Assembly: GCA_013824085.1 (NCBI GenBank)
Contig: PNNF01000014.1
Coordinates: forward strand, 1-58,279
Origin: Chlorobiaceae bacterium
GTDB lineage: Bacteria > Bacteroidota > Ignavibacteria > Ignavibacteriales > Ignavibacteriaceae
Direction: 5' to 3'
DNA length: 58,279 nt
Under the pieces are notes generated by a model. That model ran no database searches, was not told the origin of the DNA, and was given only the letters and a program-made list of their open reading frames with translations. The translations under genes and the position numbers were made by a program. How positions within the stretch are numbered: position 1 is the stretch's first letter; each line of letters opens with the position of its first letter. Positions 1 to 58,279 of the stretch are shown piece after piece.

Positions 1-458
1 GCAGTGTTGTATCCAAGCGATCTATGATTTGTAACCAAAGAGGTTAAAACATTTTTCAATTGCGAATCATAAAGATTAAAAGTAGTTGTGTCATAATCAT
101 CACCAAATCTACCCGAACCCGTTACACTAATAATAGAACCGATTGTGCTGTCTGCGCTAAAAATAAAAATTAAATCTTTGTCAATAACATTTTGGTTAGG
201 TTGATATTTTATCCAGACAATGGCGCTATCATTCGCTGCAATTGTCAGTAGAGTGTCGGATAATTTATAAACATTTTTTAGATTACGAATTTTTAGAGCC
301 GAAGATTGAGAATGGTTGTTTTTTACAGCGACCAAAAAACTATCTCTTGTGCCTGTTAATGTTTGAGGAAAAAGAACTGAATCCACATTTACAGAAATTT
401 GTGCGTTTACGTTTACTGCGATAACGAGTGCAACGAATAAAATATTTTTTAACATCAT
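1..458 (-). CDS. Secreted protein, N-terminal part (choice-of-anchor D-like domain, possible endonuclease I)
   Basis: This gene is read on the minus strand and runs off the left edge. It starts at tandem ATG codons (456-458 or 453-455). The first residues are MLKNILFV and a short hydrophobic stretch ending in VNA-Q, a signal peptide for export. The next 100 or so residues (VDSVLF..., ending in SVTGSG) look like the beta-sandwich 'choice-of-anchor D' / ASPM-SPD-2-Hydin fold common in secreted Bacteroidota proteins. The last visible residues (SQLKNVLTSLV...SLGYNT) resemble the start of an endonuclease I domain. That nuclease assignment is inference because the catalytic part lies outside the window. 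Export and the sandwich domain are better supported. Confidence 0.6.
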   Translation of the reverse strand, partial: MMLKNILFVALVIAVNVNAQISVNVDSVLFPQTLTGTRDSFLVAVKNNHSQSSALKIRNLKNVYKLSDTLLTIAANDSAIVWIKYQPNQNVIDKDLIFIFSADSTIGSIISVTGSGRFGDDYDTTTFNLYDSQLKNVLTSLVTNHRSLGYNT

Positions 459-705
459 TACTATTTCTATTTTTGAATAAATCAGTCTTAAAATTAGCAT
501 GCAATATTAACATTCCATTAATAATGAAAATTGTTTTCTGCTCAAGGGCTTTTGGGAACAAGCGGGAGAATTGAACTGAGTTTGAAATTTTTAGTAATTA
601 ATTTTTTTTTGTGGATTTGCAAAATGTTATTTCAAAAAAGATATTTTCCTAACTTGATTGCTGCATTACTTCTCTCTATTTTTAGAGAAATGATTTGAGG
701 CGAAT

Positions 706-816
706 ATGATCAAAATAATTATTGCATTAATCATTGTTGCTATCATTATCTTTTTTATTGATAGAAACCTCGGCAACAATAAAGGCGATCCGTTCAGAGA
801 TCAGCATAGAGACTAA
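706..816 (+). CDS. 36-residue single-pass membrane microprotein
   Basis: This small frame reads MIKIIIALIIVAIIIFFIDRN followed by a short polar tail (about 17 residues, ending QHRD). Residues 2-18 form one strongly hydrophobic helix, and the tail is charged. A TGAGG Shine-Dalgarno-like site lies about 7 bases before the ATG, better than most genes here have. Its stop overlaps the stop codon of the convergent glycerophosphodiesterase gene by two bases. I recognise no family. A small membrane-anchored regulator or complex subunit is possible, but function is unknown. Hydrophobic short frames also arise by chance in AT-rich DNA, hence the moderate confidence. Confidence 0.45.
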   Translation: MIKIIIALIIVAIIIFFIDRNLGNNKGDPFRDQHRD

Positions 817-1634
817 TAAGTTTTTTCTTTTATTATTTTCATCAGCAATTCTGGTTGATTAGTTTCGATTGCATCAACTCCAATTCTTATCATGCGTTTC
901 ATATTATTTTTACTATCGACATCCCACGCAATTATTTTGTATCCTTTTGCTTGAGCATCTTTAACAAATCCTTCGGTCAGCAATAACGAGTGCGGTTGGA
1001 GATAATCAACATTTAACGAAAATAAATCTTCTGTTGATAGTCGTGTTCCAAATGTATAATTAAGAAATGGAATTCGAATCGCATAAACATAGATTAGCGG
1101 AAACTCTGGTGCCTGTTTGCGAATCTCTTCAAGCACTTTGGGATTGAATGATTTTAATATTATTTTTTTTTTCTGACCCTGTTCTCTTGCAGTTCTAATC
1201 ACTTTATTTATCATCTTTGAAATATTTTTGGGATCGTCTTTTAATTCAATAATTAGAGTTGTCGCAGCATCAAGAATTGAAAAGACTTCATCAAGGGTTG
1301 GAATTTTTTCATTCTTAAATTTCGGATCAAACCAACTTCCTGCATCGAGTAATTTTATTTCGGAAAGAGTCAACTCGTTTACATTCCCTTCTCCATCTGT
1401 AGTTCTGTTTACTTTGGCGTCATGAATTAAAACAAGCTTACCATCTTTTGTCATTCGAACATCAATTTCTACATAATGCGCGCCGAGTTCAATTCCCTTT
1501 TTTATTGCTGCTAAAGTATTTTCAGGAGCGTATGAACTTGCACCACGATGAGCAATAACAAGTGGTTTGTCGTTCTCCTTGCTTTTAATTTCAAGAGAAA
1601 AAAAGAGGAGTGTTACTAAAAATAAATTTATCAT
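813..1634 (-). CDS. Glycerophosphodiester phosphodiesterase, exported
   Basis: A 273-residue GDPD-family enzyme that hydrolyses glycerophosphodiesters to glycerol-3-phosphate and an alcohol. The family's metal and catalytic residues are visible: His29-Arg30 in IAHRGAS, Glu38 in PENT, Glu56 and Asp58 in YVEIDV, and His71 in LIHD. The TIM barrel ends normally with a DxxETNQP-like segment near the C-terminus. The first 18 residues are hydrophobic and likely act as a signal peptide, which would place it in the periplasm. It is close to the usual family length. It is transcribed alone, about 280 bases downstream of uvrA on the same strand. Substrate range cannot be read from the sequence. Confidence 0.93.
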   Translation of the reverse strand: MINLFLVTLLFFSLEIKSKENDKPLVIAHRGASSYAPENTLAAIKKGIELGAHYVEIDVRMTKDGKLVLIHDAKVNRTTDGEGNVNELTLSEIKLLDAGSWFDPKFKNEKIPTLDEVFSILDAATTLIIELKDDPKNISKMINKVIRTAREQGQKKKIILKSFNPKVLEEIRKQAPEFPLIYVYAIRIPFLNYTFGTRLSTEDLFSLNVDYLQPHSLLLTEGFVKDAQAKGYKIIAWDVDSKNNMKRMIRIGVDAIETNQPELLMKIIKEKTY

Positions 1635-1916
1635 TTCGTTTTTTAAATCTTATTATAATTTCTGTTTTACTTTATAAAGTAGGGGAAAATTGAATTAAAT
1701 TCTATGCTAATCGATTGGTTAATCTTGATATTTTTAGAGGTTAAAAATTAATTAACGAAATTATAATTTGGTTGTATATATTTTACTCGGAGATTGCCTA
1801 ATGTTCTGTTTTTTTTGATAACTGTGCTATAAAGTCGAGAAGCTTTCAGCATCATTAATAAAAATCATAAGACAACATTCGTTGAGATAAAATCTTATTC
1901 GCTAATTATATTTAAT

Positions 1917-4691
1917 TCAGATTAAATAATTTTTCAAATATTTTCCAGTCCAAGAATTTTCATTCATCGCAACTTCTTCGGGAGTACCAAATGCAACTAC
2001 TTCTCCACCTTTGTCACCCGCTGATGGACCTAAATCAATTATGTAATCTGCACATTTTATTACATCAAGATTATGTTCAATAATTACTATCGAATTATTT
2101 TTTTCGAGCAACATATTAAAACAATTTAAGAGTTTTGTAATATCATCAAAGTGTAATCCCGTTGTTGGTTCATCAAAAATAAAGAGAGTGTGTTTTCTAT
2201 CGCGGTGCGAAGTTAAATTAGTTGCAAGCTTTACTCGCTGTGCTTCACCACCTGACAAAGTGTTTGATGGCTGTCCCAACTTTATATAACCTAACCCAAC
2301 ATCTGCAAGGACTTTCATCACTTTCAATATTTTCTCTTCATCCTTAAAAAACTCGAGTGATTGATCAACAGTCATATTCAAAACATCAACAATATTTTTT
2401 CCGCGATAATTAATTTCACGAACTTCCTTTTTGAATCGCGTTCCTTTGCAATCTTCACATTCAAGATAAATATCAGCAAGGAATTGCATTTCGACTTTTA
2501 TAAATCCATCGCCATCACAAGTATCACATCTTCCACCTGCCACATTGAATGAAAAAAATCCGGGCTTGTATCCTTTTGCTCTCGCTTGATGAGTTGATGA
2601 ATAAAGCTCTCTGATTAACTCAAACGCTTTTATGTAACTAACTGGATTTGATCGTGGAGATTTTCCAATTGGAGATTGATCAACAATTTCAATGTTATCT
2701 AAAAATTGCGCCCCTTTAATATCATCATATTTTCCAATGTGTGGCGGATTCATATTTAACAATTTTGCAACGCCACCATAAAGCACATCGTGAACTAATG
2801 TGCTTTTTCCTGAGCCGCTTACTCCACTGATAACAACAAATTTATTTAATGGAATGTCAACATCAATATTTTTTAAGTTGTTTTCACTTGCACCTTTTAT
2901 TGAAATCATTTTTGATGCAAAAGTATTTCGAATTTTTGGTGTTGGAATTTTATTTTTTCCGCTGAGATATTTTCCCGTTAAGGACAATTCATTATTTATT
3001 ATTTCTTCATAATTTCCGATTGCAACTATTTCGCCACCGTGTTGACCTGCTTTAGGTCCCATATCCACAATTAAATCAGCTTCCTTCATCATATCAGCAT
3101 CGTGCTCAATTACAAGAACGGAGTTTCCAATATTTCTTAGATTTTTTAGAATTCCAATTAACTTAAAATTATCACGTGGATGCAAACCAATACTTGGTTC
3201 ATCAAGGACGTAGAGCGTTCCGACTAAAGAAGAGCCGAGCGCTGTTGCTAAATTTATTCTCTGTGTTTCGCCACCAGATAATGTTGAGCTAATTCGATCG
3301 AGTGTTAAATAATTTAATCCTACATCATTTAGAAAAGTTAGTCTCTTAATAATTTCTTTGAGAATTCTTTCACCGACTTTGTAATCATATTCCGACAATT
3401 TTAACTCACTAAAAAATTTTAGCGAATCTTCAATTGGCATTTTTACTAAATCATTAATTGAATTATTATCAACCTTAACTTGTAGTGCTTCTCTTCTTAT
3501 TCTTGAACCTTTGCACGCATTGCAGGAAGTGTAACCTCGATAGCGACTGAGTAAAATTCTGATGTACATTTTATAAGTTTTTTTCTCGAGCATTTCAAAG
3601 AACTCATCAATACCCGTAAATTCTTTGGAACCATTTCTTATCAAACTCACTTGTTGTTCGGATAAATCCTTAAATGGAATGTTGATTGGAATAGAATAAT
3701 TTTTTGCGGCTTGAACTAATTCACGCAAGTATTGACTATACCTCGGAGTTCTCCAAGGAGCAATTGCGCCTTCAAGAATGGAAATGTTTGGGTTTGGAAC
3801 TACAAGATTTAAATCGACTCCAACTACTTTTCCAAATCCTTGACAAACAGGACAAGCACCAAACGGATTGTTGAATGAAAAAAATCTTGGTTCAGGTTCT
3901 TCATATCTCGTATCGCAACATTCATAAAACTTATTAAACTCAGCAAGTTCATTCGTCTCAACATTTATTAACGTTAATCTATTTTCCCCTTCTTTGAATG
4001 TAACTTCAATTGAGTCGCCAAGTTTTTCGCGAATATTTTTGGGAGAATTTTTGAATCGCTCGACAACAACGCGAATATCTTTTTTATTTTTTGGAAGTGG
4101 ATACTTGTCGTTTAAGTCGTGTAGTTCTTTGTTAAAATAAATTCTGAAGTAACCCCGTTTTTTGATTAAGTCAAGTTCGTCCTTTATTGATCTATCGGGA
4201 TGCTCGTGAATTGAGAATGCGAGATAAAATTTTTCTCCCTCTTCTTTTTTTTCAAGCCATTCGCAAACTGTTGATGTTGTAGCTTTTTTTACTTCTTTGC
4301 CACAAATAAAACAGATCGTCTTTCCAATGCGCGCATAGAGCAAACGCAAATAATCATAAACTTCGGTTGTTGTTCCAACTGTTGAACGAGTATTTTTAGA
4401 TCCTGTTTTTTGTTCGATTGCAACTGCGGGACTAATTCCGAGAATTAAATCGACATCTGGTTTATTTATTCTTTCAAGAAATTGTCTCGCGTAAGAAGAT
4501 AAACTTTCGACATAGCGTCTTTGTCCTTCAGCGTAAATTGTATCAAACACAAGAGATGATTTCCCACTTCCGCTCACTCCCGTAAAGACAATCAATTTAT
4601 TTCTTGGTATCTCAAGAGAAATATTTTTTAAGTTATGTTCTCTTGCGCCTCGAACAATTATTTTATATTCTTTTATTTCTTTTGCTGACAA
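1917..4691 (-). CDS. uvrA: UvrABC excinuclease subunit A
   Basis: The DNA-damage recognition ATPase of nucleotide excision repair, 924 residues, full length. It has two ABC ATPase modules: Walker A GVSGSGKSS at 38-46 and GVSGSGKST at 623-631, with LSGGE signatures near 471 and 813. Zinc-module CxxC pairs occur at Cys280/283 and Cys390/393, and at Cys722/725 and Cys745/748. The start codon is TTG at 4689-4691. No ATG precedes the conserved IIVRGAREHNLKN segment, and an in-frame stop lies just upstream, so the TTG is well supported. A near-consensus promoter lies about 40 bases upstream. uvrB and uvrC are not in the window. Confidence 0.98.
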   Translation of the reverse strand: MSAKEIKEYKIIVRGAREHNLKNISLEIPRNKLIVFTGVSGSGKSSLVFDTIYAEGQRRYVESLSSYARQFLERINKPDVDLILGISPAVAIEQKTGSKNTRSTVGTTTEVYDYLRLLYARIGKTICFICGKEVKKATTSTVCEWLEKKEEGEKFYLAFSIHEHPDRSIKDELDLIKKRGYFRIYFNKELHDLNDKYPLPKNKKDIRVVVERFKNSPKNIREKLGDSIEVTFKEGENRLTLINVETNELAEFNKFYECCDTRYEEPEPRFFSFNNPFGACPVCQGFGKVVGVDLNLVVPNPNISILEGAIAPWRTPRYSQYLRELVQAAKNYSIPINIPFKDLSEQQVSLIRNGSKEFTGIDEFFEMLEKKTYKMYIRILLSRYRGYTSCNACKGSRIRREALQVKVDNNSINDLVKMPIEDSLKFFSELKLSEYDYKVGERILKEIIKRLTFLNDVGLNYLTLDRISSTLSGGETQRINLATALGSSLVGTLYVLDEPSIGLHPRDNFKLIGILKNLRNIGNSVLVIEHDADMMKEADLIVDMGPKAGQHGGEIVAIGNYEEIINNELSLTGKYLSGKNKIPTPKIRNTFASKMISIKGASENNLKNIDVDIPLNKFVVISGVSGSGKSTLVHDVLYGGVAKLLNMNPPHIGKYDDIKGAQFLDNIEIVDQSPIGKSPRSNPVSYIKAFELIRELYSSTHQARAKGYKPGFFSFNVAGGRCDTCDGDGFIKVEMQFLADIYLECEDCKGTRFKKEVREINYRGKNIVDVLNMTVDQSLEFFKDEEKILKVMKVLADVGLGYIKLGQPSNTLSGGEAQRVKLATNLTSHRDRKHTLFIFDEPTTGLHFDDITKLLNCFNMLLEKNNSIVIIEHNLDVIKCADYIIDLGPSAGDKGGEVVAFGTPEEVAMNENSWTGKYLKNYLI

Positions 4692-4731
4692 GTATAATGC
4701 TTTGATTTAGTGATTAAATAATTATCAACTT

Positions 4732-4762
4732 AAAATTTAATCAGAATGAAATGGTAAACAAA
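4732..4762 (-). promoter_or_regulatory. Predicted Bacteroidota-type promoter of uvrA
   Basis: Read on the minus strand, TTTG (4759-4762) is followed after 19 bases by TAAATTTT (4732-4739). This matches the Bacteroidota housekeeping consensus TTTG-n19-TAnnTTTG at all but the last base. Transcription would begin near 4725, giving a leader of about 35 bases before the TTG start. Confidence 0.45.
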
Positions 4763-4814
4763 AAATTGAGATGAAATAAATATTTAATTTTTTTTGCATC
4801 AACAAAATTTGAAC

Positions 4815-5840
4815 TTACACAAATCTTCCAGCTATTTGATAATTGCACTTTATACATTTCCCATTTTTTAATTTGTTAAGAAGCACTGAGTGCCAATCCC
4901 TTTTGATTACTGTCTCTTTACAATTTGGACAGTATGTCGATTGCCCTTCGTGATTATGAACATTACCAACGTAACAATATTTTATTCCCGCACTCAATGC
5001 TATTTCTCTTGCTCGCTTCAATGTTGATGCGGGTGTGCGGGCTTTATTCATCATCTTAAAATCAGGATGGAACGCTGTGAAATGTAAAGGAACAGAATCA
5101 CCGAGATTTTTCAAAATCCAATCAGTCATCAATTTTAGTTCTTCGTCGGAATCATTCTCATCAGGTATTAACAATGTTGTAATTTCAATCCAGACATCAG
5201 TTTCATGTTTCAACCAAATTAATGTATTGAGAACATCATCCAAATGTGATGAAGTGATTTTGTGATAAAAATTTTCAGAGAATGCTTTTAAGTCAACATT
5301 TACAGCATCAATGAATTGATAAATCTCTTTGCGAGCTGATTTATCAATGTATCCAGCGGTTACCATTATAGAATTTATTTCTTCTTCGCGTGCGATTTTG
5401 GAAATATCAATTACATATTCACCAAAGATTGTTGGATCATTGTATGTAAATGCTATAGAAGGAGATTTATTTTTTTTTGCGAGTTCAACAACATCTTTGG
5501 CAGAAACTTGTAAAGACTTAATTTCATCGAGCTTTGCTTTACTGATAGACCAATTTTGACAAAATTTGCAACCGAGATTACAACCTGCAGTTCCAAAACT
5601 TAAAACAGTTGTCCCCGGCAAAAAATGATTCAATGGTTTTTTTTCAATTGGATCAATTGCGAACCCAGTAGGTTTCCCATAACCAATCGAATAAAGTTTG
5701 CCTTCAATATTTTTTCTTATGTAACAAAATCCATGTTGACCCTCACCAAGAGTACAATAGCGTGGACAAAGGGTGCAGAGAATTTTTTCATTCTCAATTT
5801 GTTCCCACCATTTAGCAAGATGTTGTTTTTCGTCTGTCAC
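4815..5840 (-). CDS. amrS: AmmeMemoRadiSam system radical SAM enzyme
   Basis: A 341-residue radical SAM protein of the AmrS family, related to pyruvate formate-lyase activases. The iron-sulfur cluster motif is Cys87-x3-Cys91-x2-Cys94 (GCNLGCKFCQN). An N-terminal CxxCxxxC cluster (Cys22, Cys25, Cys29) and C-terminal CPNC and CIKC pairs are typical of the family and may bind another metal or cluster. The start is GTG at 5838-5840, 13 bases after the pyruvate kinase stop, so it is the last gene of a lon-like/pyk/amrS operon. In many genomes AmrS is encoded with the AMMECR1 and Memo proteins. Neither is in this window. The reaction of the family has not been established. Confidence 0.93.
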   Translation of the reverse strand: MTDEKQHLAKWWEQIENEKILCTLCPRYCTLGEGQHGFCYIRKNIEGKLYSIGYGKPTGFAIDPIEKKPLNHFLPGTTVLSFGTAGCNLGCKFCQNWSISKAKLDEIKSLQVSAKDVVELAKKNKSPSIAFTYNDPTIFGEYVIDISKIAREEEINSIMVTAGYIDKSARKEIYQFIDAVNVDLKAFSENFYHKITSSHLDDVLNTLIWLKHETDVWIEITTLLIPDENDSDEELKLMTDWILKNLGDSVPLHFTAFHPDFKMMNKARTPASTLKRAREIALSAGIKYCYVGNVHNHEGQSTYCPNCKETVIKRDWHSVLLNKLKNGKCIKCNYQIAGRFV

Positions 5841-5853
5841 TTCTTATTTCTAT

Positions 5854-7299
5854 TTATAGAGTTTCAAACCGAATCCAGTTTTCTCTAAGTGTTGCGGATC
5901 TTTCACCGCCTGCAGTAAAGACAATCAAATCGCCCTTCTTTACCAATCCCGAATCAATCAACAATACTTTAGCATCTTCAATTGCTTGAGGACTGTGGTA
6001 ACTAATATTTTTTTGAAACAAAGAAACTACGCCTCTCTTTAAGCAAAGAGCATTCATCGTATCAAAATTATCTGAGATTGCAATTATTAAACAATCAGGT
6101 CGATATTTAGATAAACCATTTGGAGTGTTTCCACCCGTTGAGAATGCGACAATAGCTTTGGCTTTTACTTGATTACTTATTGCAACTATTCCTCTGTTCA
6201 TCGAATCAAATAAATTTGATCTCGGATCTATTGGGACTACAAACTTTATTACTTTTGGATCGCTAACATTTTTTTCAGCATTACAAATAATATCATTCAT
6301 AATTTGAACAGTCCGAATAGGAAATTTTCCGACTGATGTTTCAGCACTAAGCATTACTACATCAGTGCCATCCCACACAGCATTAGCAACGTCGGATGCT
6401 TCTGCTCTTGTTGGAATTGGATTATTCACCATCGACTCGAGCATTTGCGTTGCGGTTATAACAAGTTTTCCTACTTCGTTGCAACGCTTAATTATTTTTT
6501 TCTGAACAATCGGAACATCTTGTGGTTGAAGTTCAACTCCTAAGTCACCACGCGCAACCATAATTCCATCAGCTACTTGAAGTATCGATTCAAAATTATC
6601 AACGCCTTCTTTCTTTTCAATTTTTGCAATTACTTTTATATCGAGCTTATTTTCTTTGAGCCAATTTTTTAACTCAATAATTTCTTCGGGCTTTCTGACG
6701 AAGGAGAGACCAACATAATCAACACGATACTTAACTGCGAACTTTAGATCTTCCCAATCTTTTTCTGTGATAGATGGAGTTGACAATTTCATTCCGGGTA
6801 AATTCATTCCTTTTTTTGGTTTAAGAACTCCACCATTAATAATTTCGCAGACCACAGAATTTTTCGTCTTAGCTTTTACTTTAAGTTTTATCAAACCATC
6901 ATCAATTAATATCAGGTCATTTATATTTGCATCTTCAGGCAGAGGAAAATATGAAGTAGAAATTTTCTTTGCGTCGCCTTTTATTATTTCATTAGTAATT
7001 TCAATTTCATCTCCTGAAATAATTTCTATCTCAGTTTTTTTCAAATCACCAATTCTGATTTTAGGACCTTGCAAATCAAGAAACACTGCTATCGGCTTAC
7101 TCTCTTCTTCGCAAGCTGCATGAATTTCTTGAAATAATGAGCCATAAAAACTATAATCGCCGTGCGAAAAATTTAATCTAACTCCGTCAACTCCAACTTG
7201 AATTAATTCTTTTAAAATATTTTTGTTAGCAGTTGCGGGACCAAGCGTAGCAAGTATTTTTGTTTTACTAAAAAGTGTTTCAATCTCTTGATTAATCAT
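5854..7299 (-). CDS. pyk: Pyruvate kinase
   Basis: Catalyses the last step of glycolysis, phosphoenolpyruvate plus ADP to pyruvate plus ATP, in the cytoplasm. The 481 residues cover the barrel, the B domain and the C-terminal allosteric domain, the normal bacterial length. Visible signatures are TLGPAT, RLNFSHG with Arg41 and His46, VIAKIE with the catalytic lysine, the MVARGDLGVEL segment, and VMLSAETSVGK. It starts one base after the stop of the upstream LonB-like gene, so translation is probably coupled. The amrS gene follows after 13 bases. No regulatory site is seen between them. Confidence 0.98.
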   Translation of the reverse strand: MINQEIETLFSKTKILATLGPATANKNILKELIQVGVDGVRLNFSHGDYSFYGSLFQEIHAACEEESKPIAVFLDLQGPKIRIGDLKKTEIEIISGDEIEITNEIIKGDAKKISTSYFPLPEDANINDLILIDDGLIKLKVKAKTKNSVVCEIINGGVLKPKKGMNLPGMKLSTPSITEKDWEDLKFAVKYRVDYVGLSFVRKPEEIIELKNWLKENKLDIKVIAKIEKKEGVDNFESILQVADGIMVARGDLGVELQPQDVPIVQKKIIKRCNEVGKLVITATQMLESMVNNPIPTRAEASDVANAVWDGTDVVMLSAETSVGKFPIRTVQIMNDIICNAEKNVSDPKVIKFVVPIDPRSNLFDSMNRGIVAISNQVKAKAIVAFSTGGNTPNGLSKYRPDCLIIAISDNFDTMNALCLKRGVVSLFQKNISYHSPQAIEDAKVLLIDSGLVKKGDLIVFTAGGERSATLRENWIRFETL

Positions 7300-7300
7300 T

Positions 7301-9832
7301 TTATTTCTTCTTTCGTTTCGATTTATTATTGTCAGTTTTATTTTCTGATTTTTCTATTTGATTTGAATTTTTGTCATTTGAATTATTTTTCTTTTCATTC
7401 TCTTTTTCTTTAAATGGATTTTTTCCTTTTTGATAAAACTCTTTTAATCTACTTTCAACTTCACCATAAATTGTTCTTTCTTCATAGAATCCATTTTCTT
7501 TTCTTTTGCCTGCTTTTATTCCAGTTAAAATTTCAATTCCTTCTTCAATTTTTTCAATAGCGTAAATACTGAATGTCTTATTCTTAACCGCATCAATTAT
7601 ATCTTCTCTGAGCATAATATCTTTTATATTTTGCTTTGGAATTATTACGCCTTCACCACCTTTCAGCCCTTTCATTTTGCATACATCAAAGAAGCCCTCA
7701 ATTTTTTCATTAACTCCGCCTATCGGTTGAACCTCACCTTTTTGATTTATCGAGCCAGTAACAGCAAGCCCTTGTTTGATGCTGATTTTACTTAACGCAG
7801 AGAGCAACGCAAATATTTCAGCTGCTGATGCACTATCTCCATCAATCACTCCATACGATTGCTCAAAGGCAATGTTTGCAGAAAAGGAGAGCGGAAAATT
7901 TTGTCCGAATGTCTCTCTGAAAAATCCAGCGATAATTAATATTCCTTTGTCGTGACTTTTTCCACTAAACCCCGCCTCGCGTTCAACGTTGATAATATTG
8001 CCCGCACCGATCGCAACTGCAGCAGTAATTTTTGATGGTTTTCCGAATGCGAAAAAATCATACCCATAAACCGCCAAGCCATTTATCTCTCCAACTCTCT
8101 CGTCGTGCGTATCAATTAATATTGTGCCTTGTTGAATCATCTCGCTCATCTTCTCTTCATAAAGCCCATGTCTATCTTTCGTAAAGTTATATGCTTTTAT
8201 GATATGTCTTACAGAAACTTTTGAAGCAGCTTCTTCCTTAGCCCAATAATTTGCTTCTCTTACAAGATCAGCAATTACAGAAAAGCGCGCAGTCAATTTT
8301 TCTTTTTCACCTGCGTAGCGCGACGATAACTCGAATAGATATGCAATTGCAGTGTTATCAATATCAAAAAGATTTTCTTCATTGATCATCTTTTTTATTA
8401 CTCTTGCATAATTAATCATAACTTCTTTTGTGCGCTTCAATTCAAAATCAAACTCAGCTTTTACTTTAAATATTTTTTTGAAGTCATCTTCATATCCCGA
8501 CAGCACCGAATAGGCATAACTGCTTCCGATCAAAATTACTTTAGTATCAACATTTATTGATTCGGGCTTTAACGTGGTTGGTGAAAATTGCAAAAGGAAA
8601 TTGTATGCTTCATTGATTTCAAGTTTTCTGAAAGTAAGAATTCGCTTTAGAGTTTTCCAAACACCGGGCTCTTCAAAAAGATGATTGACATTAAGAACTA
8701 AAAATCCTCCATTAGCTTTTAGTATCGACCCTGCTTTTATCTGCGTAAAATCTGCATACCATCCACCTTTGCCATCGCTAACTTTTTCTATCGCTCCAAA
8801 AAGATTTGTATAAGTTGGATTGATTTCAACAATGACGGGTGTCTTAGTTGTATTTGAATTATCTAAAATAATATTTACATCGTAGTCACGGAAGTAATCG
8901 ATTACAAATCCTTCTTGAGTAGTTTCTCCAATAGGTTTTTGTCCTCTAAAAATGATTAAATTTTCTAAAATATTTTGTTCGACTTGAGTTAAATATTTAA
9001 TCACATTTTCATCAGGAAAATTTTCTTTTAGATTAAAAATTGCTCCATAAACTATTACTTCAACTTCACTCTTTTCGAGTTCAATAATTTTATCTTTTAT
9101 ATCTTGCGAAAGTTTTAAACCTTTCTTAAAAATTTCCATCATTTCAATCTGATACTTAGAATATTTTGCAATAAACTCTTTCGCAATTTCTTCGCTAATT
9201 TTTCCCGTCTTTGCCAAATTTTCAAGTTCATAAATCGCAACCGGTTTACCATCGACTATTGGAAGAATTTCTGGTCTAACTAATTCTCCAACTTTTATCT
9301 GTCCAAGAGTGAAGCCATCATGAATAATTCTTTTCTCAAAATCCTCAACTAATGATTTTTCCATATTCGACATCTCTTGCACTAAGATTTGTCTCTTCTT
9401 TTGTACATTTTCGCTATCAAGTGTTTGAGGAATTCTTTCTTTTAAAAAAGCAATTAGATTCTGAAGTTCTAGTTTAAACTTTTTTGCCTTACCTGCAGGA
9501 AACGTTAATAACAAAGGGGAACTGTCATCATTGAAATTATTCACATATGCATAGTCTAACAAATTGGGTTGCTCTTCACTTATCGATTCCAAAATTTGTT
9601 TTACAGTTGAAGCTTTGCCTGTTCCTGAAAGTCCTGAAATATAAATATTATAACCGGGGCTTTTTAAGTTTACTCCTAATCTTAAAGCTCGCAATGCTCT
9701 ATCCTGCCCAAGTATTCCTTCGATCGGTTCAATCTCTTTTGTTGACTTAAAATCAAATATTTTTGGGTTACAAGTCCATCGCAAATGCATCGGTTTTAAT
9801 TTTGTATGCTTGGGAGCTTTCTTAAAAGACAT
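7301..9832 (-). CDS. LonB-like ATP-dependent protease (AAA_32 family)
   Basis: An 843-residue protein with an AAA ATPase domain and a C-terminal Lon (S16) peptidase domain. Walker A GLSGTGKAS lies at about 67-75. The protease dyad is Ser667 in DGDSAS and Lys710 in GGVNEK, so peptidase activity is expected. A helical insertion of about 200 residues follows Walker A, as in the AAA_32/LonB-like family. It lacks the substrate-binding N-domain of classical LonA. The last 50 residues are a Lys/Asn/Glu-rich, probably disordered tail. I chose the ATG at 9830-9832 because GGAGATAG precedes it at good spacing. An upstream in-frame ATG at 9862 would add 10 residues. It is the first gene of the operon with pyk and amrS. 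Confidence 0.93.
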   Translation of the reverse strand: MSFKKAPKHTKLKPMHLRWTCNPKIFDFKSTKEIEPIEGILGQDRALRALRLGVNLKSPGYNIYISGLSGTGKASTVKQILESISEEQPNLLDYAYVNNFNDDSSPLLLTFPAGKAKKFKLELQNLIAFLKERIPQTLDSENVQKKRQILVQEMSNMEKSLVEDFEKRIIHDGFTLGQIKVGELVRPEILPIVDGKPVAIYELENLAKTGKISEEIAKEFIAKYSKYQIEMMEIFKKGLKLSQDIKDKIIELEKSEVEVIVYGAIFNLKENFPDENVIKYLTQVEQNILENLIIFRGQKPIGETTQEGFVIDYFRDYDVNIILDNSNTTKTPVIVEINPTYTNLFGAIEKVSDGKGGWYADFTQIKAGSILKANGGFLVLNVNHLFEEPGVWKTLKRILTFRKLEINEAYNFLLQFSPTTLKPESINVDTKVILIGSSYAYSVLSGYEDDFKKIFKVKAEFDFELKRTKEVMINYARVIKKMINEENLFDIDNTAIAYLFELSSRYAGEKEKLTARFSVIADLVREANYWAKEEAASKVSVRHIIKAYNFTKDRHGLYEEKMSEMIQQGTILIDTHDERVGEINGLAVYGYDFFAFGKPSKITAAVAIGAGNIINVEREAGFSGKSHDKGILIIAGFFRETFGQNFPLSFSANIAFEQSYGVIDGDSASAAEIFALLSALSKISIKQGLAVTGSINQKGEVQPIGGVNEKIEGFFDVCKMKGLKGGEGVIIPKQNIKDIMLREDIIDAVKNKTFSIYAIEKIEEGIEILTGIKAGKRKENGFYEERTIYGEVESRLKEFYQKGKNPFKEKENEKKNNSNDKNSNQIEKSENKTDNNKSKRKKK

Positions 9833-10097
9833 TCTATCTCCATTATTATTGATTATATGCATTCTGGATTAAGTGATTTTTAATCTTCCCAAAAAGTCAG
9901 AATACGCAAAGTTAAATGAATAATGTAAAAATTACCTCTTCTAAAATAATGTTAAAATTGAAGAATGTTCAATAAACTAAATATTTCTTCAAGATATTTT
10001 TTTTCAAAAATCAAAGACAAAAATTATTAAACTGATGGGATAGTCTGAATATTGTATCTTTCATAAATTAATGTAAATAAATTATTGGTGAGTAAAT

Positions 10098-10595
10098 ATG
10101 AACAAACATAAAAACAAACTAACTCTTCTTCTTTTTTTCTCTTTCATTATTTCCAGTGGCTTTCTAATTGGTTGCTCTCAACCAAAAGATTATTTGCCAA
10201 ATTCTTTTTTTGACTTAAAGATGACAAGTAAATTAGAAGGCGAAGCAGCAAAGAGATTTGTAAATAACCTTCATCATCAACCTGTAACTGTTGAAAAAAA
10301 TGAAGTTGGTTTTTATCGTGCACAAAAAGGTGAAGCAATTATTTATGTAACTTATTATCCTTCTGCAAAATTAGCCCAAGAAAATTTTGATAAAATGACA
10401 GAAAAAATTACTCCTGAAATTTCACCTTTTCATAGCTATGAATTTTTTGAATTAGAAGGAAAAAGAATTTATAAAACTCTGGGAATGGGACAAACTCATT
10501 ACGTCTTTGTTGATGATAAAAATCTTTTGTGGATTACTGCAGAAAATGAGTGGGCGCTTAAGTTCCTTGAAAATTATTTATTGTTAATAAAATAA
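10098..10595 (+). CDS. Small lipoprotein of unknown function
   Basis: A 165-residue protein with a basic N-terminus, a hydrophobic helix and a lipobox FLIGC with the lipidated cysteine at position 26, so it is a membrane-anchored lipoprotein. The mature part of about 140 residues is mixed alpha/beta, with no motif I recognise. A strong GGTGAG ribosome site precedes the ATG. It stands alone and is closed by a perfect terminator hairpin at 10601. Function unknown. Confidence 0.82.
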   Translation: MNKHKNKLTLLLFFSFIISSGFLIGCSQPKDYLPNSFFDLKMTSKLEGEAAKRFVNNLHHQPVTVEKNEVGFYRAQKGEAIIYVTYYPSAKLAQENFDKMTEKITPEISPFHSYEFFELEGKRIYKTLGMGQTHYVFVDDKNLLWITAENEWALKFLENYLLLIK

Positions 10596-10600
10596 ATTTT

Positions 10601-10628
10601 AAAGACGGAGCCAAACTCCGTCTTTAAC
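10601..10628. terminator. Bidirectional intrinsic terminator
   Basis: A perfect 10-bp stem AAAGACGGAG / CTCCGTCTTT with a 5-base loop (10611-10615). It lies between the lipoprotein gene and the convergent esterase gene. The stem ends in T residues on both strands, so it can serve both transcripts. Confidence 0.85.
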
Positions 10629-10646
10629 TCTATTTCAAAAATAAAA

Positions 10647-12116
10647 TTACTTTAACAAAATTATTTTTTTTGTTTCTGAAAAACTCCCCAACTTTCCACC
10701 GCTTATTTTGTTTGCTGTCAATTTGTAAAAATAAATTCCGCTTGCTATATCGTGAGCATTAAATTCAATATTATAATTACCAGTTTTTTTCTCTTCATTA
10801 ACTAATGTAACAACTTCATTTCCAAGCATATCATACACAACAAGTGAAACGTAACTATCATTTGGTAATTGCCAACTTATCGTTGTTGTTGGGTTAAAAG
10901 GATTTGGATAGTTCTGAGATAGCTTAAAATCAGGTTCCGAATCGATTTCATTTTTTACAGAAGTTGATCCAAATGGAAAAATAAATTCAAGAATAAAATC
11001 TGTCGTAGCCCGCCACAAGCCCCAACTATGCCCTTCAGGAAGTTCAAGCCATCTATGACTGTATCCTTTCGCAGTTAGCGTGTCTCTAAAATTTCTCATA
11101 TTAGAAAAAAGAGATTCATAAGTTCCCCAAACAGAAACAAACTTTATATTTTTCCGCGGTGAATTTATTATCTGATTATAGATTTCAAAATTGTTTGGCC
11201 AAAACGCTCCTGAGTGTAATCCACAGTTTGCAAATATTTCTGGATGATTGAAACTTATCAAAGCTGAAATATTTCCTCCGAATGAATCACCGAGCACTAA
11301 TCTCTTGTTAGCAGATTTCATTGTTCGATAAACTGAATCGATAAATGGAACAAGCTCATTTACAAAAAATAATCTGTATGCAACTCTGGTAGCTCCCGCA
11401 TATTCATTATTTCTATTTGTTGGTCTAACAAACACTCCAACTATCGGATCAATTTTATTCGAGTCAATCAGATTATCGATAACAGTTGTCGCTCTTGCTA
11501 AGTCAACGTACTCAAATCCATCTTGAAAATATGCTGTTGGAAATCTTCTCGTCTGTTGTTGATGATATTGTGGTGGAAAATAAATTCTTAATTGGTATGT
11601 AGCTCCAGTATTTGAACTTCTAAAAGTTCGCTCTTCAACTGTTCCCCTTTGCACATTCTGTCGAGTTTGAATTTCCCAAGGTTGAATATATAGAGGCATT
11701 GCGAGTTCTGAATTTGGTCCGAAGCCACCAGCAACTTGTTTTGGATTTAATGGATCGAGTATCCAATTGCTTCCATTGATTACAAATTTATAATCAAGGC
11801 GCGCATTCATTTCAAATTGTCGCGTGTGAAAATAAAAATTTGTTTGTGCAAGATTTGTCATTGCTGTCTGTGACCAACTATTAAAATCGCCTGCAACAGA
11901 AACAGTTGTTGCTGTGCCACGATAAATAAAATTTGCATTATTATTTTCAATGAATGGAAATCCCCTTGTAGAATTAGCAGTCATGAAGCTATCTATTACA
12001 GCATTTTTTGTTGCCTGATCGGGAATTGAATTCACTCTCGAAATAAGATTTTGCATTTGAGTTTGTGCAACTAAAAAGAAGTTGGCTAATAAAACTAAAA
12101 GTATAATTTTTTTCAT
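10647..12116 (-). CDS. Secreted esterase (enterochelin esterase-like) with T9SS sorting domain
   Basis: A 489-residue exported hydrolase. Residues 1-18 form a signal peptide. Residues about 62-145 form an early-set domain with AGDFNSW, as in CBM48/isoamylase N-domains. Residues about 160-380 are an alpha/beta hydrolase of the esterase D/enterochelin esterase type, with nucleophile Ser278 in GDSFGG and catalytic His363 in EGHSWG. The C-terminal 90 residues are a type A sorting domain for type IX secretion, starting with NYPNPFNPTT near 402 and ending in a basic KKIILLK tail. The protein is thus expected on the cell surface or outside. Its substrate is unknown. It lies 45 bases downstream of the FabK-like gene. 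Confidence 0.92.
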   Translation of the reverse strand: MKKIILLVLLANFFLVAQTQMQNLISRVNSIPDQATKNAVIDSFMTANSTRGFPFIENNNANFIYRGTATTVSVAGDFNSWSQTAMTNLAQTNFYFHTRQFEMNARLDYKFVINGSNWILDPLNPKQVAGGFGPNSELAMPLYIQPWEIQTRQNVQRGTVEERTFRSSNTGATYQLRIYFPPQYHQQQTRRFPTAYFQDGFEYVDLARATTVIDNLIDSNKIDPIVGVFVRPTNRNNEYAGATRVAYRLFFVNELVPFIDSVYRTMKSANKRLVLGDSFGGNISALISFNHPEIFANCGLHSGAFWPNNFEIYNQIINSPRKNIKFVSVWGTYESLFSNMRNFRDTLTAKGYSHRWLELPEGHSWGLWRATTDFILEFIFPFGSTSVKNEIDSEPDFKLSQNYPNPFNPTTTISWQLPNDSYVSLVVYDMLGNEVVTLVNEEKKTGNYNIEFNAHDIASGIYFYKLTANKISGGKLGSFSETKKIILLK

Positions 12117-12161
12117 ATCACCTAAAATTTTTATTTATAAAATTTTCGTTAATTATTTATT

Positions 12162-13106
12162 TTATTTGTTGAACTGGCTCACCGAATTTTTGTATTCAAA
12201 AAATAATTTTTCAAAAACATTTCTCACACTTAATATTTCTTTTACTAATCCGCTGCTTTGTCCTGCTTCCATTTCTCCCTCAATAATATCACCTTCAAAT
12301 ATGCCTTTCATTTCACGCTTACTTCCTAACAGTTCTTTTAATTGAGATTCATTCCAACCTTCTGTTTCAGCCACTAAAGCACGATCTGCGAAATTATTTT
12401 TTAACATTCTTACAAGACCAATTTTTTTAAATGCAAGAATTGTATCATTGTCCTTCGCATTTATAATCATTTTTTTGTAATTATCATGCGCTGAAGATTC
12501 AACAGTTGCAGCAAACAAAGTTCCAATTTGAACACCTTTAGCGCCAAGCGAAAAAGAAGCTGCAATTTGTCTTCCGTCTGCAATTCCTCCCGCCGCAATA
12601 ACTGGAATTTTTACTTCGTCAACTAATTGAGGAATAAGCGACAGCGTAGTTAATTGATCAATTCCATTGTGTCCACCTGCTTCAACACCTTCACCCACAA
12701 CAGCATCGCAACCAACTGATTCGGCTTTCAATCCATATTTAACAGATGGCACGACGTGTATTACTTTTATATTTTGCTTTTTTAAGATGTCGATAAATTT
12801 ACCCGGATGACCTGCGGAAGTAAAAATAATTTTAACTTCTTCTGCGATGCAGATGTTTATCAACTCCGAAGCATCGTTACGCAATAATGGAATATTTACA
12901 CCAAAACTATTTGTAGTATTTTTTTTGCATTTAAGTAGATGTTCCTTTAACAATTCAGGTTTCATTGAACCCGCACCAATTAAGCCCAAACCCCCACAAT
13001 TAGAAACTGCTGATGCTAACTTCCAACCCGAGACCCATACCATACCACCTTGAATTATAGGATATTTTATTTCGAGAAGGCTTGTTATTTCATTTCTTAT
13101 TTCCAT
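12162..13106 (-). CDS. FabK / nitronate monooxygenase-like flavoprotein
   Basis: A 314-residue FMN-dependent TIM-barrel protein. It shows YPIIQGGM near the N-terminus, the catalytic-His segment EAGGHNG, and the phosphate-binding stretch IPVIAAGGIADG followed by GVQIGT. This superfamily includes enoyl-ACP reductase II (FabK), which reduces enoyl-ACP in fatty acid synthesis, and nitronate monooxygenases, which oxidise alkyl nitronates. The motif order fits both, and I cannot separate them by eye. The gene is divergent from the nucleotidyltransferase operon and precedes the secreted esterase. Confidence 0.9.
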   Translation of the reverse strand: MEIRNEITSLLEIKYPIIQGGMVWVSGWKLASAVSNCGGLGLIGAGSMKPELLKEHLLKCKKNTTNSFGVNIPLLRNDASELINICIAEEVKIIFTSAGHPGKFIDILKKQNIKVIHVVPSVKYGLKAESVGCDAVVGEGVEAGGHNGIDQLTTLSLIPQLVDEVKIPVIAAGGIADGRQIAASFSLGAKGVQIGTLFAATVESSAHDNYKKMIINAKDNDTILAFKKIGLVRMLKNNFADRALVAETEGWNESQLKELLGSKREMKGIFEGDIIEGEMEAGQSSGLVKEILSVRNVFEKLFFEYKNSVSQFNK

Positions 13107-13139
13107 ATTTTTATTCTTCCATCACAAATATTATATTTT

Positions 13140-13170
13140 TTTGTAATAACTTACTATTTGAATAAATTTG
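13140..13170 (+). promoter_or_regulatory. Predicted Bacteroidota-type promoter of the metK operon
   Basis: TTTG (13140-13143), exactly 19 bases, then TAAATTTG (13163-13170). This is a full match to the Bacteroidota consensus TTTG-n19-TAnnTTTG. Transcription would start near 13177, about 24 bases before the ATG of the nucleotidyltransferase gene. Confidence 0.6.
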
Positions 13171-13200
13171 ATATCTAAATTAACCAAGTAAAAGAAATAA

Positions 13201-14184
13201 ATGAGAGCAATTATTCCTGTGGCTGGATTGGGCAGCAGGCTCAAACCACATACTCACACGATTCCAAAAGTTTTGTTGAACGTGGGTGGAAAGCCTATTC
13301 TCGGACACATTCTTGATAAGTTGATTGAAGAAAATATCTTCAAAGCAACCTTTATTTATGGGCATTTGGGCGAGTTAATAAAAACTTATGTAAATGAAAA
13401 TTATAAATCTATTGATGCAGTTTTTATAGAGCAAGAAAAATTAGAAGGCTTAGGACACGCTATTTATACGGCTATTCCTACATTCGATGAAGAAGAATTA
13501 TTTATCATACTTGGCGATACTGTTTTTGACGTTGATCTAAAAAATGTTTTTCACGAAAAAATAAGTTCACTTGGAATTAAAAGAGTTGATGACCCGAGTA
13601 GGTTCGGCGTTGCAATTATGAATAATGGCAGAATTGAAAAACTAATTGAGAAACCTAAAGATAAAGTTTCTGATCTCGCTCTTGTTGGGCTTTACTATAT
13701 CACAAATTCTAACGCACTTATAAAAAGTCTAACCACATTAGTCGAAAAAAATATTCGCACAAGAGGAGAATTGCAATTAACTGATGCTTTGCAATTGATG
13801 ATTGAAGATGGCGAAGTGATGAAAACATTTAATGTTGATGGTTGGTACGATTGCGGAAAGCCCGAAACTCTACTCTCGACTAATCAATTTTTGCTTACTT
13901 TAAAAGCAAATAAAACAACAAAAGATTTTCCAAGTGTGGTGATAATTCCTCCAGTGTTTATTTCTGAAAGTGCAATAGTTGAAAATTCTGTGATTGGTCC
14001 ATTCACAACAATTAGCGATGACGCAAAAGTTTATAATGCTGTAATAAGAAATTCAATAATCGGGACTTCAGCCGAAGTTGCAAGAACAATGTTAGAGAAT
14101 TCAATCATCGGTAACAACTCTATCATTAAAGGAAATTATAAAAAATTAAATACTGGGGACTCAAGCGAAATAGATTTTTATTAA
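13201..14184 (+). CDS. Sugar-phosphate nucleotidyltransferase
   Basis: A 327-residue nucleotidyltransferase that would join a sugar-1-phosphate to an NTP to give an NDP-sugar. The Rossmann-like domain starts at residue 1 with [13 protein letters not shown] (the GxGxRL loop) and [11 protein letters not shown], and has GDTVFDVD as the metal-binding acidic motif. The last 70 residues show hexapeptide-like repeats ([23 protein letters not shown]) of a left-handed beta-helix. The closest relatives by eye are glucose-1-phosphate thymidylyl/uridylyltransferase-like proteins. The exact sugar and nucleotide cannot be told. It is first in a three-gene run with metK (20 bases on) and ahcY. Confidence 0.9.
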
Positions 14185-14204
14185 TCAAATTAAAGGAACA
14201 AGAA

Positions 14205-15458
14205 ATGTCATTTTATTTTACTTCTGAATCAGTTTCAGAAGGACATCCAGACAAAGTTAGTGATGCGATTTCAGATGGTGTGCTCGACGCAATTTATTCT
14301 CTCGATCCAAAAGCGCGTGTTGCTTGCGAGACTTTCGTAACAACCGGATTAGTAGTTGTTGGTGGCGAAGTTACAACTACGGCTTACGTTGACATTCAAG
14401 CGATAGTTAGAGAAACCGTAAAAAAAATCGGTTACACAAAAGGCGAATATATGTTTGCATATAACTCTTGTAGTGTGCTCAATGCTATTCATTCTCAATC
14501 TCCAGACATTGCACAAGGTGTTGAAGAAGGAAAAGGTCTATTTAAAGAACAAGGCGCCGGCGATCAAGGAATGATGTTTGGATTTGCTTGCGATCAATCT
14601 GCAAATTACATGCCTTTAACTCTTGAATACTCGCATCGATTGGTTGAGAAGCTTTCGAGCATTAGAAAAAAACAACCGAAGTTGATGCCTTATTTGAGAC
14701 CAGATGCAAAATCTCAAGTTACTATTGAATATGATGAGAAGACAAGAAAACCTTTACGCGTAGATACAATAGTTGTTTCTACTCAGCACGATGAAAATGT
14801 TTCGCAAAAAAAGATTGCAGATGATGTAAAAAAATATGTTATCCCTGCTGTTATTCCTGCAAAAATGTTAGATAAAAAAACTAAATATTATATTAATCCA
14901 ACTGGAAAATTTGTAATCGGCGGACCTCATGGCGATAGCGGATTGACGGGAAGAAAAATTATCGTAGATACTTACGGTGGTTGGGGCGCACACGGCGGAG
15001 GAGCTTTCAGCGGAAAAGATCCTTCTAAAGTTGATAGAAGTGCTGCTTATGCTGCGCGACATATTGCAAAAAATATTGTTGCTGCTAAACTTGCAAAAGA
15101 ATGTCTCGTTCAAGTTTCTTACGCTATTGGTGTTGCTCATCCAATGTCAATTTACGTGAACACTTATGGAACCGGAGTTCTTCCAGATTCTAAAATTTCA
15201 GAGATGATTCAACAAACAGTGCCAATGACTCCAAAAGCGATTATCGAAAGATTAAAACTTCGCAATCCAATTTATCAAGTAACTTCTTCTTATGGACACT
15301 TTGGAAGAAATTATCAAAAAAATGTTAAAGCAAAAATTGTAGTTGGCGAAGAAAACGGCAAACCAAAATTTGTCGAAAAAACTGTTGAACTATTCACTTG
15401 GGAACAACTTGACCTCGTTCCTGTGTTTAAGAAGTGGTTCAACAATTCAGTTAAGTAA
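14205..15458 (+). CDS. metK: S-adenosylmethionine synthase
   Basis: Makes S-adenosylmethionine from methionine and ATP in the cytoplasm. The 417 residues include the methionine-binding HPDKVSD motif near residue 15, the [10 protein letters not shown] hexamer motif with its lysine/aspartate-rich flanks, and the phosphate loop [13 protein letters not shown]. It is longer than the E. coli enzyme (about 384), as is usual in Bacteroidota. AAAGGAAC provides a ribosome site. It is followed after 26 bases by ahcY, so synthesis of the methyl donor and removal of its by-product are co-transcribed. Confidence 0.98.
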
Positions 15459-15484
15459 TTTGTAAAAAATTAAAAGGAAAAAAA

Positions 15485-16804
15485 ATGGATCGCGTAGTTG
15501 CTGATACACAGAAACTCAAATTTAAAGTTAAAGATATTTCTTTGGCTGAATGGGGAAGAAAAGAGATTGAGCTTGCTGAAGCTGAAATGCCGGGCTTAAT
15601 GTCATTGAGAAAACAATATGGAAAATCAAAACCATTGCAAGGCGCAAGAATTGCGGGTTGTTTGCATATGACAATTCAAACAGCGGTATTGATTGAAACA
15701 CTGATAGAACTTGGTGCACAAGTGCAATGGTCTTCTTGTAATATTTTTTCAACTCAGGATCATGCTGCTGCTGCAATTGCTAAAACTGGCATTCCTGTTT
15801 ACGCTTGGAAAGGAATGAACAACGAAGAATTTGATTGGTGCATTGAACAAACAATATTTTTTGCAGATGGACAACCACTAAACATGATTCTTGATGATGG
15901 TGGCGATTTGACAAATATGGTGCTTGATAGATTTCCAGAATTAGTTACGAACATTAAAGGACTTTCAGAAGAAACAACTACGGGAGTTCATAGACTTTAT
16001 GAGAGAGTGAAAAACGGAACTTTGCCAATGCCCGCGATAAATGTTAATGACTCAGTTACTAAATCAAAATTCGATAATAAATATGGTTGTCGTGAATCAT
16101 TAGTTGATGCAATTAGAAGAGCAACTGATTTAATGCTTGCTGGTAAAGTTGCTGTCGTTGCTGGTTTCGGTGATGTCGGAAAAGGTTCTGCTGAGTCTTT
16201 GAAAAATTCTCATGTAAGAGTAATTGTTACAGAGATTGATCCTATCTGTGCACTGCAAGCCGCAATGGAAGGTTATGAAGTTAAGAAAATGATCAACGCA
16301 GTTGAAGAAGCTGACATTGTTGTAACCGCTACGGGCAACATGAAAATTATTAGCGAAGAACATTTTAGAAAGATGAAAGATAAAGCTATTGTTTGTAACA
16401 TTGGTCACTTCGACAATGAGATTGATATGGCTTGGTTAAACACAAACTATGGCAATACTAAAGTTGAAATAAAACCTCAAGTTGATAAATACACAATCGA
16501 TGGAAAAGATATTATTGTATTAGCCGAAGGAAGATTAGTAAATCTTGGTTGTGCAACGGGTCACCCATCATATGTAATGTCCAACTCATTCACAAATCAA
16601 GTTCTTGCACAGCTTGAACTTTGGAATCATTCAGATAAATATGAGAACAAAGTTTATACTTTACCTAAACATCTCGATGAACAAGTTGCAAGACTTCATT
16701 TAGAAAAAATTGGAGTTGTACTCGATGAGCTTTCACCAGAGCAAGCAAATTATATCGGTGTTCAAGTTGATGGTCCTTACAAACCAGATTATTATCGATA
16801 TTAA
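15485..16804 (+). CDS. ahcY: Adenosylhomocysteinase
   Basis: Reversibly hydrolyses S-adenosylhomocysteine to adenosine and homocysteine, clearing the inhibitor left by methyltransferases. The 439 residues carry the NAD-binding [12 protein letters not shown] segment, the substrate-domain STQDHAAAA motif, and the conserved C-terminal [10 protein letters not shown] that reaches into the neighbouring subunit. It has the shorter form without the 40-residue insertion seen in some bacteria. AAAAGGAAA precedes the ATG. It ends the metK operon and is closed by a terminator. Confidence 0.98.
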
Positions 16805-16828
16805 TAGCTGAATATTTTTGTTCTTATT

Positions 16829-16862
16829 AAAGCCGAGGAAATTTTTCTTCGGCTTTTTTGTT
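16829..16862 (+). terminator. Intrinsic terminator of the metK-ahcY operon
   Basis: AAAGCCGA pairs with TCGGCTTT across an AT-rich apical part (GGAAA/TTTTCT), and the stem is followed by a T-run with one G. It lies 25 bases after the ahcY stop. Confidence 0.8.
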
Positions 16863-16994
16863 TTTATAGATTATAAAAAATTTATTTGCGGATTGAATAT
16901 TTAATTCGATTAGAACTCAGAAAAGATTTTTTAATTTTTTGAAGATTGAAATTTATTTGAAGTTTTATAAAGAGAAAAAAAATATTCCTAAATT

Positions 16995-17240
16995 CTATAA
17001 CTCTTCATCATCATTTAATTTGGGTGGTTCGTTACTATCAGAAATAAAAATCATCGAGCATAAATCGCCTTTGAATCTTCCCACACTTTTACATTTCTTA
17101 AAGCGTTCGTTCACTTTTTGATTCTCAACCCCTCCATTTAATCCAAACGGAGTCAAGTCTTCTCCACACTCTGAACAAAACTGAATCTGATTATTTAGTG
17201 CTAAATCCTTTTGGTGGATTTTTTTCTTGGGATTATTCAT
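16995..17240 (-). CDS. Small Cys-rich protein, possible zinc ribbon
   Basis: An 81-residue hydrophilic protein with CSEC at Cys22/Cys25 and further cysteines at 50 and 61. Four cysteines in this pattern could bind one zinc, but the second pair is not a CxxC, so the fold is uncertain. The N-terminus is lysine-rich and the C-terminus acidic (LNDDEEL). It has no neighbour in operon distance and faces the ahcY terminator. I do not recognise a family. The non-random cysteine layout and an uninterrupted frame argue that it is real. Confidence 0.6.
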   Translation of the reverse strand: MNNPKKKIHQKDLALNNQIQFCSECGEDLTPFGLNGGVENQKVNERFKKCKSVGRFKGDLCSMIFISDSNEPPKLNDDEEL

Positions 17241-17460
17241 ATCTTATTTATAAAATCTCTTAGATAATTTTATTGTTATTGATAAACCAAAAATTACTAA
17301 AGAAAGTGCAAAATGTCTTAATTTTTTTTTACAAAAATCTTTAGGAATTACAATTTACTAATCAATAGAACAAGTTAGCATTGATATAGGTTCAATTTAT
17401 CAGCATCAAATAGAAAAATTTTTTTTAATGAACTAAATTGCAGGCAACTTCCAAAAACTC

Positions 17461-17490
17461 ATTCAGTCCCAAAAGCTTTCGGGACTGAAT
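17461..17490. repeat. 30-base near-perfect palindrome, possible terminator
   Basis: ATTCAGTCCC (17461-17470) is exactly complementary to GGGACTGAAT (17481-17490). The 10-base centre AAAAGCTTTC is itself palindromic apart from one A/C pair. It lies 48 bases beyond the yhcH-like stop. On the minus strand a TTTTT run follows three bases after the stem, so it could end the SpoIID/YhcH transcript. It is the only notable structure in the 298-base gap 17241-17538. I found no second copy in this window. Confidence 0.55.
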
Positions 17491-17538
17491 TACACAGTAT
17501 CAAATCTCAATAAAATAGTTTTTAGAAATGCCCCACAC

Positions 17539-17988
17539 TTAGATCTTAATTTTCACTACAATTTTTTTTACGGTTGATGAAATATTAACTGCTATTCCGG
17601 GCATATGAATATCACTTGGGAAAAGTAGAATAAACTCGCCTTTATCGAACACTAAAAATTTTCCTTCACCTTTGTAAAAAGTTACATCTCTTTCAACATC
17701 ATAATCACCCAACGAAATTAATTTTTCTGAACTGGCGTAACCCATTTTTTCTCTTCCAGAATGAACATACTGAAGGTCGATATATTCTTTGTGCGATTCC
17801 CACTTTCCCATCGAAAGGGGTTTAGTTTCATATTTTGAAACCAATGCAAAAATATCTTCGCCTTCAATTAAATGTTTCCCGTCATCGAGTGAATCAAAAT
17901 CGGTTTCTAACAAATAATTAAATGCTTTTTGAAATCTTTCACCAAGTGAAGAATAGTAGTGGTTATTTTTTAGTTGATCAACGATCAT
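17539..17988 (-). CDS. YhcH/YjgK/YiaL family protein
   Basis: A 149-residue cupin-like protein of the YhcH/YjgK/YiaL family (DUF386). It has the usual length, with WESHKEYIDLQY and the later FPSDIHMPG stretch supplying the conserved Glu and His residues that bind a metal. Relatives occur in sialic acid and other sugar catabolic operons, and some act on N-glycolyl or anomeric sugar substrates. No sugar genes adjoin it here, so its substrate is open. It follows the SpoIID-like gene by 31 bases. Confidence 0.9.
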   Translation of the reverse strand: MIVDQLKNNHYYSSLGERFQKAFNYLLETDFDSLDDGKHLIEGEDIFALVSKYETKPLSMGKWESHKEYIDLQYVHSGREKMGYASSEKLISLGDYDVERDVTFYKGEGKFLVFDKGEFILLFPSDIHMPGIAVNISSTVKKIVVKIKI

Positions 17989-18019
17989 ATTATTGCTTTA
18001 GTTTAGTTAATAAAATATT

Positions 18020-19360
18020 TTAGTAAATTTTTTGAAGCTTAGAATTTTTGTAATAGTGAGAAAGAATTTCATCGAAGCGAAATCCTTTTTCTGACATAAC
18101 TGCAGCCCCTATTTGACAAAGTCCCGAGCCGTGTCCCCATCCAGCACCATAAATAACAAAATTCATTGGAACGCCATCTACAACATTTTCTTTCTCAATT
18201 ACAATTGCAGATGAATAGAGATGAGATTTAGAAAGAATTTTTCGGATCAATAATTCTTTCCCAACAATTAATGTTTTTTTAGATCCAACAATTTTCATTT
18301 TGTAAATTCTTGCCGATGCGCCACGTTTCATCGGAATCAAATCTATGATAGCTCCAAAATCAATTCCGCTTCTCTCAAAAATTAATTTAGATATTTCTTC
18401 TTGAGTGTATTCGACTTTCCATCTATAAAAATCCTGAGTCTCTTGGTCAAAGTCAGGCAAAATTTGTGCAAGTATTTTTTTGTCTGAAGTATTGCAATAA
18501 GCGTGAGGAGATTCTTTAATCCATTTTACTGCGTTAGCTTCTTGAGAAAAATTTACATTGTAATTGTCAGGAGCAAATTTGTAATCAATCACTGGCAACA
18601 AGTAAGGATATTTTTTATCTTGCCAAACATTTTCAAAACCTTCAGTAATTCCTCCGCACGCTTTATAATATCTTGTGTCGCAAATTTTTCCTTCACAAGT
18701 AAGCACCAAGCCGCGAGTTTCACTTACTGCTATGCGTGCATTTTCATTAAATATTTTTGAAATACCTTGATACCTTTGACAATGATCATCGGCGCAAACA
18801 TCAAACAATTTATGCTCTTCTCTATCCCACCATTTTATCAACTCATCTTCAGTCTTTATTTCAGTCTTATATTCTTCTTTACTTTCACTATAATTTTTAG
18901 ACAATTCAATTTGAGCCAATAACCACGCCCTCGAAATAACTGCGTGAGCTTTTAGTAATTCAACTGAACATTTAGCACTCATCTCGGATGATATGACACT
19001 CGAAAGATAGTTTTCTATTTTTACAAGATTAATTGCTAATAATTTATTTTCAAAAATAATTAATTTTAACTCGCCCTTGAAAGATTGCTTCTCTTTTCGT
19101 TCCCAATGAAAATCAACACCAATTACTACTTCTTGCAAAGTAAATGTTTCATTGACTGTATCTGAAGGAGTAAAAATAATTTCATCGGCAAAGGATTCTT
19201 TAATCGATGATGAAGTAAGAAAAATTTTGTTCTCTTTCAATTCTGCAGTGAATACTCCACTTACAGTTTTATCTGATTTCCCTAAACGAAAATCGCCATC
19301 AAGGAGAAACTTGATTTTTTTTGACGAAATGATTCCAACACTAATTACAGGTTCTTGCAT
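18020..19360 (-). CDS. SpoIID/LytB domain protein
   Basis: A 446-residue SpoIID-family protein. The family's peptidoglycan lytic transglycosylase glutamate is in VISSEMSA, followed by CADDHCQRYQG, SETRGLVL, and the C-terminal GWGHGSGLCQIGA signature. Family members cleave glycan strands stripped of stem peptides. First found in sporulation, they also occur in non-sporulating bacteria and in cell division. I see no signal peptide at the N-terminus (MQEPVISVGIISSKK), which is odd for an envelope enzyme, and no upstream start that adds one was identified. It is co-directional with the YhcH-like gene. Confidence 0.9.
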   Translation of the reverse strand: MQEPVISVGIISSKKIKFLLDGDFRLGKSDKTVSGVFTAELKENKIFLTSSSIKESFADEIIFTPSDTVNETFTLQEVVIGVDFHWERKEKQSFKGELKLIIFENKLLAINLVKIENYLSSVISSEMSAKCSVELLKAHAVISRAWLLAQIELSKNYSESKEEYKTEIKTEDELIKWWDREEHKLFDVCADDHCQRYQGISKIFNENARIAVSETRGLVLTCEGKICDTRYYKACGGITEGFENVWQDKKYPYLLPVIDYKFAPDNYNVNFSQEANAVKWIKESPHAYCNTSDKKILAQILPDFDQETQDFYRWKVEYTQEEISKLIFERSGIDFGAIIDLIPMKRGASARIYKMKIVGSKKTLIVGKELLIRKILSKSHLYSSAIVIEKENVVDGVPMNFVIYGAGWGHGSGLCQIGAAVMSEKGFRFDEILSHYYKNSKLQKIY

Positions 19361-19581
19361 GAAAATTCCAAAATGTAATATCGAAATTTAACTATTAGTT
19401 GCAATAAGCGAAATATCTAATATTAATGACCGTGAAAAGAATTTTCAACTTATAATGTTTTACAAATTTTATTTTAACTTGAGATAATAATTTCCTTTAT
19501 TAATTATTAAATTGAATTGTATAGATATTTCGTTAATTAGAAATTATTTTTTTAAATTGAATTAAAGGACAAATCGAAAAC

Positions 19582-20181
19582 ATGAGGATTGAAAAAACAT
19601 TTGTAGCATATCTGATCCTTTTTTTTACTTTCCCAATTGTCTTGAAGGGATTAGGTTTTATCCATCTTGATTGGCTTTCAATTTTTGCATTCCTTTTTTT
19701 ATTTATCGGTTTAGTTTTCGTCTATACAAATTTTGGAACTAAAAATTCTTCCTTAATATTAATTGGATCATCCATTTTTTTGGCGGGTATATTTATTTTT
19801 CTTTTTGATAATTTCCATTTCTCCAACAGATTCAATCTACTACTCCCTTCTGTCATTTACATAATTTCTTTCGGTTTACTTATTGTTTACTTGAATGATA
19901 GAAGACAAAAACTCCATCTAATAAATGCTCTTGTCCTCTTTGTATTTACTACAATATACATCAGTGTAATTGGACGATTTTCATTGAGCACATTCGGGAA
20001 TGCAATTGTTATGATTCTGGAAAGTTTCTGGCTTATTATTTTTCTCGCTTTCTTCTCTTTGTTATTTCTTTTTGCAAAGGATTTATTTAGAAAAAAAGAA
20101 AATGAGAAAATAAAAAAGGAGACTGATGAGCCTCCTTTCTCGAACACTGAAAATGAAAATTCAGATTTAGGGAGCCGTTAA
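19582..20181 (+). CDS. Integral membrane protein of unknown function
   Basis: A 199-residue protein with about six hydrophobic helices over residues 8-165, then a charged cytoplasmic tail (RKKENEKIKKETDE). AAAGGAC precedes the ATG by a good distance. Its last 15 bases overlap the end of the convergent anti-sigma factor gene. No family motif is visible. It could be a small sensor-less membrane protein tied to envelope stress because of the neighbour, but that is only positional. Confidence 0.75.
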   Translation: MRIEKTFVAYLILFFTFPIVLKGLGFIHLDWLSIFAFLFLFIGLVFVYTNFGTKNSSLILIGSSIFLAGIFIFLFDNFHFSNRFNLLLPSVIYIISFGLLIVYLNDRRQKLHLINALVLFVFTTIYISVIGRFSLSTFGNAIVMILESFWLIIFLAFFSLLFLFAKDLFRKKENEKIKKETDEPPFSNTENENSDLGSR

Positions 20182-21495
20182 AGTCCCTTCAACTATTGGG
20201 TTGCCTGTTGGCGTTTCGGAACCAGTGATTGGCTCTTCTGTAACTATAAATTTTATTGAATTATTTGTTTCTATTACTGGCAACGATTTTAGAGAAAGAA
20301 TTTCCGTGCCTGAGACGTAATCATAAATGCCACCTGAATAAAATTTATTATCGACAATCAACCAAAGTTGGAAAGCTTTGCCTTGTTCAGGTTTTGGAAA
20401 AGCACCGAATTGTAAAACGCCATATTGTGTTTCATTATTGTAAAATAATCTCGCAAATGAATTTGGAAATTGCCTTGTGCCAACCAAATTTAATAGCGTA
20501 ACATTCTTTCCGTCAATTGCTGCATAAATTTTATTCTTAACATTAAATTCAGATGAAAATTTTTGAAGTTCAGAATTTATTTGCTGCGTTTGCATTAACA
20601 TTGACAATGTAATTTTTTGATCGAGTAAATAATAGACACCACCAATCAGCCCCACAGTCAATATGAATAAGATTACTGTTAATAGCGAACCACCTGATTG
20701 TTTAGTTGGAACATAGATGATATTTTTATCTTCATCAGAAAGTGTCATAGCATGATCTCTAATATTTTTATCTGATTCAAATGTTACATTTTGAGTAAAA
20801 TCTTCTTCTGTTCTTCCTTTTGAAGTTGGTTCAACACTATTTGGCTCTTCTTGCGTCTTAGTTTCTATTTCATATTTTTCTTTTTCATCAACTTGAATTT
20901 CTTTTTCATCAATCGTTGATTCAAAAACTTCTTCTTCGATTTCTTTTTTATGACTAATATCTGTTCCACCTTTAGGTCTCATTCCTACTAAGGTCATCCT
21001 TTTGAATTGAGAGTCAACTGGTTTAAATCCATCCTCTTCAATCTCATCTATTGCTAACTGATTTTCTTCAACTTGTGAATCATCGGGACCTGTTTCTTCT
21101 TCCCGAGTATATCGAATTTGTTCGAATCCATTTTTATCTTTTATTTCTAACGGAGCCTCAGCTTGATTTTTTTCTGTCTCCTTAAAATTAAATCTACTTG
21201 TCGATTCCTTAATCTCACCCTCAGGCGAATATTGAGTATTTCTATCAGGTCTTTTTTGATCTTTAATTCTATACAACTGTCTTGCGACTTTGTCTTTTAG
21301 TGCTGGAGGAGGATCTTCAATAATCAAGAATGAGCAGAGGAGCGAGGATAAATTTTGATATTCTCCAAGTTCTTGAAATGGGAGTTCAGCGTTAGACTTA
21401 AAGTGCTCCAACATTTCGATATAATCTTCGTGATCAAGACATCCTAAAGCAAAAGCATGAACATTCGATGAGAATTCGTTTGTTTTATTTTTCAT
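20167..21495 (-). CDS. Membrane anti-sigma factor with RskA-like C-terminal domain
   Basis: A 442-residue single-pass protein. Residues 1-75 resemble an anti-sigma N-domain (ALGCLDHEDY...). Residues about 80-260 are a long Glu/Lys-rich, probably disordered cytoplasmic linker. A transmembrane helix spans about 269-291. The periplasmic end (VGTRQFP...GKAFQLWLIVD...EPITGSETPTG) matches the anti-sigma-K/RskA C-terminal domain. It should bind the ECF sigma factor encoded one base upstream and release it on an envelope signal. At 442 residues it is much longer than the usual 230-280 because of the linker. Confidence 0.88.
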   Translation of the reverse strand: MKNKTNEFSSNVHAFALGCLDHEDYIEMLEHFKSNAELPFQELGEYQNLSSLLCSFLIIEDPPPALKDKVARQLYRIKDQKRPDRNTQYSPEGEIKESTSRFNFKETEKNQAEAPLEIKDKNGFEQIRYTREEETGPDDSQVEENQLAIDEIEEDGFKPVDSQFKRMTLVGMRPKGGTDISHKKEIEEEVFESTIDEKEIQVDEKEKYEIETKTQEEPNSVEPTSKGRTEEDFTQNVTFESDKNIRDHAMTLSDEDKNIIYVPTKQSGGSLLTVILFILTVGLIGGVYYLLDQKITLSMLMQTQQINSELQKFSSEFNVKNKIYAAIDGKNVTLLNLVGTRQFPNSFARLFYNNETQYGVLQFGAFPKPEQGKAFQLWLIVDNKFYSGGIYDYVSGTEILSLKSLPVIETNNSIKFIVTEEPITGSETPTGNPIVEGTLTAP

Positions 21496-21496
21496 C

Positions 21497-22084
21497 TTAT
21501 TCTCCCCCTTTCAATAGATTATCTTTTAAGTTAGTTAAAGCAAGTCTAATTTTAGATTTAACTGTTTGAGGAGGAATTTTTAATTTTTGTGCAATTTGAT
21601 TTTGAGTTAATCCTTCATAGTATGCGAGATAAATTACATATTGTTGCGCATCAGTAAGTTTATGCAGAGCATCTTCAATATTGTTTTGAATGCTAAGAGC
21701 TGTTTTTAAATCTAACTCATCAATTTGTGGAGAGAGTCGAGGAATGATAAAATAATTTTCATACTCATCATTGTATTCAATTTCTTCGCCTGCTTGCATT
21801 CGCGATCTTCTTAAAGAATCAATCGCTTTATTTCTTGTAACAGTGATTAGCCAGCAATAAGGATTATTCGACTTCATATCATAATAATTTATCTTCCGCC
21901 AAATAATAACGAATACTTCTGAAAGTATTTCTTCAGCTCTTAAAGAGTCTCCAATTATTTTTTTTATAATTGTGTACAATATTGGGGCATAGCGATTGTA
22001 TAAAACCTCAAGTGCTCTGGAATCACTGCCTGAAACTCTTTGCATTAATTCCGAATCTGACAAAGTCGAATAATTTGCTGCCAC
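21497..22084 (-). CDS. RNA polymerase ECF sigma factor
   Basis: A group 4 sigma-70 factor. Region 2 is seen as ALEVLYNRYA...AEEILSEVFVIIWR, and region 4 as LTDAQQYVIYLAYYEGLTQNQIAQKL with the helix-turn-helix. I place the start at GTG 22082-22084 (MAANYSTLSDSEL), which gives the usual N-terminal length and has AGAGAG seven bases upstream. A TTG at 22141 would add 19 residues without a ribosome site. Its stop is one base from the anti-sigma start, so they are coupled. The LOG-family gene lies just upstream on the same strand. Confidence 0.92.
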   Translation of the reverse strand: MAANYSTLSDSELMQRVSGSDSRALEVLYNRYAPILYTIIKKIIGDSLRAEEILSEVFVIIWRKINYYDMKSNNPYCWLITVTRNKAIDSLRRSRMQAGEEIEYNDEYENYFIIPRLSPQIDELDLKTALSIQNNIEDALHKLTDAQQYVIYLAYYEGLTQNQIAQKLKIPPQTVKSKIRLALTNLKDNLLKGGE

Positions 22085-22153
22085 TGTAAATCTCTCTTTG
22101 TTTAATAGTTCTAAAATAAAGCTATCCTTAAAGAATAGCAATTGTTTAAATAA

Positions 22154-22678
22154 TTATATTGACCTTATAATAAAATCGGCAAGCTCCTCAACATCATCAA
22201 AATATTTTATCAATTCAGTTTTTCTTTTTTCTTTTGCGATCTGCTCTTCCATCACATCTAAAATTTTTTTCCAGTGTTCAGAAAAACAGGCGGCTGGTTT
22301 TTGTTTTAGAAAATTTTTATTTAACAATTCCCAAACCGCAGCAAACTCTAACAACGTTCCCGTTCCGCCTTGCAGTATTACAAATGCATCCCCATAATCG
22401 ATTAGTTTTTGAACTCTTTCAAACAAAGTAGTACAAAGAATTTCTTCAGAGAGATATTTATTTCCGTTTGAAGAGAAATGATTTAAAGTAATTCCGATAG
22501 CTTCCCCATTCACTTCTACCGCGCCTTTTGAAACTGCTTCCATAACTCCCATATTACCGCCGCTACAAATTTTTAAATTCGCCTTCGCCAGTTTTTTACC
22601 AAGTTCATAAGCGATTTGATATTCCTTCTCTCCTTCAATTGGTAGTGAGCTTCCAAAAACAGTTACTACTTTTTTCAT
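22154..22678 (-). CDS. LOG-family protein (possible cytokinin riboside phosphoribohydrolase-like)
   Basis: A 174-residue Rossmann protein of the LOG/TIGR00730 superfamily. It shows GGNMGVM at 40-46 and the catalytic loop QGGTGTLLE at 103-111. Most members have PGGxGTxxE; here the proline is glutamine, while the glycine, threonine and glutamate are kept. Active members cleave ribose-5-phosphate from adenine-type nucleotides, and others bind nucleotides. It lies about 70 bases upstream of the ECF sigma gene on the same strand and is probably transcribed with it. Confidence 0.85.
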   Translation of the reverse strand: MKKVVTVFGSSLPIEGEKEYQIAYELGKKLAKANLKICSGGNMGVMEAVSKGAVEVNGEAIGITLNHFSSNGNKYLSEEILCTTLFERVQKLIDYGDAFVILQGGTGTLLEFAAVWELLNKNFLKQKPAACFSEHWKKILDVMEEQIAKEKRKTELIKYFDDVEELADFIIRSI

Positions 22679-22772
22679 ATCAAAATTATTTCTATTAATT
22701 GATACTCGAAATTTACTAAGTATTGAAAAACTTTGGGAATTTTTTTAGAGTTATTTTGGTTTATATTAAAAT

Positions 22773-23708
22773 ATGAACAGAAGAAAATTTTTAAAACAGA
22801 GTTTATTTGCAACTGGTGGACTTCTACTAATTCCTCCATTTTTTTCAAAGCAGTTGGAGTTGAAAGCAGCTCCCAACCGCTTAAAACCTACTCCAAATGA
22901 TTGGCGTGATGATGAATTAAATATTACTTGGATTGGACACTCAACTGTTTTGATAAATTTTTATGGCAAAATTATTCTGACAGATCCTGTCTTATTTGAC
23001 AGAGTCGGAATTCAAATTTTAGGCATGACTTACGGTCCTTCTCGAGCTTCTGCACCTGCATTATACATTGACGAAATTCCCAAACCGGATTTAATTCTAC
23101 TTTCGCATGCTCATATGGATCATATGGATATGAAAACATTGAGCACTTTAACAAATAAATATCCAAACCAAATTGACTGCATCACTGCATTTAATACAAG
23201 CGATGTGATTGAAGAACTTGAGTGGAAATCGATTCATGAAATGGATTGGAAAGATGAATTTCAAATTCACGGAATAAATTTTAATGCAATTGAAGTTCAA
23301 CATTTTGGGTGGCGTCTGCCTTGGGAACGTGATCGATCAAAAGGATATTTTTCAAATGGCAGAAGTTTTAATGCGTATGTGCTCGAAAAAAATGGAAAGA
23401 AAATTTTGTTCGGTGGCGATACTGCAATGACTGATAAATTCAAAAACTCCGGTGTGCAAGTTGACATTGCAATTATGCCTATTGGAGCTTACAATCCTTG
23501 GCGAAAAAATCATTGCAACCCCGAAGAAGCTTTACAAATGGCGAGTGAAGTGAACGCGAAGATTTTTATTCCGATACACGCTAATACTTTTAAGCAAGGA
23601 TTAGAGCCAATTGATGAACCGCTCCGATGGATGATCGATTCTCATTCAAATTATAATTTGGCGATTGGCATTGAAGAAATCGGAGGAACCTTCACATCTA
23701 AAACTTAA
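22773..23708 (+). CDS. Tat-exported metallo-beta-lactamase fold hydrolase
   Basis: A 311-residue protein. The N-terminus NRRKFLKQ followed by a hydrophobic stretch is a twin-arginine signal, so it is exported folded. The metal site is SHAHMDHMD with His112, His114, Asp116 and His117, then FGGDTAM and PIHANT further on. WIGHSTVLI near 53-61 and the overall plan match the UlaG/NAPE-PLD-like branch, which includes lactonases and phospholipase D-type enzymes. The substrate is not evident. It is followed by an exported alpha/beta hydrolase on the same strand, 83 bases away. Confidence 0.92.
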   Translation: MNRRKFLKQSLFATGGLLLIPPFFSKQLELKAAPNRLKPTPNDWRDDELNITWIGHSTVLINFYGKIILTDPVLFDRVGIQILGMTYGPSRASAPALYIDEIPKPDLILLSHAHMDHMDMKTLSTLTNKYPNQIDCITAFNTSDVIEELEWKSIHEMDWKDEFQIHGINFNAIEVQHFGWRLPWERDRSKGYFSNGRSFNAYVLEKNGKKILFGGDTAMTDKFKNSGVQVDIAIMPIGAYNPWRKNHCNPEEALQMASEVNAKIFIPIHANTFKQGLEPIDEPLRWMIDSHSNYNLAIGIEEIGGTFTSKT

Positions 23709-23791
23709 AATTTGTTTTACCTCTTATCACAATTCTTCATTAATTTATTTTTCGATTTTTAATTTTCATTATTATTTTTTGAAAGAGTTTT

Positions 23792-25201
23792 ATGAAGTCA
23801 TTAATACTAATTCTCATCACATTTATTTTCTCAAGTTTCAGTCTGTCTCAAGAAAAAGATTTTTCGGGAAAGTGGCTTGGTAAATTAAATGTTGGCGCAA
23901 CTACACTTACAGTTGTAATTAACTTAACAAAAAATGATAATGAAAAATATAGTGCAACTCTTGATAGCCCTGATCAATTAGCTTATGGAATTAAAGTTGA
24001 TACGCTTGATTTTGATGGACTAAATCTTCGCCTTGTTTCAAACATTATTTCTGCTGTTTACTCTGCTAAATATGACGCAACCAATTCTGAGTTTATTGGA
24101 AAATTTACACAAGGTGGAATGCCACTTGATCTGAACCTAAAAAAAGTTGATAAAGTTGAAGGACCGAAACGACCTCAAACACCACAGCCACCTTTTCCAT
24201 ACACTGAATTAGAAGTAACTTTTCAAAACAAAAAAGATGCGATAACACTTGCGGGAACTCTCACTTATCCAAGTGAAGGTAAAAAAATTCCTGCAGTTGT
24301 TATGATTACAGGCTCTGGTCCACAAGACAGAGATGAAAATATTTTTGGACACAAAATTTTTATGGTGATTGCAGATTATCTAACACGAAATGGAATTGCT
24401 GTTTTAAGATTTGATGATCGTGGAGTTGGGAAATCTACTGGAACATTTAAGGGAGCGACATCATTTGATTTTGCAAACGACGTAAGCGCAGCAGTTGAGT
24501 TTCTTAAAACAAAAGAAATGATTGACAAAAATAATATTGGATTAATTGGTCACAGCGAGGGCGGATTAATAGCCCCGATTGTTGGAACGAAAAGAGACGA
24601 CCTTGCTTTTTTAATTTTACTCGCTGGAACTGGATTGCGTGGCGATTCGATTTTGTTGTTGCAAAGTGAACTGATTGCAAGAAAGAGTGGTGAATCTGAA
24701 TCGATGATAAAAAAATCAAATGATGCAAATCGTAAATTTTATTCGTTAATAATTTCTGAAACTGATTCGATTAAATTAAAATCCGAAACCTTAAAATATT
24801 TAGATGGATATAAAAACACACTAACGGAAGGTGAGCTAAAAAGAATTGGCGATTGGGATCAATTTGTTAAACGAATATTAGACACAATTCTTGATGAATG
24901 GTTCAAAACTTTTGTTAGAACAGATCCCAAAGATTTTTTAACTAAAATTAAAATTCCCGTGTTAGCATTGATTGGTGAACATGATTTGCAAGTTCCTCCA
25001 AAAGAAAATTTAGAAGCAATCGAAAAATATTTACTTGAGGCGGGTAATAATAATTTTATAACTCTTGAACTAAAAGGACTAAACCATCTTTTTCAAGAAT
25101 GTAAAACTTGTACGGTTGCTGAATATGGGCAACTTGAAGAGACGTTTTCTCCAGTAGCTCTTGGAATAATGTCAAATTGGATTTTGCAGAATGTTAAATA
25201 A
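23792..25201 (+). CDS. Secreted alpha/beta hydrolase (dipeptidyl peptidase-like)
   Basis: A 469-residue exported hydrolase. Residues 1-20 are a signal peptide ending SLSQ. Residues about 22-120 form a beta-rich N-domain typical of this Bacteroidota group (FSGKWLGKL...). Residues about 140-469 are an alpha/beta hydrolase with nucleophile Ser255 in GHSEGG, acid Asp in IGEHDLQVP and His in KGLNHLFQ. GSGPQDRDE and DDRGVGKS are family signatures of S9-like peptidases/esterases. Whether it cuts esters or peptides is unclear. Confidence 0.9.
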   Translation: MKSLILILITFIFSSFSLSQEKDFSGKWLGKLNVGATTLTVVINLTKNDNEKYSATLDSPDQLAYGIKVDTLDFDGLNLRLVSNIISAVYSAKYDATNSEFIGKFTQGGMPLDLNLKKVDKVEGPKRPQTPQPPFPYTELEVTFQNKKDAITLAGTLTYPSEGKKIPAVVMITGSGPQDRDENIFGHKIFMVIADYLTRNGIAVLRFDDRGVGKSTGTFKGATSFDFANDVSAAVEFLKTKEMIDKNNIGLIGHSEGGLIAPIVGTKRDDLAFLILLAGTGLRGDSILLLQSELIARKSGESESMIKKSNDANRKFYSLIISETDSIKLKSETLKYLDGYKNTLTEGELKRIGDWDQFVKRILDTILDEWFKTFVRTDPKDFLTKIKIPVLALIGEHDLQVPPKENLEAIEKYLLEAGNNNFITLELKGLNHLFQECKTCTVAEYGQLEETFSPVALGIMSNWILQNVK

Positions 25202-25214
25202 CTTTTTAAAAATG

Positions 25215-25254
25215 TAAGATGAAATAAATTTATTTTATTTTTTTTTTCATCTTA
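25215..25254. terminator. Possible terminator between convergent genes
   Basis: TAAGATGAAA (25215-25224) can pair with TTTCATCTTA (25245-25254) over an AT-rich loop. The second arm lies within the last codons of the acetyltransferase gene, so the structure is only a tentative terminator for the plus-strand transcript. Confidence 0.3.
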
Positions 25255-25667
25255 AAATGCGGAATTGTTACTTCCATAAATTTTTCGCTAACAATTTCAT
25301 AACCCAATTTTAAGTAGAATGGAACAGCCGTGTCACGTGCATGCATTTCGATTTCAGTAAAACCATTTAACAATGCAAATTTTTCTGAATGTTCAACAAG
25401 TAGTTTGCCAATCCCTTTAGATTGATAATCAAAATCAATAGCTACTTGACGCATCTTGAGAATATTATTTGGTAAGATTTTTAATAACAGACAGCCAACT
25501 ATTTTTTCTTCATCATAAGCAACAAAATGAATTTCATCTTTTTCTTCTAAAAGTTGTTCCTTAGTGTATGCCAATCCTAGTGGCTTCCGTAGCACTTTAT
25601 CACGAAGTACAACTTCGTCTTCATATTCTTTTGTGAGATGTTCTATCTGTACTATTTTAATTTTCAT
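25230..25667 (-). CDS. GNAT family N-acetyltransferase
   Basis: A 145-residue GCN5-type acyltransferase. The acetyl-CoA pyrophosphate loop is YQSKGIGKLL (Q/RxxGxG), preceded by the beta-4 strand LKMRQVAID, and motif B lies at PFYLKLGYEIV. These residues support acetyl-CoA use; the acceptor is unknown. ElaA-like proteins have a similar size and motif set. It is monocistronic and convergent with the alpha/beta hydrolase gene. Confidence 0.9.
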   Translation of the reverse strand: MKIKIVQIEHLTKEYEDEVVLRDKVLRKPLGLAYTKEQLLEEKDEIHFVAYDEEKIVGCLLLKILPNNILKMRQVAIDFDYQSKGIGKLLVEHSEKFALLNGFTEIEMHARDTAVPFYLKLGYEIVSEKFMEVTIPHFKMKKKIK

Positions 25668-25756
25668 TTCTTTTTAAAGAATAAATTGGCAATAATATCT
25701 TGCCAGTAAATTGCCACAAAATTTTTAAATTACCGAACAAAAAAATATTTTTAACT

Positions 25757-25786
25757 TTTGTGTTAAAACTTTTTCTGATATCTTTG
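25757..25786 (+). promoter_or_regulatory. Predicted promoter of the carA operon
   Basis: TTTG (25757-25760), 18 bases, then TATCTTTG (25779-25786), which matches the Bacteroidota-type consensus with one base less spacing than ideal. Transcription would start near 25793 and give a leader of about 110 bases that contains the hairpin at 25858. Confidence 0.5.
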
Positions 25787-25857
25787 TGAAAAATTTAACC
25801 TAATTTTATTTAAGCAATTGAACAAAATAATCTTTTTCAAAATAGACTTTATAATTG

Positions 25858-25887
25858 AAGCCATCCTATGGGATGGCTTTTTTTTTA
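25858..25887 (+). promoter_or_regulatory. Terminator hairpin in the carA leader (candidate attenuator)
   Basis: AAGCCATCC (25858-25866) pairs perfectly with GGATGGCTT (25871-25879) over a TATG loop, followed by an unbroken T-run to 25886. The carA ATG is at 25902. The T-run is on the plus strand only. The nearest upstream plus-strand gene ends 650 bases away, so the hairpin most likely sits inside the carA transcript. I see no PyrR-box match and no clear leader peptide, so any sensing mechanism is unknown. Confidence 0.65.
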
Positions 25888-25901
25888 TGTGAGAACACAA
25901 A

Positions 25902-26969
25902 ATGAAAAACAGAATAGCAAAATTAATTCTTGAAGATGGTTCAGTATTTGAAGGTGTTTCCTTCGGGTTTGAAAAATCTGTAAACGGCGAAGTAGTGTTC
26001 AATACTGGAATGGTTGGTTATCCAGAGACAATGACAGACCCTTCCTACAGTGGACAAATTTTAGTTCTCACCTATCCGCTCATTGGAAATTATGGTGTAC
26101 CAAACGATGAGTTGGAAAATCAACTTAAGAAAAATTTTGAATCAGATAAAATTCAAGTACGCGCTCTGATTGTATCCGATTATACAAAAGATTATTCACA
26201 TTGGAGTGCTGTTAAATCTTTGGGCGAATGGCTTATTGAAGAAAAAATTCCTGCACTTTATGGAATCGATACTCGAATGTTGACTCGCAAACTTAGAGAA
26301 AATGGAACGATGCTTGGAAAAATTATTTTCGATAAAGATAAGATTGAATTTGAAGACCCTAATCTAATGGACATTGTTAGAAATGTAACATTAAAATCTC
26401 CAATTGAATACTTAAAAGGTGAAAAGAAAATTTTTCTTGTTGATTGCGGTGCAAAAAATAATATTCTGCAAGCTTTTTTACGCAGAGGAATTTCTGTCAT
26501 TCGTGTTCCTTACGATTATGATTTTGTATCTGATTCAGTTTCGGGAATTGTAATTTCAAACGGACCTGGCGATCCAAAAATGTGCAAGACAACAATAGCA
26601 ACCACGAAAAAAGCAATCGCAAAACAGATCCCAATTTTGGGTATTTGTCTAGGCTGCCAAATACTTGCACTCGCATCAGGAGCTGATACTTACAAATTAA
26701 AATATGGCCATCGTTCACACAATCAACCTGTAAATGAAAGTGGCACTAAACGCTGCTATATCACTTCGCAAAATCATGGCTATGCTATTGATTCAAATTC
26801 ATTAAGCGAAGATTGGCGAGAGTGGTTTACAAATGATAACGATGGAACTAACGAAGGAATAATTCATATTGCTAAACCTTTTTTTGGTGCGCAATTTCAT
26901 CCCGAAGCTTCGCCCGGTCCTGACGATACAGAATTTATTTTCGATATGTTTGTTCGAGCATTGAAATGA
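25902..26969 (+). CDS. carA: Carbamoyl-phosphate synthase small subunit
   Basis: The glutaminase subunit, which frees ammonia from glutamine for CarB. It is 355 residues, the normal length. The N-terminal CPSase domain starts LILEDGSVFEG. The class I glutamine amidotransferase triad is Cys249 in GICLGCQ, His333 and Glu335 in QFHPEA, and the oxyanion turn is SNGPGDP. Carbamoyl phosphate feeds pyrimidine and arginine synthesis. Its stop overlaps the start of a DNA methyltransferase gene by four bases (ATGA). carB follows that gene. Confidence 0.97.
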   Translation: MKNRIAKLILEDGSVFEGVSFGFEKSVNGEVVFNTGMVGYPETMTDPSYSGQILVLTYPLIGNYGVPNDELENQLKKNFESDKIQVRALIVSDYTKDYSHWSAVKSLGEWLIEEKIPALYGIDTRMLTRKLRENGTMLGKIIFDKDKIEFEDPNLMDIVRNVTLKSPIEYLKGEKKIFLVDCGAKNNILQAFLRRGISVIRVPYDYDFVSDSVSGIVISNGPGDPKMCKTTIATTKKAIAKQIPILGICLGCQILALASGADTYKLKYGHRSHNQPVNESGTKRCYITSQNHGYAIDSNSLSEDWREWFTNDNDGTNEGIIHIAKPFFGAQFHPEASPGPDDTEFIFDMFVRALK

Positions 26970-27934
26970 AAGTGAAAGCAAGCAGAAATAAAACAATTCA
27001 ATTTTCTGAATCAGAAAAAAAATCTTTGTCGGAAGAATTGATAAAAATAAATTCAAAAGTTTCTTTGTGTGAAATCAAAAATAAAATTATTAATCAAAAT
27101 TTGTTTGAAGTGCTTGATTATTTACCAAACAACTGTATCGATTTATTAATAATTGACCCGCCATACAACCTAACAAAAAAATTTAATGAAAATAAATTTT
27201 TTGAACGAAGCAAAGAAGAGTATGAATTGTGGCTTGAGTCTTGGCTTTCAAAAATAATTTTCTCTCTGAAAGAATCTTCCTCTATCTATATTTGTTGCGA
27301 TTGGCATTCATCATCTTCAGTAGAAAAAGTTGCATCAAAATATTTTATTCCGCAAAACAGAATTACTTGGGAAAGAGAAAAAGGGCGTGCGGCAAAATCA
27401 AATTGGAAAAATAATTCTGAAGATATTTGGTTTTTTACCAAATCGAATGAATACAAATTTAATGTTGATGCCGTAAAACTAAAACGAAAAGTAATTGCTC
27501 CATACAAAGATGAAAATGGAAATCCAAAGGATTGGGAAAAAACTGATAAAGGAAATTTTAGGTTAACTGCTCCTTCAAATATTTGGACAGATATTACAGT
27601 GCCATTTTGGTCAATGTCTGAAAACACAGATCATCCAACTCAGAAGCCAGAAAAATTAATTGCAAAACTTATCCTTGCATCGTCAGATGAAAATGATTTT
27701 GTGTTCGATCCATTTCTTGGCTCTGGAACAACTGCAGTTACTGCAAAAAAACTTAATCGAAATTTTTGCGGAGTTGAAGTTGATGAATATTACTCGCTTC
27801 TTGCTGCAAAGAGGTTAAATATTGCTGAACATGAAAAATCTATTCAAGGCGTTCATGATGGCGTCTTTTATGAGCGAAATGTAATCAGAGAAATTAAACT
27901 CCCTCAAAACTTAAAAGAGAAAAAACATGATTAA
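26966..27934 (+). CDS. Site-specific DNA methyltransferase, beta class
   Basis: A 322-residue amino-methyltransferase. Catalytic motif IV DPPY is at 64-67. A central target-recognition region follows, then HPTQKP at 223-228, and the SAM-binding motif I FDPFLGSGTT lies at 247-256. The order IV-TRD-I defines the beta class. DPPY usually goes with N6-adenine methylation, though N4-cytosine is possible. All key residues are intact. No restriction endonuclease adjoins it, so it looks like a solitary methyltransferase. The gene overlaps carA by four bases and carB by eight, so it is translationally locked inside the carbamoyl phosphate operon. The recognition site cannot be read from sequence. Confidence 0.93.
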   Translation: MKVKASRNKTIQFSESEKKSLSEELIKINSKVSLCEIKNKIINQNLFEVLDYLPNNCIDLLIIDPPYNLTKKFNENKFFERSKEEYELWLESWLSKIIFSLKESSSIYICCDWHSSSSVEKVASKYFIPQNRITWEREKGRAAKSNWKNNSEDIWFFTKSNEYKFNVDAVKLKRKVIAPYKDENGNPKDWEKTDKGNFRLTAPSNIWTDITVPFWSMSENTDHPTQKPEKLIAKLILASSDENDFVFDPFLGSGTTAVTAKKLNRNFCGVEVDEYYSLLAAKRLNIAEHEKSIQGVHDGVFYERNVIREIKLPQNLKEKKHD

Positions 27935-30900
27935 AAAAGGAAAACCAAAAAAAGTTTTAATACTTGGAAGTGGTGCGCTACAAATTGGACAAGCAGGCGA
28001 GTTTGATTATTCAGGTTCACAAGCTATTAAAGCACTCAAGGAAGATGGCATTGAAACTGTTCTAATTAATCCGAACATCGCAACAATACAAACTTCTGAA
28101 CATCTTGCAGATAAAGTTTATTTCCTTCCTGTAAAAGTTGAGTTTGTTGAACGTGTAATTGAAAAAGAAAAACCAGATGGAATTCTGCTGGGCTTTGGTG
28201 GACAGACTGCACTCAACACGGGAGTTGAACTTTTTGATCAAGGAATTTTAAAAAAATATAATGTAAAAGTTCTCGGCACTTCTGTCGAGACAATTAAAGA
28301 TACTGAAGACCGCCTTTTATTTGGGAATCGTGTTAAAGAAGTTGATCTGAAAATTGCAAAGAGTGAAACGGTAGCAAATGTTGAAGAAGCAATCTTAGCT
28401 GCAGAAAAAATTTGTTATCCTGTGATGGTAAGAATTGCCTATGCGCTTGGTGGGCTTGGTAGCGGAATTGTAAACAACAAAGAAGAATTAATTGAAAAAG
28501 TTTCTCGTGCATTTTCATTCACAAAACAAATTTTGATTGAAGATTCTTTATACGGTTGGAAAGAAGTCGAATATGAAATTGTAAGAGATCAATTCAATAA
28601 TTGCATCACTATTTGCAATATGGAAAATGTTGATCCGATGGGCATTCACACAGGCGACAGCATTGTTGTTGCGCCCGTTCAAACATTGAATGCACAAGAA
28701 AATTTTATGTTGCGTTCAATCGGAATAAAATTAATTCGTCATCTTGGAATTATTGGCGAATGCAATATTCAATATGCGCTTAATCCAAGCAATGGTGATT
28801 ATAGAATTATTGAAGTGAACGCAAGACTTAGTAGGAGCTCTGCGCTTGCTTCAAAAGCAACTGGATACCCGCTTGCATTCGTCGCCACAAAACTTGCAAT
28901 CGGTTACAACTTAAATGAAGTCGAAAACATTATCACCAAAGAGACATCTTCCTGTTTTGAGCCGGCATTAGATTATGTTGTGCTAAAATTTCCTCGTTGG
29001 GATTTACAAAAATTTAAACAAGTTAGCACTCTACTTGGAACAGAAATGAAATCTGTCGGCGAGGTTATGGCTATTGGAAGATCTTTTGAAGAGGTTTTGC
29101 AAAAGGCAATACGAATGCTTGATATTGGTATGAATGGATTCGTCTGCAATAATATTGATTTTGAAAACATTGACGAAGGCATTGCAAAACCAACAGACAA
29201 GCGACTCTTCATAATTGCGAATGCATTGCAAAAAAATTATTCGGTTGAAAAGATTCACCAATTATCAAAAATTGATAAATGGTTTTTACACAAAATGAAA
29301 AATATTGTTGATGTAAAAAATCTTCTTGAAAAAGAAAATCTTGATTCGTTAGAAAAAAATTTATTATTAATAGCTAAACAAAAAGGCTTTTCAGATCTAC
29401 AAATTTCTACTTTGCTAAATTCCACTGAAGAAGAGATTAGAGAAAAACGAAAATCAGAAAATATTATTCCTTCAATTAAACAGATTGATACTCTCGCAGC
29501 TGAATATCCTGCTCAAACAAATTATCTTTACATGACCTACAATGGGTTTGAAGATGATATTATTTCAGGAGAAAAAAATCAGATAATTGTTCTTGGTGGT
29601 GGACCTTACAGAATAGGCTCATCTGTTGAGTTTGATTGGTGCTGTGTTAATTCAGTTTTAACGCTGAACGAACTCAATAAAAAAACAATCATGATTAATT
29701 ACAATCCAGAAACCGTTAGCACTGATCACGATATTTGTGACAAATTATATTTTGAAGAGATGACGCTCGAACGTGTGCTTGATATTTATGAGAAAGAAAA
29801 TCCCGAAGGAATAATTATTTCGATGGGAGGACAAATTCCAAACAACCTTGCTTTGAAATTAAACAAAAATAAAGTTAAAATAATTGGGACTAAACCAGAA
29901 CAAATTGATAACGCTGAAGATAGAAATAAGTTTTCAAAAATTTTAGATGCCTGCAACATTGACCAACCTGAATGGAAAGAGTTAACAAGTCTAAGTTTGG
30001 CAAAAGAATTTGCAAACAGAGTTGGCTATCCTGTTTTGATTAGACCAAGTTATGTTTTAAGCGGCGCAGCAATGAGTATTGTTTTGTCTGAAAATGAGCT
30101 TGAAGAATTTTTGAAAAAAGCTGCTGACATAAGTAATGAACATCCAGTGGTGATAAGCAAATTTATTACTGACGCACGCGAAATTGAAGTTGATGCAGTT
30201 GCAAATTCTGGTAAACTTTTTTGTTATGCAATTTCTGAACACGTTGAAAATGCGGGCGTTCATAGCGGCGATGCAACTTTGGTGCTTCCTCCACAACGCA
30301 CTTATCTTGAGACTATGAGAAGAGTAAAAAATATTACTAAAGAAATTGCTCAAGCTCTTGAAATTACTGGACCTTTCAACATTCAGTTTATTGCAAAAGA
30401 TAATGACGTAAAAGTAATTGAATGTAATCTTCGTGCATCAAGAAGTTTTCCTTTCGTCTCTAAAGTATTGAAAATTAATTTCATCAATATTGCAACAAAA
30501 TTAATGATGGGAATTGAGTTACCTAAAATTGACAAGTCTTCTTTCGACCTTGATTTTGTTGGCGTTAAAGCAGCTCAATTTTCTTTTACTCGACTGAAGG
30601 GAAGCGATCCCGTTACTGGAGTTGAGATGAGTTCAACAGGTGAAGTGGCTTGTTTAGGTGATGATTTTAATGAAGCATTTTTGAAAAGCGTTATGTCAGT
30701 TGGATATAAGATTCCACAAAAGGGAGTTTTACTTTCAACTGGTACAGCACGTGACAAAGCGGTTTTTCTTGAAGACGTTAGAACGCTTTCGAATCTTAAA
30801 TTAAAATTATATGCAACCAAAGGAACATCAGACTATTTAAGAACTCAAGGAATTGATTCCGAAATTCTTTATTGGCCACTTGAAAAAACTGAACCGAATA

Positions 30901-31121
30901 TCTTGACTTATCTTGCTGCTGGAAAAATTGATTTAGTAATTAATATTCCTAAAAATACTGAAGTAACAGAACTTGAAAATGATTACATCATTAGAAGAAA
31001 AGCTATCGACTTAAATATCTCATTGATAACAAATATTCAGTTTGGAAAAAGGTTTGTTAAATCTATAGAAAGATATTCACCAAAAAATTTAGAAGTCAAA
31101 AGTTGGGATGAATATTATTAA
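27927..31121 (+). CDS. carB: Carbamoyl-phosphate synthase large subunit
   Basis: The synthetase subunit, 1064 residues, essentially full length. Two homologous ATP-grasp halves are visible: the first starts KVLILGSGALQIGQAGEFDYSG, the second NQIIVLGGGPYRIGSSVEFDW. A C-terminal MGS-like allosteric domain of about 130 residues begins near LKLYATKGTSDYL. It condenses ammonia, bicarbonate and two ATP into carbamoyl phosphate. It starts within the end of the methyltransferase gene with an eight-base overlap. Confidence 0.98.
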   Translation: MIKKGKPKKVLILGSGALQIGQAGEFDYSGSQAIKALKEDGIETVLINPNIATIQTSEHLADKVYFLPVKVEFVERVIEKEKPDGILLGFGGQTALNTGVELFDQGILKKYNVKVLGTSVETIKDTEDRLLFGNRVKEVDLKIAKSETVANVEEAILAAEKICYPVMVRIAYALGGLGSGIVNNKEELIEKVSRAFSFTKQILIEDSLYGWKEVEYEIVRDQFNNCITICNMENVDPMGIHTGDSIVVAPVQTLNAQENFMLRSIGIKLIRHLGIIGECNIQYALNPSNGDYRIIEVNARLSRSSALASKATGYPLAFVATKLAIGYNLNEVENIITKETSSCFEPALDYVVLKFPRWDLQKFKQVSTLLGTEMKSVGEVMAIGRSFEEVLQKAIRMLDIGMNGFVCNNIDFENIDEGIAKPTDKRLFIIANALQKNYSVEKIHQLSKIDKWFLHKMKNIVDVKNLLEKENLDSLEKNLLLIAKQKGFSDLQISTLLNSTEEEIREKRKSENIIPSIKQIDTLAAEYPAQTNYLYMTYNGFEDDIISGEKNQIIVLGGGPYRIGSSVEFDWCCVNSVLTLNELNKKTIMINYNPETVSTDHDICDKLYFEEMTLERVLDIYEKENPEGIIISMGGQIPNNLALKLNKNKVKIIGTKPEQIDNAEDRNKFSKILDACNIDQPEWKELTSLSLAKEFANRVGYPVLIRPSYVLSGAAMSIVLSENELEEFLKKAADISNEHPVVISKFITDAREIEVDAVANSGKLFCYAISEHVENAGVHSGDATLVLPPQRTYLETMRRVKNITKEIAQALEITGPFNIQFIAKDNDVKVIECNLRASRSFPFVSKVLKINFINIATKLMMGIELPKIDKSSFDLDFVGVKAAQFSFTRLKGSDPVTGVEMSSTGEVACLGDDFNEAFLKSVMSVGYKIPQKGVLLSTGTARDKAVFLEDVRTLSNLKLKLYATKGTSDYLRTQGIDSEILYWPLEKTEPNILTYLAAGKIDLVINIPKNTEVTELENDYIIRRKAIDLNISLITNIQFGKRFVKSIERYSPKNLEVKSWDEYY

Positions 31122-31226
31122 TTCATAATTTTCATCTGTCCATTTTTTATTTGTTTGAAACTTTTTTCTATTTATTTGAACTTCATTTCTTTTTTCTAAG
31201 TTATACTTTAAACAAATTGGGAAATT

Positions 31227-32372
31227 ATGAATTGGTTCTTCGTTATTTTTTTTACTGTTTGGGGAGTGGGCAATCTTTACATTATTCGAAGAGGTTTACA
31301 AGGGCTTGAGATCGCTCCCGAATGGGTAAAAATTCTGTTTACAATTATTATTATTTTGTTCGCTTCTTCTTATATTTTAATAAGAGGAATGCTCGCCAAC
31401 TCAAATCCATTATTTTATGATATTGCCGTTTATGTTGGCGCTGTTTGGTTTGCCGTACTTTTTTATCTTTTTCTTTCTTTAATATTTTTGGACGTGATTC
31501 GAATATTAAATTCTTTAATTCATTTTTTGCCTCAATCATTATTTGTCGATTATTCCCGAACAAAATTTTTTACATTTATTGGAATCACAATTATTGTTGG
31601 TTCAATAGTTTTTTATGGATTTATCAATGCACAAAATATAAAAGTTAAAAATGTCGATTTAGTTTTACCAAAAAAATCAGGAGAACTGGATTCAATAAAA
31701 ATTATGTTCTTTTCAGATTCTCACTTAAGCACAATTAACGAAAAAACTGTGCTGAAAGAAATCCTTTCTAAGATGTATGAAATCAAGCCTGACTTGATTC
31801 TGATTGCGGGTGATATCATTGATGATCGTTCAAATATTTTATACAGAAATAACGTTCACAAACAATTTCAGCAATTGAAAGCACCATTGGGAGTTTTTGC
31901 TTGCACTGGAAACCACGAATACATTGTTGGCGTTGAAGATGCTGTTAATTTCTTAAACTCAAATGGTGTTAAAGTCCTTCGCGATACTTTTGTTACAGTC
32001 GCAAATAGTATTCAGATAATTGGAAGAGAAGATATTTCAATTAATAGATTTACTGAAAAGAAGCGAAAAGATTTGCACGAACTTGTTTATAAAACGAGAG
32101 ACGACTTACCAACAATCGTTTTAGATCATCAACCATTTAATTTAGAAAATGCTGAGAGAGAAGGAATTGACTTACAGTTATCAGGGCATACTCACCATGG
32201 CCAATTTTTTCCTTTAAATTTTATAACGAGTAAAATTTATGAACTCAGTTGGGGCTACAAGAGAAAATCTAATTCGCAATTTTATGTAACATCAGGAGTA
32301 GGAACTTGGGGTCCGCCAATAAGAACTGGTAGCGACTCTGAATTGATTGTGCTAAATATTAAATTTGAGTGA
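31227..32372 (+). CDS. Membrane-anchored metallophosphoesterase
   Basis: A 381-residue protein. Residues 1-140 hold about four transmembrane helices. The rest is a calcineurin-like phosphoesterase, shown by FSDSHLS (Asp/His), IAGDIIDD, TGNHEY and SGHTHHGQ, the five metal-binding blocks. It belongs to the YkuE/YaeI-like group, which includes enzymes acting at the membrane surface. Substrate unknown. GGGAAATT precedes the ATG. Its TGA overlaps the start of the CDF-like gene. Confidence 0.92.
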   Translation: MNWFFVIFFTVWGVGNLYIIRRGLQGLEIAPEWVKILFTIIIILFASSYILIRGMLANSNPLFYDIAVYVGAVWFAVLFYLFLSLIFLDVIRILNSLIHFLPQSLFVDYSRTKFFTFIGITIIVGSIVFYGFINAQNIKVKNVDLVLPKKSGELDSIKIMFFSDSHLSTINEKTVLKEILSKMYEIKPDLILIAGDIIDDRSNILYRNNVHKQFQQLKAPLGVFACTGNHEYIVGVEDAVNFLNSNGVKVLRDTFVTVANSIQIIGREDISINRFTEKKRKDLHELVYKTRDDLPTIVLDHQPFNLENAEREGIDLQLSGHTHHGQFFPLNFITSKIYELSWGYKRKSNSQFYVTSGVGTWGPPIRTGSDSELIVLNIKFE

Positions 32373-32977
32373 TGGATAATCTTTATAAAAAAGGACTACG
32401 TTTAGAATACTTCACTGTCTCGTATAATATCCTTGAAGCAACGGCTGCTTTAATTCTTGGTGGAATTGCAGCAAGCGTAGCTTTAATTGGGTTTGGCTTT
32501 GATAGTATTATTGAATCGTTGTCAGGTTTTATTTTAATTTGGCGCTTGACTAAGGGGCGATATCTTCCAAAAGATGAAGAAGAAAAAATTGAACGCAAAG
32601 CAACTAAGTTTGTTTCAATAACTTTCTTCATACTTGCATTTTACATAAGCATAGTATCAATTTTATCATTAGTCAATCAAGACAAACCCGATAGCTCAAT
32701 CGGTGGAATAATTTTAGCAGTGCTATCATTGATCATAATGCCAATTCTTGCTAGAGAAAAAATGAAAGTAGCACGAGCACTTAATAGCAGAGCCTTAATA
32801 GCAGATGCAAAAGAGACGCTTGCTTGTGCTGCGTTAGCTGCTGCTTTATTATCAGGATTGCTATTCAATTTTTTATTTGGATTTTGGCAAGCCGATCCGA
32901 TTGCTGGATTGATAATTGTCTATTTTTTACTTAGAGAAGGAATAGAGAGTTGGAAAGGCAATTGTGAATGCGAATAA
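32372..32977 (+). CDS. CDF/TMEM163-like cation transporter, membrane domain only
   Basis: A 201-residue membrane protein with five or six helices. GFGFDSIIESLSG in the second helix and SRALIADAKETLAC in the fifth are CDF metal-site helices. Instead of the usual HxxxD pairs it has D/E and D/T residues, so metal specificity may differ. The cytoplasmic C-terminal domain of classical cation diffusion facilitators is missing. ATG at 32372 is preferred over a GTG at 32369. It overlaps the phosphoesterase stop by one base (TGATG). Substrate unknown. Confidence 0.85.
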   Translation: MDNLYKKGLRLEYFTVSYNILEATAALILGGIAASVALIGFGFDSIIESLSGFILIWRLTKGRYLPKDEEEKIERKATKFVSITFFILAFYISIVSILSLVNQDKPDSSIGGIILAVLSLIIMPILAREKMKVARALNSRALIADAKETLACAALAAALLSGLLFNFLFGFWQADPIAGLIIVYFLLREGIESWKGNCECE

Positions 32978-33012
32978 GCTTATATTTGTAACTTAATTAT
33001 TGAAAAAAGAAA

Positions 33013-34095
33013 ATGGACTTATTAGAAAAACTTAAAAAAGTAAAAGATAAATTTGACCGAATCAATGAACAACTATCAGATCAATCGATTACAAGTGATA
33101 CTGAAAAATTAATTTCTTTAAGCAAAGACAGAAGCGAGCTCATTGAAATAATTTCTGTATATGAAAAATATTCCAAAGTCTCAATTGAGTTTGATGGAAC
33201 AAAAGAGATTATAAATACTGGCGGCGATAAAGAATTAGTTTCGCTCGCACTGGTTGAACTTGAAGAATTGAAAGCACAAAAAATAAAACTTGAAGATGAA
33301 ATAAAATTATTGCTCCTTCCAAAAGATCCTAATGATTCAAAAAATGCAATTGTGGAAATCAGGGCTGGAACAGGCGGAGATGAAGCTGCAATTTTCGCAA
33401 GTGATCTTTTTAGAATGTACTCTCGTTATGCTGAAAGAGTCGGTTGGAAGATTGAATTGATTGATATTAGCGACACTGGCGGATTAGGCGGAATTAAGGA
33501 AGTTATTTTTCTTGTCTCGGGAGAAAGTATTTATGGCGATTTAAAATTTGAAAGCGGTGTGCATCGTGTCCAGAGAGTTCCCGCTACAGAAGGAAGCGGT
33601 AGAATTCACACCTCAGCTGCATCTATTGCAGTGCTGCCTGAAGTCGAAGATGTGCAAGTCGATATTAATCCTGCAGACTTAAAGATTGATGTTTTTAGAA
33701 GTGGCGGCGCAGGCGGACAAAATGTGAACAAGGTTGAAACTGCAATTAGAATAACGCACCTTCCGAGTGGTCTTGTTGTGCAATGTCAAGATGAAAGATC
33801 GCAAGTAAAAAATCGTCAGAAAGCGATGAAGGTTTTAAAAGCTCGTCTGTTTGATTTGGAATCAAAAAAACAGAATAAAGAAATTGCTGCTCAAAGAAAA
33901 TCGATGGTGGGAAGTGGTGACAGAAGCGATAAGATTAGAACTTATAATTTTCCACAGAACAGAATTACTGATCATAGAATTGGATTAACGCTTTATAATT
34001 TATCAGACGTAATTGATGGGAATATTTCCGAACTTATTGAGCAACTTAAAATTGCTGATAGAACAGAAAAACTTCATGCAGATATAACTTCTTAA
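33013..34095 (+). CDS. prfA: Peptide chain release factor 1
   Basis: Ends translation at UAA and UAG. The 360 residues include the stop-codon recognition tripeptide PAT at 190-192 (RVPATEGSG), which marks RF1 rather than RF2, and the peptidyl-tRNA hydrolysis GGQ motif at 234-236. Length and domains are complete. It lies 35 bases after the transporter gene. Its stop is one base from the end of the convergent DUF3298 gene, with no terminator between them. The usual neighbour prmC is absent. Confidence 0.98.
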   Translation: MDLLEKLKKVKDKFDRINEQLSDQSITSDTEKLISLSKDRSELIEIISVYEKYSKVSIEFDGTKEIINTGGDKELVSLALVELEELKAQKIKLEDEIKLLLLPKDPNDSKNAIVEIRAGTGGDEAAIFASDLFRMYSRYAERVGWKIELIDISDTGGLGGIKEVIFLVSGESIYGDLKFESGVHRVQRVPATEGSGRIHTSAASIAVLPEVEDVQVDINPADLKIDVFRSGGAGGQNVNKVETAIRITHLPSGLVVQCQDERSQVKNRQKAMKVLKARLFDLESKKQNKEIAAQRKSMVGSGDRSDKIRTYNFPQNRITDHRIGLTLYNLSDVIDGNISELIEQLKIADRTEKLHADITS

Positions 34096-34096
34096 T

Positions 34097-35233
34097 TTAT
34101 TTTTTTATAAATCTTCCGAGTAGTCCATCTGGCTTTATGAAACTTGATATTTGAGCATATGGAATTGTGAATGCTGGTGCACCAATTGCATAAGGACCAA
34201 TTTCATATGGGTTGAACTGAAACACAATTCTTTCTTGATTTATGGAAAAATTATTATTCAAAATGAATACTCCATTCTCGAACCAGAATCCTGAATCATT
34301 CAATGAATGATTTTTTTGAATTTCAAAAACCTTTCTAAATTCTGCTTCGGCAATTTTTGTTATTACTGACTTGTAACCTTTATTCAATACATCATCAAGA
34401 GCAACAAGCTCGCCTGTTCTCAAATCATAAACATAATGTGAAATAAAATAATTTCCATGTGCACCACCGAGAAAAGAATAACTCATCATCTCAATTGATA
34501 AAATATTATTTTCATTATAACGAATCGTAGGCGTCAAACTTGATTCCCATCTCATTCTAAATTCACTTTCTGCCTCCTCCTCCTCAAACGATTTATACTC
34601 TTCAATAAAATTATTCATAAGTACTTCCCAATTTTCAGAGCCACTCGCTTGCACTTCTTCCACTTGCGAAGAAATTATTTGGGTTAAAATATTTTTATTT
34701 ATTTTGTTTTGAACATCATAATTATGAAAGTCTATTAAGGTTGGATAGAAATAATAAATTTTTGCACACGGCTCACCTTCACAATCGCCATATTCCATCG
34801 AGTGATAGTTCATTTTAAGTTTAGTAGAAGTTTGTGAATATTTTTCCACCAAATCAAAACTTAAAGTTTTATTTCTCTTGGGATTACGCCATATTCCTGA
34901 GATCTCATTTTCAGAAACAAATTCTCCTTCAAAAATTCCTGTAACAATATTGTTATACTTAGAATCGAAGCCGCCATCTTCTTCAATATGAATTTTGTTA
35001 TCGTTCTCTATTCGTGATTCCATATTAAAATAAATTTGCTTTGCATTTTTATCATAAGAATAATTTCCAATCAACAAAGAATCTTTTCTAATCATCTCCA
35101 TCTTTATAAATAAATTATTTCCCATCGTACCTTCAAATTTTTTGTAAAAATATTTTGGCAATATTATTTCCGATTGCGAATGAAGGTTGAAAGAGATTGA
35201 GAAGAAAACGAGAAGGAAAATTTTTATTTTCAT
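34097..35233 (-). CDS. Exported DUF3298-family protein
   Basis: A 378-residue secreted protein. The first 20 residues (MKIKIFLLVFFSISFNLHSQ) are a signal peptide. The C-terminal half matches the DUF3298/RsiV-like domain, with YDLRTGELVALDDVL and the ending PYEIGPYAIGAPAFTIPY, often preceded by a DUF4163-like region as here. Related domains occur in the anti-sigma factor RsiV, which binds lysozyme, but no sigma factor adjoins it, so a role in sensing is not supported. ATG at 35233 is preferred over a GTG at 35242. Confidence 0.85.
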   Translation of the reverse strand: MKIKIFLLVFFSISFNLHSQSEIILPKYFYKKFEGTMGNNLFIKMEMIRKDSLLIGNYSYDKNAKQIYFNMESRIENDNKIHIEEDGGFDSKYNNIVTGIFEGEFVSENEISGIWRNPKRNKTLSFDLVEKYSQTSTKLKMNYHSMEYGDCEGEPCAKIYYFYPTLIDFHNYDVQNKINKNILTQIISSQVEEVQASGSENWEVLMNNFIEEYKSFEEEEAESEFRMRWESSLTPTIRYNENNILSIEMMSYSFLGGAHGNYFISHYVYDLRTGELVALDDVLNKGYKSVITKIAEAEFRKVFEIQKNHSLNDSGFWFENGVFILNNNFSINQERIVFQFNPYEIGPYAIGAPAFTIPYAQISSFIKPDGLLGRFIKK

Positions 35234-35358
35234 ATTATTCACACCGATAAAATTGAATAAAAAAAATAACTTAGTTGAATAAATTGCATAATTAACTTAG
35301 TAATTGCAATCAGCAATCAATATTTTAGCAGTAACGTTTTTAACATTTTGAGAAAATA

Positions 35359-36624
35359 TTGATAGACATAAAAGTAACGAGAAAAGAGAGAGCAATTCTT
35401 GTAGCAGTTCGAACGAAGAATCTTTCAAGAGAAACTTCTATTGAACATATAAACGAATTGGAGGAGCTTACATACACAGCGGGAGCTGAAACTTTATTTA
35501 AAATAGTTCAAGATAGAAATAGTCCAGACAAAGCTTTTTACGTTGGTAAAGGAAAGGCAGAGGAGATCGCTCAACTCATTGAATTGAATGATGTTGATTT
35601 AGCAATCTTCGATGATGATTTATCGCCGATTCAAACACGTAATCTGGAAGAATTGTTTAAGAAAAAAATTGTGGATAGAAGCGGTTTAATCCTTGATATA
35701 TTTGCCTCTCGTGCAAAAAGTAAAGAAGCAAAAACTCAAGTAGAGTTAGCGCAGCTTCAATATATGCTTCCACGATTAACGAGAGCTTGGACTCACTTAT
35801 CAAAACAGTTTGGCGGAATCGGAACAAAAGGTCCCGGCGAAACTCAAATTGAAACTGACAGAAGAATGATTAGAACTCGAATTAGTCATTTGAAAGAAAA
35901 ATTAGAAAAGATAGAATCACAACGAGAAACGCAAAAACAGAAACGAAGTGAAATGGTTAGAGTCGCTCTTGTTGGTTACACTAACGCTGGTAAATCTACT
36001 CTCTTCAATCTCCTTTCAGATGCTGATGTACTTGCTGAAGATAAACTTTTTGCGACACTTGATTCCACTACTCGCTCAGTAGAACTTATAAAAAACATGA
36101 AAATTCTTTTTAGTGATACAGTCGGTTTCATTAGAAAACTTCCGATAAACTTAGTTGCATCTTTTAAGAGTACATTGAATGAAGTCAGAGACGCAGATAT
36201 TATTTTGCACGTCATCGACATCGCACATCCTTATTATTTAGAGCATCTCGAAGTTGCAGAACAAACTCTAAAAGATTTAAAATGCGACACTAAACCAACT
36301 CTAAAAGTTTTTAATAAAGTTGATGCGCTTGAGGATAATTCTAAAATTGATTATGTCCTGAATAGATTTGACAACGCTGTTGTTATCTCTGCAAGAAGAG
36401 GAATAAATATCAGCTCATTGAAAGAAAAAATTTTAATCCATGCAATTAAAGAAGAGATTGAAGATGAGTTAAATATTACTTATCAAAAATCTAAACTTAT
36501 CTCAAAAATTCATGAACTATCAGAAGTGATTTCGATTGAGTATGAAGAAGATTACATAAAAATAAAATTCAAAGCTTCAAAAATTAATAGTGAAAAAATT
36601 AGAAAGATGTTTTATGGCGAATAA
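35359..36624 (+). CDS. hflX: GTPase HflX
   Basis: A ribosome-associated GTPase that splits stalled ribosomes under stress. The 421 residues show the N-terminal HflX domain with [10 protein letters not shown], the linker [19 protein letters not shown], then the G domain with GYTNAGKST at 206-214 and the FNKVDAL specificity motif. The start is TTG at 35359-35361, since no ATG precedes the conserved N-domain. Its stop lies inside the start of hutH, with an 11-base overlap. Confidence 0.95.
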
Positions 36625-38182
36625 TTTTTTAATGCTTGATGGCAATTCATTAACAACTGAAAAGATTGAAAGATTTCTATCGCTAAATCAAAAAGTAAAA
36701 ATCTCAACTGAGGCAAGACAAAAAATTAATGGATCACGAAAGCTTGTTGAGAAGTGGGTTAAAGAAGATAAAATAATTTACGGCATAAACACTGGCTTTG
36801 GTGAGCTCGCAAATGTTAAAATTTCTAAGCAGGATATTCAAACACTTCAAAAGAATTTAATTCTCAGTCACGCCGTAGGTTGTGGCGAACCGCTTCCACC
36901 TGCTATTGTAAAGACGATGATGCTGTTGCGGCTAAATGCACTAGCTAAAGGATTTTCGGGAGTGCGATTATCAACATTGGAATTACTCGTTGAAATGATA
37001 AATAATAATCTCATTCCATTCGTGCCATCTCAAGGTTCTGTTGGTTCGAGCGGTGATTTAGTGCAGCTTTCTCATTTAGTTCTTGCAATGATTGGTGAAG
37101 GAAAAATTCAAAAATTTAATTCTGTTTTGAATGACGCATTTGATAACAAGAAAATTGTTTCATCAAAATCTATTTTTAAAAAATATAATTTGTCACCCGT
37201 TGTGCTTGAAGCAAAAGAAGGTTTAGCCTTAATTAACGGCACTCAAATGATGACTGCTTATGCAGCTTACATTTCATTTCGGGCAAATAGATTAAAAAAA
37301 CTTGCAGATATTTCGGCAGCACTTTCACACGAAGCATTGCGCTCAACAGACAAAGCGTTTGATTATAGAATTCATTCTGTTAGACCTTACAAGGGACAAA
37401 AAGAGACTGCAGAAAATATTCTAAAATTAATTGCTAATAGTGAAATTAGAAAATCTCATTTGACAAACGACTCAAGAGTTCAGGATGCATATTCAATCAG
37501 ATGTATTCCTCAAATTCACGGAGCATCAAGAGATGCAATCGATTATGTAACAGATAAAGTTAACATCGAAATAAATTCGGCTAATGATAATCCACTGATT
37601 TTTGCTGAAACCGAAAGCCATTTAGAAGGCGGAAATTTTCACGGACAACCAATGGCTCTTGCAATGGATTTTATGGCAATTTCTTTAGCAGAATTTTGCA
37701 ACGTTTCTGAAAGAAGAATTGAAAGACTTGTCAATGGTGCTTTAAGTAACGGACTTCCAAAATTTTTAATTAAGAATAGCGGAATAAATTCTGGATTTAT
37801 GATTGCTCAATATACCGCTGCAAGTATCGTCTCTGAAAATAAAGTACTCGCACATCCCGCAAGTGTTGACTCAATTCCGACTTCAGCAAATCAAGAAGAT
37901 CACAATTCCATGGGCTCTATTGCTGCTCAGAAATGCTATAAGATTTTGCAAAATTTGGAATCTGTAATTGCAATAGAATTATTGTGTGCGACTCAAGGAA
38001 TTGATTTTTTACTTCCTCTAAAATGTGGTGTGGGAACAGATCGTGCTTATAAATTTATTCGCAAGCATGTCAAACATTTGAACAAAGACAGACTAATCTA
38101 CAATGATATTCAGTCGCTTATTGCAATAATAAAAAATGACTCGCTGCTAAATGAAGTTGAAAGTGTTGTAGAGTTAAGTTAA
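36614..38182 (+). CDS. hutH: Histidine ammonia-lyase-like MIO enzyme
   Basis: A 522-residue member of the aromatic amino acid lyase family, which removes ammonia from histidine to give urocanate. Support for histidine comes from SHAVG with His86 and from the NQEDHNSMG segment. Catalytic tyrosines are in IYGINTGFG (Tyr56) and DAYSIRC. The MIO cofactor, normally made from Ala-Ser-Gly, would form here from Ser145-Ser146-Gly147 (GSVGSSGDL), an unusual first residue. I chose ATG 36614 ([13 protein letters not shown]); a GTG at 36590 would add eight residues. No other hut gene is nearby. Confidence 0.92.
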
Positions 38183-38190
38183 ATATTATT

Positions 38191-38544
38191 TTAAAAATCA
38201 TCTCGCACTATGAGTAAGAGTGCGTTCTGTTGAATGATTAATAATTTTTCTTTATCGAATTCAATTTCTACTGCTTCTCGTCGTAAGAAAATAACATAAT
38301 CTCCTTCTTTTGCTTGAAGCGAAATATATTTTGTCCGTTCTTTATTATCCTTCCAAGGTTCTTCATCAATATTTGCAGCTATCGGAAAGCCCGGACCAAC
38401 CTTTAATACATAGCCCGCTTGCACTCTCTCTTTTTCTTGAACTCCTGGCGGAAGATACAGTCCAGTTTTTGTCCTTTCAGAATCACTTTCAGGTCGGATT
38501 AAAACTCTATCACCAACAACAATTAGTTTATCAATATTTTTCAA
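38191..38544 (-). CDS. GroES-like co-chaperone, divergent paralogue
   Basis: A 117-residue Cpn10-fold protein. KLIVVGDRVLIRPE and TKTGLYLPPG match the GroES start and mobile loop, and the core ends KEGDYVIFLRREAVEIEFDKEKLLII. It is about 20 residues longer than GroES, with an insertion near FPIAANIDEEPWKDN, and its C-terminus is LLLIVRDDF. No groEL adjoins it, so a separate true groES is likely elsewhere in the genome (inference). The start is TTG at 38544, the only sensible one before the conserved VVGDRV. It is convergent with hutH. Confidence 0.88.
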   Translation of the reverse strand: MKNIDKLIVVGDRVLIRPESDSERTKTGLYLPPGVQEKERVQAGYVLKVGPGFPIAANIDEEPWKDNKERTKYISLQAKEGDYVIFLRREAVEIEFDKEKLLIIQQNALLLIVRDDF

Positions 38545-38658
38545 AATTATTTCCGAATTTTTATTTTTTTGTTTTTCAAATATTAAGAATAATTCTCAAT
38601 TTATATTTTAATATTTTAATATAGTTTATTTATTCAATTAGTCATTATTTATTCTGAT

Positions 38659-39258
38659 ATGAAAAATTTTTGGAATGATCGCTTCTCAACTCAAGAATAC
38701 GCTTATGGTGAAGAGCCAAACGAATTTTTTAAAATAGAGATAGGCAAGATTTCTCAAGCTGGAAAGATTTTACTTCTCGGCGAAGGTGAAGGACGCAATG
38801 CAAATTACGCAGCTCAACTTGGTTGGACAGTTGATGCTGTTGATTGGAGTGAGGAAGGAAAAAGAAAAGCAGAAATACTTGCTCGCAAAAATAATCTCAT
38901 CTTTAACTACAGCGTTTTTGATTTGCGTCAATACACTCCTCAGATTGGTTTATATGATGTAGTTGGATTAATTTTTCTTCATTTTGAGGAAGAGATTCGG
39001 GAACAGATTCATAAAAAGGCAATTGAATCTTTAAGAGTTGGCGGAAAAATTATTTTGGAAGGGTATGATAAATCCCAACTTGGAAAATCTTCAGGCGGTC
39101 CACAAGGATTAGACCTCCTCTACTCGCTCGAAGATATCGTGAATGATTTTTCCGAACTTGAGTTTGAAGAATTTTCTCAAGAGACTGTTTACTTAAACGA
39201 AGGGAAATTTCATATCGGTGATGCAAGCGTTATTCGTTTTGTGGGAACAAAAAAATAA
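38659..39258 (+). CDS. Class I SAM-dependent methyltransferase (TehB-like)
   Basis: A 199-residue Rossmann methyltransferase. The SAM-binding motif I is LLLGEGEGRNA, followed by the acidic strand-2 end DAVDWS and a motif near VVGLIFLHF. The N-terminus FWNDRFSTQEYAYGEEPN is typical of the small TehB-like/thiopurine-type group. Substrate unknown. Its stop overlaps the next gene's ATG by one base (TAATG), so it is coupled with the glycosyltransferase. Confidence 0.9.
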   Translation: MKNFWNDRFSTQEYAYGEEPNEFFKIEIGKISQAGKILLLGEGEGRNANYAAQLGWTVDAVDWSEEGKRKAEILARKNNLIFNYSVFDLRQYTPQIGLYDVVGLIFLHFEEEIREQIHKKAIESLRVGGKIILEGYDKSQLGKSSGGPQGLDLLYSLEDIVNDFSELEFEEFSQETVYLNEGKFHIGDASVIRFVGTKK

Positions 39259-40514
39259 TGAAAAACATTTTATTCTTTACATACTTCTGGCCGCCATCAG
39301 GTAAAGCCTCTCTCCACTGGCCTTTGAAGATAATTAAATATCTCCCCGAGTTTGATTTTAATCCAATTGTAGTAACTGTTGATGAAGAAACGTTTACTCA
39401 AAAAGATGAAAGTTTATTAAAAGAAATTTCTCCTAATCTTAAAGTTATTAAAACGAAAGTCTTTGAACCTTTTAGTCTTTACAAAAAATTTATTGGCAAA
39501 TCTAAAGATGACCAGTTAATTGCATCGGAAACTATTTCAAAAGCAAATCGATCATTAGCTCATAGAATATCAATCTGGATAAGGATGAATCTATTCGTTC
39601 CTGATGCAAGAGTTGGTTGGTATCCATTTGCAATGTCAGAAGCAAAAAAAATTTTACGTTCAAATAATATTCATGCTATTGTTACTATTGGTCCTCCGCA
39701 TTCAACTCATCTAATTGGTTTAAGATTAAGTAAACTTTTTAAGATTCCTCATATCCCGATTTTAATAGATCCTTGGGTTGATATTATTTATTACAAAGAT
39801 TTTAAAAGAAATGCCTTTACTCTGAAACTCGATAAATATTTAGAAGAAAAAGTTTTTGATAACTCGTTCCGAACTGTATTTGTTACTGAATCAACGCGTG
39901 AAGATTATAATAAAAAATATAGCTTCTTGAAAAATAAATCTGAAGTTCTTTATTGGGGTTATGACGAAGAATATTTTTTGAATAGAAAAAAAGAACTAAA
40001 TAAAGATTACGAAATTATTTTGCACGCGGGAAATTTATTTGATTATCAGAATCCAATAAATTTTTGGAAGAAAGTTAAATCAGAAATTGAAAAAGGGAGA
40101 AAACTCAAGCTACGATTTATAGGCACAGTTTCACCCGCTATTATCAATACTCTAACGAGTATTGGATTGATTGAACATTCTGAAATACTTGGCTTTCTGT
40201 CATATGAAGATGCAGTTCAGGAGATGATGAATGCTGACTTTCTTTTAGTTTGTCCGACCGAGAGACGGCATTTACCAGGAAAATTATTTGAGTATATGAG
40301 AACTGGAAATAAAATTATTGCGTTTGGAGATGAGAATGAAGAAGTAAAAAAACTGATTGAAAAATCAAACAGTGGTGGTTTCTTCAGATATGAGAGTGAT
40401 GCAGAGAGTGTATTGTGTGGCTCGTCAATTTTTCAAACTGATATTAATTTTGCTAAAACATTTGACCGCAAAGCTGTTGCAAAGGGCTTGGTATCACTAT
40501 TTAATGAGATATAG
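39258..40514 (+). CDS. GT4-type glycosyltransferase
   Basis: A 418-residue GT-B fold protein. The N-terminal Rossmann half starts NILFFTYFWPPSGK, the usual opening of this family, with IVTIGPPHSTHLIG in the middle. The C-terminal half has the nucleotide-sugar part with LVCPTERRHLPGKLFEYMRTG, the E-x7-E-like region. It probably adds a sugar to a surface polymer. It is paired with the upstream methyltransferase on the plus strand, separate from the large minus-strand glycan cluster. Confidence 0.85.
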   Translation: MKNILFFTYFWPPSGKASLHWPLKIIKYLPEFDFNPIVVTVDEETFTQKDESLLKEISPNLKVIKTKVFEPFSLYKKFIGKSKDDQLIASETISKANRSLAHRISIWIRMNLFVPDARVGWYPFAMSEAKKILRSNNIHAIVTIGPPHSTHLIGLRLSKLFKIPHIPILIDPWVDIIYYKDFKRNAFTLKLDKYLEEKVFDNSFRTVFVTESTREDYNKKYSFLKNKSEVLYWGYDEEYFLNRKKELNKDYEIILHAGNLFDYQNPINFWKKVKSEIEKGRKLKLRFIGTVSPAIINTLTSIGLIEHSEILGFLSYEDAVQEMMNADFLLVCPTERRHLPGKLFEYMRTGNKIIAFGDENEEVKKLIEKSNSGGFFRYESDAESVLCGSSIFQTDINFAKTFDRKAVAKGLVSLFNEI

Positions 40515-40654
40515 CCCGAGATTGATACTGTCAAATAAAGGTAAGAATTGCTTCAAAAAATAATTTTTTTTTAATAATTTCTTTTTTATTTAATAATAAT
40601 TATTTAATATTGCATCGTAATTAACAACCTCAAACTTATTTAAAGGTAATATTC

Positions 40655-40948
40655 ATGGCAGAATCAAAACCAATGACCAAATCGCAAGTTCTTGATCATC
40701 TCGCAAAGAAAGTCGGCACAACAAAAAAGTTAGCCGGAACATTCTTAGATGAGTTCGTTGCATTAGCTTACAAAGAAGCAAAAAAGCAATTTGTTATTCC
40801 GGGATTAGGCAAATTAGTGGTTGCAAGCAGAAAGAAAAGAATGGGTAGAAATCCACAAACCGGAGAATCTATTGTAATTCCTGCAAGAAAAGTTTTGAAG
40901 TTTAGAATTGGGAAACAAGCTAAAGACGCTGTCTTCGGCAAGAAATAA
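40655..40948 (+). CDS. HU-family DNA-binding protein
   Basis: A 97-residue nucleoid protein of the HU/IHF family. The beta-arm signature is IPGLGKLVVASRKKRMGRNPQTGE, with the DNA-intercalating proline in RNP. The N-terminus is MAESKPMTKSQVLDHLAKK. It binds and bends DNA as a dimer. TAAAGG sits before the ATG. It is transcribed alone and ends in a strong terminator. Confidence 0.95.
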   Translation: MAESKPMTKSQVLDHLAKKVGTTKKLAGTFLDEFVALAYKEAKKQFVIPGLGKLVVASRKKRMGRNPQTGESIVIPARKVLKFRIGKQAKDAVFGKK

Positions 40949-40967
40949 TTTTCCTGATTATTTTTTT

Positions 40968-40994
40968 AGAGACGCTTTATGCGTCTCTTTTTAT
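40968..40994. terminator. Intrinsic terminator after the HU gene
   Basis: AGAGACGC (40968-40975) pairs perfectly with GCGTCTCT (40981-40988) over a 5-base loop, with T-rich DNA beyond on the plus strand and a matching A/T-rich side on the other. It can also serve the convergent gene that ends at 41005. Confidence 0.85.
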
Positions 40995-41004
40995 TTTAAA
41001 TAAT

Positions 41005-41496
41005 TCATTTCGATTTTGTGTCACTTAGTTCACCGATAACCTTTTCATATATTTCCTTCCTCATCTTACTTAGTATTATCGTTTCGAAATCTTTTACATT
41101 ATTTAATTTATAAAAATAATTGAATGCTAATACTTCATCTTTCTTATACACCTTTACAAGCCCATATAATCTGCCTGTGAAGACTCCTCCATCAATTTTT
41201 TCAATCTCATCGTAACTAATCTCAATTTCTTTTTTTTGAAAGAAATAATTGTTACAAATTATTTTATCATCTTCAGCAACAATTTTAAAAGGCATATGCT
41301 TGTAAATTTTATAAAAAGAAATATTAGCAATCAACAAACCAACAGAAATTAATATCGTTAAGTAGAGATTCATAAACTCACCTTTGTAACTCAAGGCAAT
41401 TGGAATTACAAAAAAAAGTCCAAGAGCAGTTATCACAATTATTCCTGTTTTATAAACAATTCGATTGAATAGTGGATATGTAAAAGTTAAATTCAT
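41005..41496 (-). CDS. Two-helix membrane protein with PH-like domain
   Basis: A 163-residue protein. Two transmembrane helices lie at about 15-35 and 43-62. The rest is beta-rich (FKIVAEDDKIICNNYFFQKKEIEISYDEIEKIDGG) and resembles the bacterial PH-like domains found after two membrane helices. That likeness is a guess from layout, not from a diagnostic motif. Function unknown. It is divergent from the NRDE-family gene. Confidence 0.7.
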   Translation of the reverse strand: MNLTFTYPLFNRIVYKTGIIVITALGLFFVIPIALSYKGEFMNLYLTILISVGLLIANISFYKIYKHMPFKIVAEDDKIICNNYFFQKKEIEISYDEIEKIDGGVFTGRLYGLVKVYKKDEVLAFNYFYKLNNVKDFETIILSKMRKEIYEKVIGELSDTKSK

Positions 41497-41533
41497 ATTA
41501 TATATTTGAAAAAGATAATTAAGGATTAATAAT

Positions 41534-42298
41534 TTGTGTCTAATTGTATTTGCTTACAAGTCTCATCCGAAATATAAATTTATTTTTGCTGCTAACAGAG
41601 ATGAATTTCATGATCGTCCGACTAAAGATTTCCATTATTGGGAAGATAAAAAAATATTCGCAGGTAAAGACTTAAAAGAAGGTGGAACCTGGATGGGGTT
41701 TAATGAAGCGGGGAAATTTGCTGCAATAACAAATTTCAGAGACATGAAAAACATAATGTCAACTGCGCGTTCACGCGGGGAAATTATTACTAATTATCTT
41801 TCTGCTGAAATTGACTCTGAAAAGTTCTTGTGTGATTTGCAAAAAAAATCTTTGCAATACAATGGCTTCAATATACTGCTCGGCTCTTTTGATGAGCTTT
41901 ATTACTGCTCAAACCAATTACATCAATATGAAAAATTGAAGCCCGGAGTTTATGGGTTAAGCAATCATCTGCTTGATACACCTTGGCACAAAATTGAAAA
42001 ATCAAAAAATATTTTTAGCGATTTACTGAGAGATGACGAAATAAATAGTGAAGAATTTTTTAAGCTTTTAAGAAATGAAGAGAAAAGTCCTGAGAATCAA
42101 TTGCCCGAAACTGGTATTGGAAAAGAATGGGAAATAATTCTTTCATCAATTTTTATTAGAACTGAAAATTATGGAACTCGCTCATCAACGCTCTTATCAA
42201 TTGATAATAATAATATGCTCAATGTTTGTGAATTAAGTTTTGATAAAAATGGAAATGAAAAAAATAGATTTGAAAATCAAGTTCAAATTATTTCTTAA
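41534..42298 (+). CDS. NRDE-family (TANGO2-like) protein
   Basis: A 254-residue protein of the NRDE/TANGO2 family, named for Asn-Arg-Asp-Glu, seen at 21-24 (AANRDEFHDRPT). The N-terminus reads MCLIVFAYK, with Cys2 conserved, as in Ntn-hydrolase-like folds. The start is TTG at 41534; no ATG precedes this conserved opening, so the TTG is firm. Eukaryotic relatives act in lipid or haem handling, but no bacterial reaction is certain. Its end overlaps the convergent glycosyltransferase gene by 11 bases. Confidence 0.92.
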   Translation: MCLIVFAYKSHPKYKFIFAANRDEFHDRPTKDFHYWEDKKIFAGKDLKEGGTWMGFNEAGKFAAITNFRDMKNIMSTARSRGEIITNYLSAEIDSEKFLCDLQKKSLQYNGFNILLGSFDELYYCSNQLHQYEKLKPGVYGLSNHLLDTPWHKIEKSKNIFSDLLRDDEINSEEFFKLLRNEEKSPENQLPETGIGKEWEIILSSIFIRTENYGTRSSTLLSIDNNNMLNVCELSFDKNGNEKNRFENQVQIIS

Positions 42299-43208
42299 AA
42301 AATGATTTCATAATTTTCTGATAAGCTCGAATTCTAAAAGGAGGTTTGTATACATTATTAAAAGTAAATAAATCTGCTTCGCGTTGAATTTCAATTTTTG
42401 TTGGATGAGTAATAGATTTTATTTCTTGCAAAGTTAAATTCGCAAGATGACTAACGCCGTAGTCCGTATGCGTTCCCTCCATAGAGAAGCCAATATTTGT
42501 AGTGAGATTATAATTAGGAGTAATCGCAATTCCCTCATTCAACCAAATGCTGTAGAGCCATTGATAATCCCAAGTATCGATCAAATTATTTTTCGCAATG
42601 AATAATTTTTTGAGCCAATATTTTTTTTCGTTTTTAGATTGAAAAATATTTTTAAATATTTCAAAAGAAATAAAATTATCATATTCATTCATCTTCAGAT
42701 CATACTTCTTCCAAGCCCTACGCCAACTACCCCAGCCCCAAATATGGCAATAGTTCGAAAAGTAATATGAATGTTCACCTCGCACAATTCCCTTCTGAAA
42801 ATTGTTTCCTCCAATATGCATGACCTTTTCATTATTGCGATATTTTTTCAATAACTCTTGAACAAAATAAAAAAATGACAAATTAGGAATCACATCATCT
42901 TCAAGAATAATTCCTTCCTCCTCATTTTCAAAAAACCAATCAATACCTGAACTCACCGCCAACTTACATCCGAAATTTTTTTCTCTGTAAAAAATTTTTA
43001 CTTCACAATCCCAATCAATATTATTTACAATGTTTCGTGCTGCTTTGCATTTTTCTTTTTCTCCGATTTTGTTTTCTCTCGCACCATCAGCGGAGACGTA
43101 TAATTTTTTTGGCTTTACTAATTTTATTATTTCAAAAACTTTTTCGGTTGTATCAGGTCTATTGAAAATTAAAAAAAGAATTGGTGTATTGAATTCAGAC
43201 TGAAGCAT
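42288..43208 (-). CDS. Nucleotide-diphospho-sugar transferase (GT-A type)
   Basis: A 306-residue GT-A fold glycosyltransferase. It opens PILFLIFNRPDTTEKVF, keeps LYVSADGAR, and has ILEDDVIPN as the DxD-type metal motif. HIWGWGSWRRAW matches the GNT-I/hyaluronan-type group seen in Bacteroidota surface-glycan loci. It is the last gene of the minus-strand cluster, three bases after the frame-restored end of the preceding methyltransferase gene. Confidence 0.85.
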   Translation of the reverse strand: MLQSEFNTPILFLIFNRPDTTEKVFEIIKLVKPKKLYVSADGARENKIGEKEKCKAARNIVNNIDWDCEVKIFYREKNFGCKLAVSSGIDWFFENEEEGIILEDDVIPNLSFFYFVQELLKKYRNNEKVMHIGGNNFQKGIVRGEHSYYFSNYCHIWGWGSWRRAWKKYDLKMNEYDNFISFEIFKNIFQSKNEKKYWLKKLFIAKNNLIDTWDYQWLYSIWLNEGIAITPNYNLTTNIGFSMEGTHTDYGVSHLANLTLQEIKSITHPTKIEIQREADLFTFNNVYKPPFRIRAYQKIMKSFFKK

Positions 43209-43211
43209 CTT

Positions 43212-43302
43212 TTACTTCGTTGCAATAATTTGAACTTGATATAAATCTCTTTTCCATCGCGAATATATTTTTGCTATGCAATCAAAAAGACTTCTCCAAA
43301 TA
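43212..43302 (-). pseudogene. Displaced C-terminal tail of the methyltransferase gene
   Basis: In the -1 frame directly after an A5 tract, the sequence continues NIWRSLFDCIAKIYSRWKR...QVQIIATK and then TAA at 43212-43214. This is a normal ending for class I methyltransferases, whose last strand is usually a hydrophobic xVxAxK. It suggests that the gene at 43274-43840 once ended here, three bases from the next gene. One base lost in the A-run would explain it. Confidence 0.6.
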
Positions 43303-43840
43303 TTTTTCTTATCTGTAAATAATAAGGAGGCCATCTATGCTTTAGAGTTTCGCAACTTTGAACTTTAAATCCCGCCAACGAAAATAAATTCCCTAAATTC
43401 ATTGGTGACCAAGTAAATAGATGTTGGTTAATATCATTCGGAGTCCAATCCCAACGGCGTTCATAAGGTGTTACAAAAATAATTTTTCCACCAACCTTTA
43501 ATTTTGCTTTTAATTTTTTCAACTCTTCCAGCGGGGAATGAGTATGTTCCAAAGCGTGATTAGAAATAATCACATCAGCCCATTCATTTTCAATTTCTTC
43601 CGTAGATGCGAAAACATTGATTCCATTTGCCTTTGCTTGCTCTCTTGCATCTGGATTTATTTCAATTCCAATTTTTTCTTTGCACTTAATGTTTGCAAGA
43701 ATAAATCCACCGCCGCATCCGAAATCAATTATTTTGTCAGAAGATAAAATATATTTTTGAAACTTAAATAATTCGGCAACTCCACCGAATGCTCCATGAT
43801 TTTTTTGCCAATTAAAATAATCTTTGTTGTAATAAGTCAT
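43274..43840 (-). CDS. Class I SAM methyltransferase, frameshifted near its C-terminus
   Basis: A 188-residue methyltransferase as read. Motif I is IIDFGCGGGF, with GIEINP at the end of strand 2, VIISNHALEHTHSP as motif IV, and KVGGKIIFVTP. The frame ends abruptly as IRKIFGEVFLIA-stop. One extra A in the A5 tract (T5 on the plus strand, 43303-43307) would restore a further 30 residues typical of the family (see 43212-43302). The catalytic core is complete, so the short form may fold, but the lost last strand could matter. It probably acts on a sugar or lipid in the glycan pathway. Confidence 0.85.
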   Translation of the reverse strand: MTYYNKDYFNWQKNHGAFGGVAELFKFQKYILSSDKIIDFGCGGGFILANIKCKEKIGIEINPDAREQAKANGINVFASTEEIENEWADVIISNHALEHTHSPLEELKKLKAKLKVGGKIIFVTPYERRWDWTPNDINQHLFTWSPMNLGNLFSLAGFKVQSCETLKHRWPPYYLQIRKIFGEVFLIA

Positions 43841-43842
43841 TA

Positions 43843-45090
43843 TTAATCTCTTGAGTAATATTCAATATGTTTTTGTGCAATAAGATCATTGCTATAATTT
43901 TCTAAAACTTTTTTTCGCGCATTTGTGCTTAATGATTTAGTATCTGCGTCAAGTAAATATTTTATTCCTAATGCTAAATCTTCATGAGATTCTTCGCGAG
44001 CAAGAAATCCGTTCTCTTTATGAATAATCATATCAGGCATTCCGCCAATATTGAATGCTGCAACGGGAGTTCCACAAGCAAGCGATTCCATCACAGTGTT
44101 TGGTAAATTGTCTTGTAATGACGGAGCAATAAAAATATCGGCTGATGAATAATAGTCTGCTAAAACCGTATCATCATTAATCCGACCTGTATATCTAACT
44201 GGAAATGAAAAGTCAAAATCATTTTTCTCGTAATGTTTTCCAATAACAATAATTTCATATTTTTTTTCTGGAATAGAATAATTGTTCTTGAAGAATTTTA
44301 AGGTCTCAATTAATTGTGACAATCCTTTTCTTTGCTCGTTGGTTGATAAAGTAGTGAACAGAAAATATATTTTATCAGACTCAAGTTGTAATTTTTTTCT
44401 TGCTTCATACTTATCAATCGCGTTGAATCTATTTGTATCAATAGTGTTTGGTATAACTTCAACTATTTTTTCTTTGAGGAGTGTGCTTGACTTAACACAC
44501 GATTTAAGCCAATTGCTACAAGTAATAATTTTGAATTTTGATGATGAATAAATTTTTTTCTTTAACTCAAAAAACTTAAAAGAATAGTCATCATCTGCAG
44601 GTTTTTTAAGATACGGACAAATCGAACATGTATTTTCATAACTTTTACATTTTCCTGAATAATGACAACCACCAGTGAATGCCCACATATCGTGGAAAGT
44701 CCAGACAATATTTTTTTTTAGTTGAAAAAGTTTTTCTAAAGAACGAAGCGAGAGGAAGCCCTCATTTATCCAATGCAAATGAATTACGTCGCTCTGTTTT
44801 ATAAAGTCATGATTAGAAATGTCAAGTCCAACATCGCCAAATGAAAATCTTCCCAAATTTTCTTTCGTATAATTTTTTATTTTCAACAAGTCCATCATCA
44901 TTCTGAAGTTTGTTAAATTTTTACTTACGAAAGAATTATTGAAGCCATAAATATTTTTCTCGTCTGAAAATTTTCTTTGAACAAGAAGTCGTGAATCAAT
45001 ATTTTTTTTCCGGAGAGCGATATGAAGATTAAAAGCCGCTCGTGCCGCTCCTCCACGCAAATCTGAATTTACAACGTGAGTTACTCTCAT
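43843..45090 (-). CDS. GT4-family glycosyltransferase
   Basis: A 415-residue GT-B glycosyltransferase. The N-terminus is VTHVVNSDLRGGAARAAF, the acceptor loop carries HWINEGFLSL and WTFHDMWAFTGGCHYSGKC with several cysteines, and the donor half has the E-x7-E region in APSLQDNLPNTVMESLACGTPVAAF. The HDMWxxTGGCHY block is shared by a GT4 subgroup in exopolysaccharide loci. It overlaps the preceding methyltransferase gene by four bases. Confidence 0.93.
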   Translation of the reverse strand: MRVTHVVNSDLRGGAARAAFNLHIALRKKNIDSRLLVQRKFSDEKNIYGFNNSFVSKNLTNFRMMMDLLKIKNYTKENLGRFSFGDVGLDISNHDFIKQSDVIHLHWINEGFLSLRSLEKLFQLKKNIVWTFHDMWAFTGGCHYSGKCKSYENTCSICPYLKKPADDDYSFKFFELKKKIYSSSKFKIITCSNWLKSCVKSSTLLKEKIVEVIPNTIDTNRFNAIDKYEARKKLQLESDKIYFLFTTLSTNEQRKGLSQLIETLKFFKNNYSIPEKKYEIIVIGKHYEKNDFDFSFPVRYTGRINDDTVLADYYSSADIFIAPSLQDNLPNTVMESLACGTPVAAFNIGGMPDMIIHKENGFLAREESHEDLALGIKYLLDADTKSLSTNARKKVLENYSNDLIAQKHIEYYSRD

Positions 45091-45806
45091 TTTTTTAGAA
45101 CCGCTAAAATTACATTGTTATGATACAGTCCATCTTTCTTCGGTAATATCGCAGAGAAGATAGTTCCAAGAAGTGTGAAAGGTGCAATAAAAATAATATT
45201 AAGAAAAATGTTTAAGTATTTATTTTTTGTTTTTATAAAATAGTAGATGTAAAGAATCCAGAACTGAAAAATTACTTCTATAAAACTATTTGTTTTCGTT
45301 TGTTCAACTATTTGAAAACCATGTTTTTCTAAAACAGCTTTCATTCCAAAGCTACTGTAACGAGCGAAATCAAATGGAACTTCGTGCTCGTCCCAAGCAA
45401 AAGGAGTTGTTATTAATGCTACCGAATTATTTTTCATGACTCGTTTTATTTCTGTCAAGATTTCATCTAAGTTAAAAACATGTTCAAATACTTCGGAACA
45501 AAATAAAGAATCAAAACTATCATCTGGAAAGGGAAGTTTTTTTCCATCGTAAAAATAATCGATCTCTTCCTTTTCGTGAGAATGTCCTTTATTTTCAATA
45601 TCAACGCCGATATACTCATCAACATTAAACAAATTTCTATAAGGTTTAGCACCACATCCAAAATCTAAAAGCTTTCCTTTTAGTTTATAGGAATTTCTTT
45701 TTATCTCTTTAAATAAAGTTTTTCGAATCAAATAAAAGGGATTAATAAAAATAGAAATTATTTCAGGTTGAAATTGTTCTCTCTTATAAAATGATTTAAG
45801 ACTCAT
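45087..45806 (-). CDS. Class I SAM methyltransferase with C-terminal membrane segment
   Basis: A 239-residue methyltransferase. Motif I is LLDFGCGAKPY, then YIGVDIE, and the motif IV region FDSLFCSEVFEHV with an ALITTPF strand. Residues about 180-225 are strongly hydrophobic (VIFQFWILYIYYF and IIFIAPFTLLGTIF), suggesting attachment to the membrane, where lipid-linked glycans are made. It overlaps both neighbours by four bases. Confidence 0.9.
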   Translation of the reverse strand: MSLKSFYKREQFQPEIISIFINPFYLIRKTLFKEIKRNSYKLKGKLLDFGCGAKPYRNLFNVDEYIGVDIENKGHSHEKEEIDYFYDGKKLPFPDDSFDSLFCSEVFEHVFNLDEILTEIKRVMKNNSVALITTPFAWDEHEVPFDFARYSSFGMKAVLEKHGFQIVEQTKTNSFIEVIFQFWILYIYYFIKTKNKYLNIFLNIIFIAPFTLLGTIFSAILPKKDGLYHNNVILAVLKK

Positions 45807-47116
45807 ATTTTTTTAGCATTAATATTTATTACTTTATCTCGATAATATTTTTGCCACATTGTTACATCATCATAATTTTTGTGTTGCAAATATTTTTCAC
45901 TCATTGTTAGTTCAATAAAAGGAAAAACTAAAAACATTGATGCAGCTAATTTGGCAAGAGATTTCGGAGATATTTTGTCATCGACAAATCTCGAGAGAAA
46001 CATTCCAATTCTAGCTGACTTATCCGAAGCAATGTCCTCTAAAATATTTCCAAATCTTTTTTGAGGAAGTAGCTCAATAAATCCCGCAGATAACGCAGTT
46101 GGCAAAATCATGTTTGACCCATGCACTCCAATAACTATATGGCTCTCCGAATATATTTTGCACCACTTCATCTCTGTATCTTTGTCGATTTTAGTCTGAC
46201 GACAATCATTAATTCCATCCTGAAATTTAAAAGATTTGCCAACGCCTACAACATTGAAAATTATATTCGGAATTTCTTTCTTCAACTCTTCGTAGAGTTT
46301 ATTTGCTTTATTTTTTTGTCGAAGAGTTAACCACTTTTTGAAAAAACTTAATTCAGAAATATTTTCAGCAAGATCAAAAAGGAAAGAGGAAAAAATATTT
46401 GTTAGCCAAAATCGATCTTCTCTCCAAACAAATGTAAGTTGAGGAGTATTATCAAGATACGTTTCGACGTTGAATTTATTGACTTTGGTATAGTCTTCAA
46501 TATTTATTTTACTGAAATCAGGATGTGAAAATGCAAGACTCAAATGAACTTTTGTAAATCTTTTTATTTCTGTTTTTACAAATTCATCTAATTTAAGATA
46601 CCAATTTTTCGTTTCGCTAAGTTTGATATCAACTAACCAAGCTTCTGAAATTCCTGTAGGAAGTAACCACTCGAAGCTTTTGGGTAAAAGAACTATTAAA
46701 CCATATTCGGGGAATTTATTGATGTGCTCGGTAGAATTAAATAATTTTAAAATTACGTGCCCGTATAGATTATCCAAACAGTTGAGAAGGATAACTTCTT
46801 TTTTTTGATTGAAGATTTTTTTTTCAATTACTAAATCGGTATTGTTTTTGTGCTTGAATGAATCAAGAAGTGGTTGCGAAAACCATTTAACTTTGTGTTC
46901 ATCAAACAGCTGAAAATCTTTTTTCCCAATTGAGATTGGATGATACAAAGCATGACTAATTGGAAAATCTGTAATGAATTCATAATTGCAGCTACCGCAA
47001 ACACAATCTGCCAGAGTGTGTATTCCTTGAAAATAAAAATCGCTAACATTTACTTTAGTTGAACTGCACTTAGGGCAAGTAAATTTTGAATATGTATTTG
47101 GGAATAGGTCAATCAT
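45803..47116 (-). CDS. GT61-like protein with N-terminal zinc ribbon
   Basis: A 437-residue protein. The N-terminus has CPKC (Cys14/17) and CVCGSC (Cys40/43), a four-cysteine zinc ribbon. The C-terminal part includes SHIVIGVHGSNMILPTALSAGFIELLP near residues 330-356, which resembles the nucleotide-sugar region of GT61/EOGT-type glycosyltransferases (VxGxHGxxLxN..lfm..GxxVIEL). The middle is not recognised. I infer a glycosyltransferase. The zinc ribbon is unusual for this fold. It overlaps the following methyltransferase by four bases. Confidence 0.65.
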   Translation of the reverse strand: MIDLFPNTYSKFTCPKCSSTKVNVSDFYFQGIHTLADCVCGSCNYEFITDFPISHALYHPISIGKKDFQLFDEHKVKWFSQPLLDSFKHKNNTDLVIEKKIFNQKKEVILLNCLDNLYGHVILKLFNSTEHINKFPEYGLIVLLPKSFEWLLPTGISEAWLVDIKLSETKNWYLKLDEFVKTEIKRFTKVHLSLAFSHPDFSKINIEDYTKVNKFNVETYLDNTPQLTFVWREDRFWLTNIFSSFLFDLAENISELSFFKKWLTLRQKNKANKLYEELKKEIPNIIFNVVGVGKSFKFQDGINDCRQTKIDKDTEMKWCKIYSESHIVIGVHGSNMILPTALSAGFIELLPQKRFGNILEDIASDKSARIGMFLSRFVDDKISPKSLAKLAASMFLVFPFIELTMSEKYLQHKNYDDVTMWQKYYRDKVININAKKI

Positions 47117-47184
47117 TAAAAAAAATATATTTATTTATTCAGTGAATTTAATTAAGAAAAAGAAAATGCGTAATTACTTTCTAA

Positions 47185-47916
47185 CTATGGCTTCGTAATC
47201 AACAACTCGGTAAAATTTGAAATCGCTTTTTCACCCACTATGTTTTTACCAATTCTTTTGGGATGAATTTTATTTTTTATCAACCAGAATAAACTTGGTC
47301 TGTTATTTCTATACTCACTCTTACTTATCAAATCGACAAATTGTTTTTCATCACTAATTATTTTGATTGGAATTTTATTCTGAAATTCATAACCAACCGC
47401 CATAATATTTTCATATTTGACTTCCGCTGAGTATAAATTTTTAATTCGTAATTCTAATGAATAATTTTGAAATAACTTCAATTCATTTAGTTTCGTATTT
47501 TTTTTATCAATACAAATTATCTCACCATCGACAATATCCATAAGGTTTAGATGAACATCTAAGTTGTAAATCAAATCATAAACTAAGCGAGGAAATTCGA
47601 TATAAGCTTTTTTACTAACACGCATAATTTCGAGAGCAAGTTGTTGCAATTCATCAATCGGAACGTGCTCAAAAACATGAGAACAGATTACGTAATCAAA
47701 TGAGTTATCCTTAAAAGGTAATTTGTTATCGACAATTTTAAAAAGTGGTTTCCCTTTTGTAACTAATTTTGAACCACCAAATTGTTTTAAGTCAACGTCA
47801 CTTGCTTCATCATAAACATCTGCTAAACAGTCCGATCGCCAATAAGGAAAGGCTCCGCCACCAATTTCCAAAACAAGATCAGAATTTTTTATCTTCATAG
47901 AGTTGGGAAAAAACAT
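47185..47916 (-). CDS. Class I SAM methyltransferase
   Basis: A 243-residue methyltransferase-fold protein. Motif I is LVLEIGGGAFPY, followed by DVDLKQFG, and the DxxFDYVICSHVFEHVP motif IV block. The C-terminal half diverges and has a basic end. Some proteins of this type in glycan clusters have lost activity, but the glycine-rich loop is intact here. It lies two bases after the DUF268 gene. Confidence 0.88.
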   Translation of the reverse strand: MFFPNSMKIKNSDLVLEIGGGAFPYWRSDCLADVYDEASDVDLKQFGGSKLVTKGKPLFKIVDNKLPFKDNSFDYVICSHVFEHVPIDELQQLALEIMRVSKKAYIEFPRLVYDLIYNLDVHLNLMDIVDGEIICIDKKNTKLNELKLFQNYSLELRIKNLYSAEVKYENIMAVGYEFQNKIPIKIISDEKQFVDLISKSEYRNNRPSLFWLIKNKIHPKRIGKNIVGEKAISNFTELLITKP

Positions 47917-47918
47917 TG

Positions 47919-48707
47919 TTATCCTTCTTCTTTGCTAAACATGAAAAGTCCAACAACATAACTTTTTGATGAAGGTGTAAATCTATCTATCATCTTATTT
48001 TCAAAAATATATTTTTCTTCGAGCAATTTACATTTTACAAATTGTTCTAAAATATATTTCGGTGTAAACGCTCTGTGTGAATTAAAAAATATTCTATTTT
48101 CAGAATCAACGGGAACAGAAATTAAGATTGTGCCTCCCGGTTTTGTTACACGAATTAATTCTTTAATTGCTTTCTCACTTCCAATTGGATCAATAGGATC
48201 GCCATATCTACCAAGCCCAATGTGCTCAATAACGCAAAGAGAAGAGATGGACTCTAATGAATTTTCAGGTATTGGCAAATTTAGAATACTGCCTTCTTTA
48301 AAAAATAAATTTGGTAATGAAAGAGGAAGTGGTCTAATGTCAATCATAGTTGTTGGAACATATTGCGAGAGAATTCCAATTGTTGTTGCTGCACTTCCAA
48401 CATCGTAATGATGGCTTGGCTTCAACTTAAATATTTTTTCTGCAGCCCAGCAATCTTGATAAAAATAAATTGGATCGAGTGGAGTGCTCGATGTTTTGTC
48501 AGTAATGCTTGGATAAAGAGCGTAAATGTTATGCGAAGCATTATTTAATTTTAATTCACGTTTGAATTTTAAGTAATCTTTATGATACCAGAAATAATTT
48601 TTCACAAAACTTATTGGCTTAAATGAAAAAAATAATTTCAGACATTCTCTTAGAAAATACGCTGAACGAAAAAATCTTATTTGCTTAAGTTTATTTATTT
48701 GTCTCAA
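47919..48707 (-). CDS. DUF268-family methyltransferase-like protein
   Basis: A 262-residue protein. The block VIEHIGLGRYGDPIDPIGSEKA, then RVTKPGGTILISVPV and FNSHRAFT, is the DUF268 signature. The core is methyltransferase-like (DVGSAATTIG as motif I, IDIRPLP), and the family sits in polysaccharide loci. Its enzyme activity is not established. The start is TTG at 48707, and it overlaps the end of the flippase gene by 17 bases, which implies coupling. Confidence 0.88.
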   Translation of the reverse strand: MRQINKLKQIRFFRSAYFLRECLKLFFSFKPISFVKNYFWYHKDYLKFKRELKLNNASHNIYALYPSITDKTSSTPLDPIYFYQDCWAAEKIFKLKPSHHYDVGSAATTIGILSQYVPTTMIDIRPLPLSLPNLFFKEGSILNLPIPENSLESISSLCVIEHIGLGRYGDPIDPIGSEKAIKELIRVTKPGGTILISVPVDSENRIFFNSHRAFTPKYILEQFVKCKLLEEKYIFENKMIDRFTPSSKSYVVGLFMFSKEEG

Positions 48708-50007
48708 TTTTTATAGCTTCTGTTTTAGATTTATATTTTGCATAGACATAATAAGTTAAAAAAGTAAGTAATGATACTAACATCACTGAAAATGCTGCTC
48801 CCGTAATTCCATATTTCGGAATCAAATAAAGGTTGAATAAAATATTTACTCCACTAAAAACAAATACTATTAAAGTGCCAACATATACAACTTCAAAATA
48901 TGTAATGAAATTTGAAAAGAGCTGAATGTTTGCTTGAAATATTTGTGACGCCAACATGATCGGTAAAATTAATAAAACACTTCCATATTTTATGTCAATA
49001 ATATTAATTTCAAAAAGTGATTTCACTACTAAAAATATTCCTATTGCTAAACCTATAAAAATAGCCGACATCTTAAAACCAATTTCTCTCGTCTTATAAA
49101 AATTTTTTATCAAATCTTTTTCTTTGAAAAAAATTGGAAGATAAACGGTTTGAAAAGATGTGAAAATTACAAGAATAATTCCTGCTATTGTAAAGCCGAG
49201 ATTGTAAACTGCTAAGTCTGAAAACGTTCCAAATTTTTCTAAAATAAATTTATCGCTGAAGTTATAGATCAATCCAACCAACGAAGTGATCATCGCCGGA
49301 GCACCAATTTTTATTGCCTTCATTGCCATCGCTTTGTTAAAAACTGGTTTCATATTTTTGAAATAGACAAAACTAAAAATTATTAGTATCGCCAATTCAA
49401 AAAGATATCCGTAAGCAATTCGAATCATAACTGAATCAATATCAGAAGTGACCAACAAATAAATTACTGCACCATTTACAATAACCAATTTTACCAAATT
49501 ATAAAGTTGATAACGCTTTACATTTTCACTCGTAATAAAATAGGTGTAAAGCATCATTGAATAGACAGAAACAATTAACGCAAGAAAAAGTGGTAAACGA
49601 TAAGACTCATAATTTATCGGGTTAGTAATGAGTAGATGAATTATCGTAACATCAAGTTTCAAAAAATATGTTGGAACAAGAATTAATGTTAATCCTGAAA
49701 TTAACAAAACATTAATCGTAAAGAGAAGTGATTTTCTCTCTTCAACATTATAATCATGATAAAGTTTTGTTTGAGAAAGATATAATCCAAAATTTAGAAT
49801 CAAAGAAAAAATTTGAATCAATAGATACAAATAAGTAAAAAGCCCAAACTCTTCTTTACTCATCAGTTTCAGATAAACGGGAAGCAGTAAAAAATTTGAT
49901 GCACGAACAAGCACATCTAAAGAAAAGACTTTTACAAATCTTTGCAGCACCACACTGTTCTGATAATACTTTGTGTGGAGCGAATCAAATTTTTCTTTAA
50001 GACTCAT
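48691..50007 (-). CDS. Wzx-like lipid-linked oligosaccharide flippase
   Basis: A 438-residue membrane protein with about 12-14 helices, of the polysaccharide biosynthesis/MVF superfamily. The opening FVKVFSLDVLVRASNFLLLPVYLKLMSKEEFGLF is the usual first helix and loop of these flippases. It should move undecaprenyl-linked glycan units across the inner membrane. It overlaps the YfhO-family gene upstream by 11 bases and the DUF268 gene downstream by 17. Confidence 0.93.
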   Translation of the reverse strand: MSLKEKFDSLHTKYYQNSVVLQRFVKVFSLDVLVRASNFLLLPVYLKLMSKEEFGLFTYLYLLIQIFSLILNFGLYLSQTKLYHDYNVEERKSLLFTINVLLISGLTLILVPTYFLKLDVTIIHLLITNPINYESYRLPLFLALIVSVYSMMLYTYFITSENVKRYQLYNLVKLVIVNGAVIYLLVTSDIDSVMIRIAYGYLFELAILIIFSFVYFKNMKPVFNKAMAMKAIKIGAPAMITSLVGLIYNFSDKFILEKFGTFSDLAVYNLGFTIAGIILVIFTSFQTVYLPIFFKEKDLIKNFYKTREIGFKMSAIFIGLAIGIFLVVKSLFEINIIDIKYGSVLLILPIMLASQIFQANIQLFSNFITYFEVVYVGTLIVFVFSGVNILFNLYLIPKYGITGAAFSVMLVSLLTFLTYYVYAKYKSKTEAIKIETNK

Positions 50008-52522
50008 TCTTCACTTTATCAGAATTCTTCTTTTCCCTAAAGTGAAAAAACAAGCCGATAGCTAAACCGATAAGCAACAGAATATTTATTGAGAGAGAAA
50101 CTGCTTTTCCAACCACATAACTTTTAGGTTCATATACAAATTCAATTGTATGCTTGCCTTTAGGAACGATAACACCTCTAAAGCCATGATTTGCTTGATA
50201 AATTTTTAATTCTTTTCCATCAATAGTTGCAGTCCATCCGTTTGGATAATACGTATCACCGAGGAACATAAAATTATTTCCACTCGCATTTGCTTCAATC
50301 GTAATTTTATTTGGAGTGTAATCTGTGATTATTACATAAGCAGTTGTGTCAGGTTTATCAACGCTCAAGCTTACTTCAACGAACGCAATTTCTTTTGGAT
50401 CAAACAAATTATCTTTAACTGCATTTAAAATATCAATCGGTTTTTTTACTTCGACAGAATTAACAAAATAAGCACGAGGCAATGCACTCGTATTCAAATA
50501 AACATGATTTTTTTCTTCATTCAATAGTGGAATGAATCCCGGGAATTGCACAGCTTGATCAAGAATAACATATCTAACATTTAACATTCTCCACAGCGTT
50601 GGATTTCCTGGTCCAACTACATCCATATAATCTTGATATGTCCTTGGTTTTATTCCAGAGAAACCCGAAAGATCTTGTTTGAGGAAAAACATATTATAAT
50701 TTGAGTTATGAGAAATTGATCCGAGTGAACCATCTTGTTTAAGATTAATCATTCTAAAAGGGTCTTTATCATTCTGTTCCCTCATCACTCTTATGTGTGA
50801 AGGCTCTTCAAACATTGCGCTAATATCTTCAGTAGCAGTAAAATTTGCGGCTCTTGTTGAAACTCTGAAAAGATCAAAGACAACAAAAACTATTAACACA
50901 AATGCTAAAATATCTTTACTAATTTTATTGTTCACATAAAGAAATGCGAGCCAGAAAGTTGAAGCAGTTAATGCGAATGCAATTATCAAATCACCAAGAA
51001 ACATCGAGGACATAAAATCAGAAATTTGTTGAAGCTGTTGACCTCTTTGCGAAGCCATTAATCTTGCCTCAAACCAACTTACAAAAGTTTGATTCAATAA
51101 AATTACTATCACCAAAATTCCTGTTGCACCGAACGCAAAATATTTAATTACTTTTATTGTGAACTCATCTCGATTTTCTTTCATCGAAATTATTTTCATG
51201 ATTCCAAGTCCCGCAAGTATTGGAAGCATTACTTGAATCGTAGTCAGTATCATTGAGGGAACGCGGAACTTATTGAAGAATGGTAAGTAGTGATAGAGCA
51301 AGTCATACACTAACGGAAAATTTCTACCGAATGAAACCAGGAGCGAAAACAAACAGAGCAGAGAGAGGAATTGCACTAACGGATCTTTTCGCAACGTTAT
51401 AACACTGAACAAGCCAAGAAAGAAAACGATAACTCCCATATACATAGCAACATCTACAAAAGGCATTTGACCAAAGTAGGTGTTGACTTCAACTTCCTGA
51501 TTATTTGTAAGAGGTCCGCTGTATTTAACATTTCCAAAACCATAATATGATGGAACTATAAAAGTTAAAATTTCTCCCGGCGAGAATGACCAGTTTGTTG
51601 CATATTCATAAAAATCAGATTCGGCTTTTGTTGGGCTCTTGTCTTGCATTTCAACAACACTCTTTGCACCGCGTGTTGAGAAGGGTGAATACTCATACAA
51701 CTGTGCATAGACGTCTGTCATTGTTCCAAGTGCAAGGAGAGTAGCTGCAACAAATATTCCTAATGATTTTAAAAGTCCAGAAAATTTTTCTTTCTCTTTT
51801 TTTACTAAGTAATGAATTCCATAAAAAGTAAAGTAAAGACCAATCGACATAAAGGCGTAATAAATCATTTGTATGTGCCATCCCCAAACGAGAAAACTCA
51901 TACTGATGGTTAACAAAATAATATCGAGTATTTTTATTTTTTCTTTGAGGCGAAGCAGCAGCATAAACACAAGTGGAAACATCGATAGTGTATCGAGCTT
52001 TGTAATGTGTCCAATAAAAATAAAGACAATAATTCCTGTGCTGAATGCGGTTGCGATAGCAGTAAATAAACTTACAAGAAGAGTCGCTTTGCGATCACGC
52101 ATAAAGAAAAATGATGTAATGCCAAGTACAATTAAATAAAGAATATGTTGTGTGTAACTGTTACTGAACAACTGCCCAAATAAAGTTCTAAGTGAAGCAT
52201 AGCTTTGATTTATAATATCGAAATCACGCAAGTAACCGACGCCACTAAAATGAGCGGGCATTCCTGCAAACAAGTAAGGATTCCATAATATTCCATCTGT
52301 GTAGGTATCTTTTATTGTTTGGAAAGCTTTACCAGTTATGATGTCACCTGACTTAAAAATCATTCCATGAAAAAAGACGGGTGCAAAGAAAATAAAAAAG
52401 AGAAGTACGATTATTGAAATCGCAAGGGGCACTTGAAACTTTGCGGGAATAATTTTATTTAAGTCAAAGCTGTTTAAGAAAGATTCTTGAGAAACTTTTT
52501 TTGCCTTCATTTGCTTAGCCAT
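49997..52522 (-). CDS. YfhO-family membrane protein
   Basis: An 841-residue multi-pass protein of the YfhO family. About 13 helices fill residues 30-540, with GTMTDVYAQL and SRGAKSVVE as loop features. Then comes an extracytoplasmic domain of about 250 residues (YPNGWTATIDGKEL, FRGVIVPKGKHTIEFVYEP) and a last helix near the C-terminus. Relatives are thought to be GT-C-type glycosyltransferases that use a lipid-linked donor, for example in teichoic acid glycosylation. That role here is inference from family and cluster. Confidence 0.88.
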   Translation of the reverse strand: MAKQMKAKKVSQESFLNSFDLNKIIPAKFQVPLAISIIVLLFFIFFAPVFFHGMIFKSGDIITGKAFQTIKDTYTDGILWNPYLFAGMPAHFSGVGYLRDFDIINQSYASLRTLFGQLFSNSYTQHILYLIVLGITSFFFMRDRKATLLVSLFTAIATAFSTGIIVFIFIGHITKLDTLSMFPLVFMLLLRLKEKIKILDIILLTISMSFLVWGWHIQMIYYAFMSIGLYFTFYGIHYLVKKEKEKFSGLLKSLGIFVAATLLALGTMTDVYAQLYEYSPFSTRGAKSVVEMQDKSPTKAESDFYEYATNWSFSPGEILTFIVPSYYGFGNVKYSGPLTNNQEVEVNTYFGQMPFVDVAMYMGVIVFFLGLFSVITLRKDPLVQFLSLLCLFSLLVSFGRNFPLVYDLLYHYLPFFNKFRVPSMILTTIQVMLPILAGLGIMKIISMKENRDEFTIKVIKYFAFGATGILVIVILLNQTFVSWFEARLMASQRGQQLQQISDFMSSMFLGDLIIAFALTASTFWLAFLYVNNKISKDILAFVLIVFVVFDLFRVSTRAANFTATEDISAMFEEPSHIRVMREQNDKDPFRMINLKQDGSLGSISHNSNYNMFFLKQDLSGFSGIKPRTYQDYMDVVGPGNPTLWRMLNVRYVILDQAVQFPGFIPLLNEEKNHVYLNTSALPRAYFVNSVEVKKPIDILNAVKDNLFDPKEIAFVEVSLSVDKPDTTAYVIITDYTPNKITIEANASGNNFMFLGDTYYPNGWTATIDGKELKIYQANHGFRGVIVPKGKHTIEFVYEPKSYVVGKAVSLSINILLLIGLAIGLFFHFREKKNSDKVKNES

Positions 52523-52562
52523 TAAAACTCCAATTAAAAATATCTAAAAGAAAAAATCTAAA

Positions 52563-53372
52563 TTATTTTTGTGCAATAAATGTAATTCCAGTTCCAATTT
52601 TATTTGTCGAGTTAAAATCGATTAACATAAATAAAAATGTAAACGGAAAAGTGATTAAATAATAAATCGGTAAAAAGATTAATAATATTTTTGAAAAGTT
52701 AAGAATTAACATCGGATATTTTATTCCCAATCGCCAGCCAATATCTCCCCAGAATCCATAAGTATAAATTGATTTGTATTCTTTGAAGCCGAGTGGATTT
52801 AATTTTTGATTTAGTTCTTCACGTGAGTAACCGATTCTTGCATGCTCACCAACGAAACTTTCTTCCCCTTCGTCGTGCACATCGCTGCCGCCAAAAATCG
52901 ATGGAGTATTGATTAATAAATATCCGTTTGGCTTCAATGCATTATAGAAATTCTTAAAAACTTTTACATCATCGAGAATATGTTCCATCACATCAACGCA
53001 AACAATCAGTTCAAATTTCTCTTTGTGATTTATTTCTGTCAAGTCTTCAATTCCGAATGAGACTTCTTCAATTTTTTGATTTTGAAAAAACACTCTACAA
53101 TCATTTATCCAATTTTCTTTTACATCAACTGCAAAAATATTATTTGGCAATAATTTTTTTTTCATGAAGAAAGAATATTGTCCGTATCCGCAGCCGGCGT
53201 CATAGATATTAATTTTTTTATCATTAAAAATTTTTCTGATATTAATTAACTCTCTTCTCACAAACCAAGAACGAAGGAACATAAGATCAAGAAGTTTAAA
53301 AAAGAAAACCCTAAGAAATGGTAATCTTTTAAGAACGGAAGCAAAAATATCTTTTATTGGATCGTATTGCAT
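52563..53372 (-). CDS. Class I SAM methyltransferase
   Basis: A 269-residue methyltransferase. Motif I is IYDAGCGYGQYSF, then FAVDVKE, the motif IV block FELIVCVDVMEHI, and GYLLINTPS. Residues about 220-260 are hydrophobic (ILNFSKILLIFLPIYYL), suggesting membrane association as in another methyltransferase of this cluster. Substrate unknown. Confidence 0.9.
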   Translation of the reverse strand: MQYDPIKDIFASVLKRLPFLRVFFFKLLDLMFLRSWFVRRELINIRKIFNDKKINIYDAGCGYGQYSFFMKKKLLPNNIFAVDVKENWINDCRVFFQNQKIEEVSFGIEDLTEINHKEKFELIVCVDVMEHILDDVKVFKNFYNALKPNGYLLINTPSIFGGSDVHDEGEESFVGEHARIGYSREELNQKLNPLGFKEYKSIYTYGFWGDIGWRLGIKYPMLILNFSKILLIFLPIYYLITFPFTFLFMLIDFNSTNKIGTGITFIAQK

Positions 53373-53422
53373 AAAGAAATGGTTCTGGTTTTATTGAGAA
53401 ATAAAAAAATTCAAAGAGAAAA

Positions 53423-54496
53423 TCAAAGAATATTTTTTTCCTTAATTGCATATTCTTTATCATCTTGAAAGTTGTGAACCATCAATTCACCCAGTAGCCC
53501 AACCGAAAAGAATTGCACACCAACAATAATTAAAAGAATTCCAAGTAGCAGCATTGGTCTGTTACTAAGCGCAATGCCTCTAAACCATTCGTAAGTTAGA
53601 TAACTATTCACAATTGTTCCAACAAAAAAAGCGAGGGCTCCGAGGAATCCGAATAGATGCAATGGGCGTTGTACAAAACGAGTTACGAAGATAACAGTAA
53701 TAAGATCAATGAATCCTTTGAAAAATCTTGAGATACCAAATTTTGTTTTTCCATATCTTCTTGGATGATGTTGAACAGGAATTTCAGAAATGGAAAAGCC
53801 CTTCCAGTTTGCTAATACGGGCATGTATCGATGAAGCTCACCATAAACTTTTATATTTTCAACTACTACTCTTTTGTAAGCTTTTAATCCACAATTAAAA
53901 TCATGAATTTTTATTCCTGTTAATAAGCCCGTAACAAAATTAAAAAACTTTGAGGATATTTTTTTTATGAAAGGATCATATCTTTTTTTCTTCCAGCCAG
54001 AAACAACATCGTGTCCTTCACTCAGCTTTGCTAATAGATTTGGAATCTCATGCGGATCGTCTTGTAAATCGGCATCCATTGTAATTACGACATCGCCAGT
54101 AACATTTTTAAAACCCACTTGCAAAGCAGCCGACTTTCCATAGTTAGTTTGGAAGCTGAGAAACTTAAAGCGTTTATCTGTGCGGGCAATTTCTTTTATA
54201 ATTTTTAATGAATTGTCTGTACTACCATCATCAATCAAAATAACTTCATAATCCATATTGAGCGGAGCCATTGCTTTTCTAATTTCATTAGTAAGTGGAT
54301 TAAGCGATTCTTCTTCATTATAAAGTGGAATAACAATCGAAACTTTTCTAAAAACCAATTTGTCTTCTTTTGGATTTTCAGATTGATGGAAAGATTTTCT
54401 CTTCGTCCAGTATTTTCTTCGATTATATTTCTTAATAATTTTTCGATCAGCACCTGGAGCTTCGCTATTTGGAGTAACATTATTTTCGTCTGCCAC
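53423..54496 (-). CDS. GT2 polyprenyl-phosphate glycosyltransferase (DPM/ArnC-like)
   Basis: A 357-residue GT-A enzyme. VSIVIPLYNEEESL, ILIDDGSTDNS and the DADLQDDPHEI metal motif define the dolichol-phosphate-mannose synthase/ArnC group, and QHHPRRYGKTKFG is the usual final core motif. Two transmembrane helices follow at about 275-300 and 310-340. It would charge undecaprenyl phosphate with a sugar that membrane glycosyltransferases then use. The N-terminal 45 residues are basic and low-complexity. The start is GTG at 54496. It is the first gene of the minus-strand cluster. Confidence 0.93.
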   Translation of the reverse strand: MADENNVTPNSEAPGADRKIIKKYNRRKYWTKRKSFHQSENPKEDKLVFRKVSIVIPLYNEEESLNPLTNEIRKAMAPLNMDYEVILIDDGSTDNSLKIIKEIARTDKRFKFLSFQTNYGKSAALQVGFKNVTGDVVITMDADLQDDPHEIPNLLAKLSEGHDVVSGWKKKRYDPFIKKISSKFFNFVTGLLTGIKIHDFNCGLKAYKRVVVENIKVYGELHRYMPVLANWKGFSISEIPVQHHPRRYGKTKFGISRFFKGFIDLITVIFVTRFVQRPLHLFGFLGALAFFVGTIVNSYLTYEWFRGIALSNRPMLLLGILLIIVGVQFFSVGLLGELMVHNFQDDKEYAIKEKNIL

Positions 54497-54700
54497 AAAT
54501 TTCCTTTTTTCTTAATAAGTCGAATTAAAATTAACTTAATATAAAACTAAAAGCAATTTTCGATCTTCTTCAGTTTTGTAATTTTTTTTAACTTTACACT
54601 TTTCCATTTATCAGTATTTATAACCGAATGTAATCTTTTTCAGTAATTTACTAAAGGTAAGTATAATTTGAATAGACAAAATATCTATTAATCTAAAAAA

Positions 54701-55771
54701 ATGTTAGAAAATTTTATTAAGAATAAAAAGCAAGTTTATTGGATTTGTCAAATTGGCGGTTGGACTTCTTTGGCATTGTTAAATTTTCTTTTCAGCTATT
54801 TCTTTCAGGAATTTCATGATAAGAAATTAAATATCTATCTATTTCTTTTTCTTCCTATTGTCTTAATAATTTTTGGAATCTCTTCAACTCATTTTCTTCG
54901 CAAAATAATAAAAAAAAATAATTGGATTTTTCTTCCAATAAAAAAATTACTACCAAAAATTTTTCTATCCACTGTTTTGATTGCTTTGTTTATTTCTGCT
55001 GTCTTGTTTTTGGTTTTCATATTAATAAAATTTGTTGAGTACCAAACTCTAAACCTTGTGCTGTATGCAATTTGGGCTTTCAATCTTTTTGTCTTTACTC
55101 TTATCTGGAATTTAATTTATTATTCGGTACACATCTTTGAAAATTTTAATCGCTCTGAAATTGAACGACTTGTTTGGGAAGCTGCTGTAAAAGATTTTGA
55201 ATTAAAAACTCTTAAGTCGCAACTCAATCCGCATTTTATGTTTAATGCTTTGAACAGTATTCGTGCACTGATTGAAGAAAATCCCGAACGTGCAAAAAGT
55301 GCAATCACGCAACTCTCAAATATTTTTCGCTACTCTCTCAGGATAGAAAGAGTTGAAACTGTTCCGCTTGATGAGGAGATGAGAACTGTTAAAGATTATC
55401 TTGCTCTTGAGCATGTTCGTTTTGAAGAACGATTGAGATATAAAATTAATGTTGACCCCGCAACAAAGAATATTGAAATACCACCAATGATGATTCAGAC
55501 ATTGGTTGAGAATGGAATCAAACATGGAATTTCTAAAATTCAACAAGGTGGCGAAATAGAAGTTACTACATCGATACAAAATTCGACTTTGATAATAACA
55601 ATAAATAATTCGGGTAATTTTAGTGAGCAAGATTTATTAAATGCTAAAGGTTTTGGGATAAGTGCAACAAAGCAGAGGTTAAATCTTCTTTACGATGAAA
55701 AAGCAACATTTAAAATTTATAATCAAAACGAATCTGTAATTGCAGAAATAAAAATTCCGATAGGAGGTTAA
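54701..55771 (+). CDS. LytS-type sensor histidine kinase
   Basis: A 356-residue membrane kinase. Four helices at about 18-36, 46-66, 88-110 and 118-142 form a sensor without a clear ligand domain. The His_kinase domain has LKSQLNPHFMFN with the phosphorylated His178, and the ATP site VENGIKHGI with GFGISATKQRL. It passes phosphate to the LytTR regulator encoded one base downstream. It is divergent from the glycan cluster across 204 bases. Confidence 0.94.
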   Translation: MLENFIKNKKQVYWICQIGGWTSLALLNFLFSYFFQEFHDKKLNIYLFLFLPIVLIIFGISSTHFLRKIIKKNNWIFLPIKKLLPKIFLSTVLIALFISAVLFLVFILIKFVEYQTLNLVLYAIWAFNLFVFTLIWNLIYYSVHIFENFNRSEIERLVWEAAVKDFELKTLKSQLNPHFMFNALNSIRALIEENPERAKSAITQLSNIFRYSLRIERVETVPLDEEMRTVKDYLALEHVRFEERLRYKINVDPATKNIEIPPMMIQTLVENGIKHGISKIQQGGEIEVTTSIQNSTLIITINNSGNFSEQDLLNAKGFGISATKQRLNLLYDEKATFKIYNQNESVIAEIKIPIGG

Positions 55772-55772
55772 A

Positions 55773-56489
55773 ATGAAATCTATTATTATTGATGATGAAC
55801 GACTTGCAAGAAGTGAACTAAAAAGATTACTTGCACCAATAAAAGAAATTGATGTGATTGCTGAAGCAGTGAACGTTGACGATGCAATTGAAAAAATTAC
55901 TCAACTTAAGCCCGACCTAATTTTTCTCGACATTCAAATGCCGGGCAAAAATGGCTTCGACCTTTTGGCTCAACTCGATAACGTACCTAAAGTTATTTTC
56001 ACTACTGCTTATGATGAGTATGCACTAAAAGCATTTGAAGTAAATGCGCTTGATTATTTGCTTAAACCCATTGAACCTAAAAGACTTGAAGAAGCGATAA
56101 GAAGAATTAGTGTTAAGGAGCTCGAAGAATCAATTCCCGCAAAGAATTTTTCATTGAAAGCAGATGACCGCGTTTTTGTTAAAGATGGCGACAGATGTTG
56201 GTTTGTTAAACTTGAAGATGTAAGATTTTTTGAATCAGAAGGAAATTATGTCCGAATTTATTTCAATGAAAATAAGCCACTAATTTTAAGAACTCTTAAT
56301 TACCTTGAAGAGCGATTAGACCAAAAAACTTTTTTCCGCGCAAGCAGAAAACATATCATCAACTTGAAATGGGTTGATAGTGTTGAATCATGGCTTAACG
56401 GCGGGCTGCTCGTAAAATTACGCGGTGGACAAAAAGTTGAAGTATCAAGAAGACAATCAGTAAAGTTTAAAGAGATGCTAAGCATTTAA
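55773..56489 (+). CDS. LytTR response regulator
   Basis: A 238-residue regulator. The receiver domain has acidic residues Asp7/Asp8 and the phosphorylation site Asp53 in FLDIQMPG. The C-terminal LytTR DNA-binding domain runs from about 135, with FESEGNYVRIYF and FFRASRKHIINL. It starts one base after the kinase stop, and a full AGGAGG ribosome site lies five bases before the ATG, the strongest in this window. Its targets are unknown. Confidence 0.95.
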   Translation: MKSIIIDDERLARSELKRLLAPIKEIDVIAEAVNVDDAIEKITQLKPDLIFLDIQMPGKNGFDLLAQLDNVPKVIFTTAYDEYALKAFEVNALDYLLKPIEPKRLEEAIRRISVKELEESIPAKNFSLKADDRVFVKDGDRCWFVKLEDVRFFESEGNYVRIYFNENKPLILRTLNYLEERLDQKTFFRASRKHIINLKWVDSVESWLNGGLLVKLRGGQKVEVSRRQSVKFKEMLSI

Positions 56490-56701
56490 GATATTTTTTA
56501 GAGACTATTTTTAACTGATAGTTCTTGTTTGAATAATAACTTTCGCCAAACTATTTTGAGAAAAACTTGGGACAACTTTGATATCACAGACCGTTAAGTA
56601 ATCAGAAGTTGTAGTTCACAAAAACTCAGGTATAATTTCCTAAAATAAATTCGATCAGCTCTGTTTAAACCTTGATAAACAAAACTATAAGCTTTCGTTT
56701 A

Positions 56702-58111
56702 TTATTTTTTCTTTGGTCTATAAATATGAGTACTCTGTCCAAAAAACATTTCCGCAGTTTCCATCAGAGTTTCAGAAAGAGTTGGATGTGGATGTATTGT
56801 TAATTTTAAGTCAGTTACATTTGCACCCATTTCAATTGCAAGCGTTGCTTCAGAAATTAATTCACCAGCTTGCACGCCACAAATTCCAACACCAAGAATT
56901 CTTTGGCTCTCTGAATCAATAATTAATTTTGTTAATCCATCGCTCGTTCCAAGTGTGGTTGCTCTTCCATTAGCTGCCCAATGAAATTTAGCGACTTCAT
57001 ATTTAATTCCCTTTTCTTTTGCTAAACTTTCCGTTAAGCCCGTCCAAGCAATTTCAGGATCAGTAAAAACAACTGCAGGAATAGCAGCGGGGTCAAACGC
57101 TACTTTGTGTCCCGCAATATGCTCAACGGCAACACGAGCTTCGTGTGAAGCTTTATGTGCAAGCATCGGCTCACCAGCAATATCTCCAATTGCATAAATA
57201 TTTGGATCAGTAGTTTCTAATTGTTGATTAACAATAACCCAACCTTTTGGATTCACTTTTACTTTTGTATTTTCTAATCCAAGTCCTTTCGTTTCTGGAC
57301 GTCTTCCAATTGACATTAAAACATAATCATAAATTATTTCTTCAACTTTTCCATCAGCACTTTGAATCTTTACATTGATTCCATCGTTGACTTCATTCAT
57401 CCCAATTACTTTTGAGCTTAACATAATTTTTTCAAAAATTGAATTGATTTTTTTTGCGAGAGGTTGAACGAGATCGCGGTCTGCTCCGGGTAAAATTCCA
57501 TTCATCATTTCAACAACAGAAACTTTTGAACCTAGCGCAGCATAAACAGAGCCAAGCTCAAGTCCAATATATCCGCCACCAATCACGAGGAGAGACTTTG
57601 GTATTACTGGTAAATCTAATGCTGAAGTTGAGTTGAGTAGCCGCTTGCTTTGAATTTGTAGATTTGGAATTTCTGTAATCACTGATCCAGTTGCTAAGAT
57701 TGCTTTTTCAAAATCTAACATTTGAGATGAGCCATCATTCTTTACAATTTTTAATTTTGATGAACTTAAAAATTCTCCTCTACCTTGAATGTAATTAATT
57801 TTTCTTTGCTTGGTAAGAATACCTAATCCGCCAGTCATTTTTGAAACCACATCATTTTTAAATTTTCTAACTTTATCTAAATCAATTTTGGGTTGCCCAA
57901 AAGAAATTCCCATTTGTTCAGCTTCTTTTGCGTCAGTTAAAATTTTTGCAACGTGCAATAATGCTTTTGATGGAATGCATCCGCGATAGAGACAAACACC
58001 ACCGGGATTTTTTTCAAGTTCAACTAATGTTACGTTCATCCCAAGATCAGCGGCTAAAAATGCGGCTGCATAACCACCAGGTCCGCCGCCAATAACAACA
58101 ATATTTTTCAT
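56702..58111 (-). CDS. lpdA: Dihydrolipoyl dehydrogenase
   Basis: The E3 component of 2-oxo acid dehydrogenase and glycine cleavage complexes, which reoxidises dihydrolipoamide with NAD. The 469 residues have the FAD loop GGGPGGYAAAF near residue 8, the redox pair Cys40/Cys45 (CLYRGC), the NAD loop GGGYIGLELG, and the C-terminal His-Glu end HPHPTLSETLMETAE. ATG at 58109-58111 is used; a TTG two codons upstream is less likely. No E1 or E2 gene lies in the window. Confidence 0.97.
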   Translation of the reverse strand: MKNIVVIGGGPGGYAAAFLAADLGMNVTLVELEKNPGGVCLYRGCIPSKALLHVAKILTDAKEAEQMGISFGQPKIDLDKVRKFKNDVVSKMTGGLGILTKQRKINYIQGRGEFLSSSKLKIVKNDGSSQMLDFEKAILATGSVITEIPNLQIQSKRLLNSTSALDLPVIPKSLLVIGGGYIGLELGSVYAALGSKVSVVEMMNGILPGADRDLVQPLAKKINSIFEKIMLSSKVIGMNEVNDGINVKIQSADGKVEEIIYDYVLMSIGRRPETKGLGLENTKVKVNPKGWVIVNQQLETTDPNIYAIGDIAGEPMLAHKASHEARVAVEHIAGHKVAFDPAAIPAVVFTDPEIAWTGLTESLAKEKGIKYEVAKFHWAANGRATTLGTSDGLTKLIIDSESQRILGVGICGVQAGELISEATLAIEMGANVTDLKLTIHPHPTLSETLMETAEMFFGQSTHIYRPKKK

Positions 58112-58122
58112 AGTCAATAAAT

Positions 58123-58279
58123 TTATTCGTTAATAATTATTCGTTCAATATCAGAATATTTTTTCTTCAGTTTGAAGTAAGATAGAATTGATTTTAATTC
58201 ATCTTTATCGAATTCAACTTCTTGTATAATTCTGAGTAAAATTCTCTTCTCTTTTTCATCTTTCGATTTAAGGAGCAAA
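58123..58279 (-). CDS. C-terminal end of an unidentified protein, cut by the right edge
   Basis: An open frame enters from the right edge and ends at TAA 58123-58125. The visible 51 residues are Lys/Glu/Ile/Leu-rich and helical (EKRILLRIIQEVEFDKDEL, ending in SDIERIIINE). The stop is 11 bases before the lpdA start, so they may form an operon. I cannot name the family from this fragment, and chance remains possible. Confidence 0.45.
   Translation of the reverse strand, partial: LLLKSKDEKEKRILLRIIQEVEFDKDELKSILSYFKLKKKYSDIERIIINE

Follow-up and report, generated by a model that had tools for sequence, protein, structure and literature searches.

A core DNA methyltransferase gene probably relocated into the carA/carB overlap of an Ignavibacteriaceae genome

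In one genome of the Ignavibacteriaceae, a DNA methyltransferase gene (MT) lies between carA and carB and overlaps both. Since the gene is near-universal in the order, is located elsewhere in relatives, and is missing from both conserved sites in this genome, we conclude that a core, apparently solitary methyltransferase gene was probably moved into carAB at its ATGA overlap and would now be expressed together with both genes.

Results

Three overlapping open frames

The window, meaning the whole stretch of DNA that was analyzed (58,279 nucleotides), belongs to an assembly of 2.65 Mb in 75 contigs. The genus is represented by this one genome, and both MT junctions rest on one assembly. The features of the locus are collected in Table 1. 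With TIGR01368 (444 bits) for carA and TIGR01369 (1514 bits) for carB, both products exceeded the curated thresholds. The sequence-only reading had described an intact beta-class methyltransferase gene between them, with overlaps of 4 and 8 nucleotides, and this was verified by inspection of frames and motifs. The insert between carA and carB is 961 nucleotides long and has ATGA at both ends, and MT terminates at a TAA that is out of frame among the first few codons of carB.

Table 1. Features of the carA-MT-carB locus (positions in the window).
Feature	Position	Strand	Remarks
Promoter-like -7 element TATCTTTG, upstream of carA	25779-25786	+	consensus only
Possible leader ORF	25818-25892	+	TTG-initiated, 24 codons, runs through the hairpin
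Terminator-like hairpin and U-run	25857-25888	+	putative attenuator, between divergent GNAT gene and carA
carA, carbamoyl phosphate synthase small subunit	25902-26969	+	355 aa, open frame
carA/MT overlap ATGA, 4 nt	26966-26969	+	5' ATGA copy; joins carA straight to carB in many relatives
MT, beta-class DNA methyltransferase	26966-27934	+	322 aa, open frame; only orthologue found in the genome
MT/carB overlap ATGATTAA, 8 nt	27927-27934	+	contains 3' ATGA copy
carB, carbamoyl phosphate synthase large subunit	27927-31121	+	1064 aa, open frame

From the carA start through MT to the carB end, the + strand showed no terminator-like site. Together with the overlaps, this fits a single transcript, and carA, MT and carB are most likely co-transcribed. 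Sigma-70-like matches showed no excess (22, compared to 21.0 in shuffled sequences). Judged from the sequence, translational coupling at both MT junctions is plausible.

The methyltransferase protein

MT matched PF01555 (2.7e-44, 152 bits, compared to a gathering score of 26.7). The beta class is defined by motif order, with the DPPY catalytic motif ahead of the FxGxG motif. In MT, DPPY (residues 64-67) is followed by HPTQKP (223-228) and FDPFLGSGTT (247-256), so that profile score and motif order both place the protein among the beta-class (N6_N4) methyltransferases. In an alignment of 12 rows, DPPY was invariant, and the other two motifs varied little or not at all apart from their outer positions: F247 and T256 differed in several rows, and one row had C and V within the glycine loop. 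The intact motifs and the length of the protein rule out a degraded remnant.

MT remained below the NCBIfam cut-offs for CcrM (NF050803, 97 versus 830 bits) and for the adenine methyltransferase PRK11524 (YhdJ; NF008572, 138 versus 292 bits). The PADLOC models that matched best were Type II methyltransferases. M.MboIIA (1g60), M.BceJIV (8urk) and CcrM (6pbd) belonged to the top matches of solved structure in the sequence search and were the best matches in the fold search; identity to MT in the fold matches was 29-35% for MboIIA and M.BceJIV and 25-26% for CcrM, and TM-scores by query were 0.52-0.58. The structure model had a mean pLDDT of 74.9 with several stretches below 50, and the first 20 fold matches had rmsd values of about 5-11 Å. 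The solved structures matching best are mostly N6-adenine enzymes, although N4-cytosine enzymes of the same fold match too; MT probably methylates adenine at N6. A literature search found no paper on M.BceJIV.

Distribution and usual sites of MT

An MT orthologue was present in 150 of 164 genomes of the order, and in 104 of the 109 of good quality (this genome counted). Outside the order, it was found in 53 of 300 genomes of the class (hand count of rows). A contig scan for MT gave 7 loci, one of which (26% identity) is not an orthologue. In the present assembly, MT was the sole match at E values up to 1e-60; contig C43 contains four further PF01555 pieces.

The sites of MT in relatives were hand-counted for 54 loci from 53 genomes. 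A hybrid histidine kinase was encoded directly upstream of MT at 15 loci, and five more shared the downstream flank of this kinase site. At 14 loci MT followed metG, and at the remaining 20 it was elsewhere or at a contig end. In the present genome, the kinase-sixA site (contig C24) has a MORN-repeat gene where relatives have MT, and metG (contig C13) is directly followed by a PpiC-type gene. A copy of MT left behind at an old site was considered and rejected, as no second orthologue was found in the assembly. The former place of the gene was probably downstream of the hybrid histidine kinase, before the convergent sixA; with 20 of the 54 loci at neither conserved site, this assignment is probable rather than certain.

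The carA/carB junction

We surveyed the gap between carA and carB in the 128 genomes that have both genes on one contig (this one and 127 others). MT was found between carA and carB in none of the 127 others, which rules out a conserved carA-MT-carB operon and gives no support to the earlier suggestion of a settled arrangement. Degradation of MT in relatives, which together with a unique order would have spoken against the sequence-only reading, was not borne out: the MT frames are open in nearly all of the relatives' rows.

The gap was zero or negative in 73 of the 128 genomes, among them 51 with exactly -4 nucleotides; it was 1-130 nucleotides in 42 and more than 130 in 13. Gaps were taken from alignment ends, and reading the sequences changed three of them (G060 from 169 to 115, G107 from 655 to 631, and G083 from below 130 to 161), leaving the number above 130 nucleotides at 13. 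All of these were inspected at the sequence level, and MT was there only in the present genome. The relatives' junctions gcattgaaATGATTAT.. (G044) and gcattaaaATGATTAAAAAAGG (G047) agree with the flanks of the insert.

Genes of toxin-antitoxin, nuclease and transposase-like kinds occupy the junction in other genomes, namely DUF433/DUF5615, Phd-like/ParE, GIY-YIG, Y1 transposase-like and PD-(D/E)XK genes. These inserts may mark a hotspot for small genes of mobile or addictive type, into which MT could have been inserted opportunistically, perhaps as the remnant of a mobile restriction-modification unit of another cell. Such an origin would agree with the varying site of MT among relatives and with the record of an MT relative on a phage-labelled, unverified contig (52% identity). 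A further homologue was recorded on a Prevotella replicon (55%); the neighbours were unannotated in both records. However, the tree places MT of this genome among members of its own family (see below), no further copy was found in the assembly, the sites most often used by relatives lack MT, and neither the three genes of the locus nor the six proteins searched against Pfam included a mobile-element gene. We regard opportunistic insertion as quite unlikely.

Misassembly would also place MT at a junction where no other genome has it, and the assembly is fragmented. It is nevertheless highly improbable, because both joins fall precisely at start/stop overlaps, the car genes stay open, and the two usual MT sites lack MT in the same assembly.

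Origin of MT

A tree was calculated from the 54 relatives' loci and five named loci; G024 (227 aa) and the Tobar contig (207 aa) were dropped as short, and the Fibrobacter locus L094 was left out. MT of the present genome grouped together with two sequences from its own family (98/86 and 91/81). This grouping and an ordinary GC content (30.7%, versus 32.4% for the window) disfavour a recent foreign insertion, and in this order MT appears to be mainly inherited vertically. MT may also have been lost and then regained from a relative, given the low resolution of the tree (27 of 55 inner branches starred), the five changes that family f1 requires on it, and the long branch and unusual composition of the sister sequence G023.

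MT is apparently solitary

PADLOC found no restriction families among ten neighbours of MT, and Pfam found none among six proteins. A weak match to LeoBC (27 bits, PADLOC) concerned the gene at 35359-36624. The adjacent endonuclease of a Type II restriction-modification system is thus lacking among the neighbours scanned, and the conservation of MT throughout the lineage is unlike that of the patchy restriction systems. Among the relatives' 54 loci, no recurrent neighbour cluster was recognised as a nuclease, judged from clusters and sequence starts, and the three genes beside a second MT copy in G013 had no Pfam match. MT is apparently a solitary (orphan) methyltransferase. The claim that the missing restriction enzyme points to an epigenetic or housekeeping role is supported, since such a role would fit a methyltransferase that is apparently solitary, nearly universal in the order and placed within its own family, with no restriction family among the neighbours scanned.

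A recurrent hairpin in the carA leader

Ahead of carA is a hairpin that resembles a terminator and has a U-run. In this genome it is not the terminator of the upstream GNAT gene, which is divergently oriented. In 14 hairpin-bearing relatives, the nearest upstream frame was directed away from carA in ten and towards it in four; in these four, an upstream-gene terminator may explain the hairpin. The hairpin is also not a common terminator of the group, as other loci, amounting to 627,251 bases, contained no copy of GCC[A/G]CT..AGTGGC (L134 and L135 entered only this count).

The same hairpin architecture was found in 33 of 52 carA leaders, compared to 4 of 1040 shuffled sequences. The leaders stem mostly from the family of this genome, and one (G020b) belongs to a second carA copy. 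Stem sequences varied; the hairpins compared were chosen for pairing, so that the paired changes show varied sequence and are not an independent covariation test. The scan found no hairpin in 19 leaders, several from this genome's own family. Five of them (G037, G041, G051, G054, G055) are doubtful, with no ATG at the placed carA start, and four of these five lacked a hairpin in a separate leader scan too. At gathering score, Rfam gave no match in the window or in ten relatives' carA loci; there were six sub-threshold matches (best E 0.015).

Leader ORFs were predicted in 22 of the 33 hairpin leaders, compared to a mean of 10.5 and a maximum of 19 in 300 shuffles. The excess is carried by TTG starts; ATG starts alone gave 3 versus 4.9. 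The TTG-initiated ORFs are partly within a TTGAACAA-like stretch, which may be an RNA motif instead; this motif and AGAGTCTA were chosen by eye from the same sequences on which they were counted. TAnnTTTG, the Bacteroidota-type -7 consensus, was located within 320 nucleotides of carA in 12 of 20 relatives, at varying distance (a raw count).

In the pyrBI attenuator of E. coli, a pyrimidine gene is preceded by a terminator hairpin that a leader ORF runs into, and falling UTP increases read-through. The carA leader resembles it in having a terminator-like hairpin between the promoter-like site (by consensus only) and the first gene, and a leader ORF may reach this hairpin. The hairpin is a possible transcription attenuator, which would now control MT as well.

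Discussion

We propose that the coding sequence of MT left its old site and was inserted exactly at the 4-nucleotide ATGA overlap of carA and carB. The insertion would have produced ATGA at both ends, leaving carA its stop codon and placing the MT stop out of frame inside the start of carB. The three genes would then form one translationally coupled transcript behind the carA promoter and the attenuator-like leader hairpin. MT would still methylate its own motif across the genome, in an epigenetic or housekeeping role, and what would have changed is its mode of expression.

Alternatively, selection may have fixed MT in carAB, so that methylation or the level of MT follows pyrimidine or arginine status via the leader attenuator. 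The double overlap, by eye not seen in the other large junction inserts, the recurrence of the terminator-like leader upstream of carA, and the + strand free of terminator-like sites within MT would agree with this idea. We consider it unlikely, however, because the order exists in just one of 128 genomes, MT of relatives is near the histidine kinase, metG and many other genes, and unrelated genes enter the same junction, so that position alone is no argument for function. For the same reason of location in relatives, the tie to pyrimidine and arginine supply proposed in the sequence-only reading cannot be the general role of MT; in this genome, the leader hairpin gives such a tie a possible regulatory basis.

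The assumption that carA and carB are normally adjacent or unlinked was incomplete. Excerpts of PMC4619228 describe co-transcribed carA-orf-carB(-greA-rpfE) operons in Xanthomonas citri and Pseudomonas aeruginosa, with a 444-bp ORF in Xanthomonas that overlaps carA by one base and is co-transcribed with carB. The present locus is similar in having a gene between carA and carB. However, the Xanthomonas ORF is termed 'putative protein coding' in these excerpts, whereas here a complete core methyltransferase overlaps both neighbours. According to an excerpt of PMC6471742, orphan methyltransferase genes without restriction partner are conserved across the lineage in Halobacteria. These are archaeal, while MT is bacterial, and the likeness lies in lineage-wide, partnerless conservation.

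The Polynucleobacter carA motif RNA, as portrayed in part of PMC8632094, is a candidate control element directly upstream of carA in beta-proteobacteria; its hairpin is extended and imperfect and lies close to the ribosome-binding site, whereas the hairpin found here is short and terminator-like with a U-run. Control of E. coli carAB, in the portion of PMC6245113 that deals with it, involves two promoters, repressors and UTP-dependent reiterative transcription, and its arginine control is stated not to involve attenuation, in contrast to the putative leader attenuator here.

A literature search found no paper on an Ignavibacteria methylome, and the present analysis points to a near-universal, apparently solitary methyltransferase of a bacterial order; it also shows a hairpin that recurs in carA leaders of this order. 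The locus itself would offer a clear natural example of a core methyltransferase gene transferred into a biosynthetic gene overlap with none of the three frames visibly damaged, and the sequences of its probable former site, its present site and the corresponding junction in relatives can all be read. It is possible, if doubtful, that the relocation put genome-wide methylation under a pyrimidine-responsive attenuator, with the methylation level following UTP or arginine supply. If true, a link from metabolism to epigenetics would have been made by the relocation of one gene.

A methyltransferase gene within the carA/carB overlap

The sequence-only reading had placed a gene for a beta-class DNA methyltransferase (MT) between carA and carB. 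The three genes lie where it put them, all three frames (322 aa for MT) are open on the plus strand, and the profile scores of carA and carB far exceed the curated cut-offs. In two relatives, the carA/carB junction reads ..gcattgaaATGATTATAAAAAG (G044) or ..gcattaaaATGATTAAAAAAGG (G047), with ATGA forming both the end of carA and the start of carB. The junctions in this genome read ..gcattgaaATGAAAGTG....GAGAAAAAACATGATTAAAAAAGG, and the flanks of the MT insert match the junction of the relatives. The insert comprises 961 nt, with ATGA at each end, and the stop codon of MT (TAA) lies out of frame within the start of carB. Since ATGA also begins many of the relatives' MT genes, this short stretch of identity may have allowed insertion by recombination, although the outcome would be no different with a 4-bp target duplication.

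Features of the carA-MT-carB locus (window coordinates) and contents of carA/carB gaps in relatives (G numbers, genomes)
Feature	Position	Strand	Description
Leader hairpin	25857-25888	+	terminator-like (10-bp stem and U-run), directly upstream of carA
carA	25902-26969	+	open frame
MT	26966-27934	+	open frame, PF01555
carB	27927-31121	+	open frame
G001 gap			DUF433/DUF5615 pair and GIY-YIG gene (GIY-YIG assigned by eye)
G098 gap			DUF433/DUF5615 pair (DUF5615 assigned by eye)
G081 gap			GIY-YIG gene
G008 gap			Phd-like/ParE pair (Phd match under its cut-off)
G107 gap			Y1 transposase-like gene
G143 gap			PD-(D/E)XK gene
G033 gap			pieces like a four-helix-bundle protein, by eye; one 50-aa piece without Pfam match
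G028, G038, G046, G083, G084 gaps			no clear gene

The carA/carB junction in the order

Among the 164 genomes of the order Ignavibacteriales, carB was found in 138 and carA in 137, and both were placed on one contig in 128, including this genome. A gap of 0 nt or less, measured from alignment ends, occurred in 73 of the 128 (precisely -4 nt in 51); it was 1-130 nt in 42 genomes and exceeded 130 nt in 13. Sequence reading changed three values and left the last total at 13. MT occupies the gap only in this genome among the 128; the carA-MT-carB order is not conserved. The description of the position as "locked" did not hold either. The other large gaps hold varied genes (Pfam scan of nine frames), indicating that the junction takes up genes repeatedly in the order. 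It is tolerant, and constitutes a hotspot where insertions come to separate two genes of biosynthesis. This recurrent uptake speaks for MT being an opportunistic insertion into the hotspot, perhaps a remnant of a mobile restriction-modification system, an explanation that we nevertheless regard as unlikely.

Toxin-antitoxin-type, GIY-YIG, PD-(D/E)XK and Y1 transposase-like genes were seen in the gaps of loci L102-L107 and L122-L125. REP-like short intergenic inverted repeats were noted by eye at carA/carB gaps (L127, L128) and in carA leaders (L105, L128). One relative (G020, contig C8, L133) carries an additional carA that is more diverged (62% identity); after it, where the contig ends, comes a piece of a second carB.

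Conservation of the methyltransferase

The best solved relatives of MT by sequence are M.BceJIV and MboIIA, and a structure model with a mean pLDDT of 74.9, for which 12 sequences were used, matches both of these and CcrM. Because MT scores under the cut-offs for CcrM and PRK11524, we left it unnamed, as a beta-class enzyme with adenine N6 as its probable target. A C-terminal signature, IQG....VF.ERN, is conserved besides the catalytic motifs in a 12-row alignment.

MT is strikingly conserved in the order. An orthologue (E up to 1e-70) was present in 150 of the 164 genomes and, this genome counted, in 104 of the 109 with a completeness of 90% or more and a contamination of 5% or less. Identities were mostly 54-66%, and nearly all genomes had a single copy. 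In the class Ignavibacteria, 139 of 391 genomes had MT (E up to 1e-60), 86 of 91 within the order versus 53 of 300 outside, according to a hand count of rows assumed to be sorted by kinship. Contigs labelled Tissierellia or Ruminococcus and a replicon of Prevotella carry homologues of 50-56% identity; on a contig labelled Fibrobacter, a 73% match extends over 181 residues.

Four PF01555 pieces on another contig of this genome (C43:15244-17852; open frames of 233-464 codons) suggest further methyltransferase genes. In G013, a second MT copy (L032) lies away from the site behind the kinase described below, and the three genes beside it had no Pfam match.

Usual sites of the gene and its probable relocation

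Sites of 54 MT loci from 53 relatives were counted by hand, with gene clusters formed by single linkage. A hybrid histidine kinase lies directly upstream in 15 (in one as a 399-nt piece only), and the downstream flank of this kinase site (sixA or a lipoprotein-like gene) is also present in 5 others. In 14, MT has metG on one side and a PpiC-type isomerase gene on the other; in 20 it lies elsewhere or at contig ends. Both usual sites were located in this genome, and MT is absent from both. Downstream of the kinase on contig C24 lie, in this order, the gene of a 171-aa MORN-repeat protein, sixA, a small gene, the lipoprotein-like gene, another gene, uvrC and glgC; on contig C13, the isomerase gene comes directly after metG.

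In a tree of 58 MT sequences, this genome's MT groups with that of G023 (98/86) and then G028 (91/81), both members of its own family, Ignavibacteriaceae; the G028 gene sits behind the kinase. Resolution of the tree is weak, the family does not form one clade (5 changes), and G023 has a long branch and unusual composition, so that the grouping is support rather than proof. In the simplest history, MT would have descended within the family and then moved into the carA/carB junction, with the kinase site as its most likely origin.

The carA leader

The leader hairpin is one of three strong such sites on the plus strand of the window, and since the gene upstream of carA is divergent, it is a leader element here. 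By a single scan, 33 of 52 carA leaders contained such a hairpin, compared with 4 of 1040 dinucleotide-shuffled leaders; the 19 leaders lacking it include five read from a diverged car lineage and several from within this genome's family. The recurrence was seen over the window and the carA leaders in L136-L175 and others. The stem forms were GCCACT (21), GCCGCT (6), GTCCCG (2) and four single forms, a variation that is no independent test of covariation in hairpins chosen for pairing. No copy of GCC[A/G]CT..AGTGGC turned up in 627,251 bases from other loci. A AGAGTCTA stretch lies near the 5' side of the hairpin, within one mismatch, in 13 of the 33 (1.8% in shuffles). In 22 of the 33, the hairpin is reached by an ORF whose start lies 30-75 nt upstream (mean 10.5, maximum 19 in 300 shuffles), an excess carried by TTG starts and not seen with ATG alone. 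This genome's leader folds only modestly better than shuffles (z -1.68), and neither the window nor 10 relatives' loci matched an Rfam family at the gathering score. We read the element as a putative attenuator of carAB transcription, which may be of the pyrBI type.

Most simply, the carA promoter would drive MT under the influence of the leader, and coupling at both overlaps would serve its translation. The region had no more sigma-70-like matches than shuffles did. The best explanation, which we hold with good though not full confidence, is that a core, apparently solitary methyltransferase relocated into the carA/carB overlap, most likely in one transcript behind the carA leader.

Discussion

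Co-transcribed genes in the carA/carB interval have been described in Xanthomonas and Pseudomonas (PMC4619228), and conserved orphan methyltransferases in, for example, Halobacteria (PMC6471742); attenuation in E. coli carAB is described as uninvolved in arginine control (PMC6245113). The "carA motif" RNA described in Polynucleobacter (PMC8632094) differs in structure from the hairpin reported here. In Salmonella, Dam overproduction is reported to enlarge the CarA-ON subpopulation, and the lack of Dam to leave carA hardly affected, if at all (PMC7708049); such data do not count as evidence for the organism studied here. Within a coverage that left out most subscription journals, we found no paper on an orphan methyltransferase in Ignavibacter or the methylome of Ignavibacteria, and none on carAB attenuation, carA leaders or carA/carB organisation reporting this arrangement in its title or abstract start.

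The placement of MT in carAB might serve a purpose. The preservation of both overlaps and the recurrence of the leader speak for this; against it stand the occurrence of the arrangement in 1 of 128 genomes and the quite different surroundings of MT elsewhere. The novelty lies in the combination and in the legible relocation of MT.
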